Source of the DNA: Curtobacterium sp. MCLR17_032
Lineage (GTDB): Bacteria > Actinomycetota > Actinomycetes > Actinomycetales > Microbacteriaceae
Length of the DNA stretch: 64,000 bases
NCBI RefSeq assembly: GCF_003234795.2
Contig: NZ_CP126268.1
Span: 1,798,001 to 1,862,000, forward strand
Reading direction: 5' to 3'
Within the stretch, counting starts at the first letter, position 1. Every line of letters begins with the position of its first letter. The notes beneath the pieces were generated by a model that made no database searches, was not told the origin of the DNA, and saw nothing but the letters and a program-made list of their open reading frames with translations. The translations under genes were made by a program, and so were the position numbers. Positions 1-64,000 of the stretch are shown here, piece after piece.

Positions 1-2
1 GC

Positions 3-251
3 GATCTGGTGATCGTTCGCGTGCAGGCAGGAACCGAGCATGCGCAGGTGTACCGACACGACGATCCCAGCAATTCAGAGGACCGGCCCGCCTGGAGCGT
101 GCGCGGACACTGGCGACACCAGCCGTACGCCTCGCTCGGCCGAGACGAGTTCGGCAATGTGCGCACGAAGATGATCTGGATCGCCTCGTACGTGAAGGGC
201 AACAGCGCCGGCGGGCTACCTACCGACAAGGTGATCAGCGTTCGACCCTGA
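3..251 (+). CDS. Hypothetical protein, C-terminal part only
   Basis: The reading frame is open from the left edge of the window, so only the last 82 codons are visible. The visible end holds the pieces VRGHWRHQPYASLG and KMIWIASYVKG. This kind of tail (a W/R/H-rich stretch, a conserved 'SLG', then 'WI..Y.KG') is common at the C-terminus of uncharacterised actinobacterial plasmid and island proteins. The GTG at 9 is an internal possibility, not a convincing start. I do not recognise a function. It lies at the inner side of the proposed island. Confidence 0.6.
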   Translation, partial: DLVIVRVQAGTEHAQVYRHDDPSNSEDRPAWSVRGHWRHQPYASLGRDEFGNVRTKMIWIASYVKGNSAGGLPTDKVISVRP

Positions 252-390
252 TGGCGCTGCAGTTGGCGTCGTCCGCCGTCATTTCGTCCCGCGGTAGTCG
301 GCAGCTTCCGTCGTGAGGCTGCTCACCTTCCCTGGTGCTGCACGTCGCTGCCCTATAGACAAGGAGCTACGGCCAACGAAGGAGTTGTCG

Positions 391-903
391 ATGCTGGTTC
401 AGGTTTGTGGTCTTCCCGGCGCAGGGAAGTCGACGCTGTCTGCTGCGATTGCGGAGTTGACGCCCTCGCTGACGCTTCGCGTTGATGCGATCGAGGGCGC
501 GATGTGGAAGTACCAGATCCCGCGTGAGCAGTCAGGAATCGCCGCGTACTCGATCATGCATGCCATCGCGGTAGCGAATCTGCGGCGCGGTCAGGTGGTC
601 ATCGCGGACGCGGTGAGCGGCGTTGAACCCGCTCGGGCTGGTTGGGCGTCGACCGCGGATGTTGCCGGGGTACCGCTGCGTGTCATCGAGGTTGTGTGTG
701 CGGACGTCGACGAGCACCGTCGCCGTGTGGAACAGCGGGCGAACGATCTGCCTGGGTTCACCTTGCCGACGTGGGACGAAGTACAGCGCACCGCCGACGA
801 GTACGAGCCCCGCACGGACGATCGGCTCGTCATCGACAGCACCCGCCCCCTCGAGGAAACAGTCCGTCAGGCCCTCGACTATCTCGAACTGCACGCCCCG
901 TGA
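391..903 (+). CDS. P-loop kinase-like ATPase (AAA_33 type)
   Basis: A 170-residue cytosolic protein that begins directly with a nucleotide-binding fold. The Walker A motif GLPGAGKST lies at residues 7-15, and a Walker B-like VIADA strand lies near residue 70. The size and layout match small zeta-toxin, APS-kinase or shikimate-kinase-like P-loop kinases that phosphorylate a small molecule or nucleotide. The substrate cannot be read from the sequence. I chose the ATG at 391 because a GGAG lies 7-10 bases upstream and the protein then starts at the first beta strand. The frame is open further upstream without recognisable protein. The S66 peptidase gene follows after 52 bp and may be co-transcribed. 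Confidence 0.8.
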   Translation: MLVQVCGLPGAGKSTLSAAIAELTPSLTLRVDAIEGAMWKYQIPREQSGIAAYSIMHAIAVANLRRGQVVIADAVSGVEPARAGWASTADVAGVPLRVIEVVCADVDEHRRRVEQRANDLPGFTLPTWDEVQRTADEYEPRTDDRLVIDSTRPLEETVRQALDYLELHAP

Positions 904-955
904 GGGATCGGCTATCCAAACGCGACCACGGAGGTACTGGATAGGGTCCGGAGGC

Positions 956-1873
956 ATGGAAGCAACGATGCTTGAACCTCGCACGCTGGCCCCTGGTGAC
1001 ACCGTCGCGATCGTTTCGCCAGCGTCGTGGCCGGAAGACTCCGTACCTGGCTGGATCGCTGATCAGGTCGAATCATGGGGCCTTCGAGCAGTCGTTGCGC
1101 CGCACGCGCTCGATCACCGCGGCTACCTCGCCGGCACCGATGCCGACCGGATCGCAGACCTGAACAACGTGATTCGAGACCCGGCGGTTCGTGCCGTGAT
1201 CGCTTCCACCGGAGGCTGCGGCAGCTTCCGAATCGCTCCGCTCGTTGATACCGACGCGCTCCGCGCTGACCCCAAGCTGCTGGTCGGATACAGCGACATC
1301 ACCGCCCTGCACTGTGTCTGGGATGCTGCCGGCGTCCCGACGCTGCACGGCGCGATCGCCGGCGCCCACGCTGACCACGTCCGACGGCTACTCATGGAGG
1401 GCGCCCGCACCGTCGTCGACGCTGACACTCGCGCCTTGTCTGCTGAGCTCACCACGACGGGACGCGTCGAGGGGACGCTCTTTGGTGGGAACCTCGAGAT
1501 GCTGGCGCGGTCGGTCGGGGTCGTGGACCTCGACCTCGCGGGCAGGATCGTCCTCCTCGAGATCAACCGCGCTGCGGGGCTGGGGATTGTCGATCGGGCG
1601 CTGACGCAGCTGCGGTACTCCGGAGCGCTGGACGGTGTTGCCGGCGTCGCGCTCGGGAGCATCGACCAGTTCGCCGACTACGAGGACCGAGGCTGGACGA
1701 TCCTCGATACCCTCCGTGACCACCTGAATGCGCTCGGCGTCCCTGTCCTCGGTGGCTTGCCTCTCGGGCACATTGAGGACCTCGTCACCCTGCCACTCGG
1801 CACTCACGCCGTCCTCGACGTCGACCACGCTCGACTGATGGTCACTGCGCCGACCGCAACGGACGGTGTGTGA
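956..1873 (+). CDS. S66 family LD-carboxypeptidase (LdcA/MccF type)
   Basis: About 305 residues, the usual length for peptidase family S66, which cleaves L,D-bonds in muropeptides or inactivates microcin C-like antibiotics (MccF). The catalytic triad is visible: Ser113 in LVGYSDITALH, Glu202 in IVLLEINR and His272 in PLGHIEDLVTLPLG. The N-terminal LAPGDTVAIVSPAS is also typical of the family. The start is either ATG 956 or ATG 968. GGAGG at 950-954 is too close to the first and rather far from the second, while GGAAG at 958-962 fits the second. The end overlaps the start of a broken second copy of the same family. Whether it acts in cell-wall recycling or in antibiotic immunity cannot be decided from sequence. 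Confidence 0.85.
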   Translation: MEATMLEPRTLAPGDTVAIVSPASWPEDSVPGWIADQVESWGLRAVVAPHALDHRGYLAGTDADRIADLNNVIRDPAVRAVIASTGGCGSFRIAPLVDTDALRADPKLLVGYSDITALHCVWDAAGVPTLHGAIAGAHADHVRRLLMEGARTVVDADTRALSAELTTTGRVEGTLFGGNLEMLARSVGVVDLDLAGRIVLLEINRAAGLGIVDRALTQLRYSGALDGVAGVALGSIDQFADYEDRGWTILDTLRDHLNALGVPVLGGLPLGHIEDLVTLPLGTHAVLDVDHARLMVTAPTATDGV

Positions 1874-2283
1874 ATCCGTGCGTCAGCTTCTTCGTCCTCG
1901 TGCCCTTCAGCCTGGGGATCTCGTCGTCATCGCCTCGTTGTCCGCGCCGCTTCTTCCCGAGTACGAAGCGAACGTCGAACACACAGAACGTCTGTTCGAG
2001 CGGATGGGGTTCCGGGTCCGTCGTGAACCGCTGCTGCAGGCTGGCCACAGCAGATGGTGGAGTGCTGCTGTTCCAGCCCAGATCGCGGCGAGTTGGACAC
2101 CCCCCTGCGAGAACCCGAGGTCCGCGCCATTGTCGCGAACGATGGCGGTCAATCGGCTTTCAGGTACCTGGATCTGGTGGATTTCGACGCGATCATGCCC
2201 ATCCGAAGCCGACCCTGGGGTACAGCGACATCTCGTTGCTGCACCTGGCTCTCTACTCGCAGACGGGTCTCGTCGGCTGGTGA
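1866..2283 (+). pseudogene. Broken second S66 LD-carboxypeptidase gene
   Basis: Family S66 sequence continues in three different frames. It opens in frame with GTG 1866, which overlaps the TGA of the intact copy, as LQPGDLVVIASLSAP and a following helix. From about 2095 it moves to a second frame (REPEVRAIVANDGGQSAFR). From about 2205 it moves to a third frame, which carries the nucleophile motif LGYSDISLLHLALYSQTG and then stops at 2283. The half of the family with the Glu and His is absent. At least two frameshifts and a 3' truncation therefore inactivate it. It is clearly diverged from the intact neighbour, so it is not a recent duplicate. Confidence 0.8.
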
Positions 2284-2546
2284 TGGTCGTGGTGTCTGTT
2301 CCCCGATTCGTGTCGGTGATGTTGGGGGCGGGAGGGACGGCGCTTGGCCGTCCCTCCGGCGTTGGTCACTCCACGGGCGGGGTGAAGGTGAGCGTGTTGA
2401 CGAACGTCGCGTAGTCGGATGCTGCCGTCGGACGGCGGGTGGTTCGCGATCTGATCAGTACGGCGCAGCTCGCGGAGACATCGATCGGGAGGTGCTGGTC
2501 CTAGTCGATTTCGTGCCTCGAACACGGGGTCGCGGTAGCCGCATGA

Positions 2547-3779
2547 ATGAGTGATCGTCGAGGGATGGGGACGGAGCAGCCACGAGGCGAGCAGCTCGAG
2601 ACCGTCCGATGGATTGCGGTGGCGCTGAACAGCACCCGGACCATGATCGACCGTCGAGTGTTCGAGGACCTCTTCGAGAACTCCGTCGTCAGTGGCCGCG
2701 CTCCCTACCGGCAAGCTCTCGACCGCGCCGAGATCACGTTCGGTGACCTCGTCGAGCTGTCGCGGAAGGCGGACATCCCGTACCCGCTGTTCTTCGCTCC
2801 TCACGACTACGTCCGTGCGCAGATCGCGACCAAGACGGCCAAACTCCTCCAGGGTGTGAGTAAGGAGACGTTTGCGCTCAATTCTCGGACGACAATCGAT
2901 GTGAAGGACGTCGAGCTCATCATCAAGGACCTCATCCGGAAGCAGATGCTGCTCCGGAAGCACGACCCTGAGCTCGAGGACAACCGGATCGTGGGCCTGC
3001 TCAAGAATCCGCGAGGTACGGCGGCGGAAGACGCTCGGGTGCTGCTCGACGTTCTCGGGCTCGAACGCGACACCCTCGCCCAGGCGCGGACGAAGAAGCG
3101 CGCGCTCGAGATCATGACCGAGCGACTGGAAGCGCGGCAAGTCCTCGTCTCGCTCAGCGTTCGCGGGTTCATGCCACAGCTCATCGAGGTGAAGTTCAGC
3201 GGGCTGACCGTGAAGGACAAGAAGGTCCCGTACATCTTCCTCGCACGCGGGGACCACGGGGACGACCAGGAGCCGGAGGGGCGGCAGCTATTCACGTTGA
3301 CGTTGCTCGCCGTTCTCGTCGCCCGGGGCATCTTCGCCCCGGTGACGTACGACGGCCGGAGTCCTGCCGTCGGGCCTGGCCGCGAGTACGACATCGTCGG
3401 CGAGATCCTCATGCCAGAGGCTGCCGTTCGCGCCCTCGACCTGGAGACGCTCGAGGATGTGCGGACCGGCGCGGATCGATTCAAGGTGACGCCGAGCGCC
3501 CTGGTCGTCCGAGCACAGCGATTGCGTCTCGTGAGCCCGGCGATTGCCAGTGCCCACCTGAACGCCCTCGGTCGAGAATTCGCCGCCCGGCCGCCCAGTC
3601 GAGCACAACAGCCCAAGCCAGTGAACGGTATCCGTACCTATAACGGCAGGGCGTTCTCGGCCCGTATGGTCAGGGCACTGGACGCCGGGCAAGTCTCGCC
3701 TGGCGATTTCTGCCGAGCCGTGTGCGCGAACAAGATCAGGCCGCACCAGATCCGCGACTTCCGAGAAGCACTCGGATGA
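2547..3779 (+). CDS. ImmA/IrrE-like protein lacking the HExxH site
   Basis: A 410-residue protein with the layout of large ImmA/IrrE (COG2856) proteins. A helical N-terminal half ends in a helix resembling the 'IRDCLRRQ..LR' segment (LIIKDLIRKQMLLRKH). The protease-like domain follows. In that domain the family's FTLAHELxH motif is replaced by LFTLTLLAVLVARG, around residues 250-263. The later E..N.FAAEFLMP motif is kept only as EYDIVGEILMPEAAV, and the terminal helix FKVTPSALVVRAQRL is typical. The zinc-binding His and Glu are therefore missing, so I infer a non-catalytic protein, perhaps an antitoxin or sensor. The stop overlaps the PIN-like gene by 4 nt (ATGA). ATG 2565 is an alternative start. 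Confidence 0.7.
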   Translation: MSDRRGMGTEQPRGEQLETVRWIAVALNSTRTMIDRRVFEDLFENSVVSGRAPYRQALDRAEITFGDLVELSRKADIPYPLFFAPHDYVRAQIATKTAKLLQGVSKETFALNSRTTIDVKDVELIIKDLIRKQMLLRKHDPELEDNRIVGLLKNPRGTAAEDARVLLDVLGLERDTLAQARTKKRALEIMTERLEARQVLVSLSVRGFMPQLIEVKFSGLTVKDKKVPYIFLARGDHGDDQEPEGRQLFTLTLLAVLVARGIFAPVTYDGRSPAVGPGREYDIVGEILMPEAAVRALDLETLEDVRTGADRFKVTPSALVVRAQRLRLVSPAIASAHLNALGREFAARPPSRAQQPKPVNGIRTYNGRAFSARMVRALDAGQVSPGDFCRAVCANKIRPHQIRDFREALG

Positions 3780-4429
3780 TGGGTCACCGGTACCTCCTCG
3801 ACAACAACGTCCTTTCGCGTCTCACCGCGGAAGAGCGGTCCAGGTCCTTCATCCGCGAGCACTGTCGTGTCCCTTCAGAGGTGTTGCACGAAGCTCGTTT
3901 CCTCCAGGACGCGGGGTCCCTCGTTGCGCTCGAGTACCGAACGACCGGAAGGGTGTTGCAGCGCCTCCAGGAAGTCATGGAGCGTGTGGCCGTCGACGAC
4001 GTGCGCCTGGTCAATCTCTACAGCGGCAAGGGCAACGCCGACCCGATGCTCGTAGCGTGTGCTCTGGACGCCGTGGGTGAAGAGAACGAAGGTCTCTTCG
4101 GTGACGATTGGGCGATCATCTCGAACGACGATGCGGTCCGCGCGATGGCAGGCCTGTTCGGTATCCCCGTCCTCACGAGCGGCGACCTCGATGTCCTCCT
4201 CGGTGACGGCGATGACGGCGGAGGCGGGGGGGGACCCGACCCGCCTTGTCTAACGGTGCTGCGCCGCTCTGCGTCCCGGACCGACCGGTCTCGCATCCAT
4301 CGCCTTCAACGAAGCATTCTCCGAAGGGCCGCGCATCTCGTCCTGAGGCGTCTCCGCGTGACGGCGATGGCGGCCGTTTCGGTTGCAGCGGTAGCCCATA
4401 GTTCCTGCTGGACCGCGTTCAGTGCTTGA
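3776..4429 (+). CDS. PIN-like ribonuclease-fold protein
   Basis: The first 150 or so residues have the PIN-domain pattern. YLLDNNVLSRL at the N-terminus supplies the first acidic residue. PSEVLHEAR carries the conserved Glu, NADPMLVACAL the third acid and DDWAIISNDDAVR the last acids, followed by a short strand (IPVLTSGDL). PIN proteins are Mg2+-dependent RNases and are often toxins. Translation is coupled to the ImmA/IrrE-like gene by ATGA, with a second ATG at 3779. After residue 150 the frame enters a glycine run encoded by eight consecutive G (4226-4233). It then continues as an unrelated basic tail that overlaps an opposite gene. With seven G the protein would end at 4253, right after the domain, so the tail is suspect. 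Confidence 0.7.
   Translation: MMGHRYLLDNNVLSRLTAEERSRSFIREHCRVPSEVLHEARFLQDAGSLVALEYRTTGRVLQRLQEVMERVAVDDVRLVNLYSGKGNADPMLVACALDAVGEENEGLFGDDWAIISNDDAVRAMAGLFGIPVLTSGDLDVLLGDGDDGGGGGGPDPPCLTVLRRSASRTDRSRIHRLQRSILRRAAHLVLRRLRVTAMAAVSVAAVAHSSCWTAFSA
4226..4233 (+). repeat. G8 homopolymer in the PIN-like gene
   Basis: Eight consecutive G residues sit exactly where the PIN-like domain ends. Loss of one G moves translation into the frame that stops at TAA 4251-4253. Tracts of this length are slippage-prone, so the C-terminus may be length-variable between cells or strains. An error in the assembly is the simple alternative. Confidence 0.6.
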
Positions 4430-4860
4430 ACGACCGGATCAGATTCGTCCGCGTTGCGCAGGAGCGGTGCGAGTTCCGCCGTCAGCCTTCGAGCTTCCTC
4501 GTGCATCTGCAGGAAAGGGGAGGGCGATTGCGCGGTCGTCCCAGGGCCGAGGCTCACCACCACCGCGATGAAGAACTCGATTGTGGCGATGCCCCGCTCT
4601 GCGCCGACTTGCAGGAGAGCCAGAGCCCGTTCCAGTGTCAGCTGCGCCGCCGCCATGGCGAGACGAGTGTCTGCTTCGGTGGCGATGCGCTCGACGCGAC
4701 GAGCGCGGCGGACACCTTCGAGCGCGAGCTCCTCATGGGGGCTGTTCTCGGACAGCAACAACGCGAGTCTTTCGACCACACGGCAGGCTTCCTTCAGGCC
4801 TGTTCGGCGACGGGCGGCTTCTTCTGTCTGCACGTCTCGGAGTATGCGCGGACCGTGCAC
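4306..4860 (-). CDS. Helical hypothetical protein
   Basis: A 184-residue, alanine- and arginine-rich, almost entirely helical protein with no signal peptide. It has one hydrophobic stretch (GIATIEFFIAVVVSLG, near residues 89-104) that could be a membrane or buried helix between two coiled-coil-like halves. The only possible start in the frame is GTG 4860, because a stop lies a short way upstream. No good ribosome site is seen. Its 3' end overlaps the nominal tail of the PIN-like gene by 124 bp on the other strand, which fits the idea that the PIN-like protein really ends near 4253. I do not recognise a family. Confidence 0.45.
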   Translation of the reverse strand: MHGPRILRDVQTEEAARRRTGLKEACRVVERLALLLSENSPHEELALEGVRRARRVERIATEADTRLAMAAAQLTLERALALLQVGAERGIATIEFFIAVVVSLGPGTTAQSPSPFLQMHEEARRLTAELAPLLRNADESDPVVQALNAVQQELWATAATETAAIAVTRRRLRTRCAALRRMLR

Positions 4861-5496
4861 TGTGGCGCGTGCAGGTGCTCCATCAGCGAGCCTGGTCGTT
4901 GCCGCTCTCGGGAGCTCACGAAGATCGGTCCGGATCGACGTCGGGGCGTGGCCGACTCAAGTGACGAGACCAACGCGCTCGTTGTGGATCACCGCCTGAC
5001 CTGAGCCGGCAGCTGCGCGTCAACTACTCGGGGTCAAAGGGCGCCGGCTCGCTTGCTTGGGAGGCCGAGCACGGGTTCCAGAGTCGGTCTCGGCGCACAT
5101 CGTTGTCGGCTAGCCGATTCCGTCTTAAGGGCACCATCAGCGGACGACGCGAAGGCACTGCCGTGGCGTCGAAAATGGGCGGAGGTCACAGTCGAGGACG
5201 CCGTCGAGATGGGCCCAATTCCGCCCGTGAGGCCAGCCGATTCACCCCGTAGGCCTCTCTCACTTCCACGGCGTAGTGGCCGACCTCCGACCCAGCGTGC
5301 GGAAGCATGTCCCGTGTCCCGTGTCCCGTGTCCGGTCATGCGCTCGTCTCGTGTCCTGGTTCGCACCGCCTTGCGTCGTCGCCCCGATGCTCGTCGCCGA
5401 GCGAAGTTGCGACTATCTCGAGGTGCGTTGCTCCAGGGGTGACAGCGACGGCCGAATGAGCGGTGGTGCGGACCGTTCGTCGTCGCTGACTGCGTT
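4861..5496. other. Gene-free stretch
   Basis: I see no convincing gene here on either strand; the open frames have non-coding composition. A short direct repeat of the heptamer CCCGTGT, about three and a half units, lies at 5309-5333. The stretch separates the PIN-like module and its convergent neighbour from the broken flavin-fold gene. Confidence 0.5.
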
Positions 5497-5961
5497 CATG
5501 GAGCAGCTTGGTTGAAGAGCCGCCTCGTGATGCTGGTCGGCTCCAGCACGATGGTGGCTCGTTTCGGCGTGGCGAGCATCGACCGCATCCGCCAAGCGGT
5601 GACGTTTCGCGTCGGGGATGTGGACTGTGCCTCGCACAACAACGCTCCACGCTGTCAAACCGTCGTGCTCGTCCATCTCCATGACGATCTCACGTCCTCC
5701 GTATACGGCGCCGAGGATGACGTTGCTCGACGTCCCGAAGAACAGCCGCCGGTCCTCGGCGACGAAGTTCAACGGGATGACCTCCAGCGACTCGTCGGTT
5801 CGGGATGCGATGCGCGCTGTTCGCGCGCTGCGCAGATGGGACCAGCACTGGTCGGGATCCAGCACGAAGACCAGTTCGTCCAACGGAGTCCCGTCAGATT
5901 GGTCTCGGCGCTCTGGCACCCCGTGGTCTGGTGCTCCCGCGGGCGGGTTCGTCGTCTGCAT
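5497..5961 (-). pseudogene. Frameshifted flavin-nucleotide-binding (PNPOx-like) protein
   Basis: From ATG 5961, preceded by GAGGAAGG, the frame gives a clear pyridoxamine-phosphate-oxidase-fold protein of the PF12900 kind. DQCWSHLRSARTARIA is followed by EVIPLNFVAEDRRLFFGTSS and then LTAWSVVVRGTVH. After about residue 125 the family match is lost in this frame. It resumes in the +1 frame as RATIVLEPTSITRRLFNQ, the expected C-terminal strand, ending at TGA 5497. The original frame instead runs on to 5413 with nonsense. A single frameshift near 5580, perhaps with a small deletion, explains both parts. Proteins of this family bind FMN or F420-like cofactors; this copy is probably inactive. Confidence 0.75.
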
Positions 5962-6623
5962 CGTCGTGCCTTCCTCGATGGCAGGTCGGCGCAGGGGGAC
6001 AAACCCCAGCGAATCCCGCGACCCGCAGGGGAGCGCGAGCGAGGAACGAGCGAGCCCGGCCGACGAGACGCCCACGTCGAGACGGCGCACCAGCCACCAC
6101 CCGCTGGGAGCGAAGCGGACAGCGGGACAAGCAGACGTCACGCGGACACTCCGAATACGCACCGGCAACGCCGGGGACGCGCCAGCGGACCCGGACAGAG
6201 TCCGCCCCGCTGACCCGCCCCGGCTGCCGGTCCGTGAACGTAGCGTCCGCTCGCTTGTGACGAAGTCGCGGGCGGACGTCGGCTTGTCCCGCTGCTTTCT
6301 GCTTCGAAGGTCAGGTCACCGAGTCGTCGTGGAGGCTTAGGTCAGGTGGTTCTTCTCACCTTCCACATGTCCGACGTCTCGCCCGTCCTTCCCTCCTCAA
6401 TTCCTCTGCTCCTGTCCCGGGAAAGCGCCGCCCGGAATCTCGCCACACCCCACGCGGCTACCGCCGGACCGCGGGCCACGAAGCGGCCCGCGAAGTGCAC
6501 CGACGGGACACCGCGACCGCGGACGCGCCACGGTGCCGCGGAACCCGAACGTGGGACTGCTGCGTCCGCCGTCCACCGCGCATAGTGGCAGCGGACCGGA
6601 AGGACGCTTCACCACATGCTGCG
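5962..6623. other. Gene-free stretch with a spaced inverted repeat
   Basis: No gene is supported between the flavin-fold pseudogene and the next coding region. The stretch carries the 19-bp inverted repeat described separately and otherwise GC-rich sequence. Promoters for the two flanking divergent genes should lie here, but no clear -35/-10 pair stands out. Confidence 0.45.
6121..6293. repeat. 19-bp inverted repeat pair, 135-bp spacing
   Basis: The left arm at 6121-6139 (AGCGGGACAAGCAGACGTC) is matched by its reverse complement at 6275-6293 with one mismatch. The arms enclose 135 bp without a gene. Arms of this length and spacing could be ends of a lost small mobile element or recombinase sites. 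No transposase is adjacent. Confidence 0.6.
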
Positions 6624-7481
6624 ATGGACAGACTCGCTTGGCGCGACCATCCGGCGACCGCCGAGTCTCGTCTCCGTACGAGCCGTCGAAGTCCCGCCGG
6701 TGCTCGCTTCGACGACGCGGTCGAGCGGGTCCGAGTGCAGGCGCTCACGGACTTCACCGTCCGCCGCGACGCGGGCGGCTACATCCCTGGCTCGCGGCGG
6801 GAGAAGCCGCTGACCTGGGACGACGTCGAACGGTCGCTGCGCGAGACACTTGACGCGTACCAAGACGCGTCTCGAGCGCTCGTCCTGCAACTCGGCGTCG
6901 AGGTGCAGAAGCCCACACCGTGGTGGCGGCAGATCGGGCTTGGCCTCGACGAGTACCTCGACCAAACCCCGAGCCAGTCACCAGTCGGAACAGTCACCTG
7001 TTCACCGGCGCCGGCATCCCTCGACGACCTCATCTTCGGCGACCTGTACCTGCTACCCGGGCAGTTCCCGAAGTGGGTCTCCGAGTCGGTCGGGAGCATC
7101 CGCCGCGAGTACGGCATCAACGTCGCCGCGTTCGCCCTCGCACCAGAGGTCCCACTGCGGTGGGAGAGCCGTCTCCGCATCGTGCAGGTCACCGCCGCGC
7201 TCGAACAGCAACGCAGCGCCCACATCACCGCCCTGCAACAGCAGGCAGAAGCCGAAGGTGAGGCCGGGTACCGCGCCTACGACATGTGGCACAACCGGCA
7301 CGCGCAGACCGTGTTCATGACGCCCGCACTCGGCCGCCGTGTCCTCCTGGCGGCGAGCGTCGAAGAACTCGCCAACGAACTTGTCAGTAGCATCCCGTGG
7401 CTGACCGACCGGAACGTCACCGAGCAGCGTCTGCGCGACGCTCTGGCTACCGACATCGCGAAGCCAGCACTGCGCCGCTGA
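6624..7481 (+). CDS. Hypothetical cytosolic protein
   Basis: A protein of about 285 residues with no signal peptide or membrane segment. Recognisable pieces are a helical segment around PLTWDDVERSLRETLDAY, a tryptophan-containing TPWWRQIGLGLDEYL, and a C-terminal helix-rich half ending near TDRNVTEQRLRDAL. I do not recognise the family. The start is uncertain: ATG 6624 gives a sensible N-terminus, but the better-placed ribosome site (GGAAGG at 6598) precedes ATG 6616 in another frame. It converges with the HD-domain gene, leaving one base between the stops. Confidence 0.6.
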   Translation: MDRLAWRDHPATAESRLRTSRRSPAGARFDDAVERVRVQALTDFTVRRDAGGYIPGSRREKPLTWDDVERSLRETLDAYQDASRALVLQLGVEVQKPTPWWRQIGLGLDEYLDQTPSQSPVGTVTCSPAPASLDDLIFGDLYLLPGQFPKWVSESVGSIRREYGINVAAFALAPEVPLRWESRLRIVQVTAALEQQRSAHITALQQQAEAEGEAGYRAYDMWHNRHAQTVFMTPALGRRVLLAASVEELANELVSSIPWLTDRNVTEQRLRDALATDIAKPALRR

Positions 7482-7482
7482 C

Positions 7483-7959
7483 TCACACGAGCCGCGACGG
7501 CACCCCAAACTCGGCGAGGATGCCCGACAGCGTTGTGCCGAGCAGTCCGGCGGTTCGTTCGTACTTCGCTTGCAGCCGGGCTCGGGTCGCGTCGTCGGAC
7601 ACCAGCGCGAGCCGGCCGGGGTCGGCGTTGTGGCTGACGTCGGCCCGCTTCACCCGAGGGGCGATCGGGTCGGCCATGACCCGCGCCATCGAGTCGGTCA
7701 GCGTTTCCCCGCGACGCTTCGTCATCGCGTCCACCGCGAGCACCTGCTCGGCGGTGAACCCCATCGACCGGAGCTCGGCGAGAGTGATGTCCGTGTCCTC
7801 GACGACGTCGTGCAACCAGCCGACGACCTGCTCGTCCACGGTGGACACCCGGGCCGCGACCGCGGCGGGATGCTCGATGTACGGCCGGCCGACCTTGTCC
7901 GTCTGCCCGTCGTGCGCACGGGTGGCCACGTCCCGCGCCAACGCCACCATGTCAGTCAT
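7483..7959 (-). CDS. Small HD-domain phosphohydrolase (SpoT/MESH1-like)
   Basis: A 158-residue protein consisting only of an HD domain of the RelA/SpoT hydrolase kind. The metal-binding pattern is present: His16 in RAHDGQ, His30 in YIEHP, the HD pair His50-Asp51 in WLHDVVEDT with the following Glu54-Asp55, and KRADVSHNAD near residue 108. Stand-alone proteins of this type (MESH1-like) remove pyrophosphate from (p)ppGpp or act on NADPH or other nucleotides. The true substrate here is inferred only from the family. It has no synthetase, TGS or ACT domain. Confidence 0.8.
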   Translation of the reverse strand: MTDMVALARDVATRAHDGQTDKVGRPYIEHPAAVAARVSTVDEQVVGWLHDVVEDTDITLAELRSMGFTAEQVLAVDAMTKRRGETLTDSMARVMADPIAPRVKRADVSHNADPGRLALVSDDATRARLQAKYERTAGLLGTTLSGILAEFGVPSRLV

Positions 7960-7989
7960 GGGTTCAGCGTCCCACGACCGGCCGACAGG

Positions 7990-8871
7990 TCACCGGGCGG
8001 AACCGACCCGGCCGGACACTTCATGGCCGTTCCCGTCCGGCCACCACGCGGACACTCGCTGACGGTCCGAGTCGGCGGGCGTCCGCTCGAACTCGGCGAC
8101 AACCTGCTTCGCCTGACGCTCCGTCGGGACGACCGCGGTCACCAACGACCCGGACACGGACAACCTGCGGACGTCCGGATGGGCTGCGGCGACCTGCGCC
8201 GCCGTCTCGACGGTCTCCTCCGTCACAGGCGACAACCCGGTGACGGACACGTACGTAGTCCACGTCTTCGCCGTCCCGACGTACACCGACGAGTCATCAC
8301 CGTCGAGATGCGTCCGCAGCCACGCGGCGGCCGCGGGCATGGACTCCGGTGTCCGCACGCGGATGGTCGTGGAGTTGCCCTGCTGGGCGACGGTGACGTC
8401 CGGGATCGCGGCCGCGGCGGTCACCAGCCGGTACCCCTGCTCGTCCACCAGCAGCGGCGCCGTCGGTGTCGCGCCGGACGGGTTCGTCAGCGTGAGCTCC
8501 CACGCGGCGAGCCCGTCACCCGCGGCGGCGGTGACCGTCGCCGTCGATGCCCCGAGCGCTGTGCGGACCGCGCGGACTTCCTCGAGGGTGAACCCGGCCC
8601 GGACCTGCACGGCGAAGTCCGCCGACCAGGCCGCCGTCTTCAGGTACTCCCGGGACACGCAGTGGGAGTCGTCCGGCTGCCAGTACGACGCGGTGACCTT
8701 CGTCACACCCGGCAGCGCTTCGAGCCTTCCCGCCGTCGGTGCGTACTCCGCTGTCACCGACGGGCCGGGCTCCAACGGGGAACACCACGACCCGGCACCG
8801 CACCCGGTGAGCGTGGTCGCGGCTGCAGCCCCCACGACCGCAGCCGCGACCCAACGGATTCCCCTCACCAC
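7990..8871 (-). CDS. Lipoprotein of unknown function
   Basis: The N-terminus has an arginine, a hydrophobic alanine-rich stretch and the lipobox LTGC, so the mature protein of about 270 residues should be anchored by lipidated Cys to the outside of the cell membrane. The rest has alternating strand and helix without a motif I know, and two sections look related to each other (a beta strand ending in an '..AQQG..TTIRV' type turn). Starting at GTG 8871 (or the next GTG, 8868) gives a normal signal sequence; the frame is open further upstream. It is the next gene on the same strand before the HD-domain gene, 30 bp apart. Confidence 0.7.
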   Translation of the reverse strand: MVRGIRWVAAAVVGAAAATTLTGCGAGSWCSPLEPGPSVTAEYAPTAGRLEALPGVTKVTASYWQPDDSHCVSREYLKTAAWSADFAVQVRAGFTLEEVRAVRTALGASTATVTAAAGDGLAAWELTLTNPSGATPTAPLLVDEQGYRLVTAAAAIPDVTVAQQGNSTTIRVRTPESMPAAAAWLRTHLDGDDSSVYVGTAKTWTTYVSVTGLSPVTEETVETAAQVAAAHPDVRRLSVSGSLVTAVVPTERQAKQVVAEFERTPADSDRQRVSAWWPDGNGHEVSGRVGSAR

Positions 8872-8957
8872 CCCACTGTGCCGGCAGCGGCCGGTCGGCA
8901 CATCCGTCGGGAGGACCAACTGTGTCCAACGGCACAGTCGTCAGGTGGGGGTCGGCG

Positions 8958-9095
8958 CTAGCGCTTCCACCCGAACTGCACGCCGAGGACGATGATGAAC
9001 ACAGCCACGATCGGCGTCGCGATCCATACGGCCCACTTGAACACCCGCTGCCCGCGTTCACTGCTCGGCAGCCACTTGTTGTCCGACGTCCACAT
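8958..9095 (-). CDS. Small single-span membrane protein (45 aa)
   Basis: A short open frame, MWTSDNKWLPSSERGQRV at the start, then one strong transmembrane helix (residues about 21-39, WAVWIATPIVAVFIIVLGV) and a basic end FGWKR. The amino acid order (polar N-terminus, positively charged residue before the helix, aromatic belt) is what a real small membrane protein looks like, but the ribosome site is weak. It lies 86 bp upstream of the lipoprotein gene on the same strand and may be in one transcript with it. Confidence 0.6.
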   Translation of the reverse strand: MWTSDNKWLPSSERGQRVFKWAVWIATPIVAVFIIVLGVQFGWKR

Positions 9096-9166
9096 GACTG
9101 CGAAGATATCTGGCGACATCAGACGAGGGGCACTCCAGTCGGTGCTGCCCGCTACCGTCGGCTTCG

Positions 9167-9718
9167 ATGACTGACGACGACACCGCCGCCACCGCCCAGT
9201 CCGTCTACGACGCGTGGGACCGGCAGCTCCGACTCGACCTGTCGTTGACCGTCGATGAGGACGGCCGGTCGTTCACCGGCGGTCGGATGCAGCGGTCTGT
9301 AGCGGAGCTCCGCGTGCCGACCGAGGGGTACTCGTCGCACGGTGTCGTCATCGGCCGGTGCACCGCGTACACGCTGTACGCGCCGGACTCGTTCGACACC
9401 GTCATGGGCAACTTCGACGTGTTCCAGTTCCTCGGCGACTACCGGTCGGCGCTGCCCATCCACCACCCCGCCGGCGGATCCTTCTGGGAGCTGTTCACCC
9501 GCGCCCGGGACCTGCTCGGCAAGCCGGACCTGTTCACCATCGACCGCATCGCCATCAAGGACGAGTACCGGGACCTCCACGAACTCACCCCGGTCATCAT
9601 CTCCGCGCTGAGCAACAGCCCCGCCGGACGGTCCTCCGCGATGGTGCTCATCGACCCGTCCACCTGGAACATCCCGTTCACCGAGTACGACCAGGAAGGG
9701 CTGTCGTTCGCACCGTAG
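9167..9718 (+). CDS. Hypothetical protein (183 aa)
   Basis: A soluble, acidic protein with mixed strands and helices and no recognisable motif; VVIGRCTAYTLYAPDSFDT and FTIDRIAIKDEYRD are typical pieces. The wording 'RI.I..EYR' in the second half is weakly like acetyltransferase strand beta-4, but the acetyl-CoA loop (Q/RxxGxG/A) is missing, so I do not call it a GNAT protein. ATG 9167 starts the frame. The next gene begins 12 bp after its stop, so the two are probably one operon. Confidence 0.65.
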   Translation: MTDDDTAATAQSVYDAWDRQLRLDLSLTVDEDGRSFTGGRMQRSVAELRVPTEGYSSHGVVIGRCTAYTLYAPDSFDTVMGNFDVFQFLGDYRSALPIHHPAGGSFWELFTRARDLLGKPDLFTIDRIAIKDEYRDLHELTPVIISALSNSPAGRSSAMVLIDPSTWNIPFTEYDQEGLSFAP

Positions 9719-9730
9719 GCGGACACCACC

Positions 9731-10645
9731 GTGCAGGCGTCGATGAACGCCGACCCGGAGAACGTCTACGACATTACGATGAACGGCGGGCCCGGCGCAC
9801 CGCCGGTCGGCTCCCGCCTCATGGACGTGAACCTCGGCCCCGCGTTCGAGCACGCCATCACCCACGGGCCCATCGCCGTGCCGTTCACCCTCCCGCCGAT
9901 GCTCCCCGCAGACGTGTGGGCTGGCGCTCCGGAAGACGTGCACGACGTCCACGCGGACGAAAGCAACGGCACCATCACCATCGAATGCCACGACATCACC
10001 TACAAAGTCGTCGGCGCTCCCGGCACCGCGCCGCAGCTCGTCGGCACCTCCGCGGAAGCTGAACCCGCCCGACAGGAATGGCTCCGCACCGTCCACCAGC
10101 GGTGGTGGCCGTACGAACCGGACATGCACGCCCGCATCCACGAAGTCATCGACGGGTACATCGCCACCGGCGTCATCGACTCCACCGACGACGAAACCGT
10201 CCCGCACCTGCACACCATCGACGTGCCTTCACCGGAGAGCACCTGGCCCGGCAACGGCGACGTGCACCTGGAACCAACTTCCGACGACGCCACTGAGCCG
10301 GCAGTGTTCCACGCCATCCTCGAACTCGGCGACCAGCACGAACACATCGGCGTCGTCATCCTCCACGAGACCGGGTACCTCCGGGCGTTCCTCCACGACC
10401 ACTGGAACCCGGAACACCCGAACCCCGACGCCGCCGTCGAACACCTCGTCAACCTCGCCGCGAAGCAGTTCTTCGCCGGCGCCATTCACAACGAGCTCTC
10501 CGACAACGTCGAACACAACCTCCTCACCTCAGACGTCCGAGGGCACTGGGGGCACTGGGGGCATAGCAGCATCATGGACATCAGCGCACTCACCGAAGAC
10601 GTCGAGGCGGTCTCTGCCCACTACGCCAACCGGCACGCCAACTGA
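9731..10645 (+). CDS. Hypothetical protein, possible read-through fusion
   Basis: A 304-residue acidic, histidine-rich soluble protein without a known domain. It starts at GTG 9731 or more likely ATG 9743. The last part is odd. After the duplicated GHWGHWGH, encoded by two copies of a 9-bp unit with G5 runs (about 10546-10563), the frame passes without a stop into MDISALTEDVEAVSAHYAN. That segment is the N-terminus of a MazG-like protein. A TAG lies in another frame right after the repeat (at about 10564), so the original stop may have been lost by a small insertion or deletion in the G runs. Confidence 0.55.
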   Translation: MQASMNADPENVYDITMNGGPGAPPVGSRLMDVNLGPAFEHAITHGPIAVPFTLPPMLPADVWAGAPEDVHDVHADESNGTITIECHDITYKVVGAPGTAPQLVGTSAEAEPARQEWLRTVHQRWWPYEPDMHARIHEVIDGYIATGVIDSTDDETVPHLHTIDVPSPESTWPGNGDVHLEPTSDDATEPAVFHAILELGDQHEHIGVVILHETGYLRAFLHDHWNPEHPNPDAAVEHLVNLAAKQFFAGAIHNELSDNVEHNLLTSDVRGHWGHWGHSSIMDISALTEDVEAVSAHYANRHAN

Positions 10646-10870
10646 CGTACAGATGACTGGTTCGTCCTCAAGCTCAACGAGGAGGTCGGAGAGCTCACCC
10701 AGGCGTACCTTGCCTACAACGGGCAAGCGCGGGACAAGGGCAGAAGCGAGCAGCAACTGCGCACCGACCTCGAGCACGAACTGGCAGACGTGCTCGTGCA
10801 GACACTGCTCAACGCCAAGCGATTGGACGTCGACGTTGCGCGAGCAGTCGATGAGAAGTGGATGGTCTGA
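10574..10870 (+). pseudogene. MazG-like pyrophosphohydrolase with in-frame TGA
   Basis: Starting at ATG 10574, one frame encodes a complete MazG-like protein of about 98 residues interrupted by TGA at 10643-10645. Before the stop is MDISALTEDVEAVSAHYAN; after it comes RTDDWFVLKLNEEVGELTQ, with the metal-binding EEVGEL and then the second acidic pair in ELADVLVQTLLNAKR. Family members cleave nucleoside triphosphates to monophosphates. No in-frame start codon precedes the second half, so without read-through the enzyme core is not made. The TGA probably arose from CGA or GGA. Confidence 0.75.
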
Positions 10871-11011
10871 CACCCCGATCGGGAAGAGACGACGAGCGGC
10901 CCCACCGGCTCTCATCGAGGGTCGCGCTCGATCAAGCGGAACGAGTGACCGAAGACCGTCGCACCAAGCCGGAAGCAGCAGGACCGCAACCGCCCCCACT
11001 ACGGTCTCCTC

Positions 11012-11842
11012 ATGACCGACGAATCAGACCCGGCCGTCACCGCTGAGGAGCTGCAGGCGCTGTTCGACCGGGCGCCGTTGGAAGCGTCTGCGCGGGGGCT
11101 GCGGGTGTTGCCGGCGGTGATGAAGGACCCGGACGTGTTCTTCTCCGCGCCGGAGGTGTCCCTCGATGACGCGCTCGATGTTGCGGTCGCGTCCGGGGCG
11201 GCGTTCGTGAGCATCGAGGAGGACTTCTTCGACGCGGCGGAGTTCCTCGACGTTGACCTCGACGAGGTTCCGGCCAGCATCCGGAACGCCGCCGCCAGCC
11301 ACGACGGGGACCGCACCGGTGTCCTCGTCCGGTGGCACGTCGCCGGGACGTCGTACATCTTCTGGGCGAAGGCCAGCTGGTGGCGGGACATGGAGGTCGA
11401 GCTCGAACAACAGCAGGAGGACGCTGACGAGAAGGAGGCTCGGGAACGCCGGGAGCGGCAGCAACTCGCGCAGCAGCTCATCCGGGAAGCCATCGCCGAC
11501 CCCGGGATCCGGGCGGCGAAGCCGATGTCGCGGAGACCGGTCGTCGAAGCGTTCATCCGAAGCCGCATGACGTCGGACGCCGACGGCGGCGCCGGCCTCG
11601 CCCTGGCGTGGGCCCCGGGTCGAGTGGCGGAGGAGTGGCGGTCCGCGTACGCGCTCCTCGACCAGACCGCGGGGCACTTCATCACCGACCTCCGCGACCT
11701 GGACGACTGGCAGCGGGTGAAGTGGCAGTCGTCAGCGCGACGGGAGGTGCTCCGCCGGTTCGCGATGAGTCGCACGGGCGGGTGGGCGCCGACGGACAAG
11801 TGGGTCAAGGACATGGACGACCGGTCCGCTCCAACGAAGTAG
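11012..11842 (+). CDS. Hypothetical protein with charged central helix
   Basis: A 276-residue soluble protein. The first 100 residues are acidic (SIEEDFFDAAEFLDVD). A strongly charged helix (EQQQEDADEKEARERRERQQ, about residues 132-151) separates them from a second helical half ending in TGGWAPTDKWVKDMDD. No catalytic motif or DNA-binding signature is evident, and I do not recognise the family. ATG 11012 is the first start in the frame. The small membrane protein gene follows after 21 bp. Confidence 0.65.
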   Translation: MTDESDPAVTAEELQALFDRAPLEASARGLRVLPAVMKDPDVFFSAPEVSLDDALDVAVASGAAFVSIEEDFFDAAEFLDVDLDEVPASIRNAAASHDGDRTGVLVRWHVAGTSYIFWAKASWWRDMEVELEQQQEDADEKEARERRERQQLAQQLIREAIADPGIRAAKPMSRRPVVEAFIRSRMTSDADGGAGLALAWAPGRVAEEWRSAYALLDQTAGHFITDLRDLDDWQRVKWQSSARREVLRRFAMSRTGGWAPTDKWVKDMDDRSAPTK

Positions 11843-11863
11843 CCGCACCGCACAACTTCGGTC

Positions 11864-12118
11864 ATGTCCGCGCATACCAAGGGCATGCGCATCAACGACA
11901 AGGCCATCGCCCACCTGACGAAGACGACGAAGGCACCCGGCCCCGTCTCCCTCATCATCGGCCTCGTCTTCTCGCTGGCGCTCCCCGCCGGCATCTTCCT
12001 GTGGCTGACCATCGGCCGGCCCACCGCCGCCGTGGTGTTCGCCACTTGCGCTGTGCTGTACGCCGTGTCGCTCATCACCGTGCCCGTCGAAACCGCCGTC
12101 GCCCGCCGCCGTCGATGA
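11864..12118 (+). CDS. Small two-span membrane protein (84 aa)
   Basis: After a polar, lysine-containing N-terminus the protein has two hydrophobic helices, SLIIGLVFSLALPAGIFLWL (about 29-48) and AAVVFATCAVLYAVSLITV (about 55-73), and ends in AVARRRR. The charge distribution puts both ends in the cytoplasm. The function is unknown. ATG 11885 is an alternative start. Confidence 0.65.
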   Translation: MSAHTKGMRINDKAIAHLTKTTKAPGPVSLIIGLVFSLALPAGIFLWLTIGRPTAAVVFATCAVLYAVSLITVPVETAVARRRR

Positions 12119-12523
12119 CGAACGGTTGCAGCGGCCCTTCCGACGCCCGCCCGTCGTCGCCTTCCCGCGCCTAGCTTTGGCATGACCGAGCCGTCAATGG
12201 CGGCCCGGCCGCCGGCGCACCCGACGACCCGCATCGACTCGCACCGGTTGCGCGGCCCGGTGCTGTTCTCGCACCCGACGAGTTCCGCCCGTCGAAGGCT
12301 GGCAGGGTGGCGGTGCTCGTCCGGTACCTGTCATTCGCGATCGTGGGCGCTGCTGGGGTGCGTGCCGGCCATCGCCGGTGTCAGCGCCGCACCGGTACTG
12401 CTGGCCGGTGCCGGCATGGAGCTGCACGTCGCCGCAGACGTCCTCACACTCTGCCGCTTCCAGAGGACGCTCCGGTGACCGGGTTCGAGGACCGCACGAA
12501 CCGCCTCGGCGTAGGGTCCGCGT
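12119..12523. other. Stretch without a firm gene
   Basis: Nothing here can be called a gene with confidence. Two overlapping frames from about 12307 to 12478 could together make a small hydrophobic protein (VRYLSFAIVG in one frame and VPAIAGVSAAPVLLAGAG in the next). This suggests a decayed small membrane protein gene. Confidence 0.4.
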
Positions 12524-12748
12524 TTGGCGCTCGACGTAGGTTCGGTGCTCTCCGCCATCGCACCGTTTTTCGGTCCAGCTGCCCGACCAGCCGCCCTTGC
12601 CGCGCTGGCATTGACCATTGTTGGGCTCCGCGTAGCCCTGTGGGCGCAAGCTCGGATGTTCAGCGACCCCGCCAGGAGAAGAAAGCGCCGGCCGCGGCGG
12701 CCAACAAGTGAGAGCCGATTAGTTCAGAGCCAGGTGATGGCGCTGTAG
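12524..12748 (+). CDS. Possible small membrane protein (74 aa)
   Basis: Starting at TTG 12524 the frame encodes one long hydrophobic segment, AALAALALTIVGLRVALWAQ, followed by a strongly basic tail (DPARRRKRRPRRPT). The composition is protein-like, but there is no clear ribosome site and the end overlaps a frame on the other strand. I keep it as a tentative call. Confidence 0.35.
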   Translation: MALDVGSVLSAIAPFFGPAARPAALAALALTIVGLRVALWAQARMFSDPARRRKRRPRRPTSESRLVQSQVMAL

Positions 12749-12925
12749 CCCGGGCACGGTGTACTCCCGGGATGCGTCGAAGGGCGGGGCAAAGTCCTCG
12801 GGATTGTGGCGGAGCACCTGGTGCACCACAGCCCCGTCCCGACGGGTGTGGTGCCAGATCTCATTGACGAGACCCCTCAAGACCTCTGACGTTTGAATCG
12901 CACAGTAGGCCTGGCGTCCGCGCAT
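12719..12925 (-). CDS. Possible small hypothetical protein (68 aa)
   Basis: The frame reads like a soluble protein (VNEIWHHTRRDGAVVHQVLR, then DASREYTVPGLQ) and ends without overlap into other strong genes except the tentative 74-residue one. No family is recognised. It could equally be the end of a gene that has lost its 5' part. Confidence 0.3.
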   Translation of the reverse strand: MRGRQAYCAIQTSEVLRGLVNEIWHHTRRDGAVVHQVLRHNPEDFAPPFDASREYTVPGLQRHHLALN

Positions 12926-12966
12926 ACCTCCCTTGAACCGAACGACGGTTCGGAGGAGGAGCAGAC

Positions 12967-13140
12967 ATGGTGCAGGCAGGTTCGCTGGTCGTCGCCGTCC
13001 AGGACCACGGTGGCGTGAGCCGGTCCTTCGTTCGCAGTGGTGAGCGAGGTGTCGTCACACGAGGCGGCTGGTGGCCGCTCGAAGTGCGGTGGCAGGGACG
13101 TTCGTACAGCCAGCCGGCCTACGTCGACGAAGTGGCCTGA
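12967..13140 (+). CDS. Small protein (57 aa), SH3-like composition
   Basis: ATG 12967 is preceded by a very strong ribosome site, GGAGGAGG, six bases upstream. The product has a pattern of short beta strands broken by glycines: GSLVVAVQDHGGVSRSFVRS, then ERGVVTRGGWWPLEV, a Tyr/Ser-rich turn and a final YVDEVA. This is the look of a small beta-barrel (SH3-like) domain. It is just below the usual length cut-off for gene finding and is easy to miss. It converges with the triple-HTH gene, whose stop lies 12 bp away. Confidence 0.65.
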   Translation: MVQAGSLVVAVQDHGGVSRSFVRSGERGVVTRGGWWPLEVRWQGRSYSQPAYVDEVA

Positions 13141-13151
13141 GGGAGACTCGG

Positions 13152-13862
13152 TCACTCCTCTCGCGCCGAGGCGGAGCCCAGTGCTCGTTCCCAGACTCGG
13201 CGCGTTCGACGGGCGGTCGCCGTGTCGTCGTCGAGTCCGTCGCAGAACGTACGGACCCAGCTCTCGGCGTCGAGTCTCGGCACACGGAACTCGTTGCCGA
13301 CGTAGTACGCCGAGTCCGGCAGCGGCACGACGTTGATGATGTAGTAGAGCGCTCGGCGCGGCACTCCGATCTCGTCAGCGATCCACCCCAGGCCGACAGA
13401 GGAACGATCCGGCTGGCGGTGACGTGGGAACGGTCGGCGGCGGGTGATGCGGCGTTCCTCGACGAACTGGCGAGCGTCGTCGATCGGGACCTGGATCGAG
13501 TTACCGATCCGGCGGGCCGAGTCGGGAAGTGCGCCCTCGGAGCTGAGCACCCAGACACGTCGCTGTGTGATGTTCAGCTGCGCAGCGATCCACGCGAGGT
13601 CCACGGTCTCGACGTCGTCCGGGAAGGGTTCGATGCCGTAGCCGTAGAACCGGCGCTTGTCGGATCGACGTTCTTCGATGAACGGTGCGGCGCTGGTGCG
13701 GGGGATGCGCAGTTTCCCGGTCTCGTCCCGGTAGGTACCGACGGGCAGCTTGCCCTTCGACGACCACGCGTAGGCGCTCCCCATGGCGACTCCGACGGCA
13801 TCGGCGAGCTCGCGGAGGGTCATGGTCTCGGCCACGGGGACGTTCTTCGTGCTGGTGGTCAT
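13152..13862 (-). CDS. Protein with three tandem excisionase-like HTH domains
   Basis: The 236 residues fall into three similar blocks. Each has a helix-turn-helix of the excisionase/MerR kind followed by 'LPDSAR..GN..rVP' and an acidic helix. The first HTH is LRELADAVGVAMGSAYAWSS (about 16-35). The second is VDLAWIAAQLNITQRRVWVL, and the third VGLGWIADEIGVPRRALYYI. Each block ends with a wing-like strand and a helix (DDARQFVEERR, DAESWVRTF). Proteins with a single such block are directionality factors or small regulators; three in one chain could bind repeated DNA sites. ATG 13862 has AGGAG seven bases upstream. The AT-rich inverted repeat lies about 270 bp upstream. Confidence 0.7.
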   Translation of the reverse strand: MTTSTKNVPVAETMTLRELADAVGVAMGSAYAWSSKGKLPVGTYRDETGKLRIPRTSAAPFIEERRSDKRRFYGYGIEPFPDDVETVDLAWIAAQLNITQRRVWVLSSEGALPDSARRIGNSIQVPIDDARQFVEERRITRRRPFPRHRQPDRSSVGLGWIADEIGVPRRALYYIINVVPLPDSAYYVGNEFRVPRLDAESWVRTFCDGLDDDTATARRTRRVWERALGSASAREE

Positions 13863-14313
13863 CTGGGGCTCCTGATGGTCTGGGCCGACCTGTTGACGAC
13901 CTCACCGACATGTATGCGGCGAAAACAGTGGGAGCGGGGAGTAGCAGCGGTCACCGCCCGGTCCGCGAACCCGGCTTGCCCGTCGACTTCATGGTCAGAA
14001 GGCAGCCGGATCCGCACTGGGTCGCCGATCGGCGGGGGATCACCAGCTGCATCTCGTCCCTCGCCGAGCGGGGTAGGAGGTATGGATAGGAGATGTGTAT
14101 GTACGAGGGGCTGGGAGGGCAGATGTACCTCTCTTCTTCTTCAGATCTCTTTCACTGTTCAAGAAGTTAAGAAGAAGAAGAGAAGGGGCCCTACTTCCGC
14201 AGCAGGCTGCGGATCCGGTTGTCTTGTCAGACCGCTCCACGCGTTGAGCGTCAGTCGTGATCTTCGCAAGCCAGGGGCTGGATCGACACGGGTTTCGCCG
14301 CATCGTGTTGGGC
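13863..14313. other. Regulatory-looking stretch without a firm gene
   Basis: This stretch contains the AT-rich block described separately (about 14085-14200), which stands out against the GC-rich surroundings. A short frame at 13912-14090 has no convincing coding character. Confidence 0.5.
14130..14183. repeat. 13-bp perfect inverted repeat in AT-rich DNA
   Basis: The left arm TCTCTTCTTCTTC (14130-14142) and right arm GAAGAAGAAGAGA (14171-14183) are perfect complements around a 28-base loop. The arms are purely polypyrimidine/polypurine and are not followed by a T run on either side. This makes an intrinsic terminator less likely than a protein-binding or structural site. Confidence 0.65.
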
Positions 14314-14823
14314 ATGTCCAGCACGACCCGCTTCTCTCGGTTCACCTCAGGACCTCCGCGCTGCCCGGGAGCCGAGCTCGCAACCGAACCCATCGACCTC
14401 ACGACCGCGGTTGGAGTCCCGGTGACCACGCTCATCATCAGCTGTGGCAGAGACTGCGCGGTCGTGGACGATGCGACGACCGCAGTGAAGTGGTTGTTCC
14501 CGGGCGCGACCACTCGGGCAGACTTCGCCGCCCGGACTGCTGAGGCCGCTCAGGCCGCGGAGCGAGCGCACTACGAGCAGATCCGGCGGTGCGTCGCTGC
14601 CCACAGGATGTCCGCTTCGCAGCACCGGCTCTACGCAGCACCGAAGGACACCCACTTCGACGGGTCGCTTCCATCGCGGTGGCTAGGAGTCCCGCCGCTG
14701 TACCTGACAGATACGCAGTTCGGTGACCGACCGCTCCCGAGGGGTCTCGCCGAGCGGGTTTGCGGAGCGCCCGATGCGTGCTTGCGGCTGCTCGCTGATG
14801 CAGGCGTCATCGAGTTCTGGTGA
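14314..14823 (+). CDS. Hypothetical protein (169 aa)
   Basis: A soluble protein starting at ATG 14314 with a helical, alanine-rich middle (RTAEAAQAAERAHYEQIRR) and a conserved-looking end (LYLTDTQFGDRPLPRGLAER, then ACLRLLADAGVIEFW). The region before 14314 in the same frame does not look coding. The family is not recognised. Confidence 0.55.
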   Translation: MSSTTRFSRFTSGPPRCPGAELATEPIDLTTAVGVPVTTLIISCGRDCAVVDDATTAVKWLFPGATTRADFAARTAEAAQAAERAHYEQIRRCVAAHRMSASQHRLYAAPKDTHFDGSLPSRWLGVPPLYLTDTQFGDRPLPRGLAERVCGAPDACLRLLADAGVIEFW

Positions 14824-14908
14824 ATCGACGTGGGTCGCCTCGCTCCGCGCATAGATGCGCCGAGGACGACGTCCGTCAAGGACGGGGTTCCGGAACGGAG
14901 ATGACACG

Positions 14909-15424
14909 TTGACCGAGGTACACCCCGAAAAGACGATCGAGCACTGGGGTGGTGTCCTCGTCATGTTGGACGGCGCGTCGGGCACCGAATGGCGCGAGCT
15001 CCCGTGGTCCCTCCTGCGCGAGGCGCTCCGCGCTCACTCGCTCGGTCCGGGCGGGGAACTGCTCATCATCGAGTGTCGCGACACCGACGCCGAAGACGCC
15101 GCTGTACGCGGGCGAGCGCAGGTGCTCTCCCTCGGTGCCGGCTACGGCGTCATCGTCGAACTCCGAGACGACACCGGGGACGTGTCGTTGTACGAGCGCA
15201 TCGCACTGCGCGACGAGCCTCGAGCTGTCCTCCGACTGACGCTCTCTCCGACCTGGACCGCCGTCGTTCGCCAGGCTGAGATCCTCTCGCCGTGGCAAGC
15301 TGCCTCTGTCCTCGGGTGGATGATGCCCTGTGACGCCCCTCTGCTCGACGACTACTGGACGTCAGAGCAGGCTCTTGACTTCTGGCAGGACGTCCGCGCG
15401 GGCCGTCGCCGCCCACCGGTCTGA
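14909..15424 (+). CDS. Hypothetical protein (171 aa)
   Basis: A soluble acidic protein beginning LTEVHPEKTIEHWGGVLV and containing ELLIIECRDTDAEDAAVRG and a tryptophan-rich end (PLLDDYWTSEQALDFWQD). I chose TTG 14909 because GGAG lies eight bases upstream; ATG 14855 would add a basic, non-conserved-looking extension. No known family. It is the last gene before the att-like tRNA fragment. Confidence 0.6.
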   Translation: MTEVHPEKTIEHWGGVLVMLDGASGTEWRELPWSLLREALRAHSLGPGGELLIIECRDTDAEDAAVRGRAQVLSLGAGYGVIVELRDDTGDVSLYERIALRDEPRAVLRLTLSPTWTAVVRQAEILSPWQAASVLGWMMPCDAPLLDDYWTSEQALDFWQDVRAGRRRPPV

Positions 15425-15585
15425 TGCCGAACGACACCGTCTCACTGACAGAACTTGGCACGGTTCTTGGCACGAATCTGCACGCACAGCCGTTCATCAC
15501 CGTTGATGTCGGTTCCACTCGGAAGCCCCCACCGGCACGGAACTCCGGCCAGATGTCAGTGACGACGGACGGGTTCCCGGGTGAT

Positions 15586-15635
15586 GCATTTCCCTGACAC
15601 GGAAGAGGTCACTGGTTCGATCCCAGTATCGCCCA
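15586..15635 (+). other. Att-like 3' fragment of tRNA-Val(GAC)
   Basis: Fifty bases match the 3' part of an actinobacterial tRNA-Val. They contain the end of the D stem, a perfect anticodon arm with loop CTGACAC (anticodon GAC), the variable bases, a complete T arm (CTGGTTCGATCCCAG) and the acceptor strand ATCGCCC plus discriminator A. The 5' acceptor strand and D arm are absent, so it is not a tRNA gene. Integrases that target tRNA genes leave exactly this kind of 3' copy at one end of the inserted element. The functional tRNA-Val should lie at the other island end, outside the window. Confidence 0.85.
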
Positions 15636-15640
15636 CAGAA

Positions 15641-15670
15641 CGAAGACCCCCGGGAAACCGGGGGTCTTCG
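15641..15670 (+). terminator. Intrinsic terminator after the tRNA-Val fragment
   Basis: A perfect 13-bp stem (CGAAGACCCCCGG / CCGGGGGTCTTCG) with a GAAA loop is followed by TGTTTTCC. Its position six bases after the tRNA end suggests it is the original terminator of the chromosomal tRNA-Val gene. Confidence 0.85.
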
Positions 15671-15818
15671 TGTTTTCCGGCTCCGTTTTGACGTTGCGAC
15701 CAGATGCACCCATCGTCTGTTCCGCCATGAAGGAGCACCGGGCTCCTCCGCCACCTGGTGAGGGACTGCCCTGCCGGCCACTGCGTAGGCTCGGGACGAC
15801 CGAGGCCGAGGGGGCACC

Positions 15819-16403
15819 GTGCACAGCGTGACGAACGGGGACGGACGCCTGGTGAAGCGGGTCGTCGTCACCCGCCTGCTCGTGGTCGGACTGAGCGCTG
15901 CCGTCCTGGGGAGCCTGCTCATCAGCCTGGCCGCCGGGTTCGACTGGCGATCGGTGGCGTTCGGGTCCTCGATCGCCGGCCTCGCCGTCGTGGTCACGGC
16001 GTTCACGCTGCGGGCGTCGCTCGGGACGAGCTGGTCCAACGGTCGGCGCTTCGGGGACGTCCAGGCAATCCGTCGGCTGCGTCGGGCGGTGCGGCGCGGG
16101 TCCGTCGACGGACTGACCGAGGATGATCGGCGCGTGGCGGAGGAGTACGCCCGCGGGTCGCGGGACAGCATCGTGGTCGATGCGGTGCAGAACGCCGGCC
16201 TCGGGCTCTCGATCGGGATGAACCAGGCGGCCCGGATGCTCGGCGGCACCGAGGTGGAGAGCTTCACCATCGTCCTCTTCGTCGTCGCCGTCGGGCTCGT
16301 CGTCGCCGCGGTCGTCACCGCGGTGGTGCAGGACCGGCGACGGCTCCGTTTCCTGGCGGCGTTCGACACGGCCGAGGTCGCGCACCGACAGCCGGCTGCG
16401 TGA
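15819..16403 (+). CDS. Four-span membrane protein
   Basis: A 194-residue protein with two hydrophobic helices in the first 70 residues (LLVVGLSAAVLGSLLISLAA and VAFGSSIAGLAVVVTAFTL) and a basic amphipathic cytoplasmic segment (RRLRRAVRRGSVDGLTEDD). A third, moderately hydrophobic segment and a final helix (FTIVLFVVAVGLVVAAVVTA) complete it. No catalytic motif is seen. GTG 15819 follows GAGGGGGC; GTG 15828 is an alternative. It is the first chromosomal gene after the island boundary and converges with the DUF1648-like gene. Confidence 0.7.
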   Translation: MHSVTNGDGRLVKRVVVTRLLVVGLSAAVLGSLLISLAAGFDWRSVAFGSSIAGLAVVVTAFTLRASLGTSWSNGRRFGDVQAIRRLRRAVRRGSVDGLTEDDRRVAEEYARGSRDSIVVDAVQNAGLGLSIGMNQAARMLGGTEVESFTIVLFVVAVGLVVAAVVTAVVQDRRRLRFLAAFDTAEVAHRQPAA

Positions 16404-16415
16404 CGGGGCCGGCCC

Positions 16416-16901
16416 CTAGCCGTCGACCGCCGTCGTGTCCGAGGTCGACCTTCCCGCTCCTCGGAGCAGACACACGCCGAACACCAGGCCACCCCAGACG
16501 ACTGCGCCCAGCACGACGAGGAACGGTGCCGGCGCACGGGCGGCGCTCAGCAGTGCCGCGACCCACACGGTCGTGATCGCTCCGGTCCCGGCGGTGATGC
16601 CGCCCAGGACCCCGGCGGCACCGAGGCGGCTGACGTCGGACGACAGCGGTACGGCGAGCACCGAGCAGAGGACCGCGCCGGCCAACCCCGGCACGAGCAG
16701 CGTCCAGAACAGCGACGACGCCGAGCCCCACTGGTCGGCGCCGGCTCCCGACCAGTGCACCGGGATCCGCGTCGGCGCACCGGTCCAGGTCGTCCGCACG
16801 AACACCACCACCAGCGACGGCACCCACGACAGGGCAGCGGCAGCGATCAGCGCCCGGCTCACGCGCAGCCGGGTCGCCCGTCGTCCGTCCGTCGCGGTCA
16901 C
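16416..16901 (-). CDS. DUF1648-like membrane protein
   Basis: A 161-residue protein with four predicted membrane helices. The motif RIPVHWSGAGADQWGS between the first and second helix is typical of the DUF1648 (SdpI-like) region, where 'IPxH....G..D.wgs' recurs. The function in this family is uncertain. It starts at GTG 16901, which overlaps the stop of a 13-codon frame that has its own ribosome site, so translation is probably coupled to it. A one-base frameshift that split one gene into two is the alternative. Confidence 0.65.
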   Translation of the reverse strand: MTATDGRRATRLRVSRALIAAAALSWVPSLVVVFVRTTWTGAPTRIPVHWSGAGADQWGSASSLFWTLLVPGLAGAVLCSVLAVPLSSDVSRLGAAGVLGGITAGTGAITTVWVAALLSAARAPAPFLVVLGAVVWGGLVFGVCLLRGAGRSTSDTTAVDG

Positions 16902-16939
16902 GCCGCCCGCACCCCGCGCTCCACCAGGTCGGTCGTCAT
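16898..16939 (-). CDS. Possible 13-residue leader peptide
   Basis: ATG 16939 lies two bases after GGAGGG and opens a frame of 13 codons, MTTDLVERGVRAA. Its TGA overlaps the GTG of the DUF1648-like gene. It may serve only to deliver ribosomes to the next gene, or be the detached N-terminus of that gene. Confidence 0.35.
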   Translation of the reverse strand: MTTDLVERGVRAA

Positions 16940-17007
16940 GCCCTCCAGCGTGGCACGACTGCCCGCCCACGTCACCCGTCGGATCGCTCTCGGTCACCCG
17001 CACCGAC

Positions 17008-17055
17008 GACGGACGGGAGGCCCGGTACCAGCTGGCACCGGGCCTCCCGTCCGTC
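17008..17055. terminator. Palindromic terminator, family copy 1
   Basis: A perfect 19-bp stem (17008-17026 with 17037-17055) whose arms carry GACGGACGGGAGGCCCGGT and its complement encloses a 10-base loop. It lies 28 bp after the end of katG and is its likely terminator. Near-identical hairpins occur at 35138-35187 and 54636-54687. Confidence 0.8.
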
Positions 17056-17083
17056 AGGTGGTCGCGTCCGCGACCCGACGCGG

Positions 17084-19390
17084 TCAGGCCGCCATCGGTC
17101 CGTACCGGCGGTGCCCCTTGACGTCGAAGCGGTCGAGCATCATGACCTTGTCCCAGACGCGGACGAAGTCGCTGACGAAGCGCTCCTGGCCGTCGGGACC
17201 CACGTAGGCGTCGACGATCGACCGCAGCTGCGCGTTCGAGCCGAACAACAGGTCGTGCCGGGTGGCGGTGAAGCGAGCCTCGCCGGTGGCCTTCGTCCGA
17301 CCGGTGAAGGTCGTCTCCGACTCGTCGTCCGGCGTCCAGTCGAGGTCCGTGTCGGTGAGGTGCACGAACCAGTCGGTGCTGAGCACGCCGACCCGGTCGG
17401 TGAGCACGCCGGTGTCCGAGCCGTCCCAGTTCGCGCCGAGGGAGCGGAGTCCGGCGGTGAGCACGGTCCACTCCGGAGCGGTGAGCGTGAGCAGGTTCGC
17501 CTTGTCCAGGAACACGGACTCGGGGGCGACCCCGGGCGCGAACTCGGCGAAGCGCGGCGACAGGAAGTTCCGGAACCCGTCCGCGACCGGTCGGAGCCAC
17601 TCGAACATCTCGATGTCGGTGAGCTCCTGGGTGGTGTCGACGCGGCCGGGGGTGAACGGCACGCTCGTCTCCGTACCGGCGGCCCGTGCGGCCTGCTCGA
17701 CCGCCGCGCACCCGCCCAGGACGATGAGGTCGGCCAGGGACACCTGCTTGCCGGAGGTCCGGGCGAAGTCCGCCTGCACCTGGCGCAGGGCGGCGATCAC
17801 GGGGACCGTGCGACGGTTCACCGCCCAGTCCTTCTGCGGTGCCAGAGCAAGGCGGCCGCCGTTCGCGCCACCGCGCTTGTCACTGTCGCGGTAGGTCGAG
17901 GCCGCCGAGAACGCCGTGAAGACGAGGTCGGAGACGGACTGACCGGTGGCGAGCGTCGCCTGCTGCAGCGCCGCGACGTCGGACGCGTCGAGGGGTGCGC
18001 CCTCGTTCTCGGGCAGCGGGTCCTGCCAGAGCAGGTCATCGGCGATCGTGACCTCCGGGCCGAGGTAGCGGTGCTTCGGCCCCATGTCGCGGTGCGTCAG
18101 CTTGTACCAGGCCTTCGAGAACGCGAGCGTGAAGAGGTCGAAGTCGGCGAGGAAGCGCTCGCAGACCTCCCGGTAAGCCGGGTCGACCTTCAGTGCGATG
18201 TCCGAGGTCATCATCATCAGGGGGTTCATCTGCCCGGGCACGTGCGCGTCGGGCGTCTTCGGGGCGTCCGGGTCGGTCGGGGTCCACTGCAGTGCACCGG
18301 CCGGGCTCTTCGTCTGCTCGAAGTCGTACCGGAACAGGTTCTCCAGGTAGGTGTTGTCCCACTGCGTCGGGTTCGGGGTCCAGCTGCCCTCGATGCCGTT
18401 CGTGGAGGTGTACTGCCCGTTGCCGGTGCCGACCGGGTTGTGCCAGCCGAGGCCCATCGACTCGATCGGTGCGAGCTCGGGGGAGGGCCCGATGTCCGAT
18501 GCGGGCACCTGGCCGTGGCTCTTGCCGAACGCGTGCCCGCCGGCGATGAGCGCGACGGTCTCCTCGTCGTTCATCGCCATCCGCGTGAAGGTGATGCGGA
18601 TGTCACGAGCCGAGCCCATCGGGTCGCCGTTCGCGTACGGTCCCTCGGGGTTCACGTAGATGAGTGCCTGGTGCGACGCGGCGAGCGGGCTCTGCAGGTC
18701 GTAGTCGGCGTCACCGTTCCGTCCGGTCCACCGCTCGTCACGCGAGACCATGTCGTCGCCCTGGTGTGCCTGGTGCGGGTCCCACACCTCGGGGCCCCAC
18801 CACGTGCCGTCGTCCGGCTCCCACGCGTCCAGCCGTCCGCCGCCGAAGCCGTAGGTGGGCAGTCCCATCAGCTCCAGCGAGCAGTTGCCGGTCAACACCA
18901 TCAGGTCCGCCCAGGACAGGGCGTTGCCGTACTTCCGCTTGATCGGCTGCAGCAGCCGCCGGGACTTGTCGGTGTTGCCGTTGTCCCACCAGCTGCCGAT
19001 CGGGGCGAAGCGCTGCATGGCCGTCCCGGCGCCACCGCGGCCGTCGGCGATGCGGTAGGTACCGGCCGCGTGCCAGGCCATCCGGACCATCTGCGGTCCG
19101 TAGTTGCCGTAGTCGGCCGGCCACCAGTCGACCGACGTCGTCAGCAGCGTGGTGATCTCACGCTTGAGCTCGTCGAGGTCGATCGTGGCGAAGGCCGCGG
19201 CGTAGTCGAAGTCGGCACCCAGCGGGTCGGCGTCGATGCCGTTCCGGTGCAGCAGCTCGACCCGGAGGCGCTGCGGGTACCAGCTCTCGAGCGTCGGCGC
19301 GTCGCCGAACGACCCGCCGAGGTGGTCACCTCCGGCTGGCAGCTCGCCGTCCATGTGGTGGGGACAGGTGTCGGTTCCGTCGTTGTGCAC
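17084..19390 (-). CDS. katG: Catalase-peroxidase KatG
   Basis: A 768-residue, haem-dependent bifunctional catalase and peroxidase that removes H2O2 in the cytosol. The distal haem pocket is visible as Arg103, Trp106 and His107 in VRMAWHAAG. The proximal His287 lies in [13 protein letters not shown]. Trp106, Tyr246 (LIYVNPEGP) and Met272 can form the Met-Tyr-Trp cross-link needed for catalase activity. The second, haem-free peroxidase-like half follows, as usual for the family. GTG 19390 has GAGGAG seven bases upstream and gives a normal N-terminus; the frame is open further upstream. No furA gene lies next to it, unlike in many actinobacteria. A palindromic terminator lies just beyond its stop. 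Confidence 0.95.
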
Positions 19391-19558
19391 TGCAGACTCC
19401 TCGTGACGTCGTCCGACGCGGCGGGTCCGCCCCCCGATGGGCGGCGCGTCAGGCCCAGCGTGGGCGGTCGTGCTGGGAAGTCCGGGCGAGGAGTGCGTGT
19501 CGTGCTTCGAAGACTCGAACGAATCCACCGCTGGGGTTCCGCGGGTACCGTCGGCCAC

Positions 19559-20308
19559 ATGGGGGACTTCTCGATCACCGACCGGACCGCCTTCCGCCGT
19601 GCCGTCCGAGGACTGGGCATCGCGGCGGTGGTCGCCACGCTCGTGTCGACCACCGCTTGCTCGTCCGTCGATCCGAGCGCGTCGGACAGCGCATCGCCGA
19701 CGGCGACCGTGACGGCGACGGCGACGGCGACGGCGCCCACATCGACGTCGTCGGACACGGGGGCGACCCCCACGCCGACGACCTCGCCGACACCGACAGC
19801 GTCAGGCAGCCCCTTCGCGCTGTCCGACCCCGACACGTGGACGATCTCCGGGGACGAGGTCGGCCCGATCGCCCTCGGGGGCAGCACCTCCGCCGAGGTC
19901 GACGACCTCCGCGCCGCCTACACGCGGGACTCCAGCGGTTGCCCCGCGTCTCCGGCCACCTCGTTCTGGCACCGTGAGGCCAGTCCGGGCCTCATCGTCG
20001 AGGACCGCGACGGCACGGTCACGGGCGTCGAGATCGGCGGTCCGCAGACGACTGCGACGTCGGTCACCGGACCGGAGACCTCGGCGGGCACGGGTGTCGG
20101 CAGCAGTCTCGCGGAGCTCAAGGCAGCCCACCCCGACCTGGCGGCGCTGCCGAGCGCGTCATCGGGGGAGCAGGCCGCGGTGCCGACAACGTGGACGATC
20201 GACGCCGGCTCGCGGCACATCACCTTCCAGCTCGGTCGGGACGGCGAGCACGTCGCCCTGGTCTGGGTCGGACAGCAGGCAGCACCGCCCTACGAGTTCT
20301 GCGGCTGA
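19559..20308 (+). CDS. Lipoprotein with Thr/Ser/Pro-rich linker
   Basis: After a signal sequence ending in the lipobox VSTTACSS (Cys near residue 34) comes a linker of about 45 residues rich in Thr, Ala, Ser and Pro (alternating TATATAT-like and [10 protein letters not shown]). A globular C-terminal domain of about 150 residues follows, containing [18 protein letters not shown] and [14 protein letters not shown], with three cysteines. The protein should be tethered outside the membrane. The domain is not one I recognise. It is divergent from katG, 168 bp apart. Confidence 0.75.
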
Positions 20309-20405
20309 CGCCGACGGATCCCGCCGCACCGCCGATAGGTGCTGACGGAACACGAGGCCCGGCCCGAGGGGGCGGCGGGTGGTTCCCGACCCGAGGAGTG
20401 GCCCC

Positions 20406-22277
20406 ATGCGGCGTCCGACCCTGATCCGACGGTTCCTGCCGGCGGCCGTGCTCCTCGCGCTGGTCCCGCTGGTCGGGTCGACGGTCACCGCTCCGTCGGC
20501 CTCGGCCGCGGCGACCCCGAAGGTGTCCGTCACGTGGAAGAACAGCGCGGTGACGTCCACCGGGTTCCGTTCCACGGTCGGCGTCACGAACGGGTCCGGC
20601 GCCACGTGGCGCGGCTGGACGATCCTGTTCGCGTACGGCTCGGACGCCCGCACGTTCCGCGACGTCCGGAAGGTGTCGAGCGCGAAGGGGTCGCTCACCT
20701 TGGCCGGGTTGACGGCGCGTCCGGACATCGCGACGGGAGCGACGGCCTCGTTCCGGATCGACTCGCGGAAGGTCCCGAAGGCGGGCACGGTGCCGACCTC
20801 GTGCACGGTCATCGGTGCGGCGACGCCGTGCTCGGTGAACGGGGGTGCGACCACACCCGGCAAGCCGCCGGCCACCCCGAAGCCGAGTCCGAAGCCGACT
20901 CCGACTCCGGCTCCGAAGCCGGCGACCGGGCGGGACGGCACCGTCGCGGTCGGCTGGTTGCACACCGCCACCTGGACGACCGGCAGCCAGTCCTCGGTCA
21001 GCGTGACGAACCGGACCGCCCTGCGTCTCGCCCCCTGGCGCATCCGCTTCACCACCGCTGACAGGGTCGCCACGATCTGGGATGCCAGCGCGAGCCCGAC
21101 CACCGGCGGCTTCATCGCCTCCGCCCCGTCCTACGCCACCACGCTCGATGCCGGAGCCGCGACGTCGTTCGGGCTCACCTCGGCGACCACCGGCGGTGCC
21201 GCCGTCGTCCCGACCGCCTGCACCGTGCTGGACCTGCCGGCCGGCACGGACGTCGCCTGCACCGTGTCCGGTGTCCCCACCGGTGCGCCCGTCTCGAGCA
21301 CTCCGGCGCCGACCCCGATCGCCGTGCCGGCACCACTGACCCAGCCGCGCGCTGGTCGGACCCTGATCGCCCCGTACGTCGACCTCGGGCTCTGGCCGAC
21401 CGCCGACCTGCGGACCTTCGCGAAGCAGACCGGCATGCGGGCCTTCACGCTGGCGTTCGTCGTCTCGGACAACGGCGGCAGCGCCTGCACCCCGGCCTGG
21501 GCGGGCTTCGACGCGTACCGGATCGGCGGCCCGCAGGACTTCCACGCGAACATCGCCGCGTTCCAGGCGAGCGGTGGCCAAGTGGTGGTGTCGTTCGGCG
21601 GTGCCGTGAACAGCGAACTCGCGCTGCGGTGCACCGACCCGGCGAAGCTGCAGGCGGCCTACCAGCAGGTCGTCGAGCGGTTCGGCGTCGACCGGATCGA
21701 CCTGGACATCGAGGGCACCGCGCTCGGCGACACGGCGGCGAACCAGCGTCGCGCGACCGCCATCGCCCGGGTCGTCGCCGCACAGGCCGCGAAGGGTCGT
21801 CACCTCGACTTCTCACTCACGCTGCCGGTGATGCCGACGGGGCTCCTCGGCGAGGGGGTCGCGGCCGTCCGGGGCCTCGCCGCTGCCGGGGTCCGCCCGG
21901 TCGCGGTGAACCTCATGGCGATGGACTACGGACAGGGCACCCGGCCGATGGGCGCCGCCGCGAAGTCCGCCGCCGTGGCGACCGCCGGGCAGCTCGCGAC
22001 GATCCCCGCCTACGCCGGGCTCAGCGCCTCGGCACGGTTGTCGATGATCGGCCTCACGCCGATGGTCGGTCTCAACGACACCGGTGAGGTCTTCACCCGC
22101 GCGGACGCCCAGGACCTCGCCAAGTGGTCCGTGGCGAACGGCATCGAGGTGCTGTCCTACTGGGAAGCCACCCGTGACCAGCCGTGCAACCCGTCCATCG
22201 GCGCGTACATGTGCTCCGGCGTGCGGGACGCGCAGTGGTCGTTCGCGCACGCGGTGGTCACCGGCGCGACGCGCTGA
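20406..22277 (+). CDS. Secreted GH18 chitinase-like protein with CBM2-like modules
   Basis: A 623-residue secreted protein. A signal peptide (RRFLPAAVLLALVPLVGS to ASAA) is followed by a CBM2-like module (VSVTWKNSAVTSTGFRSTV, about 33-125). A Pro/Thr/Lys linker and a second, related module (GWLHTATWTTGSQSSVSVTN) come next, and then a GH18 barrel. The catalytic DxxDxDxE is present as DRIDLDIE at about residues 428-435. LMAMDYG and the final SYWEATRDQPC also match actinobacterial GH18 enzymes. It probably degrades chitin or related beta-1,4-GlcNAc polymers outside the cell. ATG 20406 has GAGGAG seven bases upstream. Most GH18 enzymes have Trp before the catalytic Glu; here it is Ile. Confidence 0.85.
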   Translation: MRRPTLIRRFLPAAVLLALVPLVGSTVTAPSASAAATPKVSVTWKNSAVTSTGFRSTVGVTNGSGATWRGWTILFAYGSDARTFRDVRKVSSAKGSLTLAGLTARPDIATGATASFRIDSRKVPKAGTVPTSCTVIGAATPCSVNGGATTPGKPPATPKPSPKPTPTPAPKPATGRDGTVAVGWLHTATWTTGSQSSVSVTNRTALRLAPWRIRFTTADRVATIWDASASPTTGGFIASAPSYATTLDAGAATSFGLTSATTGGAAVVPTACTVLDLPAGTDVACTVSGVPTGAPVSSTPAPTPIAVPAPLTQPRAGRTLIAPYVDLGLWPTADLRTFAKQTGMRAFTLAFVVSDNGGSACTPAWAGFDAYRIGGPQDFHANIAAFQASGGQVVVSFGGAVNSELALRCTDPAKLQAAYQQVVERFGVDRIDLDIEGTALGDTAANQRRATAIARVVAAQAAKGRHLDFSLTLPVMPTGLLGEGVAAVRGLAAAGVRPVAVNLMAMDYGQGTRPMGAAAKSAAVATAGQLATIPAYAGLSASARLSMIGLTPMVGLNDTGEVFTRADAQDLAKWSVANGIEVLSYWEATRDQPCNPSIGAYMCSGVRDAQWSFAHAVVTGATR

Positions 22278-22327
22278 ACCGCGCGCACCGTGCAGGAACG
22301 CCCGGAGCCGGTCCCCGGCAGCAGCTG

Positions 22328-23749
22328 TCAGTCGGCGGGGCGGTGCAGGGTCGACGCGGCGTCGTGCAGCGGCTCGGTCTCCCAGGCGGCCGAAGCGGTG
22401 CCCGACGCCAGGTCCCACCGGACGTGCAGCAGGTGGGGGGTCTCCACGAACCGGACGTCGATGGACAGCTCGTCGCCGTCCCGGGCTCCGCTGGTCGCGG
22501 TCGCGCCGTCGATCGCCCATGAGCCGTCGCCGACCGGTGCGACGACCTCGCCCCAGGGGTCGCGGAGGGTGAGCACCCACCCGCGGTCGGTGTCATGGGA
22601 CAGGTGCAGGGCCTCCAGTCCGGCGCCCAGGCGCGCGGACGGTGACCCGGCGACCGAGGCGGATCCGTCCGGCAGGTCGCCGAGCGGTCCGCCGACCACC
22701 GGCGGCAGCGCGAGGCCCGCGAGTCGTGCGCGGAGACGCTCGTCGTCCGCGGTGGACCCCGGCCGGTCGATGGCCGGCAGCAGGTGTTCCCACACCGCGT
22801 CGAGGACGGCCTGCATGTCGAGGCTCTGCCCGGTCGTCGCCACGACCACGTCCTGCTCCGGCAGCACGATGCAGAACTGCCCGTAGGCACCGTCGCCGCG
22901 GAACCCGTGCCGGGCCATCCAGAACTGGAACCCGTAGCCGACCGACCAGTCCGGGTTCGCCTCGTCCGGGTTCTCGACGCGGGTGCTGGTGGCCGCGGCG
23001 ACCCAGTCCTGGTCGAGCAGCCGCTCGCCGTTCCACACGCCACCCTGCAGGTAGAGCTGTCCGAGGGCAGCGACGGCGTCGGTCGTCGTGTAGCCGCCGC
23101 TGTAGCCGAGTTCGGCGCCGGAGTCGTCCCGGCACCAGGCGAAGTCGTCGATGCCGAGCGGTTCGAACAGCCGGGGCCGCAGGTACTCGAGCAGCGAGGT
23201 CCCGCTGACCCGCCGCACGATCTCGCCGAGCGTGTACGTGCACGGCTGGTTGTAGGCGAAGACGGTGCCCGGCTCCTCGTCCACCGGCAGCAGCAGGAAG
23301 CCCCGGACGGTGTTCGTCGGGTCGAGCTGCCGGGCCCGCTCGATGGTCTCCGTCCGGTGCCCACTCGCCATCGCCAGCAGGTGGCGGACGCGCATCCGGC
23401 GAGTGCGCTCGTCGGTGACCTCGGCGTCGAGCTCCGGGAAGTGGCTGATCACGGTGGCGTCCAGGTCGACGAGCCCGGCACGGACGGCGATCCCGACGGC
23501 CGCCGCGGTGAAGCTCTTGCTCAGCGAGTAGAGCAGGTGCACCCTGTCGGCGGCGAACGGGGCCCACCAGCCCTCGGCGGCGACCTCGCCGTGCCGGAGG
23601 ACCATGATGCTGTGCGGCTCCACGCCGGGCGCGCCCTCGAGGGCGATGACCAGCCGGTCGACGCCCGCCGCGTCGATGCCGAGGGCGGACGGGGAACTGC
23701 GTCGGAACGTCGTCGTCACGCCTCCGACCCTAACCCGACCCCCGGTCAT
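22328..23749 (-). CDS. Beta-lactamase-fold serine hydrolase
   Basis: A class-C beta-lactamase/esterase-fold protein of about 473 residues (family S12). The nucleophile motif SxxK is SLSK in LLYSLSKSFTAAAVGIA, and the YxN motif is YNQ in VFAYNQPCTY. A long C-terminal segment of about 120 residues forms a beta domain. There is no signal peptide, so the protein is cytosolic, and it may be an esterase or peptidase rather than a lactamase. I chose ATG 23749 because of GGAAG ten bases upstream; GTG 23719 is an alternative but has its GGAGG too close. It converges with the GH18 gene. Confidence 0.8.
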   Translation of the reverse strand: MTGGRVRVGGVTTTFRRSSPSALGIDAAGVDRLVIALEGAPGVEPHSIMVLRHGEVAAEGWWAPFAADRVHLLYSLSKSFTAAAVGIAVRAGLVDLDATVISHFPELDAEVTDERTRRMRVRHLLAMASGHRTETIERARQLDPTNTVRGFLLLPVDEEPGTVFAYNQPCTYTLGEIVRRVSGTSLLEYLRPRLFEPLGIDDFAWCRDDSGAELGYSGGYTTTDAVAALGQLYLQGGVWNGERLLDQDWVAAATSTRVENPDEANPDWSVGYGFQFWMARHGFRGDGAYGQFCIVLPEQDVVVATTGQSLDMQAVLDAVWEHLLPAIDRPGSTADDERLRARLAGLALPPVVGGPLGDLPDGSASVAGSPSARLGAGLEALHLSHDTDRGWVLTLRDPWGEVVAPVGDGSWAIDGATATSGARDGDELSIDVRFVETPHLLHVRWDLASGTASAAWETEPLHDAASTLHRPAD

Positions 23750-23854
23750 GCGAGCGGGACTTCCGTCCGGCGCGCCCGACACGCGGTCGGGAGGCCCGGA
23801 TCGCGCCCGTCGTCAGGTACAGTTGTCGACGTTGGTCACCCCGGTGACCAGCAT

Positions 23855-23926
23855 GCGGATGTGGCGCAGTGGTAGCGCATCACCTTGCCAAGGTGAGGGT
23901 CGCGAGTTCGAATCTCGTCATCCGCT
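23855..23926 (+). tRNA. tRNA-Gly(GCC)
   Basis: A full cloverleaf without the CCA end: acceptor GCGGATG pairs with CATCCGC, D arm GCGC...GCGC, anticodon arm CACCT-TGCCA-AGGTG with anticodon GCC, and T arm CGAGTTCGAATCTCG. The discriminator base is T. A terminator hairpin follows. Confidence 0.95.
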
Positions 23927-23951
23927 CGGACAGTCCCTCCAGAGGACACCA

Positions 23952-23980
23952 GGAACCCCCGGCCATCGGTCGGGGGTTCC
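23952..23980 (+). terminator. Terminator of tRNA-Gly
   Basis: A 10-bp stem GGAACCCCCG / CGGGGGTTCC with a nine-base loop, 25 bp after the tRNA end. Confidence 0.8.
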
Positions 23981-24350
23981 GTCGTTCACGGGCGCCCTGC
24001 CGGGGGATCGCGGACCGGGGACATCGTCACGCCGGGGGTGCCGGCTGGGCGCAGGGTTCGGGTCCCCGCGCCCACGCCGGCGCAGAGGCCTCGTCGCCTC
24101 CGGAGGCCGGGCGGATGGGTGGTCCGCCGCAGGTCCCGGGCATGTCTTCGGAGCGGTCACCCCCCGAGGTGGGGTCATCGGTCCAACATGCGGTTTCCCG
24201 CAATCTCCCCGCATCAGTCGAGCGCGGTGTTGACAGAGAGCCCGGTCGTCCGGTCGACACCGATGGACATTGCATCCGAAATACCGTCAGATTGCAATGG
24301 CACAGTGCTGCTCGGCCCATCCGCCCCGAACGCAGGAGCAACACCACCCC

Positions 24351-25238
24351 ATGCAGAAGAAGTGCACCCTCATCACCGCCGCCGCCGGCCTCGTGCTGGC
24401 GCTCGGCGCCCCCGTCGTCGGCTCGCTCCCGGCGATGGCAGCGACCGCCCCGACCTCGTCCGTCGCGGCCGCCGCGACCACGCCGGAGCTGGGCTCCGGC
24501 GGCCACGTGTTCGCCCACGGCATCGTCACCCTGACCTCCGCCGTGTACGACCAGGGGCGGATCTCCGTCGAAGGCGTGATCACCGAGCGCGTCCGCGATG
24601 TCCAGATCAACGCCGGCCATGGCTACCAGGCCGGCAAGGTCGGCGCCGGTGGGCGGTTCTCGGCGAGCGTCGCGTCCGATTCCCCGACCTTCGAGCTGCG
24701 GTTCGGAACGAAGTACAACGCGTACAACTTCGCCACGGTCGAGTCCGTGCTCTGGTCCGCCGTCGCGCCGGGCACGCCGCCCGAGACGCCGGGGCCGCGC
24801 CCCACCCTCACCCCGCTGCCCGTGCCGGCGGACCCGAACCCCGCGCCGGAACCCCAGCCGCAGCCCGAGCAGGACGCGAAGCAGCCGGGCATGCCGAACG
24901 TCCTCGCCGTGAGCGGGACCGACGGTGGGTGGACGAACGACTTCGAGACCGGTGCGGTCGAGTCGCTCTTCACCGCGTACGACCACGCCCGCCGCGAGGC
25001 CACGGTCACCCGTCCGACCGACGGCACGCTCCATGTCCAGCAGTCCTCTGACGGTGTGACCTTCACCGATCGCGCGACCTACACGGCAGGTGGCGGCATC
25101 GGGAAGTTCACCGACATCGACGTGACCCTCCCCGAGGGCTCCTCCTGGCTCGAGTACAAGATGTGGGTCGAGGACTCGTCCGGCCGGAAGTCGGAGGCGC
25201 AGAAGTTCTTCGTCCAGGAGTTCCCGGCGCGCAACTGA
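24351..25238 (+). CDS. Secreted two-domain protein of unknown function
   Basis: A 295-residue protein with a signal peptide (MQKKCTLITAAAGLVLALGA to AMAATA). A first beta-rich domain (about 50-140) is followed by a proline-rich linker containing PNPAPEPQPQPEQD. A second domain of about 100 residues follows, with LHVQQSSDGVTFTDRATYT and WLEYKMWVEDSSGR, strand-rich and like an immunoglobulin or fibronectin-type module. No enzyme motif is seen. ATG 24351 has GGAG about eleven bases upstream. The role is probably extracellular binding, but this is only a guess from the layout. Confidence 0.7.
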   Translation: MQKKCTLITAAAGLVLALGAPVVGSLPAMAATAPTSSVAAAATTPELGSGGHVFAHGIVTLTSAVYDQGRISVEGVITERVRDVQINAGHGYQAGKVGAGGRFSASVASDSPTFELRFGTKYNAYNFATVESVLWSAVAPGTPPETPGPRPTLTPLPVPADPNPAPEPQPQPEQDAKQPGMPNVLAVSGTDGGWTNDFETGAVESLFTAYDHARREATVTRPTDGTLHVQQSSDGVTFTDRATYTAGGGIGKFTDIDVTLPEGSSWLEYKMWVEDSSGRKSEAQKFFVQEFPARN

Positions 25239-25252
25239 ACCACAGCACGATG

Positions 25253-25284
25253 AGCAGGCGGTCCCACGCGGGGCCGCCTGCTCT
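25253..25284. terminator. Bidirectional terminator
   Basis: A 14-bp stem (GAGCAGGCGGTCCC with GGGGCCGCCTGCTC, one G-U-type pair) around the loop ACGC lies between two convergent genes and can serve both. Confidence 0.8.
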
Positions 25285-25299
25285 CGTCATGTCGGGTGC

Positions 25300-26076
25300 T
25301 CAGGCGCCGCCGAAGCGCTCCGCCCGGACCTCGGTGACGTCGTGCCCGAGCTCGCCGAGCCAGCGCAGCACCTGTTCCACGAACGGCGTCGATCCGCAGA
25401 CGTAGACCAGGGCCCCGGCCTCGGGCGGCAGGACCGACGCGGCGAGCCGGTCGCGCGTCAGACGTCCGGCGGGCGTCTCGGCCCCGGGCGGGCTCTGGCG
25501 GCTGTACACGACCTCGAGCGTGAACGGCGCGCGGTCCGCCAGGGCGAGCGCCGCGTCGAGTTCAGCGCGGAAGAAGACGTCTTCGGGCGTCCGGACGGCG
25601 TAGAGCATCCGGAACGGCGACGGGTCGGCTGCCTCGGCGTGCGCGGTGACCATCGGCAGCAGCGGCACGACGCCCGACCCACCGGCGATCAACTGCACGG
25701 GCCGGGGGTGCGCCGCCGACACGTCCGGGCGCCAGACGAACCAGCCGCCGAGCGGACCGTGCACCTCGAGCGAGTCACCGACCTCGACGGCGTCGACCAG
25801 GAACGGGGAGACCTCGCCGTCCTCGACCCGGTCCACCGCGAGGGTGATCCGGGTGCCGTCCCCGGCGGAGGCGATCGAGTACGAACGGGTGGCCTGGTAG
25901 CCGTCCTCGGCCGTCAGACGGAGGTCCAGGTGCTGCCCGGGGTCGTTGCCCGGCCAGGTCGGCACGTCGAGGACCAGGCGGCCGGCATTCGGCGTCTCGG
26001 GAGCGACCGCCACGACCGTGGCGTCGTGCCACGCGGGACGGCGGAGCGGCCGGACCGGCGCAGTGGGCAGGCTCAC
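25300..26076 (-). CDS. FAD/NAD(P)H oxidoreductase (ferredoxin reductase-like)
   Basis: A 258-residue flavoprotein reductase without an iron-sulfur domain. The FAD-binding RSYSIAS (about 81-87), the pyridine-nucleotide strand LIAGGSGVVPLLPM and the C-terminal VYVCGSTPFVEQV are the three landmark motifs of the ferredoxin-NADP reductase superfamily. It starts at GTG 26076, which overlaps the TGA of the molybdenum-cofactor enzyme gene by 4 nt, so it is very probably the electron-transfer partner of that enzyme. Confidence 0.85.
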   Translation of the reverse strand: MSLPTAPVRPLRRPAWHDATVVAVAPETPNAGRLVLDVPTWPGNDPGQHLDLRLTAEDGYQATRSYSIASAGDGTRITLAVDRVEDGEVSPFLVDAVEVGDSLEVHGPLGGWFVWRPDVSAAHPRPVQLIAGGSGVVPLLPMVTAHAEAADPSPFRMLYAVRTPEDVFFRAELDAALALADRAPFTLEVVYSRQSPPGAETPAGRLTRDRLAASVLPPEAGALVYVCGSTPFVEQVLRWLGELGHDVTEVRAERFGGA

Positions 26077-26666
26077 CAGTACCGCTCTTCCTTCCACGGG
26101 TCGCCGTGCATGTTGTAGCCGGCGTTCTCCCAGAACCCGGGCTCGTCCTCGGCGCGCATCACGATGCCGCGCACCCACTTCGCGCTCTTCCAGAAGTACA
26201 GGTGCGGGACGAGCAGTCGTGCGGGGCCGCCGTGCTCCGGGGTCAGGGGCTCACCGTCCGCCTCGAACGCGATCCAGGCCTGCCCCTCGAGCAGCTCGTC
26301 GAGCGGGACGTTCGTGGTGTAGCCACCGAAGCTGTGCACCATGCAGAAGTCGAGCGCGGTCTCGACCTCGGCGAACAGCTTGTCGAGCGGGACACCGCGC
26401 CAGCCCATGCCGAGCTTCGTCCAGTGCGTGACGCAGTGGATGTCGACCGTGACGTCCTCGAGCCCGAGCGCCCGGACCTCGTCCCACGTCCACGAGTGCA
26501 GACCGGACTCGGTGCGGATCGAGAAGCTCCACTCGGACGGCTCGATCTCCGGCGTCGCGCCGGCGGACAGGACCGGCCAGTCGTGCACCAGGGTCTGCCC
26601 GGGCGGGACCTTGCTGTCGTCGACGTCACGGCGGCGTCCGCCGAACCCGCGGGTGAAGCTGGCCAT
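26073..26666 (-). CDS. Sulfite oxidase-like molybdopterin oxidoreductase
   Basis: A 197-residue protein of the sulfite oxidase/MsrP catalytic fold. The molybdenum-ligating cysteine lies in VDIHCVTHWTKLG (near residue 76), followed by WRGVPLDKLF, VHSFGGYTTNVPLDELL and a C-terminal SAKWVRGI. There is no Tat or Sec signal, so this short form acts in the cytosol. Its physiological substrate is unknown; relatives reduce oxidised methionine or oxidise sulfite. ATG 26666 has GAGGA six bases upstream. The reductase gene that overlaps its 3' end should feed it electrons. Confidence 0.85.
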   Translation of the reverse strand: MASFTRGFGGRRRDVDDSKVPPGQTLVHDWPVLSAGATPEIEPSEWSFSIRTESGLHSWTWDEVRALGLEDVTVDIHCVTHWTKLGMGWRGVPLDKLFAEVETALDFCMVHSFGGYTTNVPLDELLEGQAWIAFEADGEPLTPEHGGPARLLVPHLYFWKSAKWVRGIVMRAEDEPGFWENAGYNMHGDPWKEERYW

Positions 26667-26798
26667 CGTGTCCTCGTCCCTGTCGTCGCTGGCGCCGAGA
26701 CCGCCGCCCTCTCGATCCTGCCACGGCAGCGGCCGCGACCGCCGCCAGGACCGACGCGACCGACCCGACTGCCGCGACCGACGCGACGGCCGTCCGAC

Positions 26799-27461
26799 TC
26801 AGCCGGCCGGGGTGACCAGGCCGGACTCGTACGCCAGCACCACGGCGTGCACCCGGTCCCGTAGCTGCAGCTTCGCCAGCACCCGGCCGACGTGGGTCTT
26901 GACGGTCTGCTCGGCGATGAACAGCTCGCGGCCGATCTCCCCGTTGGAGCGTCCCCGCGCCATGAGCATGAAGACGTCCCGCTCCCGGTCGGTGAGGACG
27001 GTGAGCACGTCCGCGGCCGGCGCGGCGGGTCGGGGCGCGGCGATGAACGCCTCGACCAGGTGGCGGGTGACCCGGGGCGCGAGCAGGGCGTCCCCGGCGG
27101 CGATGGTGCGCACGGCGGCGATCAGGTCCTCGGCCCCGGCGTCCTTGAGCAGGAAGCCGCTGGCCCCTGCCCGCAGCGCGTCGAACACGTAGTCGTCGAT
27201 GTCGAACGTCGTCAGCATGAGGACACGGACCGGCCGTGCACTCGGCGCCGCGGTGAGGCGTCGTGTCGCCTCGATGCCGTCGAGCACCGGCATCCGGACG
27301 TCCATCAGCACGACGTCGGGTTCCAGGTCGATGCCGAGCGCGACGGCCTCGGCTCCGTCGCCGGCCTCCGCCACGACCTCGAGGTCGGGTTGCGAGCCGA
27401 GGATCGCGACGAGTCCCATGCGGAACACCGCCTGGTCGTCGACGACGAGCACTCGGGTCAT
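26799..27461 (-). CDS. NarL/LuxR-type response regulator
   Basis: A 220-residue response regulator. The receiver domain has the acidic pair in VLVVDDQAV, the phosphorylated Asp (about residue 54) in DVVLMDVRMP and the Lys in GFLLKDA. The output domain is a LuxR-type HTH (LTDRERDVFMLMARGRSNGE, then EQTVKTHVGRVLAKL). It is coupled to the upstream histidine kinase by an ATGA overlap and is presumably activated by it. Target genes cannot be inferred. Confidence 0.95.
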   Translation of the reverse strand: MTRVLVVDDQAVFRMGLVAILGSQPDLEVVAEAGDGAEAVALGIDLEPDVVLMDVRMPVLDGIEATRRLTAAPSARPVRVLMLTTFDIDDYVFDALRAGASGFLLKDAGAEDLIAAVRTIAAGDALLAPRVTRHLVEAFIAAPRPAAPAADVLTVLTDRERDVFMLMARGRSNGEIGRELFIAEQTVKTHVGRVLAKLQLRDRVHAVVLAYESGLVTPAG

Positions 27462-28753
27462 CGGGGGTCTCCGTCCGGGTGGTGGGGAAGGGTCGCGGCG
27501 ACGCGGAAGCCACCGCCCGTGGTGCGGCCGGTGTCGAGCGTGCCGTCGAGCGCGGCGACGCGGGAGCGCATGCCGGCGAGGCCGTACCCGCCGTCGTCGG
27601 CCGGCGGTGGGGGAGCGAGGGGCGCCGCGGCGTTCGTCACGGTCACCTCGACGGCGGCGTCCGACACCCGGACGGCCACCGTGGTGTCGGCTCCGGGGGC
27701 GTGACGGACGACGTTGCCGAGCGCCTCCTGGACGATGCGGTACACGGTGAGCTGCGTGACCCGGCCGACCGTGTCCTCGACTGCGGAGTCCGCTGCGCCG
27801 AGGACGTCCAGCGTGACCGTGAGCCCCGCCGCCCGCGTCGACGCGACGAGCGCCGGCAGGTCCGACAGCCCGGGCTGCGGGGCACGCTCGGCGTCCTCCT
27901 CACCGCGGAGGGTGCCGAGCAGCTGCCGCATCTCCCGCAGAGCGGTGCGGGAGGTCTCGGCGATCGTCCGGAACTCCGCCCGTGCCGCCGGGGGCAGGTC
28001 CGCCACCCGGTATGGCGCGGACTCGGCCTGCATGTGCACGACCGACATGCTGTGCGCGACGACGTCGTGCAGCTCCCGGGCGATCCGGGCACGCTCCTCG
28101 ACCGCACGGCGGGCTCCGGCCTGCTGCTCGGCGTCCTGGCGCGCGGCGACGAGCTCGGCGCCGACGCTCCGGCGCTGCCCGAGCAGGACCGCGGCGGCCC
28201 CGATGAGCAGCCCGCTGCCGGACGAGACGACGAGTGTGCTCACCCAGACCTCCGGTTCGGCCCAGCGGTCGGGTGTCGCGGCGACGAGCACCAGGGTCAG
28301 GACGGTCGACGCGCCCCAGGCGACGGCCGTGGTCCGCCACCCGGTCCGGAGTCCGAGGACGACGAGCAGCACGGCCAGGCCGATCATCGCGGTCACAGGC
28401 AGCGGCCACGGTCCGACCCGGCCGGGGGCGGTCAGGACGCCGAGTCCGGCGAGGGCGAGCAGATGGACGGCTGTTGCCGAGCGCGGCCGAGCCGGTGCGA
28501 CCAGGAGCGTCGCGCTGAGCACCGCGGTCACCAGGAGCGCCAGCGGCACCGGGACGCCGTGCACGACGGCCGCGACCGGCGCACCGACCGCCAGCAGCGT
28601 GACGGCGGCGACGACGAGGGAACCGCGGGTGAGGACGACCGACCGGGAGGCCCGCAGCCGCGTCCCGGGGATCCGGAACGTCCCGGGGACGGTCCGGGCC
28701 GGAGTCCGTGCCGGGGTCTGGGCCGGGACGCTCCGGCTGGTGCGGTCGGTCAC
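27458..28753 (-). CDS. Sensor histidine kinase (HisKA_3)
   Basis: A 431-residue membrane kinase. Six or so hydrophobic helices occupy residues about 45-190 with little extracellular loop, so the signal is probably sensed in or near the membrane. The dimerisation and phosphoacceptor segment is RARIARELHDVVAHSMSVVH, with the modified His in ELHD. The ATPase domain has the N box QEALGNVVRHA and the G box GGYGLAGMRSRV. GTG 28753 overlaps the stop of the DedA gene by 4 nt and its own stop overlaps the response regulator start. Confidence 0.92.
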   Translation of the reverse strand: MTDRTSRSVPAQTPARTPARTVPGTFRIPGTRLRASRSVVLTRGSLVVAAVTLLAVGAPVAAVVHGVPVPLALLVTAVLSATLLVAPARPRSATAVHLLALAGLGVLTAPGRVGPWPLPVTAMIGLAVLLVVLGLRTGWRTTAVAWGASTVLTLVLVAATPDRWAEPEVWVSTLVVSSGSGLLIGAAAVLLGQRRSVGAELVAARQDAEQQAGARRAVEERARIARELHDVVAHSMSVVHMQAESAPYRVADLPPAARAEFRTIAETSRTALREMRQLLGTLRGEEDAERAPQPGLSDLPALVASTRAAGLTVTLDVLGAADSAVEDTVGRVTQLTVYRIVQEALGNVVRHAPGADTTVAVRVSDAAVEVTVTNAAAPLAPPPPADDGGYGLAGMRSRVAALDGTLDTGRTTGGGFRVAATLPHHPDGDPR

Positions 28754-29529
28754 GGTCGGGCGGTCTCTCCGGTGGTGAGGGGGCAGGTGGCGGTGCGCGG
28801 GGTCGTCGTGGCCCGAGCGGTGCGGACCGGACGGTCCGTCGCGGGGGTGAGGCGTGCCTCCCGGTCGGTGTCCGTGACGGCGGCCGTGCTCGTGACGGCG
28901 CCGGTCACGGCGGCGGCGGCGGCGGCACGTGCGTCCCGTCTGCGCTGGATCCTACCGAGCACCCGGTCCACCACCAGGCCGAGGCCGCCGGCGACGACCA
29001 TCGAGACCGCGGCCGCGACGAGCGGCTCGTGCAGGAACGACGACGTGGCGAGCGCGATGCCGATGGACGTGGCACTCCAGGCGACGCCCGCGACCGCACT
29101 GATGCCGAGGAACCGTCGGTAGGGCAGCCCGGTGGCGCCGGCGGTCATGTTCACGGCGACGCGTCCGACCGGGATGTACCGCCCGATCAGGATGAGGCTG
29201 GCGGACCGGCGCTGCATCTGCCGCTCGGCGAACGCGAACGCCGCCGCGATCCGGGGCCGTCGGGCGTTCCGGAGCCGCTTGAGCCCGACGCGTCGGCCGA
29301 TCGCGTAGGCGATCGAGTCCCCGGCGATCGCACCGAGGGCAGCGGCGCCGAGCACCACGGCCAGGACCGGCTGTCCGGAGGTCGCGGCCACCGCGGCGAC
29401 GGCGACGAGGGCCGTCTCGCTCGGCACCGGCGGGAAGAACCCGTCGACCAGGCAGAGGACGAACAGGACGAGGTAGACGAGCGGCGATGACGCCAGGTCG
29501 ACGACGAAGGGGGTGATCTGGTCGAACAC
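28750..29529 (-). CDS. DedA family membrane protein
   Basis: A 259-residue polytopic protein of the DedA/SNARE-associated family, now linked to lipid-carrier (undecaprenyl phosphate) recycling and membrane homeostasis. The family signature is clear: CLVDGFFPPVPSETALV near residue 28, GDSIAYAIGRRVG, and the arginine motif ILIGRYIPVGRVAVNMTAG. The last 50 residues are a Thr/Ala-rich tail without membrane helices. It heads a coupled operon with the two-component system, so the kinase may respond to the same envelope process. Confidence 0.9.
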   Translation of the reverse strand: MFDQITPFVVDLASSPLVYLVLFVLCLVDGFFPPVPSETALVAVAAVAATSGQPVLAVVLGAAALGAIAGDSIAYAIGRRVGLKRLRNARRPRIAAAFAFAERQMQRRSASLILIGRYIPVGRVAVNMTAGATGLPYRRFLGISAVAGVAWSATSIGIALATSSFLHEPLVAAAVSMVVAGGLGLVVDRVLGRIQRRRDARAAAAAAVTGAVTSTAAVTDTDREARLTPATDRPVRTARATTTPRTATCPLTTGETARP

Positions 29530-29654
29530 GGGTGTCGCTCCTCCCGCCGGCGGACCTCGCCGACGGGTACGACGCTACGGAGCGACGGGCGTCCTGCCAT
29601 CCCGCTGCGGTCGCGTCCGACCCCCTACCGCGGTATGACCCGGCGCGGTCGGTA

Positions 29655-30572
29655 CTACCGGTGCTCGTGCTCGTGCTGGTGCGCGTCGTGCGTCTCGTGC
29701 GCGAAGACGACGTCCGGGGCGTCAACCGAGCGGTCGGTCACGGTCGTCGGAGCCTCGAGATGCACGGCGCCCGACGGGACGATGCCGACGCCGCCGAAGC
29801 GCTCCATCACGAGCCACTGCGCGACGACGTCCTCACCCGCGTGGCCGGTCGGCAGCGACTCCCAGAAGCGGAAGCCACCGACGGCTTCGAGTGCGGCGCG
29901 GTCGTACATCGCGCAGGCCCCGACCCAGGCGACCCGGTAGGGCAACCAGCCGCCCGGTTCGACGTCGAGTTCGGCGGCGACGTGCACCAGGTTCGCGGCG
30001 TTGTGCAGCGACCAGCGGTCGAAGCCCGGCGTGCCCCGACGGACCACCTCGGGGACGACCGGGCCGTCCCAGAGCGTGAACGGCTCGGTCTCGTGCGGGC
30101 GGCGGTCCTGCAGGTAGGACAGCCCTTGGACGGCGCTACCGACGAAGCCGGTGTCGAGCGACCGCAGGGCGTCGAGCATCCGCTGCACGGACCCGGGCTC
30201 CAGCCACACGTCGTCGTCGAGGAACAGCACGGCGTCGGCGTGGGCGTGGTCGAGCAGGAACTGCCGGTGCTCGGCGAGGCCGCGCCGTTCCGGGTGGGTG
30301 AGCAGCGTGACGGGGCGGCCCTGGGCCTCCAGGACGCGGACCATCGCGGCGACCGCCGGACGCTCGGCGACGTCACCGGTCTCGGATTGGTCGCTGAGGA
30401 CCAGGCGGAAGGGCACCTCGGTCTGGGCGGCGAGCCCGGCGAGGGTCGCGGCGAGCTCGGCGGTCCGACCCACTGTCGGAACGAGGACGTCGACGTCGAC
30501 GGAGGCGCTCTCGGTCGGTGTCAACTCGGCCGGACGACCCCACTCGCCGGACCACCGCGCGCCCCGTGTCAT
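29655..30572 (-). CDS. Family 2 glycosyltransferase
   Basis: A 305-residue GT-A fold transferase. VDVLVPTVGRTAELAATLAG starts the nucleotide-binding fold, VLFLDDDVWLEPG carries the DxD-like metal site, and GACAMYDRAALEAVGGF and GHAGEDVVAQWLV (the catalytic ED) follow in family order. It is probably cytosolic, and the C-terminus is His-rich. Its start overlaps the stop of the first HldE-like gene (ATGA), so it is likely to build the same glycan. Confidence 0.88.
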   Translation of the reverse strand: MTRGARWSGEWGRPAELTPTESASVDVDVLVPTVGRTAELAATLAGLAAQTEVPFRLVLSDQSETGDVAERPAVAAMVRVLEAQGRPVTLLTHPERRGLAEHRQFLLDHAHADAVLFLDDDVWLEPGSVQRMLDALRSLDTGFVGSAVQGLSYLQDRRPHETEPFTLWDGPVVPEVVRRGTPGFDRWSLHNAANLVHVAAELDVEPGGWLPYRVAWVGACAMYDRAALEAVGGFRFWESLPTGHAGEDVVAQWLVMERFGGVGIVPSGAVHLEAPTTVTDRSVDAPDVVFAHETHDAHQHEHEHR

Positions 30573-32173
30573 GCGTCCCCTGGCCCGGCCGGAGCGGGGT
30601 CGGCAGCCGGGGCAACCGGAGCGGTCCCGTTGCCGGCCGCCGTCTCGCGGATCCGACGGACCACCGCGCTCGTGGAGTGCTCGGCCACGTAGTCGACCAT
30701 CACGACCTCGCCGCCGTGCGCGCGGACCACCTCGGTCTCGCTGAGCATCTCGGGGGAGTAGTCCCCGCCCTTGACGTAGACGTCGGGGCGGATGCGCTCG
30801 ATGAGCGGGATGGGGGTGTCGGTCGCGAACACCGTCACCAGGTCGACGCAGGCCAGGGCGGCGAGCACGCCGGCGCGGTCCTCGGCGGTGTTGATCGGCC
30901 GCTCGGGTCCCTTGAGACGGCGGACCGAGTCGTCGTCGTTCAGCGCGACGACGAGCAGGTCGCCGAGCTCGCTGGCCTGCCGCAGGTAGGTCGTGTGTCC
31001 GCGGTGGACGACGTCGAAGCAGCCGTTCGTGAAGACGATGCGACGACCGGCACGACGGGCCTCGTCGACCGCGTCGGCGAGCTGGTCGTGGTCGACGACG
31101 GTCTCGGCGGGGGCGGACACCGACGCCACGAGGGCGTCGGTGGTGCACACGGAGGTCCCGGCCTCACGCACGACGACGTCGGCGGCGGCCTGCGCGAACG
31201 AGACGGCGTCGCGCACCGGGGTCGCCACGGCGAGGGCGACCGAGGCGGCGGCACAGAACGTGTCGCCGGCGCCGGAGGCCTGCTGCTCGGACGCCGGGGT
31301 GGCACGGGTGCGGTGCACGTCGGTGGTCGGGACCGCGCCGTCCTCGAGCAGGACGGTGCCGTTCCGGTCGAGCGTGACGACGGCGTTCCGGGCGCCGGTG
31401 ACCGCGAGGACCTCGTCGCGGGCGGCCACCACGGTGCCGGCACGCTCGGCGCCCTGCCCGAGGTCGCGGCCGAGCAACGCGGCGGCCTCGCCCGCGTTCG
31501 GGGTGACGAGGTCGGGGTGCAGGGCGCTCCAGCGGGTGAGGTCGTGCGCATCGACGACGACGGTGGCGGGGCGGTCCTGTTCGAGCACCGGCACGATCGC
31601 GGTCGCGTCGACCCCGAGGTCGTAGTCGCAGACCACGACGGCGTCGGCCCGCACGCCCGTCGGGGCCGAGGACCCGGCCGTGCTCGGCGCGTGGCCCTGC
31701 GAGGGCGCGTGGCCCTGCACGGCAGCGGCGGTCGCCTCGGCGAGCAGCGCGGTGTCCGCGGCACTCGGCGGGCCGGCCAGGTCGTCGACCCGGACCACCA
31801 CGCGGTCCCCGCCCACGATCCGGTCCTTGCTCGTCGTCGTCGCTCCCGGCACGGCCACGAGCCAGCGGGTGTCGACCCCGGCGGCCTCCAGGCGGTCGCG
31901 GAGCACGCGGCCGGTCTCGTCGTCGCCGATCAGCGCGACCATCCGGACGTGGGCACCCAGGGCCCGGGCGTTCACGGCGGTGTTGGCCGCGCCTCCCGGG
32001 ACGGCGATCGTCTCGGTGACCCGGACGACGGGCGCGGGGGCTTCACGGGAGACCCGTTCGGCCGCGCCGACCGTCCATCGGTCGAGGATCACGTCGCCGA
32101 CCACGACGACGACCGGCTCGGCCGCGGCGACGGAATCCACGACCCGGCGGACCATCCGGACGTCGGCGGTCAT
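30569..32173 (-). CDS. hldE: HldE-like heptose kinase/nucleotidyltransferase
   Basis: A 534-residue two-domain enzyme with the arrangement of HldE. The N-terminal PfkB-type kinase (residues 1-350) has the sugar-binding VPGGAANTAVNARALGA and the catalytic base in ASGAGDTFCAA. The C-terminal cytidylyltransferase-fold domain has TNGCFDVVHRGHTTYL (HxGH nucleotide site) and KGPERPINTAEDRAGVL, YVKGGDY. In the known pathway it phosphorylates D-glycero-D-manno-heptose 7-phosphate at C1 and later adds the nucleotide. It is placed between the aldehyde dehydrogenase and the GT2 gene, with 4-nt overlaps on both sides. A 25-residue Ala/Pro-rich tail is unusual. Confidence 0.85.
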   Translation of the reverse strand: MTADVRMVRRVVDSVAAAEPVVVVVGDVILDRWTVGAAERVSREAPAPVVRVTETIAVPGGAANTAVNARALGAHVRMVALIGDDETGRVLRDRLEAAGVDTRWLVAVPGATTTSKDRIVGGDRVVVRVDDLAGPPSAADTALLAEATAAAVQGHAPSQGHAPSTAGSSAPTGVRADAVVVCDYDLGVDATAIVPVLEQDRPATVVVDAHDLTRWSALHPDLVTPNAGEAAALLGRDLGQGAERAGTVVAARDEVLAVTGARNAVVTLDRNGTVLLEDGAVPTTDVHRTRATPASEQQASGAGDTFCAAASVALAVATPVRDAVSFAQAAADVVVREAGTSVCTTDALVASVSAPAETVVDHDQLADAVDEARRAGRRIVFTNGCFDVVHRGHTTYLRQASELGDLLVVALNDDDSVRRLKGPERPINTAEDRAGVLAALACVDLVTVFATDTPIPLIERIRPDVYVKGGDYSPEMLSETEVVRAHGGEVVMVDYVAEHSTSAVVRRIRETAAGNGTAPVAPAADPAPAGPGDA

Positions 32174-33678
32174 CGGACGTCCTCGGCGGTCGCGGTGTCG
32201 GTGTCGTGGCTGCCGGCGGTGGCCGGGTCGACGGCGCTGCTGCCCGCGGCGGTGGCCGTGGCGCGGCGCGGGGCGGCCTCGAGGTGCACGACGGTGGTCG
32301 TCGTCATCTCGTCGAGCAGGTGCGGGCCGTAGCCGAAGCCGGAGCCCGACGCACCGCGCGGCTCCGCGCTGCCGCCGGGCGCGCCACCGAACACGGCGTT
32401 GATCTTCACGGTGCCGACCGGCAGCTCGGCGGCGGCCTGCAGTGCGGACGCGGTGTCGCCGGTCAGGACGGTCGCGGCCAGGCCGTACCGGTCCTCCGCG
32501 GCGAGACGCAGGCCCTCGGCCATGTCCTCGACGATGCGGATCGGGGCGACCGGACCGAAGGTCTCCTCGGTGAGGACGAGCATGTCGTCGGTGCAGCCGG
32601 TGAGGACGGTGGCGGGGTAGAAGGTGCCGGCGCCTGCGGGCACGGCGCCGCCGGTCAGCACCTGGGCGCCCGCGGCGACGGCCTGGTCGACGTGCTGCTG
32701 CACCGTGGCACGGAGCCGCTCGTCCACCAGGGGACCGAAGTCGGCCGCGGCAGAGGCCGTCTTGCGCTCGGCGGCCCGCACCAGGGCGGCGGTGAACTCC
32801 TCGGCGACGTCGCGGTGCACGTAGACGCGCTCGACGCTCGTGCAGATCTGCCCGGTGTTCGCGAACGCCCCGAGGGCGACCTGGTCGGCGGCCCAGACGG
32901 GGTCGACGTCGGCGTCCACGACGGCTGCGTCGTTGCCGCCGTTCTCGCGGATGACGTGGGCGCGGGTGCGGAGTGCTGCCTCGGCGAGACGGTCACCCGT
33001 CGCGGTCGAGCCGACGTGCGCGTAGACCGCGATGACGTCCTCGGCCAGGAGCTGTTCGCCCGTCGTGGCGTCGCCGTCGACCCCGACGAGCACGCCCTCG
33101 GGCAGTTCGGCGGCGAGCAGGCGGTTCAGCAGGGCGATCGTGCCCGGGCTCCGCTCGCTGCCCTTGTGGACGACGGTGTTGCCGGCCGCGATCGCCGCGC
33201 CGAGGATCCCGCACGCCACGGCCACCGGGTCGTTCCACGGGGTCAGCGCGAGGACGACGCCCCGGGGGTGCGGGACCGCGAAGTCGGCGGCGCCGTGGTT
33301 GCCGCGCAACGCCTCACCGCGGTGCAGCGGGCCGAGCTCGGCGTACTGGATGAGCGTGTTGATGCCCGCCTCGACCCCGCCGAGGGCGTCGCCCGGCACC
33401 TTGCCGGTCTCGCGGGTGTTCATCGCCGCAAGCTCGTCGGCGTGGTCGCGCAATCGCTCGGCCGCGGCGCGGAGGAGCGCCCCACGCTCGCCGGGAGCCG
33501 TGCGTGCCCAGCCGGTCGCCGCTGCCCGGGCCCGCGCGACGGCGTCACGCACCTCGTCCGCCGTGCTGCGCCGGGTCTCCGAGGCCACCTCACCGGTCAC
33601 GGGGTCGAGCACCGTGATCGTGTCCGCGGACGAGTCGTCCGACGACGGAGCGGTGGTGGTGGGGGCATCGAGCGTCAT
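32170..33678 (-). CDS. Aldehyde dehydrogenase
   Basis: A 502-residue NAD(P)-dependent aldehyde dehydrogenase. The catalytic cysteine is in FANTGQICTSVERVYVH, the general base Glu in HVIRENGGNDA, and the cofactor strand in GVVLALTPWNDPVAVACGIL. The C-terminal part ends with a glycine-rich FGGAPGGSAEPRGASGSGFG and an Ala/Thr-rich tail. ATG 33678 has AAGGA five bases upstream. Because it is translationally coupled to the HldE-like gene, I infer that it oxidises a sugar or polyol aldehyde linked to the glycan, but its substrate is not readable from sequence. Confidence 0.85.
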   Translation of the reverse strand: MTLDAPTTTAPSSDDSSADTITVLDPVTGEVASETRRSTADEVRDAVARARAAATGWARTAPGERGALLRAAAERLRDHADELAAMNTRETGKVPGDALGGVEAGINTLIQYAELGPLHRGEALRGNHGAADFAVPHPRGVVLALTPWNDPVAVACGILGAAIAAGNTVVHKGSERSPGTIALLNRLLAAELPEGVLVGVDGDATTGEQLLAEDVIAVYAHVGSTATGDRLAEAALRTRAHVIRENGGNDAAVVDADVDPVWAADQVALGAFANTGQICTSVERVYVHRDVAEEFTAALVRAAERKTASAAADFGPLVDERLRATVQQHVDQAVAAGAQVLTGGAVPAGAGTFYPATVLTGCTDDMLVLTEETFGPVAPIRIVEDMAEGLRLAAEDRYGLAATVLTGDTASALQAAAELPVGTVKINAVFGGAPGGSAEPRGASGSGFGYGPHLLDEMTTTTVVHLEAAPRRATATAAGSSAVDPATAGSHDTDTATAEDVR

Positions 33679-33887
33679 GTGCGTCCTTCTCGTCGTGGTC
33701 CGGTCGCGTGCACCGGGGCTCCCCACGCTGCACTGCTGCTGCTGTGCGCGCCCACGGGGTCCGTCGTGGTGTCCACGGGGCGCAGCAGCACCGGCCGATC
33801 GGCACCCGCACGGCTGCCCGTCGGTAGGAACGAAGGGACGTGCGACGGACTCCCGGGGCGCGTCGGACACCGAGGAGGACGACAGGC

Positions 33888-34988
33888 GTGGTGCAGATCG
33901 GACGTGGCGGCGAACGGTTCGAGGGGGTCCGTGAGATCGCGGTCCTCCGGGGTGGGGGACTCGGTGACCTGATGTTCGCGATGCCGGCGATCGAGGCCCT
34001 GGCGGCCGCGTACCCGGAGGCCCGGATCATCCTGCTCGGGACGCCGACGGCCCGCGTGCTGCTGGCCGGCCGCACCGACGCCGTGCACGCCGTCGAGGAG
34101 CTCCCCGTGTCGCCCGGGGTCCGCGACGGTGGCGAGGGCGCCCCCGACCTGGAGGACTTCTTCGCCCGCCTGCGCGGACGGTTCGACCTGGCGGTGCAGC
34201 TGCACGGCGGCGGTCGGAACTCGAACCCGTTCCTGCTCCGGCTCGGCGCGGCGCACTCGGTCGGTACCGCCACCGAGGACGCCGTCCCCACCGAGCGCTG
34301 GGTCCGCTACGTCTACTACCAGCACGAGGTGCTCCGGGCGCTCGAGGTCGTCGGGCTCGCCGGCGCGGAACCGGTCACGCTCGGCCCCCGCCTCACGGTC
34401 ACCGACGACGAGCGGGCTGCGGTCCGACAGCGGCTCGGCGTCACCGGGCGTCTCGTCGCGATGCACCCCGGCGCCACCGACCCCCGCCGCCGCTGGAGCC
34501 CGGACCGGTTCGCCGCCGTCGCCGTCGCCCGGCTCGAGGCGGGCGACGACGTCGTGTTGGTCGGCGACGACTCGGACCGGCCGGCCGCGACCGCGATCCG
34601 GGCGTCCGTCACCGAGGCCGTCGGCCCCGACGCCGCCCGGCGGCTGCACGACCTCACCGGCACCCTGCCGCTGGTGGAGTTGCCCGCCGTGCTCGGTGCC
34701 GCCGACGTGATGGTCGGCGACGACTCCGGCCCGCGGCACCTCGCCGTCGCCGTCGGCACCCCCACCGTCGGCGTGTTCTGGTTCGGCAACGTCATCAACG
34801 CCGGCCCCCTGGACCGCGGACGGCACCGCGTCCTCATGAGCTTCGTCACGCGCTGCCCGGTGTGCGGGATCGACGTCACCCAGGTGGGCTGGACCGCGGA
34901 ACGCTGCGAGCACGACCCGTCCTTCGTCGACGAGATCACCCCGGACCGCGTCCTGGCGGACGTCGAGGACCTGCTCGCCACCAACTGA
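33888..34988 (+). CDS. Heptosyltransferase-family (GT9) protein 1
   Basis: A 366-residue GT-B glycosyltransferase of family 9, which in Gram-negatives transfers heptose from ADP-heptose to LPS. The N-terminal LRGGGLGDLMFAMPAIEAL and the nucleotide-sugar-binding end VGDDSGPRHLAVAVGTPTV are typical, with MHPGATDPRRRW between them. A late Cys-rich segment (RCPVCGIDV) may bind metal. Start at GTG 33888 or 33891 (GAGGAG about ten bases upstream). It is divergent from the aldehyde dehydrogenase operon and convergent with the SDR gene. Confidence 0.85.
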   Translation: MVQIGRGGERFEGVREIAVLRGGGLGDLMFAMPAIEALAAAYPEARIILLGTPTARVLLAGRTDAVHAVEELPVSPGVRDGGEGAPDLEDFFARLRGRFDLAVQLHGGGRNSNPFLLRLGAAHSVGTATEDAVPTERWVRYVYYQHEVLRALEVVGLAGAEPVTLGPRLTVTDDERAAVRQRLGVTGRLVAMHPGATDPRRRWSPDRFAAVAVARLEAGDDVVLVGDDSDRPAATAIRASVTEAVGPDAARRLHDLTGTLPLVELPAVLGAADVMVGDDSGPRHLAVAVGTPTVGVFWFGNVINAGPLDRGRHRVLMSFVTRCPVCGIDVTQVGWTAERCEHDPSFVDEITPDRVLADVEDLLATN

Positions 34989-35137
34989 CGGCGGTGCGCC
35001 GGTCCGTCGGGGCGGGCGCGGGCCTCCCGGGGTCGCGCGACGTGCCGTGCGCGCATCGCCGAGGTCGCTGGAACGGTTGCCGGGCGGCCCGCCGGGCGGC
35101 AGTCCGTGCGACCTCGGCGGCGGCCCGGGCCGACCGC

Positions 35138-35187
35138 TGACGGACGGGAGGCCCGGTACCAGCTGGTACCGGGCCTCCCGTCCGTCA
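35138..35187. terminator. Fifty-base perfect palindrome, family copy 2
   Basis: The 23-bp arms (TGACGGACGGGAGGCCCGGT plus ACC, and the exact complement) are joined by AGCT, itself palindromic, so the whole 50 bases are a perfect palindrome. It lies between two convergent genes and can end both transcripts. The arms share the 17008-17055 hairpin sequence. Confidence 0.85.
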
Positions 35188-35213
35188 GGTGCGCGCGCCG
35201 GGCGCGGGCGCGG

Positions 35214-35918
35214 TCAGGGCCAGCTGGGCTCCGTCGCCGGCATGATCGACAGCTCGCGGATCTCGCACCCGGCCGGCTGCGAGAGGGCGAAGATGATCGA
35301 GTTCGCGACGTACTCCGGCTCGATGAGCTGCGCGTCCGGCCCCGGCTTGTACTGCTCGGTACGGTCGGCGAAGAAGTTCGTCCGCATGCCCGCGGGGATC
35401 ACGTTGGTGACACCGACACGGCCGGCGGTCTCGGCGGCGAGGGCCTGCGAGAACCCGCGGACGCCGAACTTCGACGCCGAGTAGGCGGTGCCGTGGCCGA
35501 CGCCGCGCAGGGCGAGCGACGACGAGATCGTGACGACGCGGCCGTGTGTGGCCTCGAGCGCGGGGAGCGCGGCGCGGACGGTCGAGGCGGTGCCGATGAG
35601 GTTGACGCCGACGATCTTCTCCCAGTTGCCGGACGAGATGGCGTCGATCGGGGCGGGGGTGTCGATGCCCGCAGCGGTGACGACGGCGTCCAGGCCACCG
35701 TGGCGCTCGACCGCTTCGGCGACGGCACGTTCGACGGCGTCGGTGTCCGAGACGTCCACGGCGACGGCGTCGACGCCCTCGGGGACCTGGTCGATGCGCA
35801 GGTCGAGGACGATCGGGGTGCCACCGGCCTCGGTGACGGCGGCCACGACGGCTGCGCCGAGTCCGGAGGCGCCGCCGGTGACGAGGACGCGGCCGATGGG
35901 GGTGGTGGGGACGGGCAT
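35214..35918 (-). CDS. Short-chain dehydrogenase/reductase
   Basis: A 234-residue classical SDR. The cofactor motif is TGGASGLGAAV (about 14-24), the structural Asp and Asn-Ala-Gly-type strand appears as VTAAGIDTP, the catalytic Ser is in VVTISSSLAL, and Tyr and Lys are in TAYSASKFGVRG. It uses NAD(P)H on an unknown carbonyl or alcohol. It is not the HldD epimerase, which is an extended SDR with a TGGAGFIG-type start. ATG 35918 has AAAGGA five bases upstream. It lies 52 bp after the second HldE-like gene, at the end of the large operon. Confidence 0.88.
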   Translation of the reverse strand: MPVPTTPIGRVLVTGGASGLGAAVVAAVTEAGGTPIVLDLRIDQVPEGVDAVAVDVSDTDAVERAVAEAVERHGGLDAVVTAAGIDTPAPIDAISSGNWEKIVGVNLIGTASTVRAALPALEATHGRVVTISSSLALRGVGHGTAYSASKFGVRGFSQALAAETAGRVGVTNVIPAGMRTNFFADRTEQYKPGPDAQLIEPEYVANSIIFALSQPAGCEIRELSIMPATEPSWP

Positions 35919-35970
35919 GGATGTCCTTTGCGTTCTGGTGCTGTGGTGAGGAGGGAAGACGGGGTGTGGG

Positions 35971-37362
35971 TCAGCCGACGCGTTCGATGGCGGCGGCGAG
36001 CCGGGTGGTGGAGCGGCCCGGGTGGAACGGCACGGTGACGACCCGGCCGCCCCACTCGGCGAGGGTCACGGACTCGGGCAGCTCGTCGGCGGTGTAGTCG
36101 CCGCCCTTCGCCCAGACGTCCGGACGGAAGCGGCGGAGCGCCTCGTCGGGGGTGGACTCGTCGAACACCACCACGGCGTCGACGCAGTCCAGGGCGAGCA
36201 GGAGCTCGACGCGGTCGTCCTGGCCCATGATCGGCCGGTCCGGACCCTTCAGCCCGCGGACGGACTCGTCCGAGTTCAGGCAGACGACCAGGCAGTCGCC
36301 GAGGGCCCGCGCTGCCGACAGTGTGCGGGCGTGGCCGGCGTGCAGCAGGTCGAAGCAGCCGCCGGTGGCGACGACCACGCCGCCGGCGGCCCGGACCTCG
36401 TGCACGACGCGCAGGGCGTCGCGGTCGGCGCCGGGCACGGCGATCGGGGCGGGCGGCGCACCCTCGACGAGTGAGGCGACGCCCCCGACGGCGAGGTACG
36501 CGGACGCGGCCTCGACCCCGGCGGTCACAGCGTCGGCGATCTCCGCACCGGATGCCAGCGCGACGGCGACACCCGCGGCGAGCCGGTCGCCGGCGCCGCA
36601 GGGGTCACCGGCGGTGACGGACGGGGCCGGGACGAAGCGGGAGTCGGCTCCACGAGGGGTGCGGCTGCCGACCAGGGCGCCGCGATCGCCCATCGTGACG
36701 GCGACGGCCTGGACGTCCCAGCGGGCGACGAGGTCCGCGGCGGCGTCGGTGGCGAAGGCGACCCCGCTGCCGGCGATGCCGGTGAAGCGGTGCGCCTCGC
36801 TGGCGTTCGGCGTGGCGACGGTGGTGCCGGCGACCGGCGTGGCGCCCTTCGGGTGCGGGTCCCAGACGACCGGGGTGTGCGCGACGACGGCGTGCAGCGC
36901 GGCGCGCATCTCGGCGGCCTCGGTGAGCCCGCGGCCGTAGTCGGCGACGATCACCGCGTCGGCACCGTCGAGGGCGTCGCGCATCGCGGACGTCACGGCT
37001 GGGACCGGCGGGGTGTCGCAGCCCTCGTCGATCCGGACCAGGGCGTGCTCGCCGACGCGGACCCGGGTCTTCACCGGGGTCGGTGCTCCGGAGTGCCCGT
37101 CGACGATCCGGACGCCGGGGAGCAGCGAGCGGAGCTGGTCGGCCGGGCCGTCGTCACCGAGCACGGTGACGAGCGTCACGTCGTGGCCGTCCTTCACCAG
37201 CATCGTCGCGACGAGCCCGGCGCCACCGGCACGGCGCTGGTCCGAGCGGACGTCGACGACGGGCACCGGGGCGTCCGGGCTGAGCCGGTCGCTGGTGCCG
37301 CTGACGTCGACGTCGAGCAGGGTGTCGCCGACGACGACGATGCGGAGCTGGCGGTCGGTCAT
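35971..37362 (-). CDS. Second HldE-like kinase/nucleotidyltransferase
   Basis: A 463-residue relative of HldE. The PfkB-type kinase half has RRAGGAGLVATMLVKDG and the catalytic GDPCGAGDRLAAGVA. The nucleotidyltransferase half has TGGCFDLLHAGHARTLSAAR (HxGH) and KGPDRPIMGQDDRVELL, WAKGGDYTADEL. It is more divergent from classical HldE than the copy at 30569-32173. It is coupled to gmhA by ATGA, so it is the better candidate for the enzyme following GmhA. The two copies may have split the kinase and nucleotidyl-transfer steps or act on different sugars. Confidence 0.82.
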   Translation of the reverse strand: MTDRQLRIVVVGDTLLDVDVSGTSDRLSPDAPVPVVDVRSDQRRAGGAGLVATMLVKDGHDVTLVTVLGDDGPADQLRSLLPGVRIVDGHSGAPTPVKTRVRVGEHALVRIDEGCDTPPVPAVTSAMRDALDGADAVIVADYGRGLTEAAEMRAALHAVVAHTPVVWDPHPKGATPVAGTTVATPNASEAHRFTGIAGSGVAFATDAAADLVARWDVQAVAVTMGDRGALVGSRTPRGADSRFVPAPSVTAGDPCGAGDRLAAGVAVALASGAEIADAVTAGVEAASAYLAVGGVASLVEGAPPAPIAVPGADRDALRVVHEVRAAGGVVVATGGCFDLLHAGHARTLSAARALGDCLVVCLNSDESVRGLKGPDRPIMGQDDRVELLLALDCVDAVVVFDESTPDEALRRFRPDVWAKGGDYTADELPESVTLAEWGGRVVTVPFHPGRSTTRLAAAIERVG

Positions 37363-37979
37363 CGGGTGCCTCCACGGCGGAGCGCGGGCTCCATGGCCCG
37401 GCAGAGGGCGTGCACGAGGACGAGCTGGGCCTCCTGCACGTTGGCGGACGGACCGTCGATGGCGATGACGTCGTCCACGACGCTCGCGAGCGGGTTCGGC
37501 AGCGCACCGGTCATCGCGATCGACCGGGCTCCGGCGTCGCGGGCGGCGGCTGCGGCGGCGAGCAGGTTCGCGCTCCTGCCGCTGGTGCTGAGCAGGACGA
37601 CGACGTCCCCGGCGCGGGCGTGGGCGCGGACCTGGCGGGCGAAGACCTCCTCGAAGCCGTAGTCGTTGCCGATCGCGGTGACGGCGGAGGACTCGGCGTG
37701 CAGCGAGATCGCCGAGTACGCCGGCCGGTCCCCGTCGAAGCGGCCGGTCAGCTCCGAGGTCAGGTGCTGCGCCTCGGCCGCGGAACCGCCGTTGCCCGCG
37801 GCCAGCAGGCGACGTCCGGCGACCAGGCGCCCCGCGATGTCGTCGGCCCAGGCGGCGATGTGGTCGCCGTGGTCGACGAGGGACGCGATCACCGGCACGG
37901 ACGCGGCGATGTGGTCGAGCACCGTGCGGGTGCTGGTCGGGGTCTCGGTCGTGCCGATCCCGGTCTGCTCGATGGTCAT
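37359..37979 (-). CDS. gmhA: Sedoheptulose-7-phosphate isomerase GmhA
   Basis: A 206-residue SIS-domain isomerase that would turn sedoheptulose 7-phosphate into D-glycero-D-manno-heptose 7-phosphate. Characteristic pieces are LLAAGNGGSAAEAQHLTSEL (about 59-78), the ISLHAESSAVTAIGNDYGFE active-site stretch and VVVLLSTSGRSANLLAAA. DiaA and phosphoheptose isomerase share this fold, but the direct coupling to HldE-like and heptosyltransferase genes supports GmhA. Both ends overlap neighbours by ATGA. Confidence 0.88.
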   Translation of the reverse strand: MTIEQTGIGTTETPTSTRTVLDHIAASVPVIASLVDHGDHIAAWADDIAGRLVAGRRLLAAGNGGSAAEAQHLTSELTGRFDGDRPAYSAISLHAESSAVTAIGNDYGFEEVFARQVRAHARAGDVVVLLSTSGRSANLLAAAAAARDAGARSIAMTGALPNPLASVVDDVIAIDGPSANVQEAQLVLVHALCRAMEPALRRGGTR

Positions 37980-39334
37980 CGGGCGTTCCTCTCGGTGATG
38001 GGGAGCGCGGCGTCGGCCAGCTGCTCCTCGGCGGGGCGGACGGAGTCCGGGATGCGGGTGGTCGTGGGGGCGGCACCGATGCCGCCGACCGGGCGGACGG
38101 GACGGACCCGGCCGCCGGCGACCAGCCGCTCGTAGACGCGTTCGGTGTCGGTGGCGACCTTCTGCCACGTGTAGCGGGACTCGGCACGGCGGCGACCGGC
38201 GCGAGCGTAGGCGGCACGGCGCTCGGGGTCGTCGAGCAGCCCGCCGAGCGCGGTGGCCAGGCCGTCCTCGTCGCGCGGTTCGACGTGCAGCCCGGTGGCG
38301 TCCTCGACGACCGTGTCGATGAGTCCGCCGACGCGGGAGGCGACCAAGGGGACACCGCAGGCCATCGCCTCGAGCGGGACGATGCCGAACGGCTCGTACC
38401 AGGGCGCGCACACGACGACGTCCGCGCTCCGGTACACCGCGCCCATGGCCTCCTGGGCGAGCTGCCCGCGGAACGAGACGTGGTCACGGATGCCGAGGTC
38501 GCGGGCCAGCGCGTCCAGGCGCTGGTACTCCGGGTCGTCCGGCAGGTCGGCGCCCGCGGTGCCGGCGCCGCCGACGATGACGAGTTCGACGTCGCGACCG
38601 GCAGCGACGAGCTGGGCGACGGCGGCGATGGTCGTGCCGACGCCCTTCCGCTGCACCAGGCGCGAGGCGGTGAGCACCCGGAAGGTCCGCCCGCGTTCCT
38701 CGACGGGGCCGTCCGGTCGGAACAGCTCGACGTCGACGCCGCAGGGGACGACGGAGATGGAGCGGAGCGGGACGCCGAGGCTCTTCAGCTCGAACGCCTC
38801 GTCGGAGCACGTCGCCACGACCTGGTCGGCACTCCGCCCGACGGCGGGCTCCAGCCACTCGCGCTCGGCGGGGCTCGTGTCGGCCGTGCCCTGGTGGCGA
38901 CGCTTCACGACACCGAGTGCGTGGAAGGTCTGCACGACGGGGATGCGGGTGCCACCGGTGCGGGCCTGCACCTGGTTCACCGCGTCGACGGTCGCGTGGC
39001 CGGACATCCAGAAGTGCCCGTGCACGACGTCGGGTCGGTCGACGAACCACTCCGACGCCAGCACCTGCGCGAACGTGCTCATGTAGGGGAGCAGGTCGTC
39101 CTTCGGGACGTGCCGCGCGGGACCGGCGTCGACGTGCACGACGTCGACACCCGGCCGGAGCGGCACCCGGACCGGCAGCGAGGCGTCGTCACGACGCGTG
39201 TAGACGGTGACGGTGTGGCCGCGGTCGGCCAGGGCGGCGGACAGCGCGGCCACGTGGACGTTCTGACCACCGGCGTCGACGCCGCCGAGGGTCGCGAGCG
39301 GGCTCGCGTGTTCCGAGACCATGGCGATCTCCAT
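37976..39334 (-). CDS. Family 4 glycosyltransferase
   Basis: A 452-residue GT-B transferase. The start IAMVSEHASPLATLGGVDAG with the later GGQNVHVAALSAALADRGH is the GT4 acceptor-side signature, and VSFRGQLAQEAM and YEPFGIVPLEAMACGVPLVA hold the E-x7-E donor site. It resembles the MshA/sucrose-synthase-like group. The acceptor and sugar are unknown. It overlaps gmhA (ATGA) and the upstream transferase by one base. Confidence 0.88.
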   Translation of the reverse strand: MEIAMVSEHASPLATLGGVDAGGQNVHVAALSAALADRGHTVTVYTRRDDASLPVRVPLRPGVDVVHVDAGPARHVPKDDLLPYMSTFAQVLASEWFVDRPDVVHGHFWMSGHATVDAVNQVQARTGGTRIPVVQTFHALGVVKRRHQGTADTSPAEREWLEPAVGRSADQVVATCSDEAFELKSLGVPLRSISVVPCGVDVELFRPDGPVEERGRTFRVLTASRLVQRKGVGTTIAAVAQLVAAGRDVELVIVGGAGTAGADLPDDPEYQRLDALARDLGIRDHVSFRGQLAQEAMGAVYRSADVVVCAPWYEPFGIVPLEAMACGVPLVASRVGGLIDTVVEDATGLHVEPRDEDGLATALGGLLDDPERRAAYARAGRRRAESRYTWQKVATDTERVYERLVAGGRVRPVRPVGGIGAAPTTTRIPDSVRPAEEQLADAALPITERNAR

Positions 39335-40350
39335 CAGTTGCTCCTTCCCTGCGGTGCCGCAGCACCCGCACCGGCGGTCGCCGTGCCGGTCCGCGACCGG
39401 TGGCGCGACCGCACGTCGTCCAGCAGCTCGTCCCAGTCGGCGAGGAACCGGGGCAGCGCGTGCCGCGCGAGCACGGCCTCCCGGGCGACGAGGCCGCGTC
39501 GGCGTGCTTCGTCCGGGTCGTCGAGCAGCGTCCGGGAGGCCCGCACCAGCTCCTCGACGTCGGTCCCGATCGCGCCGGCCTCCGCGGGCACGGTCCGGGC
39601 GGCGTCGGTCGTGGTGAGGACGAGCACCGGCATCGCCATGTGCATCGACTCGATGAGCGAGAGTCCGAGGGAGGTCCACCGGTTGGCGTGCACGTAGGCC
39701 CGGCGCTGCGCGAGGGCCGCGTGCATCGGGTCCGGCTTGACGTCGCCCATGCCGACCAGCAGGTCGCCGTGGCCGAGCCCGGCGAGCTTCTCGGTGCCCA
39801 TCCCGAAGACGTCGACCGGGGCGACGGCGCCGAAGCGGGGGAGCAGGTCTGTCCCGACGACGCGGTTCCGTCGGACGGGTTCGTTGATGACGGCGCCGAA
39901 CCGCTCGAGCTCGCCGGTGTAGAGCGGGCCGGGGTCGACGACACCGTGCTCGACGACGGTCGTCCGGGTGGAGCCGCAGTCCCACATCAGGGCGTTCCAG
40001 TGCGTGACGTGCGCGATGGTCACGTCGTCGCGGTCCCGGAAGGGGTGCAGGCTGTCCGGCACGTCGATGCGCGGGGCGTTGTGCTCGACGAAGACGACGG
40101 GCACGTCACGACCGCCGAGCAGTTCGCGGGCGACCTCGAGTTCCTCGGGCCGCTGCAGGACGACCAGGTCCACCTCGGCGTCGGCGACGTCCTCGGGTGC
40201 GATCTCGACGGCGTTCGTACCCCAGTTCCGGCCACCACGACCGAGGCCCCAGCCGTCACGGGCGGGGGTCGTGGGGATGAGGTACTCGTGCGGGCCGCGG
40301 ACGAATGCGTCCATCCAGCCGCCGTGCACGTGCCACACGAGGATCCGCAT
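39334..40350 (-). CDS. GT-B glycosyltransferase, GT4-like
   Basis: A 338-residue protein starting MRILVWHVHGGWMDAFVRG. It has the GT-B fold with a donor-site-like LGLSLIESMHMAMPVLVLTT near residue 235, which matches the E-x7-E region only partly. The N-terminal half (VVFVEHNAPRIDVPDSLHPF) is as in actinobacterial transferases found in the same gene neighbourhood. GAAAGG lies about six bases before ATG 40350. The purine-rich repeat lies just upstream. Confidence 0.75.
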   Translation of the reverse strand: MRILVWHVHGGWMDAFVRGPHEYLIPTTPARDGWGLGRGGRNWGTNAVEIAPEDVADAEVDLVVLQRPEELEVARELLGGRDVPVVFVEHNAPRIDVPDSLHPFRDRDDVTIAHVTHWNALMWDCGSTRTTVVEHGVVDPGPLYTGELERFGAVINEPVRRNRVVGTDLLPRFGAVAPVDVFGMGTEKLAGLGHGDLLVGMGDVKPDPMHAALAQRRAYVHANRWTSLGLSLIESMHMAMPVLVLTTTDAARTVPAEAGAIGTDVEELVRASRTLLDDPDEARRRGLVAREAVLARHALPRFLADWDELLDDVRSRHRSRTGTATAGAGAAAPQGRSN

Positions 40351-40376
40351 GCACTGCCTTTCGGTCGCTGTCGATC

Positions 40377-40403
40377 AGGAGGAGGAGAAGGAGAAGGAGA
40401 AGC
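40377..40403. repeat. Purine-rich GGA/GAAGGA simple repeat
   Basis: A run of AGGAGGAGGAGAAGGAGAAG and a few more bases lies in the 64-bp gap between two genes of the glycan operon, on the pyrimidine strand with respect to transcription. It is a simple-sequence repeat that could vary in length. Confidence 0.7.
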
Positions 40404-40414
40404 AGTGCCGCACG

Positions 40415-41524
40415 CTACGCACGGGCTTCTGGCGCTCCTCGCAGGGAGTCGTCGTTCGTCCGCAGAGCGCATCCGACGAGCCGTTCGTGTGCCGCGAGGA
40501 CCTCGTCGACGCTCACGCCGGACAGGCACGGGTGGCCCGGGACGGGGCACTCGCGGGCGCGGGAGAGACGGCAGGGGGCGTCCTGGTCGCCGAGCAGTTC
40601 GACGTGCTCGGCGTACGGCGCCCACTTCACGGCGGGCACCACAGGGGAGAACAGCGAGACGATCCGGGCACCGACGGCCGCGGCCAGGTGGGCGGGACCG
40701 GTGTTGCCGACGACGACGACCTCCGCGCCGGCCAGGACCTCCGCCAGCACGGCGGGGCTGGTCCGACCACCCAGGTCGATGCCGGTGGGGCCGGCGACCT
40801 CGGCGGTGAGGCCCCGCTCGCCCGGCGACCCGGTGACGACCACGGGGATGCCGACCCGGCCGTACGCGGCCACGAGGGACCGGTGGGCAGCGGGCGGCCA
40901 GGAGCGCGCCTCCACGCTGGCGCCGGGGTGCACGACCACGTACCGGTCGAGCGCGGCGACCTCGACGGGGAGCACCGCCGAGTCGTCCGGCCGGACACGG
41001 AGCCGCCCGTCGTCACCGTCCGGCAGTGCGAAGCCCGCGGCGGCGGCGATGCGGAGTGCCCGTTCGGGTTCGGGGACGTCTTCGGGCAGGTCCTCGCCGG
41101 GCCGCAGTCGCACGTCGAGCAGGGACCCGGGGTGGTCGACCGAGGCGCCGGAGACCCGGGGGACCCCGGCGAGCCGCAGCAGCATCGCGAGCGGCAGTGG
41201 CGACTGGTGGAACGACGTCAGCACGACGGCTTCGTCGGGACGCTCCTCGGCGACCAGTGCGCGGAACTCGGCGAGCACGGCGTCGTCGAGCGGGCGGACG
41301 GTCTCCGTCACCCAGGGCGCCGCCCAGACGCGGAGCGAGTCGACCCCGGGCAGGAGCGCCCCGGCCGGCGCACCCTGTGGGCCGCAGAGCAGCGTGACGT
41401 GGTCGGCGCCGGCGGCCACGGCGCGGACGGCGGGACCGGCGACCAGGACGTCCCCGAACGAGTCGAGTCGGGCGACCAGCACCCGGCGCCCGGCAGGTCC
41501 GCCCGCGGCCACCTGGTCGCTCAT
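40415..41524 (-). CDS. Heptosyltransferase-family (GT9) protein 2
   Basis: A 369-residue GT9 transferase. VLVARLDSFGDVLVAGPAVR at the N-terminus and VVVGNTGPAHLAAAVGARIV in the C-terminal half are family motifs, with VVHPGASVEARSW between. A Cys-containing end (CRLSRARECPVPGHPCLSG) is usual in this family. The start overlaps the stop of gmhB (ATGA). Confidence 0.88.
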   Translation of the reverse strand: MSDQVAAGGPAGRRVLVARLDSFGDVLVAGPAVRAVAAGADHVTLLCGPQGAPAGALLPGVDSLRVWAAPWVTETVRPLDDAVLAEFRALVAEERPDEAVVLTSFHQSPLPLAMLLRLAGVPRVSGASVDHPGSLLDVRLRPGEDLPEDVPEPERALRIAAAAGFALPDGDDGRLRVRPDDSAVLPVEVAALDRYVVVHPGASVEARSWPPAAHRSLVAAYGRVGIPVVVTGSPGERGLTAEVAGPTGIDLGGRTSPAVLAEVLAGAEVVVVGNTGPAHLAAAVGARIVSLFSPVVPAVKWAPYAEHVELLGDQDAPCRLSRARECPVPGHPCLSGVSVDEVLAAHERLVGCALRTNDDSLRGAPEARA

Positions 41525-42069
41525 GCCGACGCCCCGGCAGCGCGGGCGACGACGAGCGCCACGGCTTCCCTGATCGAACCGGCGACGGTGGCGGCGGCCT
41601 CGACCTCGGCCGGCATCGTCCGCGCGGTCGGCACGAGGATCCCCTGCGCTCCCGCGGCGACCGCGGCACCGACGTCGGCGCCGATGTCGCCGATGACGAC
41701 CAGGTCCGCGGCGTCCAGCCCGAGTCGGTCGGCGGCGCGCAGCACCATGCCGGGACGGGGCTTCCGGCAGGCGCAGTCGTCGCCGCGGTCGTGCGGGCAG
41801 ACCTCCCACACGTCGAACGGGCCGACGAGCCCGTCGACGCGGGCGTTCGTCGCGTCGACCTGGTCGCGGGTCGCCAGGCCCTTGGCGATCGCGGACTGGT
41901 TCGTGACGACGCCGACGGCGAGACCCGCCGCGCGGGCCGCGGCGACCGCGTCGGCGGCACCGGGTACCGGCACCACCCGGTCGGGGTCGGCGTTGTAGGG
42001 GACGTCGACCACCAGGGTGTCGTCACGGTCGAAGAGGACGCCGCGGAGCGGACGGTCGGAGAGGGCCAC
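41521..42069 (-). CDS. gmhB: Heptose bisphosphate phosphatase GmhB
   Basis: A 182-residue HAD phosphatase of the HisB-N/GmhB type. The nucleophile motif is FDRDDTL (Asp14, Asp16), the Thr-containing second motif is VVTNQSAIAKG, and the late acidic motif is VIGDIGADVGAA. The zinc loop CPHDRGDDCACRKPRPGM is diagnostic for GmhB-like enzymes, which remove the C7 phosphate of heptose 1,7-bisphosphate. The usual GT or GV in DRDGT is D here. GTG 42069 is the only start in the frame, with its AGAGAGG unusually close. It is the first gene of the long operon. Confidence 0.88.
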   Translation of the reverse strand: MALSDRPLRGVLFDRDDTLVVDVPYNADPDRVVPVPGAADAVAAARAAGLAVGVVTNQSAIAKGLATRDQVDATNARVDGLVGPFDVWEVCPHDRGDDCACRKPRPGMVLRAADRLGLDAADLVVIGDIGADVGAAVAAGAQGILVPTARTMPAEVEAAATVAGSIREAVALVVARAAGASA

Positions 42070-42189
42070 ACCTCTCTCTACCGGCCGGGCAGCGTCCCCG
42101 ACCAGTCCGCACCCGCCCCGTGGCGCGCCGTGGACAAGCCGGTGCCGCCCGGCGGACGTCGCGGTGCCGGGCCGGTAGCGTCGGGCCAC

Positions 42190-43173
42190 GTGACCGCCGT
42201 ACCCACCCTGCCCCCTTCCGACGGCCGACCCGAGCTCGTGGTGCTCCGAGCGATCAAGCTCGGCGACCTGCTCGTCGCCGTCCCCGCGCTGCACGCCCTC
42301 CGCCGGGCGTTCCCCGGGCACCGCATCACGCTGGCGACGACCGCCTGGCTCGCCCCGGTCGTCGAGCTCGTCACCGACGTCGACGTGCACCTGGCCCAGC
42401 ACGGCCTGGACCACCCGATCCAGGTGCCGACCGGCGTCGTCGACGTCGCCGTCAACCTGCACGGCGCCGGCCCCGAGTCGGGCGACCTCATCGACGCGCT
42501 GCAGGCCCGCCGGGTGATCGGTCACGGCGCACCCGACGGCCCGGAGTGGCAGCACGACGTGCACGAGCGGGTCCGCTGGGCCGGCCTGATGACCGCGCAC
42601 GGCATGCCCGCCGATCCGGACGACGTGTCGATCGCGGTCCCCGCCCTGCCCGCCGTCGTCGAGGGCGCGGCGGTCGTGCACGTCGGTGCCTTCCACGGTG
42701 CCCGGCACTGGCCGGTCGACCGTTTCGCCGACGTGGTGCGCGGTCTCGTCGCACGCGGTCACCGCGTGGTCCTGACGGGAGGCGCGGACGACGTCGAGCG
42801 CGCGCTGGCCGTCGCCGAGCTGGCCGGCCTGGACGACTCGGCGGTCCTCGCCGGACGCCTCGGCCTGCAGCCGTTCGCCGCCGTCGTGGCGGCTGCGAGC
42901 CTCCTGGTGACCGTCGACACGGGAGCCGCGCACCTGGCCTCCGCCTACGGCATCCCCTCGGTCGTCCTCTTCGGCCCGGCACCGCCCGAGGCCTGGGGTC
43001 CGCCCGCGTCCGGCCCGCACGTGGTGCTGACCGACGCCTCGGTCCGCCGCGGCGACGTGTTCGCCGAGGACCCGGACCCGGCGATCCTCGCGGTGAGCGC
43101 CGACGACGTCCTCGCCGCGGTGGACGGACTCGGCGCCACGCCGGCCGTCCCCGCGCACGACGGCGACCGGTAG
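42190..43173 (+). CDS. Heptosyltransferase-family (GT9) protein 3
   Basis: A 327-residue GT9 transferase with VVLRAIKLGDLLVAVPALHA at the N-terminus, VHVGAFHGARHWPVDRFAD in the middle and the donor-site LVTVDTGAAHLASAYGIPSV near residue 250. It is transcribed away from gmhB, with 120 bp between, where promoters for both directions must lie. It starts at GTG 42190. Confidence 0.88.
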   Translation: MTAVPTLPPSDGRPELVVLRAIKLGDLLVAVPALHALRRAFPGHRITLATTAWLAPVVELVTDVDVHLAQHGLDHPIQVPTGVVDVAVNLHGAGPESGDLIDALQARRVIGHGAPDGPEWQHDVHERVRWAGLMTAHGMPADPDDVSIAVPALPAVVEGAAVVHVGAFHGARHWPVDRFADVVRGLVARGHRVVLTGGADDVERALAVAELAGLDDSAVLAGRLGLQPFAAVVAAASLLVTVDTGAAHLASAYGIPSVVLFGPAPPEAWGPPASGPHVVLTDASVRRGDVFAEDPDPAILAVSADDVLAAVDGLGATPAVPAHDGDR

Positions 43174-43244
43174 CGCGGCGCACAGCGCGAGTCGGTAGCG
43201 TCGATCCGACGGCACGGACAGTCCGGTCGTCGGAGGGAGTCGCC

Positions 43245-43598
43245 GTGTTCGAAGCAGCCAACATCCGGGACTGGATCGGCCTGCCGGTCGTCGACGGCAA
43301 CGAGGACAAGATCGGCAACCTCGAGAGCATCTACTACGACACCGCGACGCAGCAGCCGGCGTTCGGCTCCGTGACCACCGGTGTCGTCGGCAAGAAGCTC
43401 GTGTTCGTGCCGCTCGTCGGCGCGACCGTCGCCCCGAAGCACCTGCTCGTGGCGTTCGACAAGAAGACCGTGAAGGACGCGCCGTCCATCGCGACCGACG
43501 GCGAGCTCGACGCCGCCACCGAGCCGGAGCTGTTCCAGCACTACGGCCTCGACTACCAGGCCGGTTCGGGCGGCGAGCGCCGTCTCGGTCGTCGCTGA
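43245..43598 (+). CDS. PRC-barrel domain protein
   Basis: A 117-residue cytosolic protein whose first 90 residues are a PRC-barrel (RDWIGLPVVDGNEDKIGNLE, then VFVPLVGATVAPKHLLVAFD), a small beta-barrel related to the YsnF N-terminus. The last part is acidic and ends in Arg-rich residues. Such proteins are common in stress-responsive regions of actinobacteria, but the role is unknown. GTG 43245 has GGAGGGAG seven bases upstream. Confidence 0.85.
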   Translation: MFEAANIRDWIGLPVVDGNEDKIGNLESIYYDTATQQPAFGSVTTGVVGKKLVFVPLVGATVAPKHLLVAFDKKTVKDAPSIATDGELDAATEPELFQHYGLDYQAGSGGERRLGRR

Positions 43599-43693
43599 CA
43601 CCTGACGACCACGCCGGCGTCGTCGCAGGACGGGTCGAGCGGGACCGGCTAGCCTGGTCCGCCCGACCCGACCCGAGCCTCCCGGAGCCCACC

Positions 43694-44788
43694 CTGCGCC
43701 GTCCGCCCTCCGCCCGCCAGCGAGCCACCCGCCTGCTGGGCGCGTTCGTCGCGTCCGCCGTGCTCGTCGGCACCGCCCTGGTCGGTGGGCCGTCCGGCGG
43801 GCCGCTCGCCCCGCCGTCGGCGGTCGCCGCCCCGCAGTGGCCGGTGCCCCAGCCGTTCCCGGTGACGGACGACCCGCCCGAGACGCTGACGGACCTGCCG
43901 CCCGGCAGCGAGTACGTCGCGATGGGCGACTCGTACTCCGCCGGGTACGGCCTGGCGAACCCGACGGGTCTGCCGGTCGCCGCGTGTGCACAGTCGGGGC
44001 GGGACTACCCGCACCGGATCGCCGCGCGCTTCGGGTTGGCGCTGACGGACGTCACGTGCGCCGGCGCGACCAGCGAGGACGTCCGCGACCGCACGCAGTG
44101 GCGCGGGGCTCCGCCGCAGGTCGAGGCGCTCTCCGAGTCCACCCGGCTCGTCACCCTGACGATCGGGGGCAACGACGCCGACCTGTTCGGCACCGCGGCG
44201 TCGTGCATGGCGCTGTCGGCGTCCGGCCCGGTGTTCTCGGGCAAGAACGCGCCGTCGTGCCGGAGCACGCTCGACGTCGACGGGGTCGACACGCTGGGCG
44301 CGAAGATCGAGAGCCGCGTCGCCCTGGGCATCGCGGCGACGCTGGCCGACATCCGGCGTGCCGCCCCGAACGCGACCGTGCTGCTGCTCGGCTACCCGGC
44401 GATCTTCCCGGACGCGGAGCACACGCCGAAGCGGGGCTGTTTCCGGCCGGCCGTCGACCTCGGCACCCTCGCCGGGCGGTTCCCGACGGACACGTACCCG
44501 TTCACCGACACCGACGTCCGGTGGCTGCACGGCATCCAGGAGCAGCTCGACGAGGTCGGGCAGGACGCCGCCCGGGCCGCCGGCGTCCGCTTCGTCGACG
44601 TCTTCGCGGCGACGCAGGCGCACTCGGCGTGTGCCCGGTCCGGCGCCTACGTCTCCGGGGTGTCCCTCGACTCGTTCGGCGGGTTCAGCAGCATCGACCT
44701 CGAGCCCGGCGCGCTGCACCCGAACCCGGCCGGTGTGCGGTACCTGACGCGGCAGCTCGACGCGGAGCTCCGCGACCTGCTCGGCTGA
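43694..44788 (+). CDS. Secreted SGNH/GDSL hydrolase
   Basis: A secreted esterase or lipase of the SGNH family. Block I is VAMGDSYSAGYG with the nucleophile Ser, block III is TIGGNDADLFG, and the final catalytic Asp/His are in DLEPGALHPNPAGVRYL. Six cysteines suggest disulfides, as in Streptomyces-type lipases. The start is uncertain. GTG 43760 would drop the charged n-region of the signal peptide, whereas CTG 43694, with GGAG seven bases upstream, adds LRRPPSARQRATRLLGAF and gives a complete signal peptide ending near AVAAPQ. I prefer 43694. Confidence 0.8.
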   Translation: MRRPPSARQRATRLLGAFVASAVLVGTALVGGPSGGPLAPPSAVAAPQWPVPQPFPVTDDPPETLTDLPPGSEYVAMGDSYSAGYGLANPTGLPVAACAQSGRDYPHRIAARFGLALTDVTCAGATSEDVRDRTQWRGAPPQVEALSESTRLVTLTIGGNDADLFGTAASCMALSASGPVFSGKNAPSCRSTLDVDGVDTLGAKIESRVALGIAATLADIRRAAPNATVLLLGYPAIFPDAEHTPKRGCFRPAVDLGTLAGRFPTDTYPFTDTDVRWLHGIQEQLDEVGQDAARAAGVRFVDVFAATQAHSACARSGAYVSGVSLDSFGGFSSIDLEPGALHPNPAGVRYLTRQLDAELRDLLG

Positions 44789-44823
44789 CCGTCCGCGGTC
44801 CGGCGGGCCCTCGCGTCGGCGGC

Positions 44824-45651
44824 TCAGCCGCGCAGGGTCGCGGCCAACCGGTCCATCAGCGACGGCACGGTCGACAGGACCGCGATGTGCCCGTCGTGCG
44901 GTCGCTCCTCGTACGTCGCGTGCGGCACCGCCTCGGCCAAGGCCCGACCGTGCGCCACCGGCACGACCCGGTCGCGCGTGCCGTGCACCACGACGGTCGG
45001 GACCGTCACGGCTGACAGCGGGAAGCCCCAGTCCGTCACGAACGCCACGTCGTCGTCCGCACCGCCCTGGAGGCCCGACCCACCCGCCGCCGTCGCGTCC
45101 CGTCCCAGGGCGGCCCAGTCGCCGTCGAGGGCGGCCCAGTCGGTGTCGACGAACTGGGACGGGTCGAAGTCGGCGGTCGCTGCCCAGGTGAGGCGTGCCT
45201 CCCGTCCGGCGATCGCGGCGCGGAGCCCGCCATCGTCGGCCATCCCGTCCCACCAGGCCGGCGTGTCGACGAAGGGGGCGGGGGAGGCGACGGTCGTTAC
45301 CGCGGCGACCCGGTCGGGCAGCAGCGCCGCGGCGGCGAGGGCGTGCGGGCCGCCGCCGGAGCCGCCGAACACGGCGACGCGGGCGATGCCGAGGGCATCG
45401 AGTACCTGGGCGAGGTCCCGTGCACCGTCGGCGACCGAGCGCCCGGGCAGCGGGTCGGCGGCGCCGTAGCCGGGGCGGGTGAATGCGAGCAGGCGCAGGC
45501 CGCGGTCGGCGGCCAGACTGCGGAGTGGCTCGAAGAGGACGCCGGTGTGCGGCGACTCGTGGTGCCAGACGAGGGTCGGCCGGTCGGCGTCGGCGGCGGC
45601 GGTGTCGTCGACCAGGACGGTGCGGCCGTCACGGAGCTCGATGGTCTGCAT
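44824..45651 (-). CDS. Alpha/beta hydrolase
   Basis: A 275-residue cytosolic alpha/beta hydrolase. The oxyanion segment is WHHESPHTG, the nucleophile elbow is VFGGSGGGPHAL (Ser near residue 100), the acid is in VVHGTRDRVVPV and the catalytic His is in ERPHDGHIAVL. Substrate unknown. ATG 45651 starts only 23 bp from the divergent Nudix gene. Confidence 0.88.
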   Translation of the reverse strand: MQTIELRDGRTVLVDDTAAADADRPTLVWHHESPHTGVLFEPLRSLAADRGLRLLAFTRPGYGAADPLPGRSVADGARDLAQVLDALGIARVAVFGGSGGGPHALAAAALLPDRVAAVTTVASPAPFVDTPAWWDGMADDGGLRAAIAGREARLTWAATADFDPSQFVDTDWAALDGDWAALGRDATAAGGSGLQGGADDDVAFVTDWGFPLSAVTVPTVVVHGTRDRVVPVAHGRALAEAVPHATYEERPHDGHIAVLSTVPSLMDRLAATLRG

Positions 45652-45674
45652 GCGCCGGAGGGTAGTCTCCGGCC

Positions 45675-46133
45675 GTGCCCCCACGCTCCGCCGGACTCCT
45701 GCTGCACCGTGGCACCGGACCGTCGCTCGAGGTCTTCATCGCCCACATGGGTGGTCCGTTCTGGCGTCGGCGACCGCGTGCGTGGTCGATCCCGAAGGGC
45801 GAGCTCGAGGCGGGCGAGGACACCCTGGCGACGGCGCTCCGCGAGTTCGGCGAGGAGATCGGCACCCCGGCGCCCGCGGGCACGCCCGGACTACTGGGGG
45901 ACTTCCGGCAGGCGTCCGGCAAGGTCGTGACCGTCTGGACGCTCGCCGCACCGGACTTCACCATCGAGGCCGTGCGGAGCAACACCGTGTCGCTGGAACT
46001 CCCGCGTGGATCCGGACGCTTCGTCGACGTGCCCGAGGTGGACGATGCCCGCTGGGTGGGGCTCGTCGAGGCCCGGGAGCTCGTCGTCGCGGGTCAGGTC
46101 GCCGCGCTGGACGCGTTGGCGGCCCGGGTCTGA
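45675..46133 (+). CDS. Nudix hydrolase
   Basis: A 152-residue Nudix protein that hydrolyses nucleoside-diphosphate-linked substrates. The Nudix box is intact (GELEAGEDTLATALREFGEE and IG), with the preceding AWSIPKG. The N-terminal FIAHMGGPFWRRR is typical of a subgroup annotated as NTP pyrophosphohydrolases with polynucleotide-like substrates. Starts at GTG 45675, divergent from the alpha/beta hydrolase. Confidence 0.9.
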   Translation: MPPRSAGLLLHRGTGPSLEVFIAHMGGPFWRRRPRAWSIPKGELEAGEDTLATALREFGEEIGTPAPAGTPGLLGDFRQASGKVVTVWTLAAPDFTIEAVRSNTVSLELPRGSGRFVDVPEVDDARWVGLVEARELVVAGQVAALDALAARV

Positions 46134-46168
46134 GCGGTTCCGCTGCCCGGAGCTGCCGTCGGCGGCGG

Positions 46169-47560
46169 CTACCGTTCGCGGACGGTCCGCACGGAGCCCG
46201 TCGCGGTCCGGATCGACCCGGTGGCTGCCCGGTGCACCGTGGCGACGGACCCGGTGATGGTCTGGATCGCCCGGCTGACGGTCGGGATCGAGCTCGTGAC
46301 GACGGCGAGCGAGGAGGTGAACACCTCGATCGACGACGTGCTGAGGTGCGGCTGCGCCGTCGCGTGCACCGGGAACCCACGCTTCGCGAAGGCGACGACG
46401 GACAGCCCCGCGACCAGGACCAGTGCGCCGGCGAACGGCAGCGTCTGTAGTCCCGACAGCCCGAGCACCTGGCCGCCGATCGCCGCACCGCCCGCGATGC
46501 CGATGTTCGACGCCCCGTTCACCAGGGCGCCCGCGATCTCCGGGCTGACGCCACCGGTGCGGATCGCCGCGGCCATGAACAGCGTGCCGGTCGTGCCGTT
46601 CGCCGCCATCCAGATGCCCGCGACGACCATCGTGCCGACGAGGGACCCGTGCGCGAACGGCATCAGGGCGAACGCGACGGCCATGGCGGCGATGGCGGCA
46701 AGGAGCGTCTGACCGGGTGCCCGGTCGACGAACATCCCGGCCAGCCAGAGGCCGATCACGCCGGTCCCGCCCAGGACGAGCAGCGCGCCGGACACCATGC
46801 CGGCGTCGAGCCCGGCGTCGATGACGTAGGGGCCGATGTACGTGTACACGATGTAGTGCCCGGCGAAGAGCAGCAGGTCGGCGACGACGACCGACAGCAG
46901 CCCGGTCCGGGCCCAGGCCTTCGGCGAGCCGATGTGCGGCGAGGCGGCTCCGCGCACGGCGGGCAGGCAGAGCGCGGCAACGACGGCGAGCAGTGCGGCG
47001 CAGGCCGCGACGCCGCCGACCGCCGGGCGCCACCCGACGGACTGCCCGACACCGGTGGCGAGGGGGACGCCGATCACGAACCCGAGCGAGCTGCCGGAGT
47101 ACACGAACGCGATGGCGCGGCCGGCGAGCCGGGGCGGCACGATCCGGGTGGCGTAGGCCGAGGCGACCGAGAAGAACAGGGCGTGCGCGATGCCGCCGAC
47201 CACCCGACCGGCGCAGACCACCGCGAACGACGGGGCCAGTGCGACGAGTGCGTTCGACACCGTGTAGCCGACGAGGGTGGCGACGAGGACGGTCTTCCGC
47301 GGCAGCTTCGCGGTGAGCGAGGTCAGCGGCAGTGCGAGCAGCGCGACGGCGGCGGCGTACACGGTGATGACGATGCCCATGGTCGACTCGGTGACGCCGA
47401 GGTCCTGGCTCATCGTGCCGAGCAGGCCGACCGGCATGAGCTCGGTCGTGATGGCGAAGAACGTCGCGAGGCCGAGGACAGCGATCCCGATCACCGACGA
47501 CGTCGTGACGGTGATCGGCGTCGTGTGCGGGTGGACGGTTCGGTTGCTGGTGGTGGACAC
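46169..47560 (-). CDS. MFS drug/sugar efflux transporter
   Basis: A 463-residue major facilitator with twelve predicted helices. TTELMPVGLLGTMSQDLGV in helix 1 and the loop following helix 2 (LTSLTAKLPRKTVLVATLVG) place it in the drug:H+ antiporter (AraJ/YdhP-like) branch. After the last helix there is a cytoplasmic tail of about 60 residues with a striking Thr/Ser-Val periodicity (SSIEVFTSS, AVVTSSIPTV, TITGSVATV, ATGSIRTATGSVRTV), uncommon for the family. GTG 47560 is chosen because it leaves the N-terminus just before helix 1. Confidence 0.85.
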   Translation of the reverse strand: MSTTSNRTVHPHTTPITVTTSSVIGIAVLGLATFFAITTELMPVGLLGTMSQDLGVTESTMGIVITVYAAAVALLALPLTSLTAKLPRKTVLVATLVGYTVSNALVALAPSFAVVCAGRVVGGIAHALFFSVASAYATRIVPPRLAGRAIAFVYSGSSLGFVIGVPLATGVGQSVGWRPAVGGVAACAALLAVVAALCLPAVRGAASPHIGSPKAWARTGLLSVVVADLLLFAGHYIVYTYIGPYVIDAGLDAGMVSGALLVLGGTGVIGLWLAGMFVDRAPGQTLLAAIAAMAVAFALMPFAHGSLVGTMVVAGIWMAANGTTGTLFMAAAIRTGGVSPEIAGALVNGASNIGIAGGAAIGGQVLGLSGLQTLPFAGALVLVAGLSVVAFAKRGFPVHATAQPHLSTSSIEVFTSSLAVVTSSIPTVSRAIQTITGSVATVHRAATGSIRTATGSVRTVRER

Positions 47561-47799
47561 GGCGGCTGACCTCCTCGAGGACGTGCGAGGAGCGCGCGGG
47601 AACGAGGGACTGTTCGACCGGTCGGAGCGCGCTCGGTGGTGGACTGGGGATGTGGAGATGTGGTTCTGGCCACTCCACGGCGAGTGCGCTCCATCCAGTG
47701 TTGCACGGTGCACGGCGATCGCGCGAGGGCTCCCCGCTCGTTCTCAGGAGCGCTCCAACGCACTACCCACCTGGAGCAGCGGGTGCCAGCCGCTCCGGG

Positions 47800-48903
47800 T
47801 CAGTACAGCGGCGGCGGCGAGCTGGTCACGGTGCCCCGGACCGCACCGCCGACGACCCGCACCCAGAGCGTGCCGCTCAGCGAGGTCGCGGACAACGACA
47901 CGACACCGTGCAGAGCGTCGTCGCGGGGGTAGCAGGCGCTCGTGCCCTGCAGTCGGTCGGCCGTCGCGACCAGGCAGAGTGTCGAACTGTCCCGCCCGAC
48001 CCCGGCCCAGACGTTCCAGGGCGTCGCGGCGTCGTCGCCCGCCAGGGACCGGTTCGTGAAGACGAGCCGGGTCGTGTCCAGGGACACCGGCGCGTCGATC
48101 CCGCCGGGCAGCTGGTCGGCGTAGGTCTGCGGCAGGTCGAGCATCTGTTCGAGGGTCACGGTGCCAGCCGCCGGGGTCGTCACCGCGGACGCAGGCTTGG
48201 CCGCGGTCCGGGTCCCGATCGACAGTCCGACGCCGGTGCCGGCGACGAGACCGATCACGACCGCGGCACCGCCGAGCGCCCACAGGACGGTCCGGTCGGT
48301 GCGTCGGACCCGGCGCAGCAGCACCCGGGCCCGGTCGAGGACCCGCCGCCCGCCGGCCTGGAGGCCCGCCCCGCGTCCGCCGTCGCCAGGCGCCTCGGGC
48401 GTCTGGTCGCCGTCTCCGTGGAAAGCTGCACGGTCCACGTCGTGGTCCGGCACCGGAGCCGGTGCACCGTCACGAGCATCGTCGGCAGCATCGTCGGCAG
48501 CATCTGCCGCCGCAGCAGCAGGGAACTCCGCCCTCGGAACGGCGGACACCGAGTCCGGAACGGACGGCGTCACACTCGGAACGGCCGGCGCAGCTGCAGG
48601 AACAGCCGACGCAGCGACCGGGACGGACGTCCCAGCCTCCGGAACGGACCGCCCAGCCTCCGGAACGGACCGCCCAGCCTCCGGAACGGACCGCCCAGCC
48701 TCCGGCGACCCTGCGCCGGCCCGGCGCCCGCGACGCGACCCCGTGGCGGGGCCGGCGGCCGTGGCGGGGCGCTTGCGGGCCTCCCGGTCGAGGTCTGCCA
48801 GCGCGATGCGGGCGCGTGCCGCGTCCGCCGGGGACGACCCGGCGCCCCACGCGATGCGTTCGAGACGCGCTCGTGCTGCCGCGTCGTCGTCGGTCCGGCT
48901 CAT
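47800..48903 (-). CDS. Membrane protein with RSVPEAG repeats
   Basis: A 367-residue protein. The N-terminal 200 residues are low in complexity, rich in Ala, Pro, Asp and Val, and include about four copies of the heptapeptide RSVPEAG. A single membrane helix (VLWALGGAAVVIGLVAGTGV, about residue 205) is followed by an external domain of 130 residues (TLEQMLDLPQTYADQLPGG, two Cys). The topology is N-terminus inside, domain outside, as in actinobacterial anti-sigma-like or envelope proteins, but I recognise no family. ATG 48903 starts the frame. Confidence 0.7.
   Translation of the reverse strand: MSRTDDDAAARARLERIAWGAGSSPADAARARIALADLDREARKRPATAAGPATGSRRGRRAGAGSPEAGRSVPEAGRSVPEAGRSVPEAGTSVPVAASAVPAAAPAVPSVTPSVPDSVSAVPRAEFPAAAAADAADDAADDARDGAPAPVPDHDVDRAAFHGDGDQTPEAPGDGGRGAGLQAGGRRVLDRARVLLRRVRRTDRTVLWALGGAAVVIGLVAGTGVGLSIGTRTAAKPASAVTTPAAGTVTLEQMLDLPQTYADQLPGGIDAPVSLDTTRLVFTNRSLAGDDAATPWNVWAGVGRDSSTLCLVATADRLQGTSACYPRDDALHGVVSLSATSLSGTLWVRVVGGAVRGTVTSSPPPLY
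48620..48703. repeat. Four tandem 21-bp units
   Basis: Three exact copies (48641-48661, 48662-48682, 48683-48703) of a 21-bp unit starting GGAACGGACCGCCCAGCCTC are preceded by one variant copy (48620-48640). They encode the RSVPEAG repeats in the membrane protein and are likely to vary in number between strains. Confidence 0.85.
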
Positions 48904-48990
48904 CCGCGCTCCTCGTCGTCACGCCTATCCTCATGCTGCCACCGCTGCGGCGACGGCGCGCACCCAGACCGGGGGGAGTACGCCCGAGGG

Positions 48991-49260
48991 ATGACCGATG
49001 CGCAGAACGACCAGGCCGCCGACCCGAACGACCCCGCCGTCCCCGCGGACGCCACCGGATCGACGCCGCAGGACGTCGACGACGAGACCCTCGAACCGCT
49101 CAGCCACGACACCCAGTCCGGCGAGGCCGACTACGTCGCGACCAGCCCGGGCGGCAGCGGCACCGAACGGCACGTCCCGCTCCCGGAAGAGGAGCAGGGC
49201 CGCGACACCGAGTACGACCCGGTGGACCAGGGGCCGCAGCAGGAGGGCCAGGGCGGCTAG
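48991..49260 (+). CDS. Acidic disordered hypothetical protein (89 aa)
   Basis: Highly acidic, low-complexity protein with no hydrophobic core (for example TPQDVDDETLEPLSHDTQSG and DTEYDPVDQGPQQEGQGG), predicted to be intrinsically disordered. ATG 48991 follows GAGGG. It diverges from the RSVPEAG membrane protein (87 bp gap). Function unknown. Confidence 0.65.
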   Translation: MTDAQNDQAADPNDPAVPADATGSTPQDVDDETLEPLSHDTQSGEADYVATSPGGSGTERHVPLPEEEQGRDTEYDPVDQGPQQEGQGG

Positions 49261-49303
49261 CCACACCCGCCCGTCATCGGACCGAACCGGACCGGCCCGC
49301 CCG

Positions 49304-50050
49304 TCACCGGAGCACCCGCCGCAGCACCGCCCGTTCCCCGAGGGTCCAGAGCGCACTCGTCACGACGTAGAGCGCTGCCGCCAGGGGCGCGATCGCCGCG
49401 AACCCGACCGAGACGAACGGCATCCACCGGGCGATCCCGGTCATCGCCGCCGCGCCGGGAACGGCCGGATCGGACGGCTCCGGGACGGGTAGCGGGTTCC
49501 AGTGCAACTGTGCGCGTCGGGTCAGCTCGACGACGACGGCCAGCGTGGCGAGCAGCAGGAGCAGCACCCAGCCGTGCACCCACAGCGGCGACGTGACGAC
49601 GGCCACCGCGGACTGCGCGAGCGGGATGCCGGCCAGGGTCGCCCGCAGCAGCGTGTTGACCGTCCCGTCGATGCTCGCGTGCGTGAACAGCGTGTACAGC
49701 AGCGACACGACCGGTGCCTGCGCGAGCACGGGCAGGCATCCCGCGAGGGGCGAGACCCGCTCGCTCGTGTACAGCTCCTGCAGTGACCGCTGGAACCGTG
49801 CGGTGTCCTTCCCGGCCCGGCGGCGGAGTTCGGCGATCCGCGGAGCGAGTCGGCGCCGGTCCCGCTCGGCGCGGACCTGCAGGACGGCGAGCGGGACGAG
49901 CACGAGTCGGACCGCCAGGGTCAGCAGGACCACGGCGAGCGCCGCAGCGGCCGTGCCGGCGACGGGTGTGAGCAGGTCGGTGAGGGTGGTGACGAGCGTG
50001 GCGCCGGCGTGCAGCAGGGTGCTGAGTCCGGGCAGGGTGGTGATGTCCAT
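49304..50050 (-). CDS. YidC/Oxa1-like membrane insertase paralogue
   Basis: A 248-residue protein with the five-helix core of the YidC/Oxa1 family. TVLLTLAVRLVLVPLAVLQV-type helix 1 includes the conserved Arg (AVRLVLVPL). The cytoplasmic coiled-coil hairpin is RIAELRRRAGKDTARFQRSL, then PLAGCLPVLAQAPVVSLLY and a further three helices. It lacks a cleavable lipoprotein signal, so it is a short, actinobacterial second YidC-like protein and not the main insertase near rpmH. The small membrane gene upstream on the same strand is its usual companion. Confidence 0.82.
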   Translation of the reverse strand: MDITTLPGLSTLLHAGATLVTTLTDLLTPVAGTAAAALAVVLLTLAVRLVLVPLAVLQVRAERDRRRLAPRIAELRRRAGKDTARFQRSLQELYTSERVSPLAGCLPVLAQAPVVSLLYTLFTHASIDGTVNTLLRATLAGIPLAQSAVAVVTSPLWVHGWVLLLLLATLAVVVELTRRAQLHWNPLPVPEPSDPAVPGAAAMTGIARWMPFVSVGFAAIAPLAAALYVVTSALWTLGERAVLRRVLR

Positions 50051-50107
50051 GACGGTGGTCCTTCGATCGTGGGGTCGGGAGCGTCTGCGGCCCGACACCG
50101 ATCGGGG

Positions 50108-50425
50108 TCAGACCGCCGGGACGGCTCCCGGTGCCCGCGGTCGCGGGTGTCCGTCGGCGTCCGGGTCGCTCCAGGCGATCCGGGTCACGAGGTCCGGTGT
50201 CGTCCGGGAGGCCCGTGGTGCGCCCGCCCCGTCGGCCCGGGCCAGCAGGGCGACCAGTCGCACCACGAGCAGTGCGGCGGCCAGGGCGGCCACCGCGGTG
50301 ACGGTGATGCCGAGCGCGCCGAGCCCGAGGGCGGCGGCGGCGAGGGCCGGGAGCGAGCCGAGCGCGGACGGGTCGAGGCCGTGCAGGGCGGACACCCCGC
50401 GGAGCAACACCTCGATGACGGTCAT
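50108..50425 (-). CDS. Small membrane protein (DUF6412-like)
   Basis: A 105-residue protein with two hydrophobic helices (LPALAAAALGLGALGITVTA and AALLVVRLVALLARAD) and a basic, proline-rich cytoplasmic end. In related actinobacteria a protein of this layout sits next to the short YidC-like gene, and I recall it as DUF6412. It begins at ATG 50425 and lies 57 bp upstream of the insertase gene, so the two probably form one operon. Confidence 0.65.
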   Translation of the reverse strand: MTVIEVLLRGVSALHGLDPSALGSLPALAAAALGLGALGITVTAVAALAAALLVVRLVALLARADGAGAPRASRTTPDLVTRIAWSDPDADGHPRPRAPGAVPAV

Positions 50426-50492
50426 GGTGTGGCTCAGCGTAGCGACCGCGAGCCTCCGAGGCCGTGACGGTCCTCCGGGGCAGGATCAGGGC

Positions 50493-50978
50493 ATGAGCGC
50501 AGCTTCCCCGAGCACCCCGGCGACCCTCGCGCTGGAGCGGGCCGGCGTGCCGTTCACCCCGCACGTGTACGAGCACCACGAGAGCGCGACGAACTTCGGC
50601 GAAGAGGCGGCGGCGGCGCTCGGGCTCCGCGAGGAGCAGGTGTTCAAGACGCTGGTCGTCTCGGTCGACGGTGACCTGGCGGTGGCGATCGTGCCGGTGG
50701 CCGACCGTCTCGACCTCAAGGCGATCGCGGCGGCCGTCGGCGGGAAGAAGGCCTCGTTGGCCGACCCCACCCTGGCAGAGCGGCGGACCGGGTACGTCGT
50801 CGGGGGGATCAGTCCTGTCGGGCAGAAGACCCGGATCCGCACGGTGCTCGACGCGTCGGCGTCCGACCACCCGACGATCTTCGTGTCCGGCGGGCGTCGT
50901 GGGTTCGACATCGAGCTGTCCCCGGTGGACCTGGCGCGGGTCACCGAGGCCAGTACGGCCCCCATCGCCCGGAGTTGA
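50493..50978 (+). CDS. YbaK-type aminoacyl-tRNA deacylase
   Basis: A 161-residue YbaK/EbsC-family protein that removes wrongly attached Cys or other amino acids from tRNA-Pro and related tRNAs. The conserved TPHVYEHHESATNFGEEAAA opening and FKTLVVSVDGDLAVAIVPV, with the catalytic-site Lys, are visible. VGGISPVGQKTRIRTVLD and IFVSGGRRGFDIELSPVDL complete the family pattern. ATG 50493 is the start. It lies upstream of the Clp gene on the same strand. Confidence 0.9.
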   Translation: MSAASPSTPATLALERAGVPFTPHVYEHHESATNFGEEAAAALGLREEQVFKTLVVSVDGDLAVAIVPVADRLDLKAIAAAVGGKKASLADPTLAERRTGYVVGGISPVGQKTRIRTVLDASASDHPTIFVSGGRRGFDIELSPVDLARVTEASTAPIARS

Positions 50979-50994
50979 GTCGAGCCGCCGCAAG
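50974..50994 (+). promoter_or_regulatory. Degenerate HAIR-like element
   Basis: GTTGAGT-N7-CCGCAAG resembles the HspR half-sites in the left half and only partly in the right. It lies 63 bp before the good HAIR element and may be a weak second site. Confidence 0.3.
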
Positions 50995-51036
50995 TTCTTC
51001 CACCGAGCGGGAATGAGCACGGCATCCCTGCGTTGC

Positions 51037-51057
51037 ATTGAGTCGAAGGCACTCAAG
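51037..51057 (+). promoter_or_regulatory. HspR operator (HAIR)
   Basis: ATTGAGT-N7-ACTCAAG matches the HspR-associated inverted repeat CTTGAGT-N7-ACTCAAG at all but the first base. It lies 17 bp before the TTG start of the Clp ATPase, where a bound repressor would block transcription. This indicates heat-shock control of the Clp gene. Confidence 0.85.
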
Positions 51058-51074
51058 TTCCTCAGGAGGTCCCT

Positions 51075-53663
51075 TTGCCACAGACGTTCGGCCCGACCGG
51101 CGGCAACGACTCGTTCGACGAGTTCCTCGCACGACTGCTCGCGGCTTCCCAGAACCCCGGCCAGTCCCAGCGGTCCATGCCGTTCGGGCGACCGGTCGAC
51201 ATCACCCGCCTGCTCAGCCGGCGGACCCACGAGCTGCTCCAGCAGACGGCGGCGTACGCCGTCGAGCAGGGCCAGCACGAGATCGACGCCCTGCACGTCC
51301 TGCACGCGCTCGTCGGTACCGAGCCCTTCGCGGCCGTCCTCCGTTCTGCGGGCGCCGACCCGGAGCGCTTCGCCGCCGAGGTCGAGCAGCGCCTGCCGAT
51401 GCCGTCCGGCGACACCGTCGAGGGTCGTCCGGCGCTGACCCCGTCCGCGCAGCGGATCCTGCTCGAGGCGACCCAGGCCGCCCGCGGGTTCGGCAGCACC
51501 TACACCGACCCCGAGCACGTCTTCTTCGCGCTCGTCACGGACCAGGACACGGTCGCGGGCCAACTGCTCGCGAGCGCCGGCGTCACCCCGCAGGTGATGC
51601 AGTCCTACGCACAAGAGGCGGCCGAGGCCGCACGAGAGGGGCGTCCCATGCCCGGCACCACCGCCCAGCAGGACCAGCAGTCGGAGACCCCGACGCTGGA
51701 CCAGTACGGCACCGACCTCACCGCCCGCGCCCGCGAGGGTGGCATCGACCCGGTGATCGGTCGCGCGGACGAGATCGAACAGGCCGTCGAGATCCTGCTC
51801 CGTCGCACCAAGAACAACCCCGTCCTCATCGGTGAGCCCGGCGTCGGCAAGACCGCCATCGTCGAGGGACTCGCCCAGCGCATCGTCGACGGCGACGTCC
51901 CCGCCCTGCTGCAGGGCAAGCGCGTCGTCGCCCTCGACCTGCCCGGCATGCTCGCGGGCACCCGCTACCGCGGTGACTTCGAGGAGCGCCTGACGAACGC
52001 GATGGACGAGATCGCCGCGCACACGGACGAACTCATCGTCTTCGTCGACGAACTCCACACCGCCGTCGGTGCCGGTGGTGGCGGCGAGGGCGGCTCGATG
52101 GACGCGGGCAACATCCTCAAGCCGCGCCTGGCCCGGGGTGACCTGCACCTGGTCGGTGCGACGACGCTCACCGAGTACCGCCGCATCGAGAAGGACGCGG
52201 CCCTCGAGCGTCGCTTTCAACCCGTCACGGTGGGGGAGCCGAACGTCGAGGACGCGATCGCGATCCTCACCGGCCTCAGCCCCCGCTACGCCGAGCACCA
52301 CGGGGTGACCTACGCCGACGACGCGATCCGCGCCGCCGTCGAGCTGTCGCACCGCTACGTCACCGACCGGCACCTGCCGGACAAGGCCATCGACCTCATC
52401 GACCAGGCCGGCGCCCGTCGTCGTCTCGCCCGCTCGGGTGACGTCGACGTCGAGGCCCTCCGCACGCAGGTGGCGGACCTGACGGCCCGGAAGGACCACG
52501 CGGTCGCCGAGGAGCAGTACGAAGAGGCATCGCACCTGCGCGACGAGGTCGCCGGACTGGAGGCGCGGATCACCGCCGCCACCACCGGTGACGTGGAACG
52601 CGCCTCCCGTCCGGCGGCCGCTGACGACGTCATCACGGAAGCCGACATCGCCGCCGTGGTGTCGCGCGCGACCGGGATCCCGGTGACCCGCCTCGGGTCC
52701 GCCGACAAGACCCGCCTCGCCGCCCTGGAGTCCGAGCTGCACGACCGTGTGGTCGGCCAGGACGACGCCGTGCGGGCGATCGCGAAGGCGGTCCGGCGCA
52801 GCCGGACCGGCATGGGCGACCCGCGTCGTCCGGTGGGCAGCTTCCTGTTCCTCGGTCCGACCGGTGTCGGCAAGACCGAACTCGCCAAGGCCCTGGCCGC
52901 GTCGCTGTTCGGTGACGAGTCGGCGATGCTGCGCTTCGACATGAGCGAGTTCGGCGAGCGGCACACGGTCTCGCGGCTGGTCGGAGCCCCTCCCGGGTAC
53001 GTCGGCCACGACGAGGCCGGGCAGCTCACCGAGCGCGTCCGTCGGAACCCGTACTCGGTGATCCTGCTCGACGAGGTCGAGAAGGCGCACCCCGACGTGT
53101 TCAACCTGCTGCTGCAGGTGCTCGACGACGGCCGGCTCACCGACGGGCAGGGTCGGACTGTCGACTTCCGGAACACCGTCGTCATCATGACGTCGAACAT
53201 CGGGTCGGAGTTCCTGGCGTCCCGCTCGGGGGCGCTCGGGTTCTCGGTCGCCGCGGACGGTGGCTACGCGGAGGACGACCTGCGCAACCGGGTGATGGGC
53301 AAGCTCCGCGAGTCGATGCGGCCCGAGTTCATCAACCGCATCGACGAGATCGTGCTCTTCCGCAAGCTCGAGCGCGGGCAGCTGCGGTCCATCGTGTCGC
53401 TGCTGCTGCAGGACACGGCCTTCCGGCTGGCCGCGCAGGGCATGGTCCTGTCGGTGTCCGAGGCCGCGACGGACTGGCTCGCCGAGCACGGGTACGAGCC
53501 GGAGTACGGCGCCCGGCCGCTCCGTCGACTGATCCAGCGCGAGGTCGACGACCGGATCGCGGAGCTCGTGGTCGACGGGTCGGCGCACGAGGGTGACACG
53601 GTCCGGATCGACGTCGCCGAGGACGTGCTCGTCGCGGTGGTCGACGCTCCCGTGACGGTCTAG
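51075..53663 (+). CDS. Clp protease ATPase subunit (ClpC-like)
   Basis: An 862-residue AAA+ unfoldase with two ATPase modules. After an N-terminal Clp_N domain, Walker A of the first module is GEPGVGKT (about 253-260) and of the second GPTGVGKT (about 594-601). A UVR-like motif in the middle ([15 protein letters not shown]) and an LGF loop near the C-terminus (SGALGFS), the ClpP-docking loop, point to ClpC rather than ClpB. The start is TTG 51075 with AGGAGGT four bases upstream. The HspR operator upstream marks it as a heat-shock gene. No clpP lies nearby. Confidence 0.9.
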
Positions 53664-53676
53664 TCAGCTGTTCATC

Positions 53677-53712
53677 GAGAAGCCCCCGGTACTGCGGTAC
53701 CGGGGGCTTCTC
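53677..53712 (+). terminator. Terminator of the Clp gene
   Basis: A perfect 16-bp stem (GAGAAGCCCCCGGTAC / GTACCGGGGGCTTCTC) with loop TGCG begins 13 bp after the stop. No long T run follows, as is common in high-GC genomes. Confidence 0.85.
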
Positions 53713-53754
53713 GGGTGTTCCCGAGTGCAATCTCGGAGAAATGCGAGAAAAGGG

Positions 53755-53784
53755 TTGCGCGTGCGTTCTCGAGGTGGATAGTGT
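53755..53784 (+). promoter_or_regulatory. Sigma-70-type promoter candidate
   Basis: TTGCGC at 53755-53760 and TAGTGT at 53779-53784, with an 18-base spacer, fit the actinobacterial housekeeping promoter. The surrounding bases are richer in A and T than the neighbours. It points toward the 22-codon frame at 53856. Confidence 0.5.
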
Positions 53785-53855
53785 TCTCTCGACGCGAACG
53801 GATCACCGACCCGCCGTCGAGAACCAGCAGACACCGTGCCGAAAGGGGGCCGACA

Positions 53856-53924
53856 ATGATCACCACGCAGACGCCGTTCCGAGCAGTCCGTGGAACCACC
53901 GGCTCCTTCGCCTGGTCGTGCTGA
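53856..53924 (+). CDS. Possible 22-residue peptide
   Basis: ATG 53856 is preceded by GAAAGGGGG five bases upstream and opens a frame of 22 codons, MITTQTPFRAVRGTTGSFAW then SC. A promoter candidate lies 72 bp before it. The peptide has no hydrophobic signal. It may be a leader for the transcript that continues to the 81-residue gene or a small functional peptide; coding is not proven. Confidence 0.35.
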   Translation: MITTQTPFRAVRGTTGSFAWSC

Positions 53925-54202
53925 TGAACACGCCGTCCTGAACCACGGCCAGGGCTGACCTGGGTCGGCCCCTCGCCGGGCACGTCCATCCGCCGGACTC
54001 GTCCCGTTGCTGGACTCGTCCAGTCGCCGGTTCCGTGGCCCTTCCGGCCCCGGTCCCTGGCTCGTGTCGTCGCCGGCCGCATGCCGTCCGGCTGCTGGGC
54101 TGCGGCTCGTCATCCACGACAGGGCTCGTCCACGACGGCTGCTCGTCCACGCTGACTCGACCGTTCATCACGCGAGTGGACCGCACAGCAGGTCATCGTC
54201 GC

Positions 54203-54232
54203 TGAATGCACACGCATTTCCCCGTGCATTCA
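54203..54232. repeat. 9-bp perfect inverted repeat
   Basis: TGAATGCAC (54203-54211) and GTGCATTCA (54224-54232) are perfect complements around a 12-base loop. They lie about 130 bp upstream of the 81-residue gene. This looks like an operator for a dimeric repressor or a small hairpin. Confidence 0.55.
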
Positions 54233-54364
54233 CGCGAACGCATTTCCTCGGGCGATCCGTCGCGCGTCCGCTCATCGCACCTCGACGTCGACCGAGGTGC
54301 GACCCCGGTCGATTCGTCGACCCCGATTCCGCTTTCCTCCGCCATTCTCCGAACAGGGAACACC

Positions 54365-54610
54365 ATGTCATCGAAGACCCTCCTCCGCCCGGTACGACCA
54401 CCGACCGGACGACCCCACCGGGTGTCGCTGCCGGACCGGATCGCCCTCCGGATCGGACTCGCCCTCATCGTGTGGAGCCGCCGCACCCGGCGTCAGCCGC
54501 ACGAGATCGACCCCGCCGCCGAACTCCGGCGGCACCGCGAAGAACAGGCCCGCCTCGCTCGTGAAGCCGAGTGGGTGGTCCTCGGCGCCGCCATGCACAT
54601 GTGGCGGTGA
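54365..54610 (+). CDS. Small basic protein (81 aa)
   Basis: The protein has an amphipathic or membrane-associating helix (DRIALRIGLALIVWSRR, about 25-41) followed by a charged helix (ELRRHREEQARLAREAEWVV). The pattern is like small conserved proteins of unknown function in actinobacteria. ATG 54365 has AGGGA six bases upstream. The third palindromic terminator follows its stop. Confidence 0.65.
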   Translation: MSSKTLLRPVRPPTGRPHRVSLPDRIALRIGLALIVWSRRTRRQPHEIDPAAELRRHREEQARLAREAEWVVLGAAMHMWR

Positions 54611-54635
54611 CCGACGTGGACGCCCAGCGCGACCA

Positions 54636-54687
54636 GCGTCGGACGGGAGGCACGGCACCAGCCCGCGCCGCGCCTCCCGTCCGACGC
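54636..54687. terminator. Palindromic terminator, family copy 3
   Basis: Arms of 21 bases (54636-54656 and 54667-54687) with GCGTCGGACGGGAGGCACGG-type sequence pair with a single G-U-type mismatch around a 10-base loop. It ends the 81-residue gene's transcript just before apt and shares the GGACGGGAGGC core with copies 1 and 2. Confidence 0.75.
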
Positions 54688-54745
54688 CAGCCGCGTACCC
54701 GACCGCGGAACGGCGGGACCCTGCCAGCCCCGTACGGTTGAGGAC

Positions 54746-55288
54746 ATGACCGACTCCGCCGCTGCCCTCGTCGAGCGCCTCACCACGATCGTCCCCGACT
54801 TCCCGAAGCCGGGCGTGCTCTTCCGCGACGTGACGCCGGTGTTCGCCGACCCGATCGCCTTCGGCCGCGTGTGCGAGGCCCTCGCCGCGCCCTTCGCCGT
54901 CGGTGGTGGCTTCGCCGCCGTCGCCGGCATCGAGGCGCGCGGGTTCGCGCTGGCCGGCGGGATCGCCGCGCAGCACCAGGTCGGCGTGCTCACGGTCCGC
55001 AAGGCCGGCAAGCTGCCGGGCGAGGTCCTCAGCGAGCAGTACGCGCTCGAGTACGGCGAGGCCGAACTCGAGCTCCGCCCGGGCCAGCTCGAACCGGGCA
55101 CCCGGGTGCTCGTCGTCGACGACGTCCTGGCCACCGGGGGCACCGCCGCCGCGACCGTGACCCTGCTCGAACGTGCCGGGTACCAGGCGATCGGCTTCGC
55201 CGCACTCCTCGAACTCGACGGCCTGTCCGGTCGCGAACGCATCGAGCCGCGCCTGCCCGTCACCACGCTCGGCCGCGTGCCCGCCTGA
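54746..55288 (+). CDS. apt: Adenine phosphoribosyltransferase
   Basis: A 180-residue purine-salvage enzyme that makes AMP from adenine and PRPP. The start [20 protein letters not shown] and the middle [13 protein letters not shown] are typical of Apt. The PRPP-binding loop is [18 protein letters not shown] (about 121-138). It begins at ATG 54746. It lies upstream of thrS with a gap of 53 bp. Confidence 0.93.
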
Positions 55289-55341
55289 CCCGGCCCGCCA
55301 CTACCATCGACGTACCACCATACCGAGGGAGCCCCACCATC

Positions 55342-57372
55342 GTGACCGAGTCAGTCGCCGCACCGTCCGCCGAGCCCGACGCCGTGCCCCAGGCACCCGA
55401 GCCCCGCACCGCGACGACCACCACGACGGGCACCGAGCTCTTCGACGGCGTCCGCGGCGTCGTCGCCATCCGGGTCGACCGCGTCCTCAAGGACCTCGCC
55501 GCGGACGTGCAGGCGGGCGAGACCGCCGAGCCGGTGACGCTCGACGAGCAGGACGGCCTCGACATCCTCCGGCACAGCGCCGCCCACGTGCTGGCGCAGG
55601 CCGTGCAGCAGATCAACCCCGACGCCAAGCTCGGCATCGGGCCGCCCGTCACCGACGGCTTCTACTACGACTTCGACGTCGCCGAGCCCTTCACGCCGGA
55701 GGACCTCAAGGCGATCGAGAAGGGCATGGACCGGATCGTCAAGCAGGCCCAGCGCTTCCGCCGCCGGGTCGTCAGCGACGACGAAGCCCGCCAGCTGATG
55801 GCGGGGGAGCCCTACAAGCAGGAGCTCATCGGGCTCAAGGGCGCCGCGTCCGAGGGCGACTCGGGCGAGAGCGTCGAGGTCGGTGCCGGCGAACTCACCG
55901 TCTACGAGAACGTCGACCCGAAGTCCGGCGACGTCGTCTGGCAGGACCTCTGCCGTGGCCCGCACGTGCCGCACACCCGCTGGATCGGCAACGCCGCGAA
56001 GCTCATGCGTGTGGCGGCTGCGTACTGGCGCGGCTCCGAGAAGAACCCGCAGCTGCAGCGCGTCTACGGCACCGCCTGGCCCGACAAGGACCAGCTCAAG
56101 GCGTATCTCGTCCGCCTCGAGGAAGCCGCGAAGCGTGACCACCGCAAGCTCGGTGCCGAACTCGACCTGTTCTCGTTCCCGGACGAGATCGGCTCGGGCC
56201 TGGCGATCTTCCACCCCAAGGGCGGCATCATCCGCCGTGAGATGGAGGACTACTCGCGTCGTCGGCACGAGCAGGAGGGCTACTCCTTCGTCTACACGCC
56301 GCACATCACCAAGGGCGACCTGTTCGAGCAGTCCGGTCACCTGGGTTGGTACAAGGACGGCATGTTCCCGCCCATGCACATGGACGAGGCCCGCGACGAG
56401 GACGGCAACGTCACCCGGCAGGGTGCGGACTACTACCTCAAGCCGATGAACTGCCCGATGCACATCCTGGCGTACCGGTCGCAGGCTCGCTCCTACCGCG
56501 ACCTGCCCCTGCGGATGTTCGAGTTCGGCACGGTCTACCGCAACGAGAAGTCCGGCGTCATCCACGGCCTCACCCGGGTCCGCGGCCTGACCCAGGACGA
56601 CGCCCACATCTTCACCACGAAGGAGAAGATGAAGGAGGAGCTCACCACGACCCTGCAGTTCGTGCTGTCGCTGCTCCGTGACTACGGCCTCGACGACTTC
56701 TACCTCGAGCTCTCCACGAAGGACCCGGAGAAGTACGTCGGCGACGACGACGTCTGGGAAGAGGCCACGAACACCCTGCGCGAGGTCGCCGAGGAGACCG
56801 GACTCGAACTCGTGCCGGACCCCGCCGGAGCGGCGTTCTACGGCCCGAAGATCTCGGTGCAGGCCCGTGACGCCATCGGCCGCACCTGGCAGATGTCGAC
56901 CGTGCAGCTGGACTTCAACCTGCCGGAGCGCTTCGGCATCGAGTACGCCGCAGCCGACGGCACCCGCCAGCGTCCGGTGATGATCCACCGCGCCCTGTTC
57001 GGCTCGATCGAGCGGTTCTTCGGCGTCCTCACCGAGCACTACGCCGGTGCGTTCCCCGCGTGGCTGTCGCCGGTGCAGGTCGTCGCCATCCCGGTGGCCG
57101 AGGAGTACGGCGACTACCTCGACGAGGTCGTCGCGAAGCTCCGCGCCCAGGGCGTCCGCGCCGAGGTCGACCACTCGGACGACCGCATGCAGAAGAAGAT
57201 CCGCACGCACACCAAGGCCAAGGTGCCGTTCCAGCTCATCGCGGGCGGGGACGACCGTGACGCCGGAGCCGTGAGCTTCCGCTTCCGCGACGGCCGCCAG
57301 GACAACGGTGTGCCCGTGGACGAAGCGGTCGAGCGCATCACGACCGCGATCCGCGACCGCGTGCAGGTCTGA
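55342..57372 (+). CDS. thrS: Threonyl-tRNA synthetase
   Basis: A 676-residue class II synthetase. After a shortened TGS-like start, the editing domain has the HxxxH metal motif in [13 protein letters not shown] and CRGPHVPHT. The catalytic core has motif 2 [20 protein letters not shown] with the zinc-ligand Cys in PMNCPMHI, and motif 3 [16 protein letters not shown]. The anticodon-binding domain ends the chain. It starts at GTG 55342, ten bases after GAGGGAG. No T-box leader is visible in the short upstream gap. Confidence 0.96.
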
Positions 57373-57950
57373 TGACCGGCCCGCTCGACGACGAGGGCAA
57401 CCCGCTGGAGATCCGGGACGCCGCCACCCAGGCGGCGGTCCCGGACTCCTTCCAGCGCCTGTGGAACCCGCACCGGATGGCGTACATCGACGCCGGCCGT
57501 GCGGGGGAGGGCCGCGGCCACCGCGACGACTGCCCGTTCTGCGAGGCACCGCGGAAGTCCGACGAGGACGCCCTCATCGTCGCGCGGGGCGAGCACGCCT
57601 ACGTGCTGCTCAACCTGTACCCCTACAACAACGGCCACCTGCTGGTCTGCCCCTACCGGCACGTCCCGCTCTACGACGAGGCGACGCCCCAGGAGCTGCA
57701 GGAGATCGGCGAACTCACCCAGACGGCGATGCGGGTCCTGCGCGAGGTCTCGCACTGCGACGGCTTCAACATCGGCATGAACCAGGGCGAGGTCGCCGGA
57801 GCGGGCGTCGCCGCCCACCTGCACCAGCACATCGTGCCGCGGTGGCAGTCGGACGCGAACTTCTTCCCGATCATCGCCCGGACGAAGTCGCTCTCGCAGA
57901 TGCTCGGCGACACTCGTCGACTCGTCGCCGAGGGGTGGCCGTCGGACTAG
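57372..57950 (+). CDS. HIT domain protein (Ap4A phosphorylase-like)
   Basis: A 192-residue histidine-triad hydrolase. A Cys-x2-Cys (DCPFCEAP, near residue 53) begins the domain, and the catalytic triad motif is HLHQHIVPRW near residue 150. It acts on dinucleoside polyphosphates or other nucleotide conjugates. ATG 57372 overlaps the thrS stop by one base (TGATG), so translation is coupled to thrS. Confidence 0.92.
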   Translation: MTGPLDDEGNPLEIRDAATQAAVPDSFQRLWNPHRMAYIDAGRAGEGRGHRDDCPFCEAPRKSDEDALIVARGEHAYVLLNLYPYNNGHLLVCPYRHVPLYDEATPQELQEIGELTQTAMRVLREVSHCDGFNIGMNQGEVAGAGVAAHLHQHIVPRWQSDANFFPIIARTKSLSQMLGDTRRLVAEGWPSD

Positions 57951-57962
57951 ACTGAGGGGATC

Positions 57963-58880
57963 ATGAGCGACAGCACCCCCAGCACCGTCAACGCCACTTC
58001 GACCACCGGGTCCTCGCGCGTCAAGCGCGGTCTCGCGGAGATGCTCAAGGGCGGCGTCATCATGGACGTGATCGACGCCGACCAGGCACGCATCGCCGAG
58101 GAAGCCGGCGCCACCGCCGTCATGGCCCTCGAGCGCGTCCCCGCCGACATCCGCGCCCAGGGTGGTGTCGCCCGCATGTCCGACCCGTCGATGATCGAGG
58201 AGATCATCGCCGCCGTGTCGATCCCCGTCATGGCGAAGGCCCGCATCGGCCACTTCGTCGAGGCCCAGGTGCTGCAGGAGCTCGGCGTCGACTACATCGA
58301 CGAGTCCGAGGTCCTCTCGCCGGCCGACTACGTGAACCACATCGACAAGTGGAAGTTCACGACCCCCTTCGTCTGCGGTGCCACCAACCTCGGCGAAGCG
58401 CTCCGTCGCATCACCGAGGGCGCGGCGATGATCCGCTCCAAGGGCGAAGCCGGCACCGGTGACGTGTCCGAGGCCACGCGCCACATCCGCACCATCTCGA
58501 AGGAGATCGCTGCGCTGCGGAACCTCAAGGAAGACGAGCTCTACGTCGCCGCCAAGGAACTGCAGGCGCCGTACGACGTGGTGAAGGAAGTCGCCCAGAC
58601 CGGCAAGCTGCCCGTCGTGCTCTTCACCGCCGGTGGTGTCGCCACCCCGGCCGACGCCGCGATGATGATGCAGCTCGGCGCGGACGGCGTGTTCGTCGGC
58701 TCCGGCATCTTCAAGTCGGGCGACCCGGCCAAGCGTGCCGCCGCCATCGTGAAGGCCGTCACCTTCCACGACGACCCGAAGGTCATCGCCGAGGTCTCCC
58801 GCGGTCTGGGTGAGGCGATGGTCGGCATCAACGTCGCCGACGTCCCCGCACCGCACCGCCTCGCCGAGCGTGGCTGGTAA
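57963..58880 (+). CDS. pdxS: Pyridoxal 5'-phosphate synthase subunit PdxS
   Basis: A 305-residue (beta/alpha)8-barrel that condenses ribose 5-phosphate, glyceraldehyde 3-phosphate and ammonia to [23 protein letters not shown] carries the Asp of the active site, [14 protein letters not shown] the first catalytic Lys, [20 protein letters not shown] the second Lys and loop, and [10 protein letters not shown] the phosphate site. It begins at ATG 57963 and overlaps pdxT. Confidence 0.96.
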
Positions 58881-59469
58881 GCCGTCGCCCCGGATCGGCG
58901 TCCTCGCCCTGCAGGGCGACTTCCGCGAGCACATCGCGTCGCTCACCGAGCTCGGCGCTGACGTCGTGCCGCTCCGCCGTCCGGAGGAGATCGACACCCT
59001 CGACGGTGTCGTGATCCCCGGCGGCGAGTCGAGCGTGATGGACAAGCTGTCCCGCGCGTTCGGCGTCGCCGGACCGCTGGGCGACGCCATCCGCGGGGGG
59101 CTGCCGACCTACGGCACCTGTGCGGGCATGATCATGCTCAGCTCGCGGATCACCGACGGCATCGCGGGGCAGCACACGCTCGACGTGCTCGACACCACGG
59201 TGCGGCGGAACGCGTTCGGCAACCAGAACGACTCGTTCGAGATCGACATCCCGATGCCCGACCTCGGCGAGGCCCCGGTGCACGCGGTGTTCATCCGGGC
59301 GCCGGTCGTCGAGCAGCACGGCGCCGGCGTCGACGTCATCGGTGCCCTGCCCGACGGTCAGGTCGTGGCCGTGCAGCAGGGCAACGTGCTCGCGAGTGCG
59401 TTCCACCCCGAGGTCGCTGGCGAGGACCGGTTCCACCGCCGCTTCCTCGACATCGTCCGTCGCGCCTGA
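58870..59469 (+). CDS. pdxT: PLP synthase glutaminase subunit PdxT
   Basis: A 199-residue class I glutamine amidotransferase that supplies ammonia to PdxS. The substrate site is [13 protein letters not shown], the nucleophile Cys is in [10 protein letters not shown], and the His/Glu pair is in [18 protein letters not shown]. The GTG 58870 start overlaps the pdxS end by 11 nt, which keeps synthesis of the two subunits in step. Confidence 0.95.
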
Positions 59470-59573
59470 TGCCCACCCGGCCGCCTGGCCAGCCGGGCCT
59501 GCGCGGCGGACGCACACCGCGCCTCCCGGGCCGGTAAACTGTCGGAGACTTTCCGCACGACGCAAGGAGAACC

Positions 59574-60338
59574 GTGTCCGGGCATTCCAAGTGGGCGACG
59601 ACGAAGCACAAGAAGGCCGTCATCGACGGTCGCCGTGCGAAGTCGTTCGCCAAGCTCATCAAGAACATCGAAGTCGCCGCGAAGATGGGCGGGGCCGACA
59701 TGTCGGGCAACCCGACCCTCGTCGACGCGGTCCAGAAGGCCAAGAAGACCTCGGTGCCGAACGACAACATCGACCGCGCCATCAAGCGCGGTGCCGGCCT
59801 GACCGGCGAGTCGATCGAGTACACGACCATCATGTACGAGGGGTACGGGCCGAACGGCGTCGCGCTCCTGGTCGAGTGCCTCACCGACAACAAGAACCGT
59901 GCCGCGGCCGAGGTCCGGACGGCGATGAACCGCAACGGCGGCACCATGGCCGACCCGGGCAGTGTCGCGTACAACTTCAACCGCAAGGGCGTCATCTCGG
60001 TCACCAAGACCGACGCCCTGACCGAGGACGACGTCATGACGGCCGTGCTCGACGCGGGTGTCGAGGACGTCATCGACCAGGGCGGTGGCTTCGAGGTCAT
60101 CACCGAGGCGAGCGACCTGGTCGAGGCCCGCACCGCCCTGCAGGCAGCCGGCATCGACTACGACGCCGCGGACGCCGAGTTCGTGCCGAACCTCAAGGTC
60201 GAGGTCGACGCGGACACCGCCCGCAAGGTGTTCAAGCTCATCGACGCGCTCGAGGACAGCGACGACGTGCAGAACGTCTACGCCAACTTCGACGTGCCGG
60301 CGGACGTGCAGGCTGAGCTCGACGAAGACGAGGACTGA
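59574..60338 (+). CDS. yebC: YebC/PmpR family protein
   Basis: A 254-residue protein of the YebC family, recently linked to translation of proline-rich or stalling sequences and earlier to transcriptional control. The family start is [20 protein letters not shown], followed by the DNA- or RNA-binding fold, and the later [20 protein letters not shown] is the usual second signature. It starts at GTG 59574 with AAGGAGAA just upstream and precedes the ruv genes, as in most actinobacteria. Confidence 0.95.
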
Positions 60339-60364
60339 TCACGGCCAGGGCCGGCGCGCTGCGG

Positions 60365-60988
60365 GTGCTCGGGGTCGACCCCGGGCTCACCCGCTGCGGC
60401 GTCGGCGTGGTCGAGGTCACGCCGGACCGCCGCGCCCGCCTGGTGCACGTCACGGTCGTCCGTACCCCGGCGGACATGGCGCTGGAGCTCCGGCTGCTCG
60501 CGATCGCCGAGGGCATCGCCGAGCAGATCGACGCGCACCGGCCCGACGCGGTGGCCGTGGAGCGGGTGTTCGCGCAGGCGAACGTCCGGACGGTGATGGG
60601 CACGGCGCAGGCGTCCGGCCTCGCCCTGCACGCCGCCGCCGCGCGCGGGCTGCCGGTCGGGCTGCACACCCCGTCCGAGGTCAAGGCCGCGATCACCGGC
60701 TACGGCAACGCCGACAAGCGGCAGGTCCAGGCGATGGTCGCCCGGGTCCTCGGCCTCGCCGAGGCACCCAAGCCCGCCGATGCCGCGGACGCGCTCGCCC
60801 TGGCGGTCTGTCATGCCTGGAGGCTCGGCTCACCCGACGCCGTCAGCTCCGGACCGGGGACCCTCACCCCCGCACAGCGTGCCTGGCGGGACGCGCAGGC
60901 CGGGGCGGCCGGCCGCAGTGCCGCGTCACCCCTCGTGCGGAGCGGCGGCGCGAGGACGTCCCCGGCCCGCCCTAGGCTCGGAGCATGA
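60365..60988 (+). CDS. ruvC: Holliday junction resolvase RuvC
   Basis: A nuclease that resolves Holliday junctions as a dimer. The first acidic residue is in [16 protein letters not shown], the Glu in [13 protein letters not shown], and the later acids in [17 protein letters not shown]. After the fold there is an unusual tail of about 45 residues, rich in Ala, Gly and Arg. No ATG start exists in the frame. GTG 60365 begins right inside the first strand, and CTG 60359 would give the expected MRVLGVDPG. The stop overlaps ruvA (ATGA). Confidence 0.92.
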
Positions 60989-61602
60989 TCGCGAGTCTCC
61001 GGGGCACCTGCATCGACGTCGCCGGATCGACCGCCGTGGTGGAGGTCAGCGGAGTCGGGTACGCCGTCACGGTGACGCCCGCGCACGCCCTGACGATGCG
61101 CCACGGGGCGGAGGTCTTCGTCCGCACGGCCCTGATCGTCCGGGACGACGCGTTCGAGCTCTTCGGCTTCGAGTCGACCGATGCCCTGCGCGTCTTCGAC
61201 CTGCTCCGGAGCGTCTCCGGCGTCGGCCCGAAGTCCGCACTCGGCGTCCTCGGACAGATGACCGCGGCCCAGGTCGCGAACGCCGTCGCGCACGACGACG
61301 ACGGGGCGTTCCGCAAGGTCTCTGGCATCGGACCGAAGACCGCCAAGCTCATCATCGTCGCCCTCTCCGGCAAGCTCGCCGCGTTCGAGGCACCCACGAC
61401 CACCGGCGCCGCTGCCGCGGTCGCCCACCCCGCGACCGAGGACGTCGTCATCGCCCTGGTCGGCCTCGGCTGGCGCGAGGACGCGGCGCGCAGCGCCGTC
61501 GACGACGCCGTCGCGAACGAGCCCGGCGTCGAGCAGATGGGGACGCAGGCACTGCTCCGGGCCGCGCTCGGGACCCTCCGACCCACGGGTGCCGGCCGAT
61601 GA
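60985..61602 (+). CDS. ruvA: Holliday junction helicase subunit RuvA
   Basis: A 205-residue junction-binding protein. The N-terminal OB fold begins [20 protein letters not shown]. Two helix-hairpin-helix motifs follow ([18 protein letters not shown] and [18 protein letters not shown]), and the C-terminal RuvB-binding domain is [18 protein letters not shown]. It overlaps ruvC and ruvB by 4 nt each. Confidence 0.95.
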
Positions 61603-62636
61603 GCGGCGGGATCACCGCCGCCGACGCGCAGTCACCGGAAGAGCTGGCGTTCGAGGGCGCGCTCCGGCCGAAGTCGCTCGACGAGTTCGTCGGCCAGCGG
61701 AAGGTCCGCGGGCAGCTCGACCTGCTGCTCAAGGCCGCCGCCATGCAGGACCGGACGCCGGACCACATCCTGATGGCCGGGCCTCCCGGACTCGGCAAGA
61801 CCACGCTGGCGATGATCGTCGCGCACGAGTCGTCGCGCCCCCTGCGGATGTCGAGCGGACCGGCGATCCAGCACGCGGGCGACCTCGCCGCGGTGCTGTC
61901 GTCGCTGATGCCCGGTGACGTGCTGTTCATCGACGAGATCCACCGCATGGCGCGTTCGGCGGAGGAGATGCTCTACCTGGCGATGGAGGACTTCCGCATC
62001 GACGTGATGGTGGGCAAGGGCGCCGGGGCGACGAGCATCCCGCTCGACCTCGCGCCGTTCACCCTCGTCGGCGCGACCACCCGAGCCGGGCTCCTGCCGA
62101 ACCCGCTCCGCGACCGCTTCGGCTTCACGGCGCACCTCGAGTTCTACGAGCGCGACGAACTCGAACAGGTCCTGATCCGCGCCGCGCACCTGCTCGAACT
62201 CGACTTCGACCGGTACGCCCTGCGGGAGATCGCCGGGCGCTCCCGCGGCACCCCGCGCATCGCGAACCGACTGCTCCGACGGGTCCGGGACTTCGCGCTC
62301 GTGCACGGCACGAGCGACGGCATGTCCGCGGTCCAGGGCGCGCTCGAGCTGTACGACGTCGACGAGTACGGCCTCGACCGGCTGGACCGTGCCGTGCTCG
62401 AGACCATGCTGACCCGCTTCGACGGCGGCCCGGTCGGCCTGAACACCCTCGCGGTGTCCGTCGGTGAAGAGTCCGAGACGATCGAGTCCGTCGTCGAACC
62501 GTTCCTCGTGCGGATCGGTCTCGTGACGCGGACGCCCCGCGGGCGGATCGCGACCCCGCAGGCGTGGCGCCACTTCGGTCTGACGCCCGGGCAGGCCGCG
62601 GCACAACCCGGACTCTTCGCCGCAGACGATGCGTGA
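61599..62636 (+). CDS. ruvB: Holliday junction helicase motor RuvB
   Basis: A 345-residue AAA+ motor for branch migration. Walker A is GPPGLGKTT (about 63-71), Walker [10 protein letters not shown], sensor 1 [20 protein letters not shown] with the arginine finger, and the C-terminal winged helix includes [19 protein letters not shown]. Its last residues are [12 protein letters not shown]. It is coupled to ruvA by an ATGA overlap. Confidence 0.96.
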
Positions 62637-62702
62637 AGTACTGCACATGTGCGTGCTCTAGACTGCTCGCGCCCGAAACCGCTCGACCGACCGAAGGCTC
62701 CC

Positions 62703-63092
62703 ATGGACCAGTACTTCCTCATCATCATCGTCGTGGCGTTCGCGGCCTTCATGTTCTACAGCAGCCGCAAGCGCAAGAAGCAGCAGACCGAGACCGCCAG
62801 CCAGATGGTCCCGGGCGCGCGCGTCATGCTCTCGTTCGGCCTGTACGGCACGCTCGTGTCGGTCGATGACGAGAAGGTCACCGCGGACGTCGAGATCGCG
62901 CCGGGCACCGTCATCACGGTGCACCGCCAGACGCTGTCCCGCGTCGTCCCGGAGGAGACCCCGGAGGCCGTCGACACGACCGTCACGACCGAGACCGAAG
63001 CAGACTCGCACGTCACCGAACTCAACGGCGAGCCGATCTACGGCGAGCGTGTCGAGGACGTCGACAGCACGAAGCGCAAGACCGAAGACTGA
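62703..63092 (+). CDS. yajC: Preprotein translocase subunit YajC
   Basis: A 129-residue protein with one N-terminal membrane helix (YFLIIIVVAFAAFMFYSS), a basic RKRKKQQTE after it and the YajC signature PGARVMLSFGLYGTLVSVDD. The acidic C-terminal half is longer than in E. coli. It acts with SecDF at the Sec channel. The preceding ruvB is 66 bp away and secD follows. Confidence 0.95.
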   Translation: MDQYFLIIIVVAFAAFMFYSSRKRKKQQTETASQMVPGARVMLSFGLYGTLVSVDDEKVTADVEIAPGTVITVHRQTLSRVVPEETPEAVDTTVTTETEADSHVTELNGEPIYGERVEDVDSTKRKTED

Positions 63093-63130
63093 CCTCCGAC
63101 GCCGCCGGCTGACCGGCGGTGCGACACCAT

Positions 63131-63160
63131 GAGCCCCGTGCGTTGCGACGCGCGGGGCTC
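63131..63160 (+). terminator. Hairpin between yajC and secD
   Basis: GAGCCCCG...CGGGGCTC arms (63131-63140 and 63151-63160) form an 8-bp or longer stem. As the gap to secD is short, this hairpin may only lower read-through into secD or stabilise the upstream RNA. Confidence 0.55.
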
Positions 63161-63183
63161 ACGACAGAAAGACGAGACGACCG

Positions 63184-64000
63184 GTGGCACGATCGACACC
63201 CGTCAAGAAGGCGCTCCGCTCGCTCACCTGGTTGGTGATCCTGATCGCGGTCCTCGCGGGGCTGAACACCGCCGCGTCGGTCCTCGCGGGCAGCACCAAG
63301 GACGCCTCCGACAAGTGGTACGCCGGCGCGAGCTGGGTCCCCGAGCTGGCACTCGACCTGCAGGGCGGCACCCAGATCACCCTGGCGGCGCAGAGCACCG
63401 AGGGCTCGGCAGTCACCTCGCAGCAGCTGCAGCAGGCGGTGAACATCATCCGCCAGCGCATCGACGCCACCGGTGTCTCGGAGTCCGAGATCAACACCCA
63501 GGGCGCGAACAACATCGTCGTGTCGATCCCGGGCAAGCCGGACCAGCAGACGATCCAGCGCATCGAGGCCGCGGCGAAGCTGACCTTCCGTCCGGTGCTC
63601 TTCACCGAGGCCGCGTCCGACAGCGCCGTGGGGGACTCCGGCAAGGGCTCCACCGCCTCGCCGACGCCGTACTCGCCGCCCGCCTCACTGCAGGCGACGC
63701 CGAGCTCGAAGCCGACGAACGGCAGCGACCTCGCCTGGGTGACGCCGAAGCTGCAGGACCTCTACACGAACTACAAGTGCTCGGCTCCGGACGACGTCAC
63801 GTCGGCCCCGGACGACGAGCCCCTGGTCACGTGTGACAACGACGGTGCCGCCAAGTACATCCTCGGTCCGGTCGAGGTGTCGGGTGCCGACATCAGCAAC
63901 GCCACCTCCGGCCTCGCGTCGAACTCGCAGGGCACGACCACCGGCGAGTGGGCGGTCAACCTGTCCTTCAACGGCGCGGGCACGAAGGACTTCGGCTCGG
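63184..64000 (+). CDS. secD: Preprotein translocase subunit SecD (5' part)
   Basis: The first 272 codons are visible and the frame is open at the window end. A membrane helix (LTWLVILIAVLAGLNTAASV) is followed by the SecD landmark LALDLQGGTQITLAAQ and the first periplasmic-type domain VNIIRQRIDATGVSESEINT, NIVVSIPGKPD. An insertion rich in Ser, Thr and Pro (about residues 150-180, KGSTASPTPYSPPASLQATP) interrupts the domain. SecD with SecF uses the proton motive force to complete export. The start is GTG 63184, for which only a weak AGAAAGACGAG ribosome site is seen. Confidence 0.93.
   Translation, partial: MARSTPVKKALRSLTWLVILIAVLAGLNTAASVLAGSTKDASDKWYAGASWVPELALDLQGGTQITLAAQSTEGSAVTSQQLQQAVNIIRQRIDATGVSESEINTQGANNIVVSIPGKPDQQTIQRIEAAAKLTFRPVLFTEAASDSAVGDSGKGSTASPTPYSPPASLQATPSSKPTNGSDLAWVTPKLQDLYTNYKCSAPDDVTSAPDDEPLVTCDNDGAAKYILGPVEVSGADISNATSGLASNSQGTTTGEWAVNLSFNGAGTKDFGS

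What the first reader, a model, noticed from the sequence alone, without database searches (positions are those of the whole stretch)
2547..4253. Catalytically empty ImmA/IrrE-like protein coupled to a PIN-like protein
The large ImmA/IrrE-type protein keeps the fold landmarks around the active site, but HExxH is replaced by TLLAV-type residues in LFTLTLLAVLVARG. It overlaps by 4 nt with a PIN-fold gene that retains its acidic residues. ImmA/IrrE proteins normally cut a repressor or antitoxin. A dead version paired with an intact putative RNase suggests an inhibitor or sensor subunit, i.e. an unusual toxin-antitoxin or defence pair. This is the best candidate for an undescribed system in the window.
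Basis: partly seen in the sequence, partly recalled or inferred. Interest (0 to 1): 0.7.

Follow-up and report, generated by a model that had tools for sequence, protein, structure and literature searches.

The report
Toxin pair with protease-dead antitoxin
This is a mobile two-gene pair, probably an RNA-cutting toxin and its large antitoxin, in which the antitoxin's built-in self-destruct protease has been lost throughout an old branch of soil bacteria, so the toxin must be let loose in some other way.

Summary
Gene A (2547-3779, 410 aa) overlaps PIN-like gene B (from 3776) by ATGA. A is a full-length profile homologue of the XRE-ImmA/IrrE proteins encoded before DUF4411 PIN genes (hhalign 98.7%, E 2e-16), the family of the solved antitoxin VapB52. 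None of 242 A-family sequences examined has HExxH at the site; the FR cut-site motif is missing too (0 of 62; 13 of 16 HExxH-bearing relatives). The branch is one clade under purifying selection. B keeps four PIN acids. A and B occur in the same 13 of 66 Curtobacterium genomes, adjacent in all 14 copies. The pair rides a 28.8-kb tRNA-Val element. In print, VapB52 with mutated zinc histidines still bound its toxin but no longer cut itself. Best reading: a VapBC52-type toxin-antitoxin pair with an ancient pseudo-peptidase antitoxin, its toxin released otherwise. New variant of a known kind. Toxicity, neutralisation and structure untested.

The parts
2547..3779 (+). gene A: pseudo-ImmA/IrrE putative antitoxin, 410 aa
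   Evidence: ORF; family of 242 sequences; full-length hhalign match to HExxH-bearing XRE-ImmA proteins
2646..2822 (+). A residues 34-92: XRE-like N-terminal domain, about 11 residues shorter than in HExxH-bearing relatives; predicted toxin-binding part
   Evidence: alignment; role inferred from VapB52 NTD (PMC13273310 section 27)
2844..2891 (+). A residues 100-115: linker that replaces the FR motif (probable cut site of VapB52); FR absent in 0 of 62 rows having it
   Evidence: 13 of 16 HExxH-bearing rows have FR there
3252..3290 (+). A residues 236-248: inserted conserved loop just before the dead site (E242 in 241, G245 and R246 in 242 of 242)
3303..3317 (+). A residues 253-257 (LLAVL): dead active-site position opposite HExxH; L253 in 242 of 242
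3375..3386 (+). A residues 277-280: position of the lost third zinc ligand (277) and nearby E280 (Glu in 204 of 242)
3444..3536 (+). A residues 300-330: HTH-like stretch after the peptidase core with conserved TPSA..R
   Evidence: conservation; phrog_2439 transcriptional regulator hit at 285-341, E 1.7e-4
3621..3776 (+). A residues 359-410: C-terminal domain aligned with the domain that plugs the toxin in VapB52
   Evidence: role inferred from PMC13273310
3776..3779 (+). ATGA stop-start overlap of A and B
   Evidence: sequence; same overlap in 14 of 15 GTDB loci
3776..4429 (+). gene B: PIN-like putative RNase toxin, 217 aa as sequenced; PIN part about residues 1-147, tail not shared by relatives
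   Evidence: PIN_4 in 6 of 51 family members; hhalign to DUF4411 96.0%, E 4.8e-9
3800..3802 (+). B D9, PIN acidic residue
   Evidence: invariant in 51; 17 of 18 loci
3890..3892 (+). B E39, PIN acidic residue
   Evidence: invariant in 51; 18 of 18 loci
4040..4042 (+). B D89, PIN acidic residue
   Evidence: invariant in 51; 18 of 18 loci
4127..4129 (+). B D118, PIN acidic residue
   Evidence: invariant in 51; 18 of 18 loci
15590..15675 (+). right end (attR-like) of the integrative element: 86-bp exact repeat of the tRNA-Val(gac) 3' end and what follows it; left copy at G000:C1:1784756-1784841, outside the window

Best explanation
A and B form a chromosomal, mobile type II toxin-antitoxin pair of VapBC52 architecture. 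B is a PIN RNase toxin, probably a tRNase (inferred from VapC52). A is its antitoxin: the N-terminal XRE-like domain grips the toxin dimer from outside and the C-terminal domain plugs the active site, with the pseudo-peptidase and HTH between them as a scaffold (inferred from the VapBC52 crystal structure). In VapB52 the zinc peptidase, switched on by single-stranded DNA, cuts the antitoxin at the FR linker and frees the toxin. In this branch the scissors (HExxH and third ligand) and the FR cut site are both gone, so self-cleavage cannot be the trigger; I think release most likely comes from turnover of A by host proteases, as in ordinary type II pairs, possibly helped by a shape change of A when its retained HTH or the rebuilt pocket binds something. 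Shown: sequence, homology, conserved losses, co-occurrence, mobility. Inferred: toxicity, neutralisation, target, release.
For: A profile vs HExxH-bearing DUF4411 partners: hhalign 98.7%, E 2e-16, A residues 31-407; wider set 99.0%, E 2.6e-18. That reference set is the VapB52 family: its profile matches PDB 9vzy_A end to end at E 2.5e-92, and the DUF4411 profile matches 9vzy_D and 9vzz_A, entries of the VapBC52 paper. Toxin families match at 96.0%, E 4.8e-9; control A vs DUF4411 0.3%. No zinc site in 242 sequences; FR absent 0 of 62 vs 13 of 16. B's four acids invariant in 51. A and B in the same 13 of 66 genus genomes, 14 adjacent copies each, no orphan; ATGA overlap in 14 of 15 loci. dN/dS 0.15-0.26 for A, 0.17-0.22 for B. 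Pair carried by tRNA-targeted elements. Published: VapB52 H216A/H220A still binds VapC52 and no longer self-cleaves (sections 27 and 28 of PMC13273310).
Against: No experiment and no structure model. The A profile finds no PDB chain, not even 9vzy (one search gave one chance hit, E 0.68), so the link rests on profile-profile comparison. The HExxH-bearing set was picked by that motif. A1 is a shallow profile (Neff 2.1). PADLOC and NCBIfam list neither protein. One locus of 15 (L011) keeps A beside a B whose start and first Asp are lost, and one B in 14 genus copies has an internal stop: tolerable for a pair whose toxin may decay, but not proof.
Confidence: 0.66

Rival explanations
1. The dead site has been rebuilt into a ligand pocket: A is a sensor-antitoxin that lets go of B when a small molecule or nucleic acid binds the pseudo-active site or its HTH, without any cutting.
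For: The dead-site helix and the inserted loop ahead of it are among the best conserved parts (mean conservation 0.79 for 249-263; E242, G245, R246 in at least 241 of 242). Precedent: in PrpR the residues of HEXXH are not conserved and the cavity corresponding to that of IrrE binds CoA (PMC6765138, passages). TPSA..R in the HTH-like stretch is nearly invariant.
Against: No ligand known; conservation could be packing. The loop's H237 and D239 are not kept in the second subfamily. No structure.
Confidence: 0.22
2. The pair is an abortive-infection defence module, the toxin being set free when a phage attacks A or its upkeep.
For: Patchy, mobile, cargo of tRNA elements; VapC52 overexpression protected M. 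smegmatis against phage D29 (abstract of PMC13273310). Compatible with the best explanation.
Against: No PADLOC match; no recognised defence cluster was shown around the pair; A was not found in phages, plasmids or viral contigs.
Confidence: 0.3
3. Not a toxin-antitoxin pair: A is a partner that directs or scaffolds a beneficial RNase B in RNA handling.
For: Strict pairing and co-divergence (r 0.97 over 153 locus pairs) would also fit an enzyme complex; toxicity is untested.
Against: Sporadic presence (13 of 66 genus genomes), mobile elements and homology to a functional toxin-antitoxin pair.
Confidence: 0.12
4. A still is a protease through other residues, or is a recently broken pseudogene.
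For: E280 is kept in 204 of 242, near the third-ligand position.
Against: Both His, the catalytic Glu and the aligned third ligand are gone in the whole sampled clade; dN/dS 0.15-0.26 and intact frames argue against decay.
Confidence: 0.03

Closest known systems
VapBC52 (Rv2514c-Rv2515c) of Mycobacterium tuberculosis, PDB 9vzy/9vzz, PMC13273310
   Same: Large three-domain antitoxin (XRE-like NTD, ImmA/IrrE plus HTH middle, small helical CTD) paired with a PIN toxin; homologous over A residues 31-407 through the family profile. The paper's zinc-site mutant still binds its toxin.
   Different: No HExxH, no third ligand, no FR cut motif; NTD about 11 residues shorter; extra loop before the site; toxin not recognised by the DUF4411 Pfam model (own genome 0).
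COG2856 (Zn peptidase fused to HTH) - PIN pairs predicted by Makarova et al. 2009, PMC2701414
   Same: Fused HTH-COG2856 gene in one putative operon with a PIN gene.
   Different: Their family is defined by HEXXH and their model by proteolysis of a repressor or antitoxin; here no protease is left.
IrrE / ImmA / CapP metallopeptidases (PF06114, M78)
   Same: Peptidase-like core and following HTH; 13 of 54 members match PF06114.
   Different: Catalytic and zinc residues replaced in the whole sampled branch.
PrpR (PMC6765138)
   Same: An IrrE-like domain in which the HEXXH residues are not conserved.
   Different: PrpR is a CoA-binding, Fe-S transcription factor with no PIN partner in that report; relation here is by analogy only.

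Membership tests
VapBC52-type self-cleaving toxin-antitoxin | three-domain XRE / ImmA-IrrE+HTH / helical CTD antitoxin | tested here: met
   profile-profile match over A residues 31-407; no structure
VapBC52-type self-cleaving toxin-antitoxin | zinc-binding HEXXH in the middle domain | tested here: not met
   0 of 242 at the site
VapBC52-type self-cleaving toxin-antitoxin | FR motif at the NTD-middle junction | tested here: not met
   0 of 62 A-family rows, 13 of 16 HExxH-bearing rows
VapBC52-type self-cleaving toxin-antitoxin | ssDNA-induced self-cleavage releases the toxin | not testable with these tools
   biochemistry; excluded in its known form by the lost residues
VapBC52-type self-cleaving toxin-antitoxin | PIN toxin gene directly downstream | tested here: met
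   20 of 21 loci examined hold A and B together; the other, L029, holds only the start of an A whose rest is L022 on another contig of the same genome
DUF4411 (PF14367) PIN toxins | match to the Pfam model | tested here: not met
   B 0 families; own genome 0
DUF4411 (PF14367) PIN toxins | homology by profile comparison | tested here: met
   96.0%, E 4.8e-9, 121 columns
PIN domain nucleases | conserved acidic tetrad | tested here: met
   D9, E39, D89, D118 in 51 of 51
PIN domain nucleases | RNase activity | not testable with these tools
   none
ImmA/IrrE (M78) metallopeptidases | HExxH plus downstream Glu | tested here: not met
ImmA/IrrE (M78) metallopeptidases | sequence homology to PF06114 | tested here: met
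   13 of 54 members at E <= 0.01, 4 over cut-off; A itself not
type II toxin-antitoxin | toxin harmful alone, neutralised by the partner protein | not testable with these tools
   only genetic signs: co-occurrence 13 of 66, no orphan

The most novel reading that the evidence does not exclude
A whole clade of VapB52-like antitoxins traded self-cleavage for a non-proteolytic switch: the dead peptidase core, with its invariant new loop (E242, G245, R246) and HTH, is a ligand- or DNA-operated latch that opens and releases a PIN toxin reversibly, so that a one-shot suicide switch became a resettable one.
Probability: 0.2. Interest if true: 0.75.

Novelty: new variant of a known kind. Interest (0 to 1): 0.52.

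Why it matters
VapB52 was reported in 2026 to be its own sensor, scissors and substrate. An old, selected branch that kept the scaffold and the toxin but dropped both scissors and cut site is a natural experiment: it separates neutralisation, which needs no zinc site, from triggering, which there does. It makes the open question of how large ImmA-type antitoxins release their toxins directly testable, and warns that annotating such genes as metallo-endopeptidases, as some databases do for members of this branch, is misleading.

Tried and rejected
Single-sequence and profile searches of A against the PDB found nothing useful; B's profile found only weak hits, the best 3ix7 at E 0.0019 over 34 residues. 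PADLOC and NCBIfam gave no family for either protein. Plasmid, phage and viral collections held no A. Recent-mutant and pseudogene readings were rejected on conservation and dN/dS. A HExxH in P0249 was checked and lies at residue 334, outside the site. A search for terminal repeats around the copies beside tRNA-Val(tac) found none in the stretches fetched. The co-divergence of A and B (r 0.97) was not corrected for shared ancestry and is given little weight. Integrases on the other 15 genomes were listed but could not be placed relative to the pair except by direct comparison. The library holds open-licence papers only, and the CapP paper was not held.

Full report
What is there. Gene A is the ORF 2547-3779 (410 aa) and gene B starts at 3776, the two sharing ATGA. 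Relatives of B are mostly 141-167 aa, and B's last 60-70 residues have no counterpart in the aligned relatives, so the PIN part is about residues 1-147. The window lies in a 3.71-Mb single-contig genome whose genus is that of the Curtobacterium hits (the genus name is inferred from those records).

The family of A. A protein search returned 564 relatives, 120 listed; a second, started from the most distant copy met in whole genomes, returned 419, 120 listed. Together with A and that copy these are 242 non-identical sequences, all covering the site; none has HExxH there and none has two His there. One, P0249, has a HExxH elsewhere, at residue 334. L253 is Leu in 242 of 242 and residue 257 is Leu in 234, Met in 4 and Phe in 4. 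The lists are capped, so intermediates among the unlisted relatives are not excluded.

What A descends from. Pfam names neither A nor B directly. But 13 of 54 A-family members match PF06114 Peptidase_M78 at E <= 0.01, four above the curated cut-off, and A's HTH-like stretch hits a PHROG regulator family, E 1.7e-4. Weak whole-genome matches of the A profile led to HExxH-bearing ImmA proteins encoded just before DUF4411 genes. From 19 loci examined, 17 held an ORF with the HExxH pattern (one gene twice); two loci with only partial DUF4411 matches held none. I aligned 16 such proteins, chosen by that motif, and 14 of their PIN partners. A's profile matches theirs over A residues 31-407, probability 98.7%, E 2e-16, and a wider A profile gives 99.0%, E 2.6e-18. 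B's profile matches the DUF4411 one at 96.0%, E 4.8e-9. As a control, A's profile against DUF4411 gives 0.3%. The HExxH-bearing profile matches PDB 9vzy_A end to end (E 2.5e-92) and the DUF4411 profile 9vzy_D and 9vzz_A, which are the entries of the VapBC52 paper. The A profile by itself finds no such chain.

What has been lost and kept. On a joint alignment, the 16 HExxH rows keep H, E, H and the downstream Glu in all 16; the 62 A-family rows have none of them, the Glu position being Ala, Pro, Val or Gly in 61. The FR dipeptide, probable cut site in VapB52, is present in the same columns in 13 of 16 HExxH rows and in 0 of 62 A-family rows. A's N-terminal domain is about 11 residues shorter where the XRE helix-turn-helix lies, and a short loop (236-248) is inserted ahead of the dead site with E242 in 241 and G245 and R246 in 242 of 242. 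The site helix is among the best conserved segments (mean 0.79). A tree of 54 A-family, 16 HExxH and 2 outlying rows puts the A family on one side of one branch (100/98, all 200 bootstrap trees) at the end of a very long stem; its root is for drawing only, and that HExxH was lost rather than gained is inferred from its presence in IrrE, CapP and VapB52. dN/dS by my own Nei-Gojobori script is 0.15-0.26 for A and 0.17-0.22 for B.

The pair as a unit. Of 21 loci tested, 20 hold A and B together; the remaining one, L029, holds only the start of an A whose rest (L022) lies with B on another contig of that genome. The ATGA overlap is seen in 14 of 15 GTDB loci; in the fifteenth, L011, B's beginning and its first catalytic Asp are missing. 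In 66 genomes of the genus, 13 carry strong A matches and the same 13 carry B, 14 copies of each, adjacent every time; two further genomes, G638 and G1043, have weak partial A matches (E 1.3e-7 and 2.4e-4) that I did not inspect. One B of the 14 has an internal stop. Across wider samples strong A matches are rare: 4 of 249 in the family, 2 of 394 in the class, 2 of 396 in the phylum, own genome included in each.

Where it sits. A tRNA-Val(gac) gene lies at G000:C1:1784730-1784802, followed by a tyrosine integrase (PF00589, E 7.8e-19) and an HTH_17 excisionase-like gene. An 86-bp exact repeat of the tRNA's end recurs at window 15590-15675, 28,834 bp further on, and in genome G650, which has no A, the two flanks meet at that tRNA. 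In G642, G645 and G647 the pair lies downstream of the same tRNA with an integrase 92-96% identical. Other copies lie beside tRNA-Val(tac) (five stretches), tRNA-Ser(gga) with a 21-bp repeat 16.3 kb away (L009) or tRNA-Ser(cga) (L016). A was not found in plasmid, phage or viral collections.

How it probably works. I read from PMC13273310 the abstract, sections 26, 27, 28, 33 and 39 and passages. There the antitoxin's N-terminal domain binds the toxin dimer from outside, its C-terminal domain blocks the active site, and ssDNA switches on the zinc peptidase, which cuts off the N-terminal domain. A His-to-Ala double mutant of the zinc site did not cut itself but still bound the toxin. A is in effect the natural counterpart of that mutant, with the cut site gone as well. 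I therefore take A to be a binding-only antitoxin. What frees the toxin is not shown; turnover by host proteases is the default for type II pairs (general knowledge), and a ligand- or DNA-driven latch is the bolder option, for which PrpR is an analogy (passages of PMC6765138). PMC2701414 (passages) predicted COG2856-PIN operons and assumed proteolysis. PMC6929052, PMC8790059 and PMC10233336 were seen as passages and add no pseudo-peptidase case. No paper in the listings was recognised as describing this branch; those are open-licence papers only.

Verdict.

Noticed in passing
window 4190-4429: B's reading frame after about residue 147 differs from that of near relatives, beginning in a G-rich run, giving a 217-aa protein where the 95%-identical relative has 158 aa; could be natural or a sequencing matter.
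   Followed up: partly
P0135 (record named Curtobacterium flaccumfaciens pv. flaccumfaciens): A single 348-aa predicted protein joins the second half of an A to a complete-looking B.
   Followed up: no
loci L085-L089, L091, L003, L004, L009, L016: Copies of the pair lie at or near tRNA-Val or tRNA-Ser genes, and VapC52 was reported to cut tRNA-Val and tRNA-Ser. tRNA genes are common integration sites, so this may be coincidence; not tested.
   Followed up: partly
window 956-2411: A Peptidase_S66 (LD-carboxypeptidase-type) gene, PF02016 and PF17676, is followed by what looks by eye like the start of a second, decayed copy just upstream of A; a Pfam scan of that second stretch found nothing.
   Followed up: partly
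window 7483-7959 (-): Small stand-alone HD-domain protein within the element, PF13328 HD_4 E 2.4e-5, below that family's cut-off.
   Followed up: no
window 391-903: AAA_33 P-loop kinase-like gene within the element.
   Followed up: no
L050:3752-4921 (-), outside the window: CoiA_nuc nuclease-like protein in the same element (PF06054, E 9.4e-10).
   Followed up: no
L011 about 9182-9656: Arthrobacter copy whose A is intact in frame while B has lost its start and first catalytic Asp.
   Followed up: no
G642:C3:808000-827900 (L090) and L087: One genome carries two different copies of the pair, 94% and 50% identical to A.
   Followed up: no
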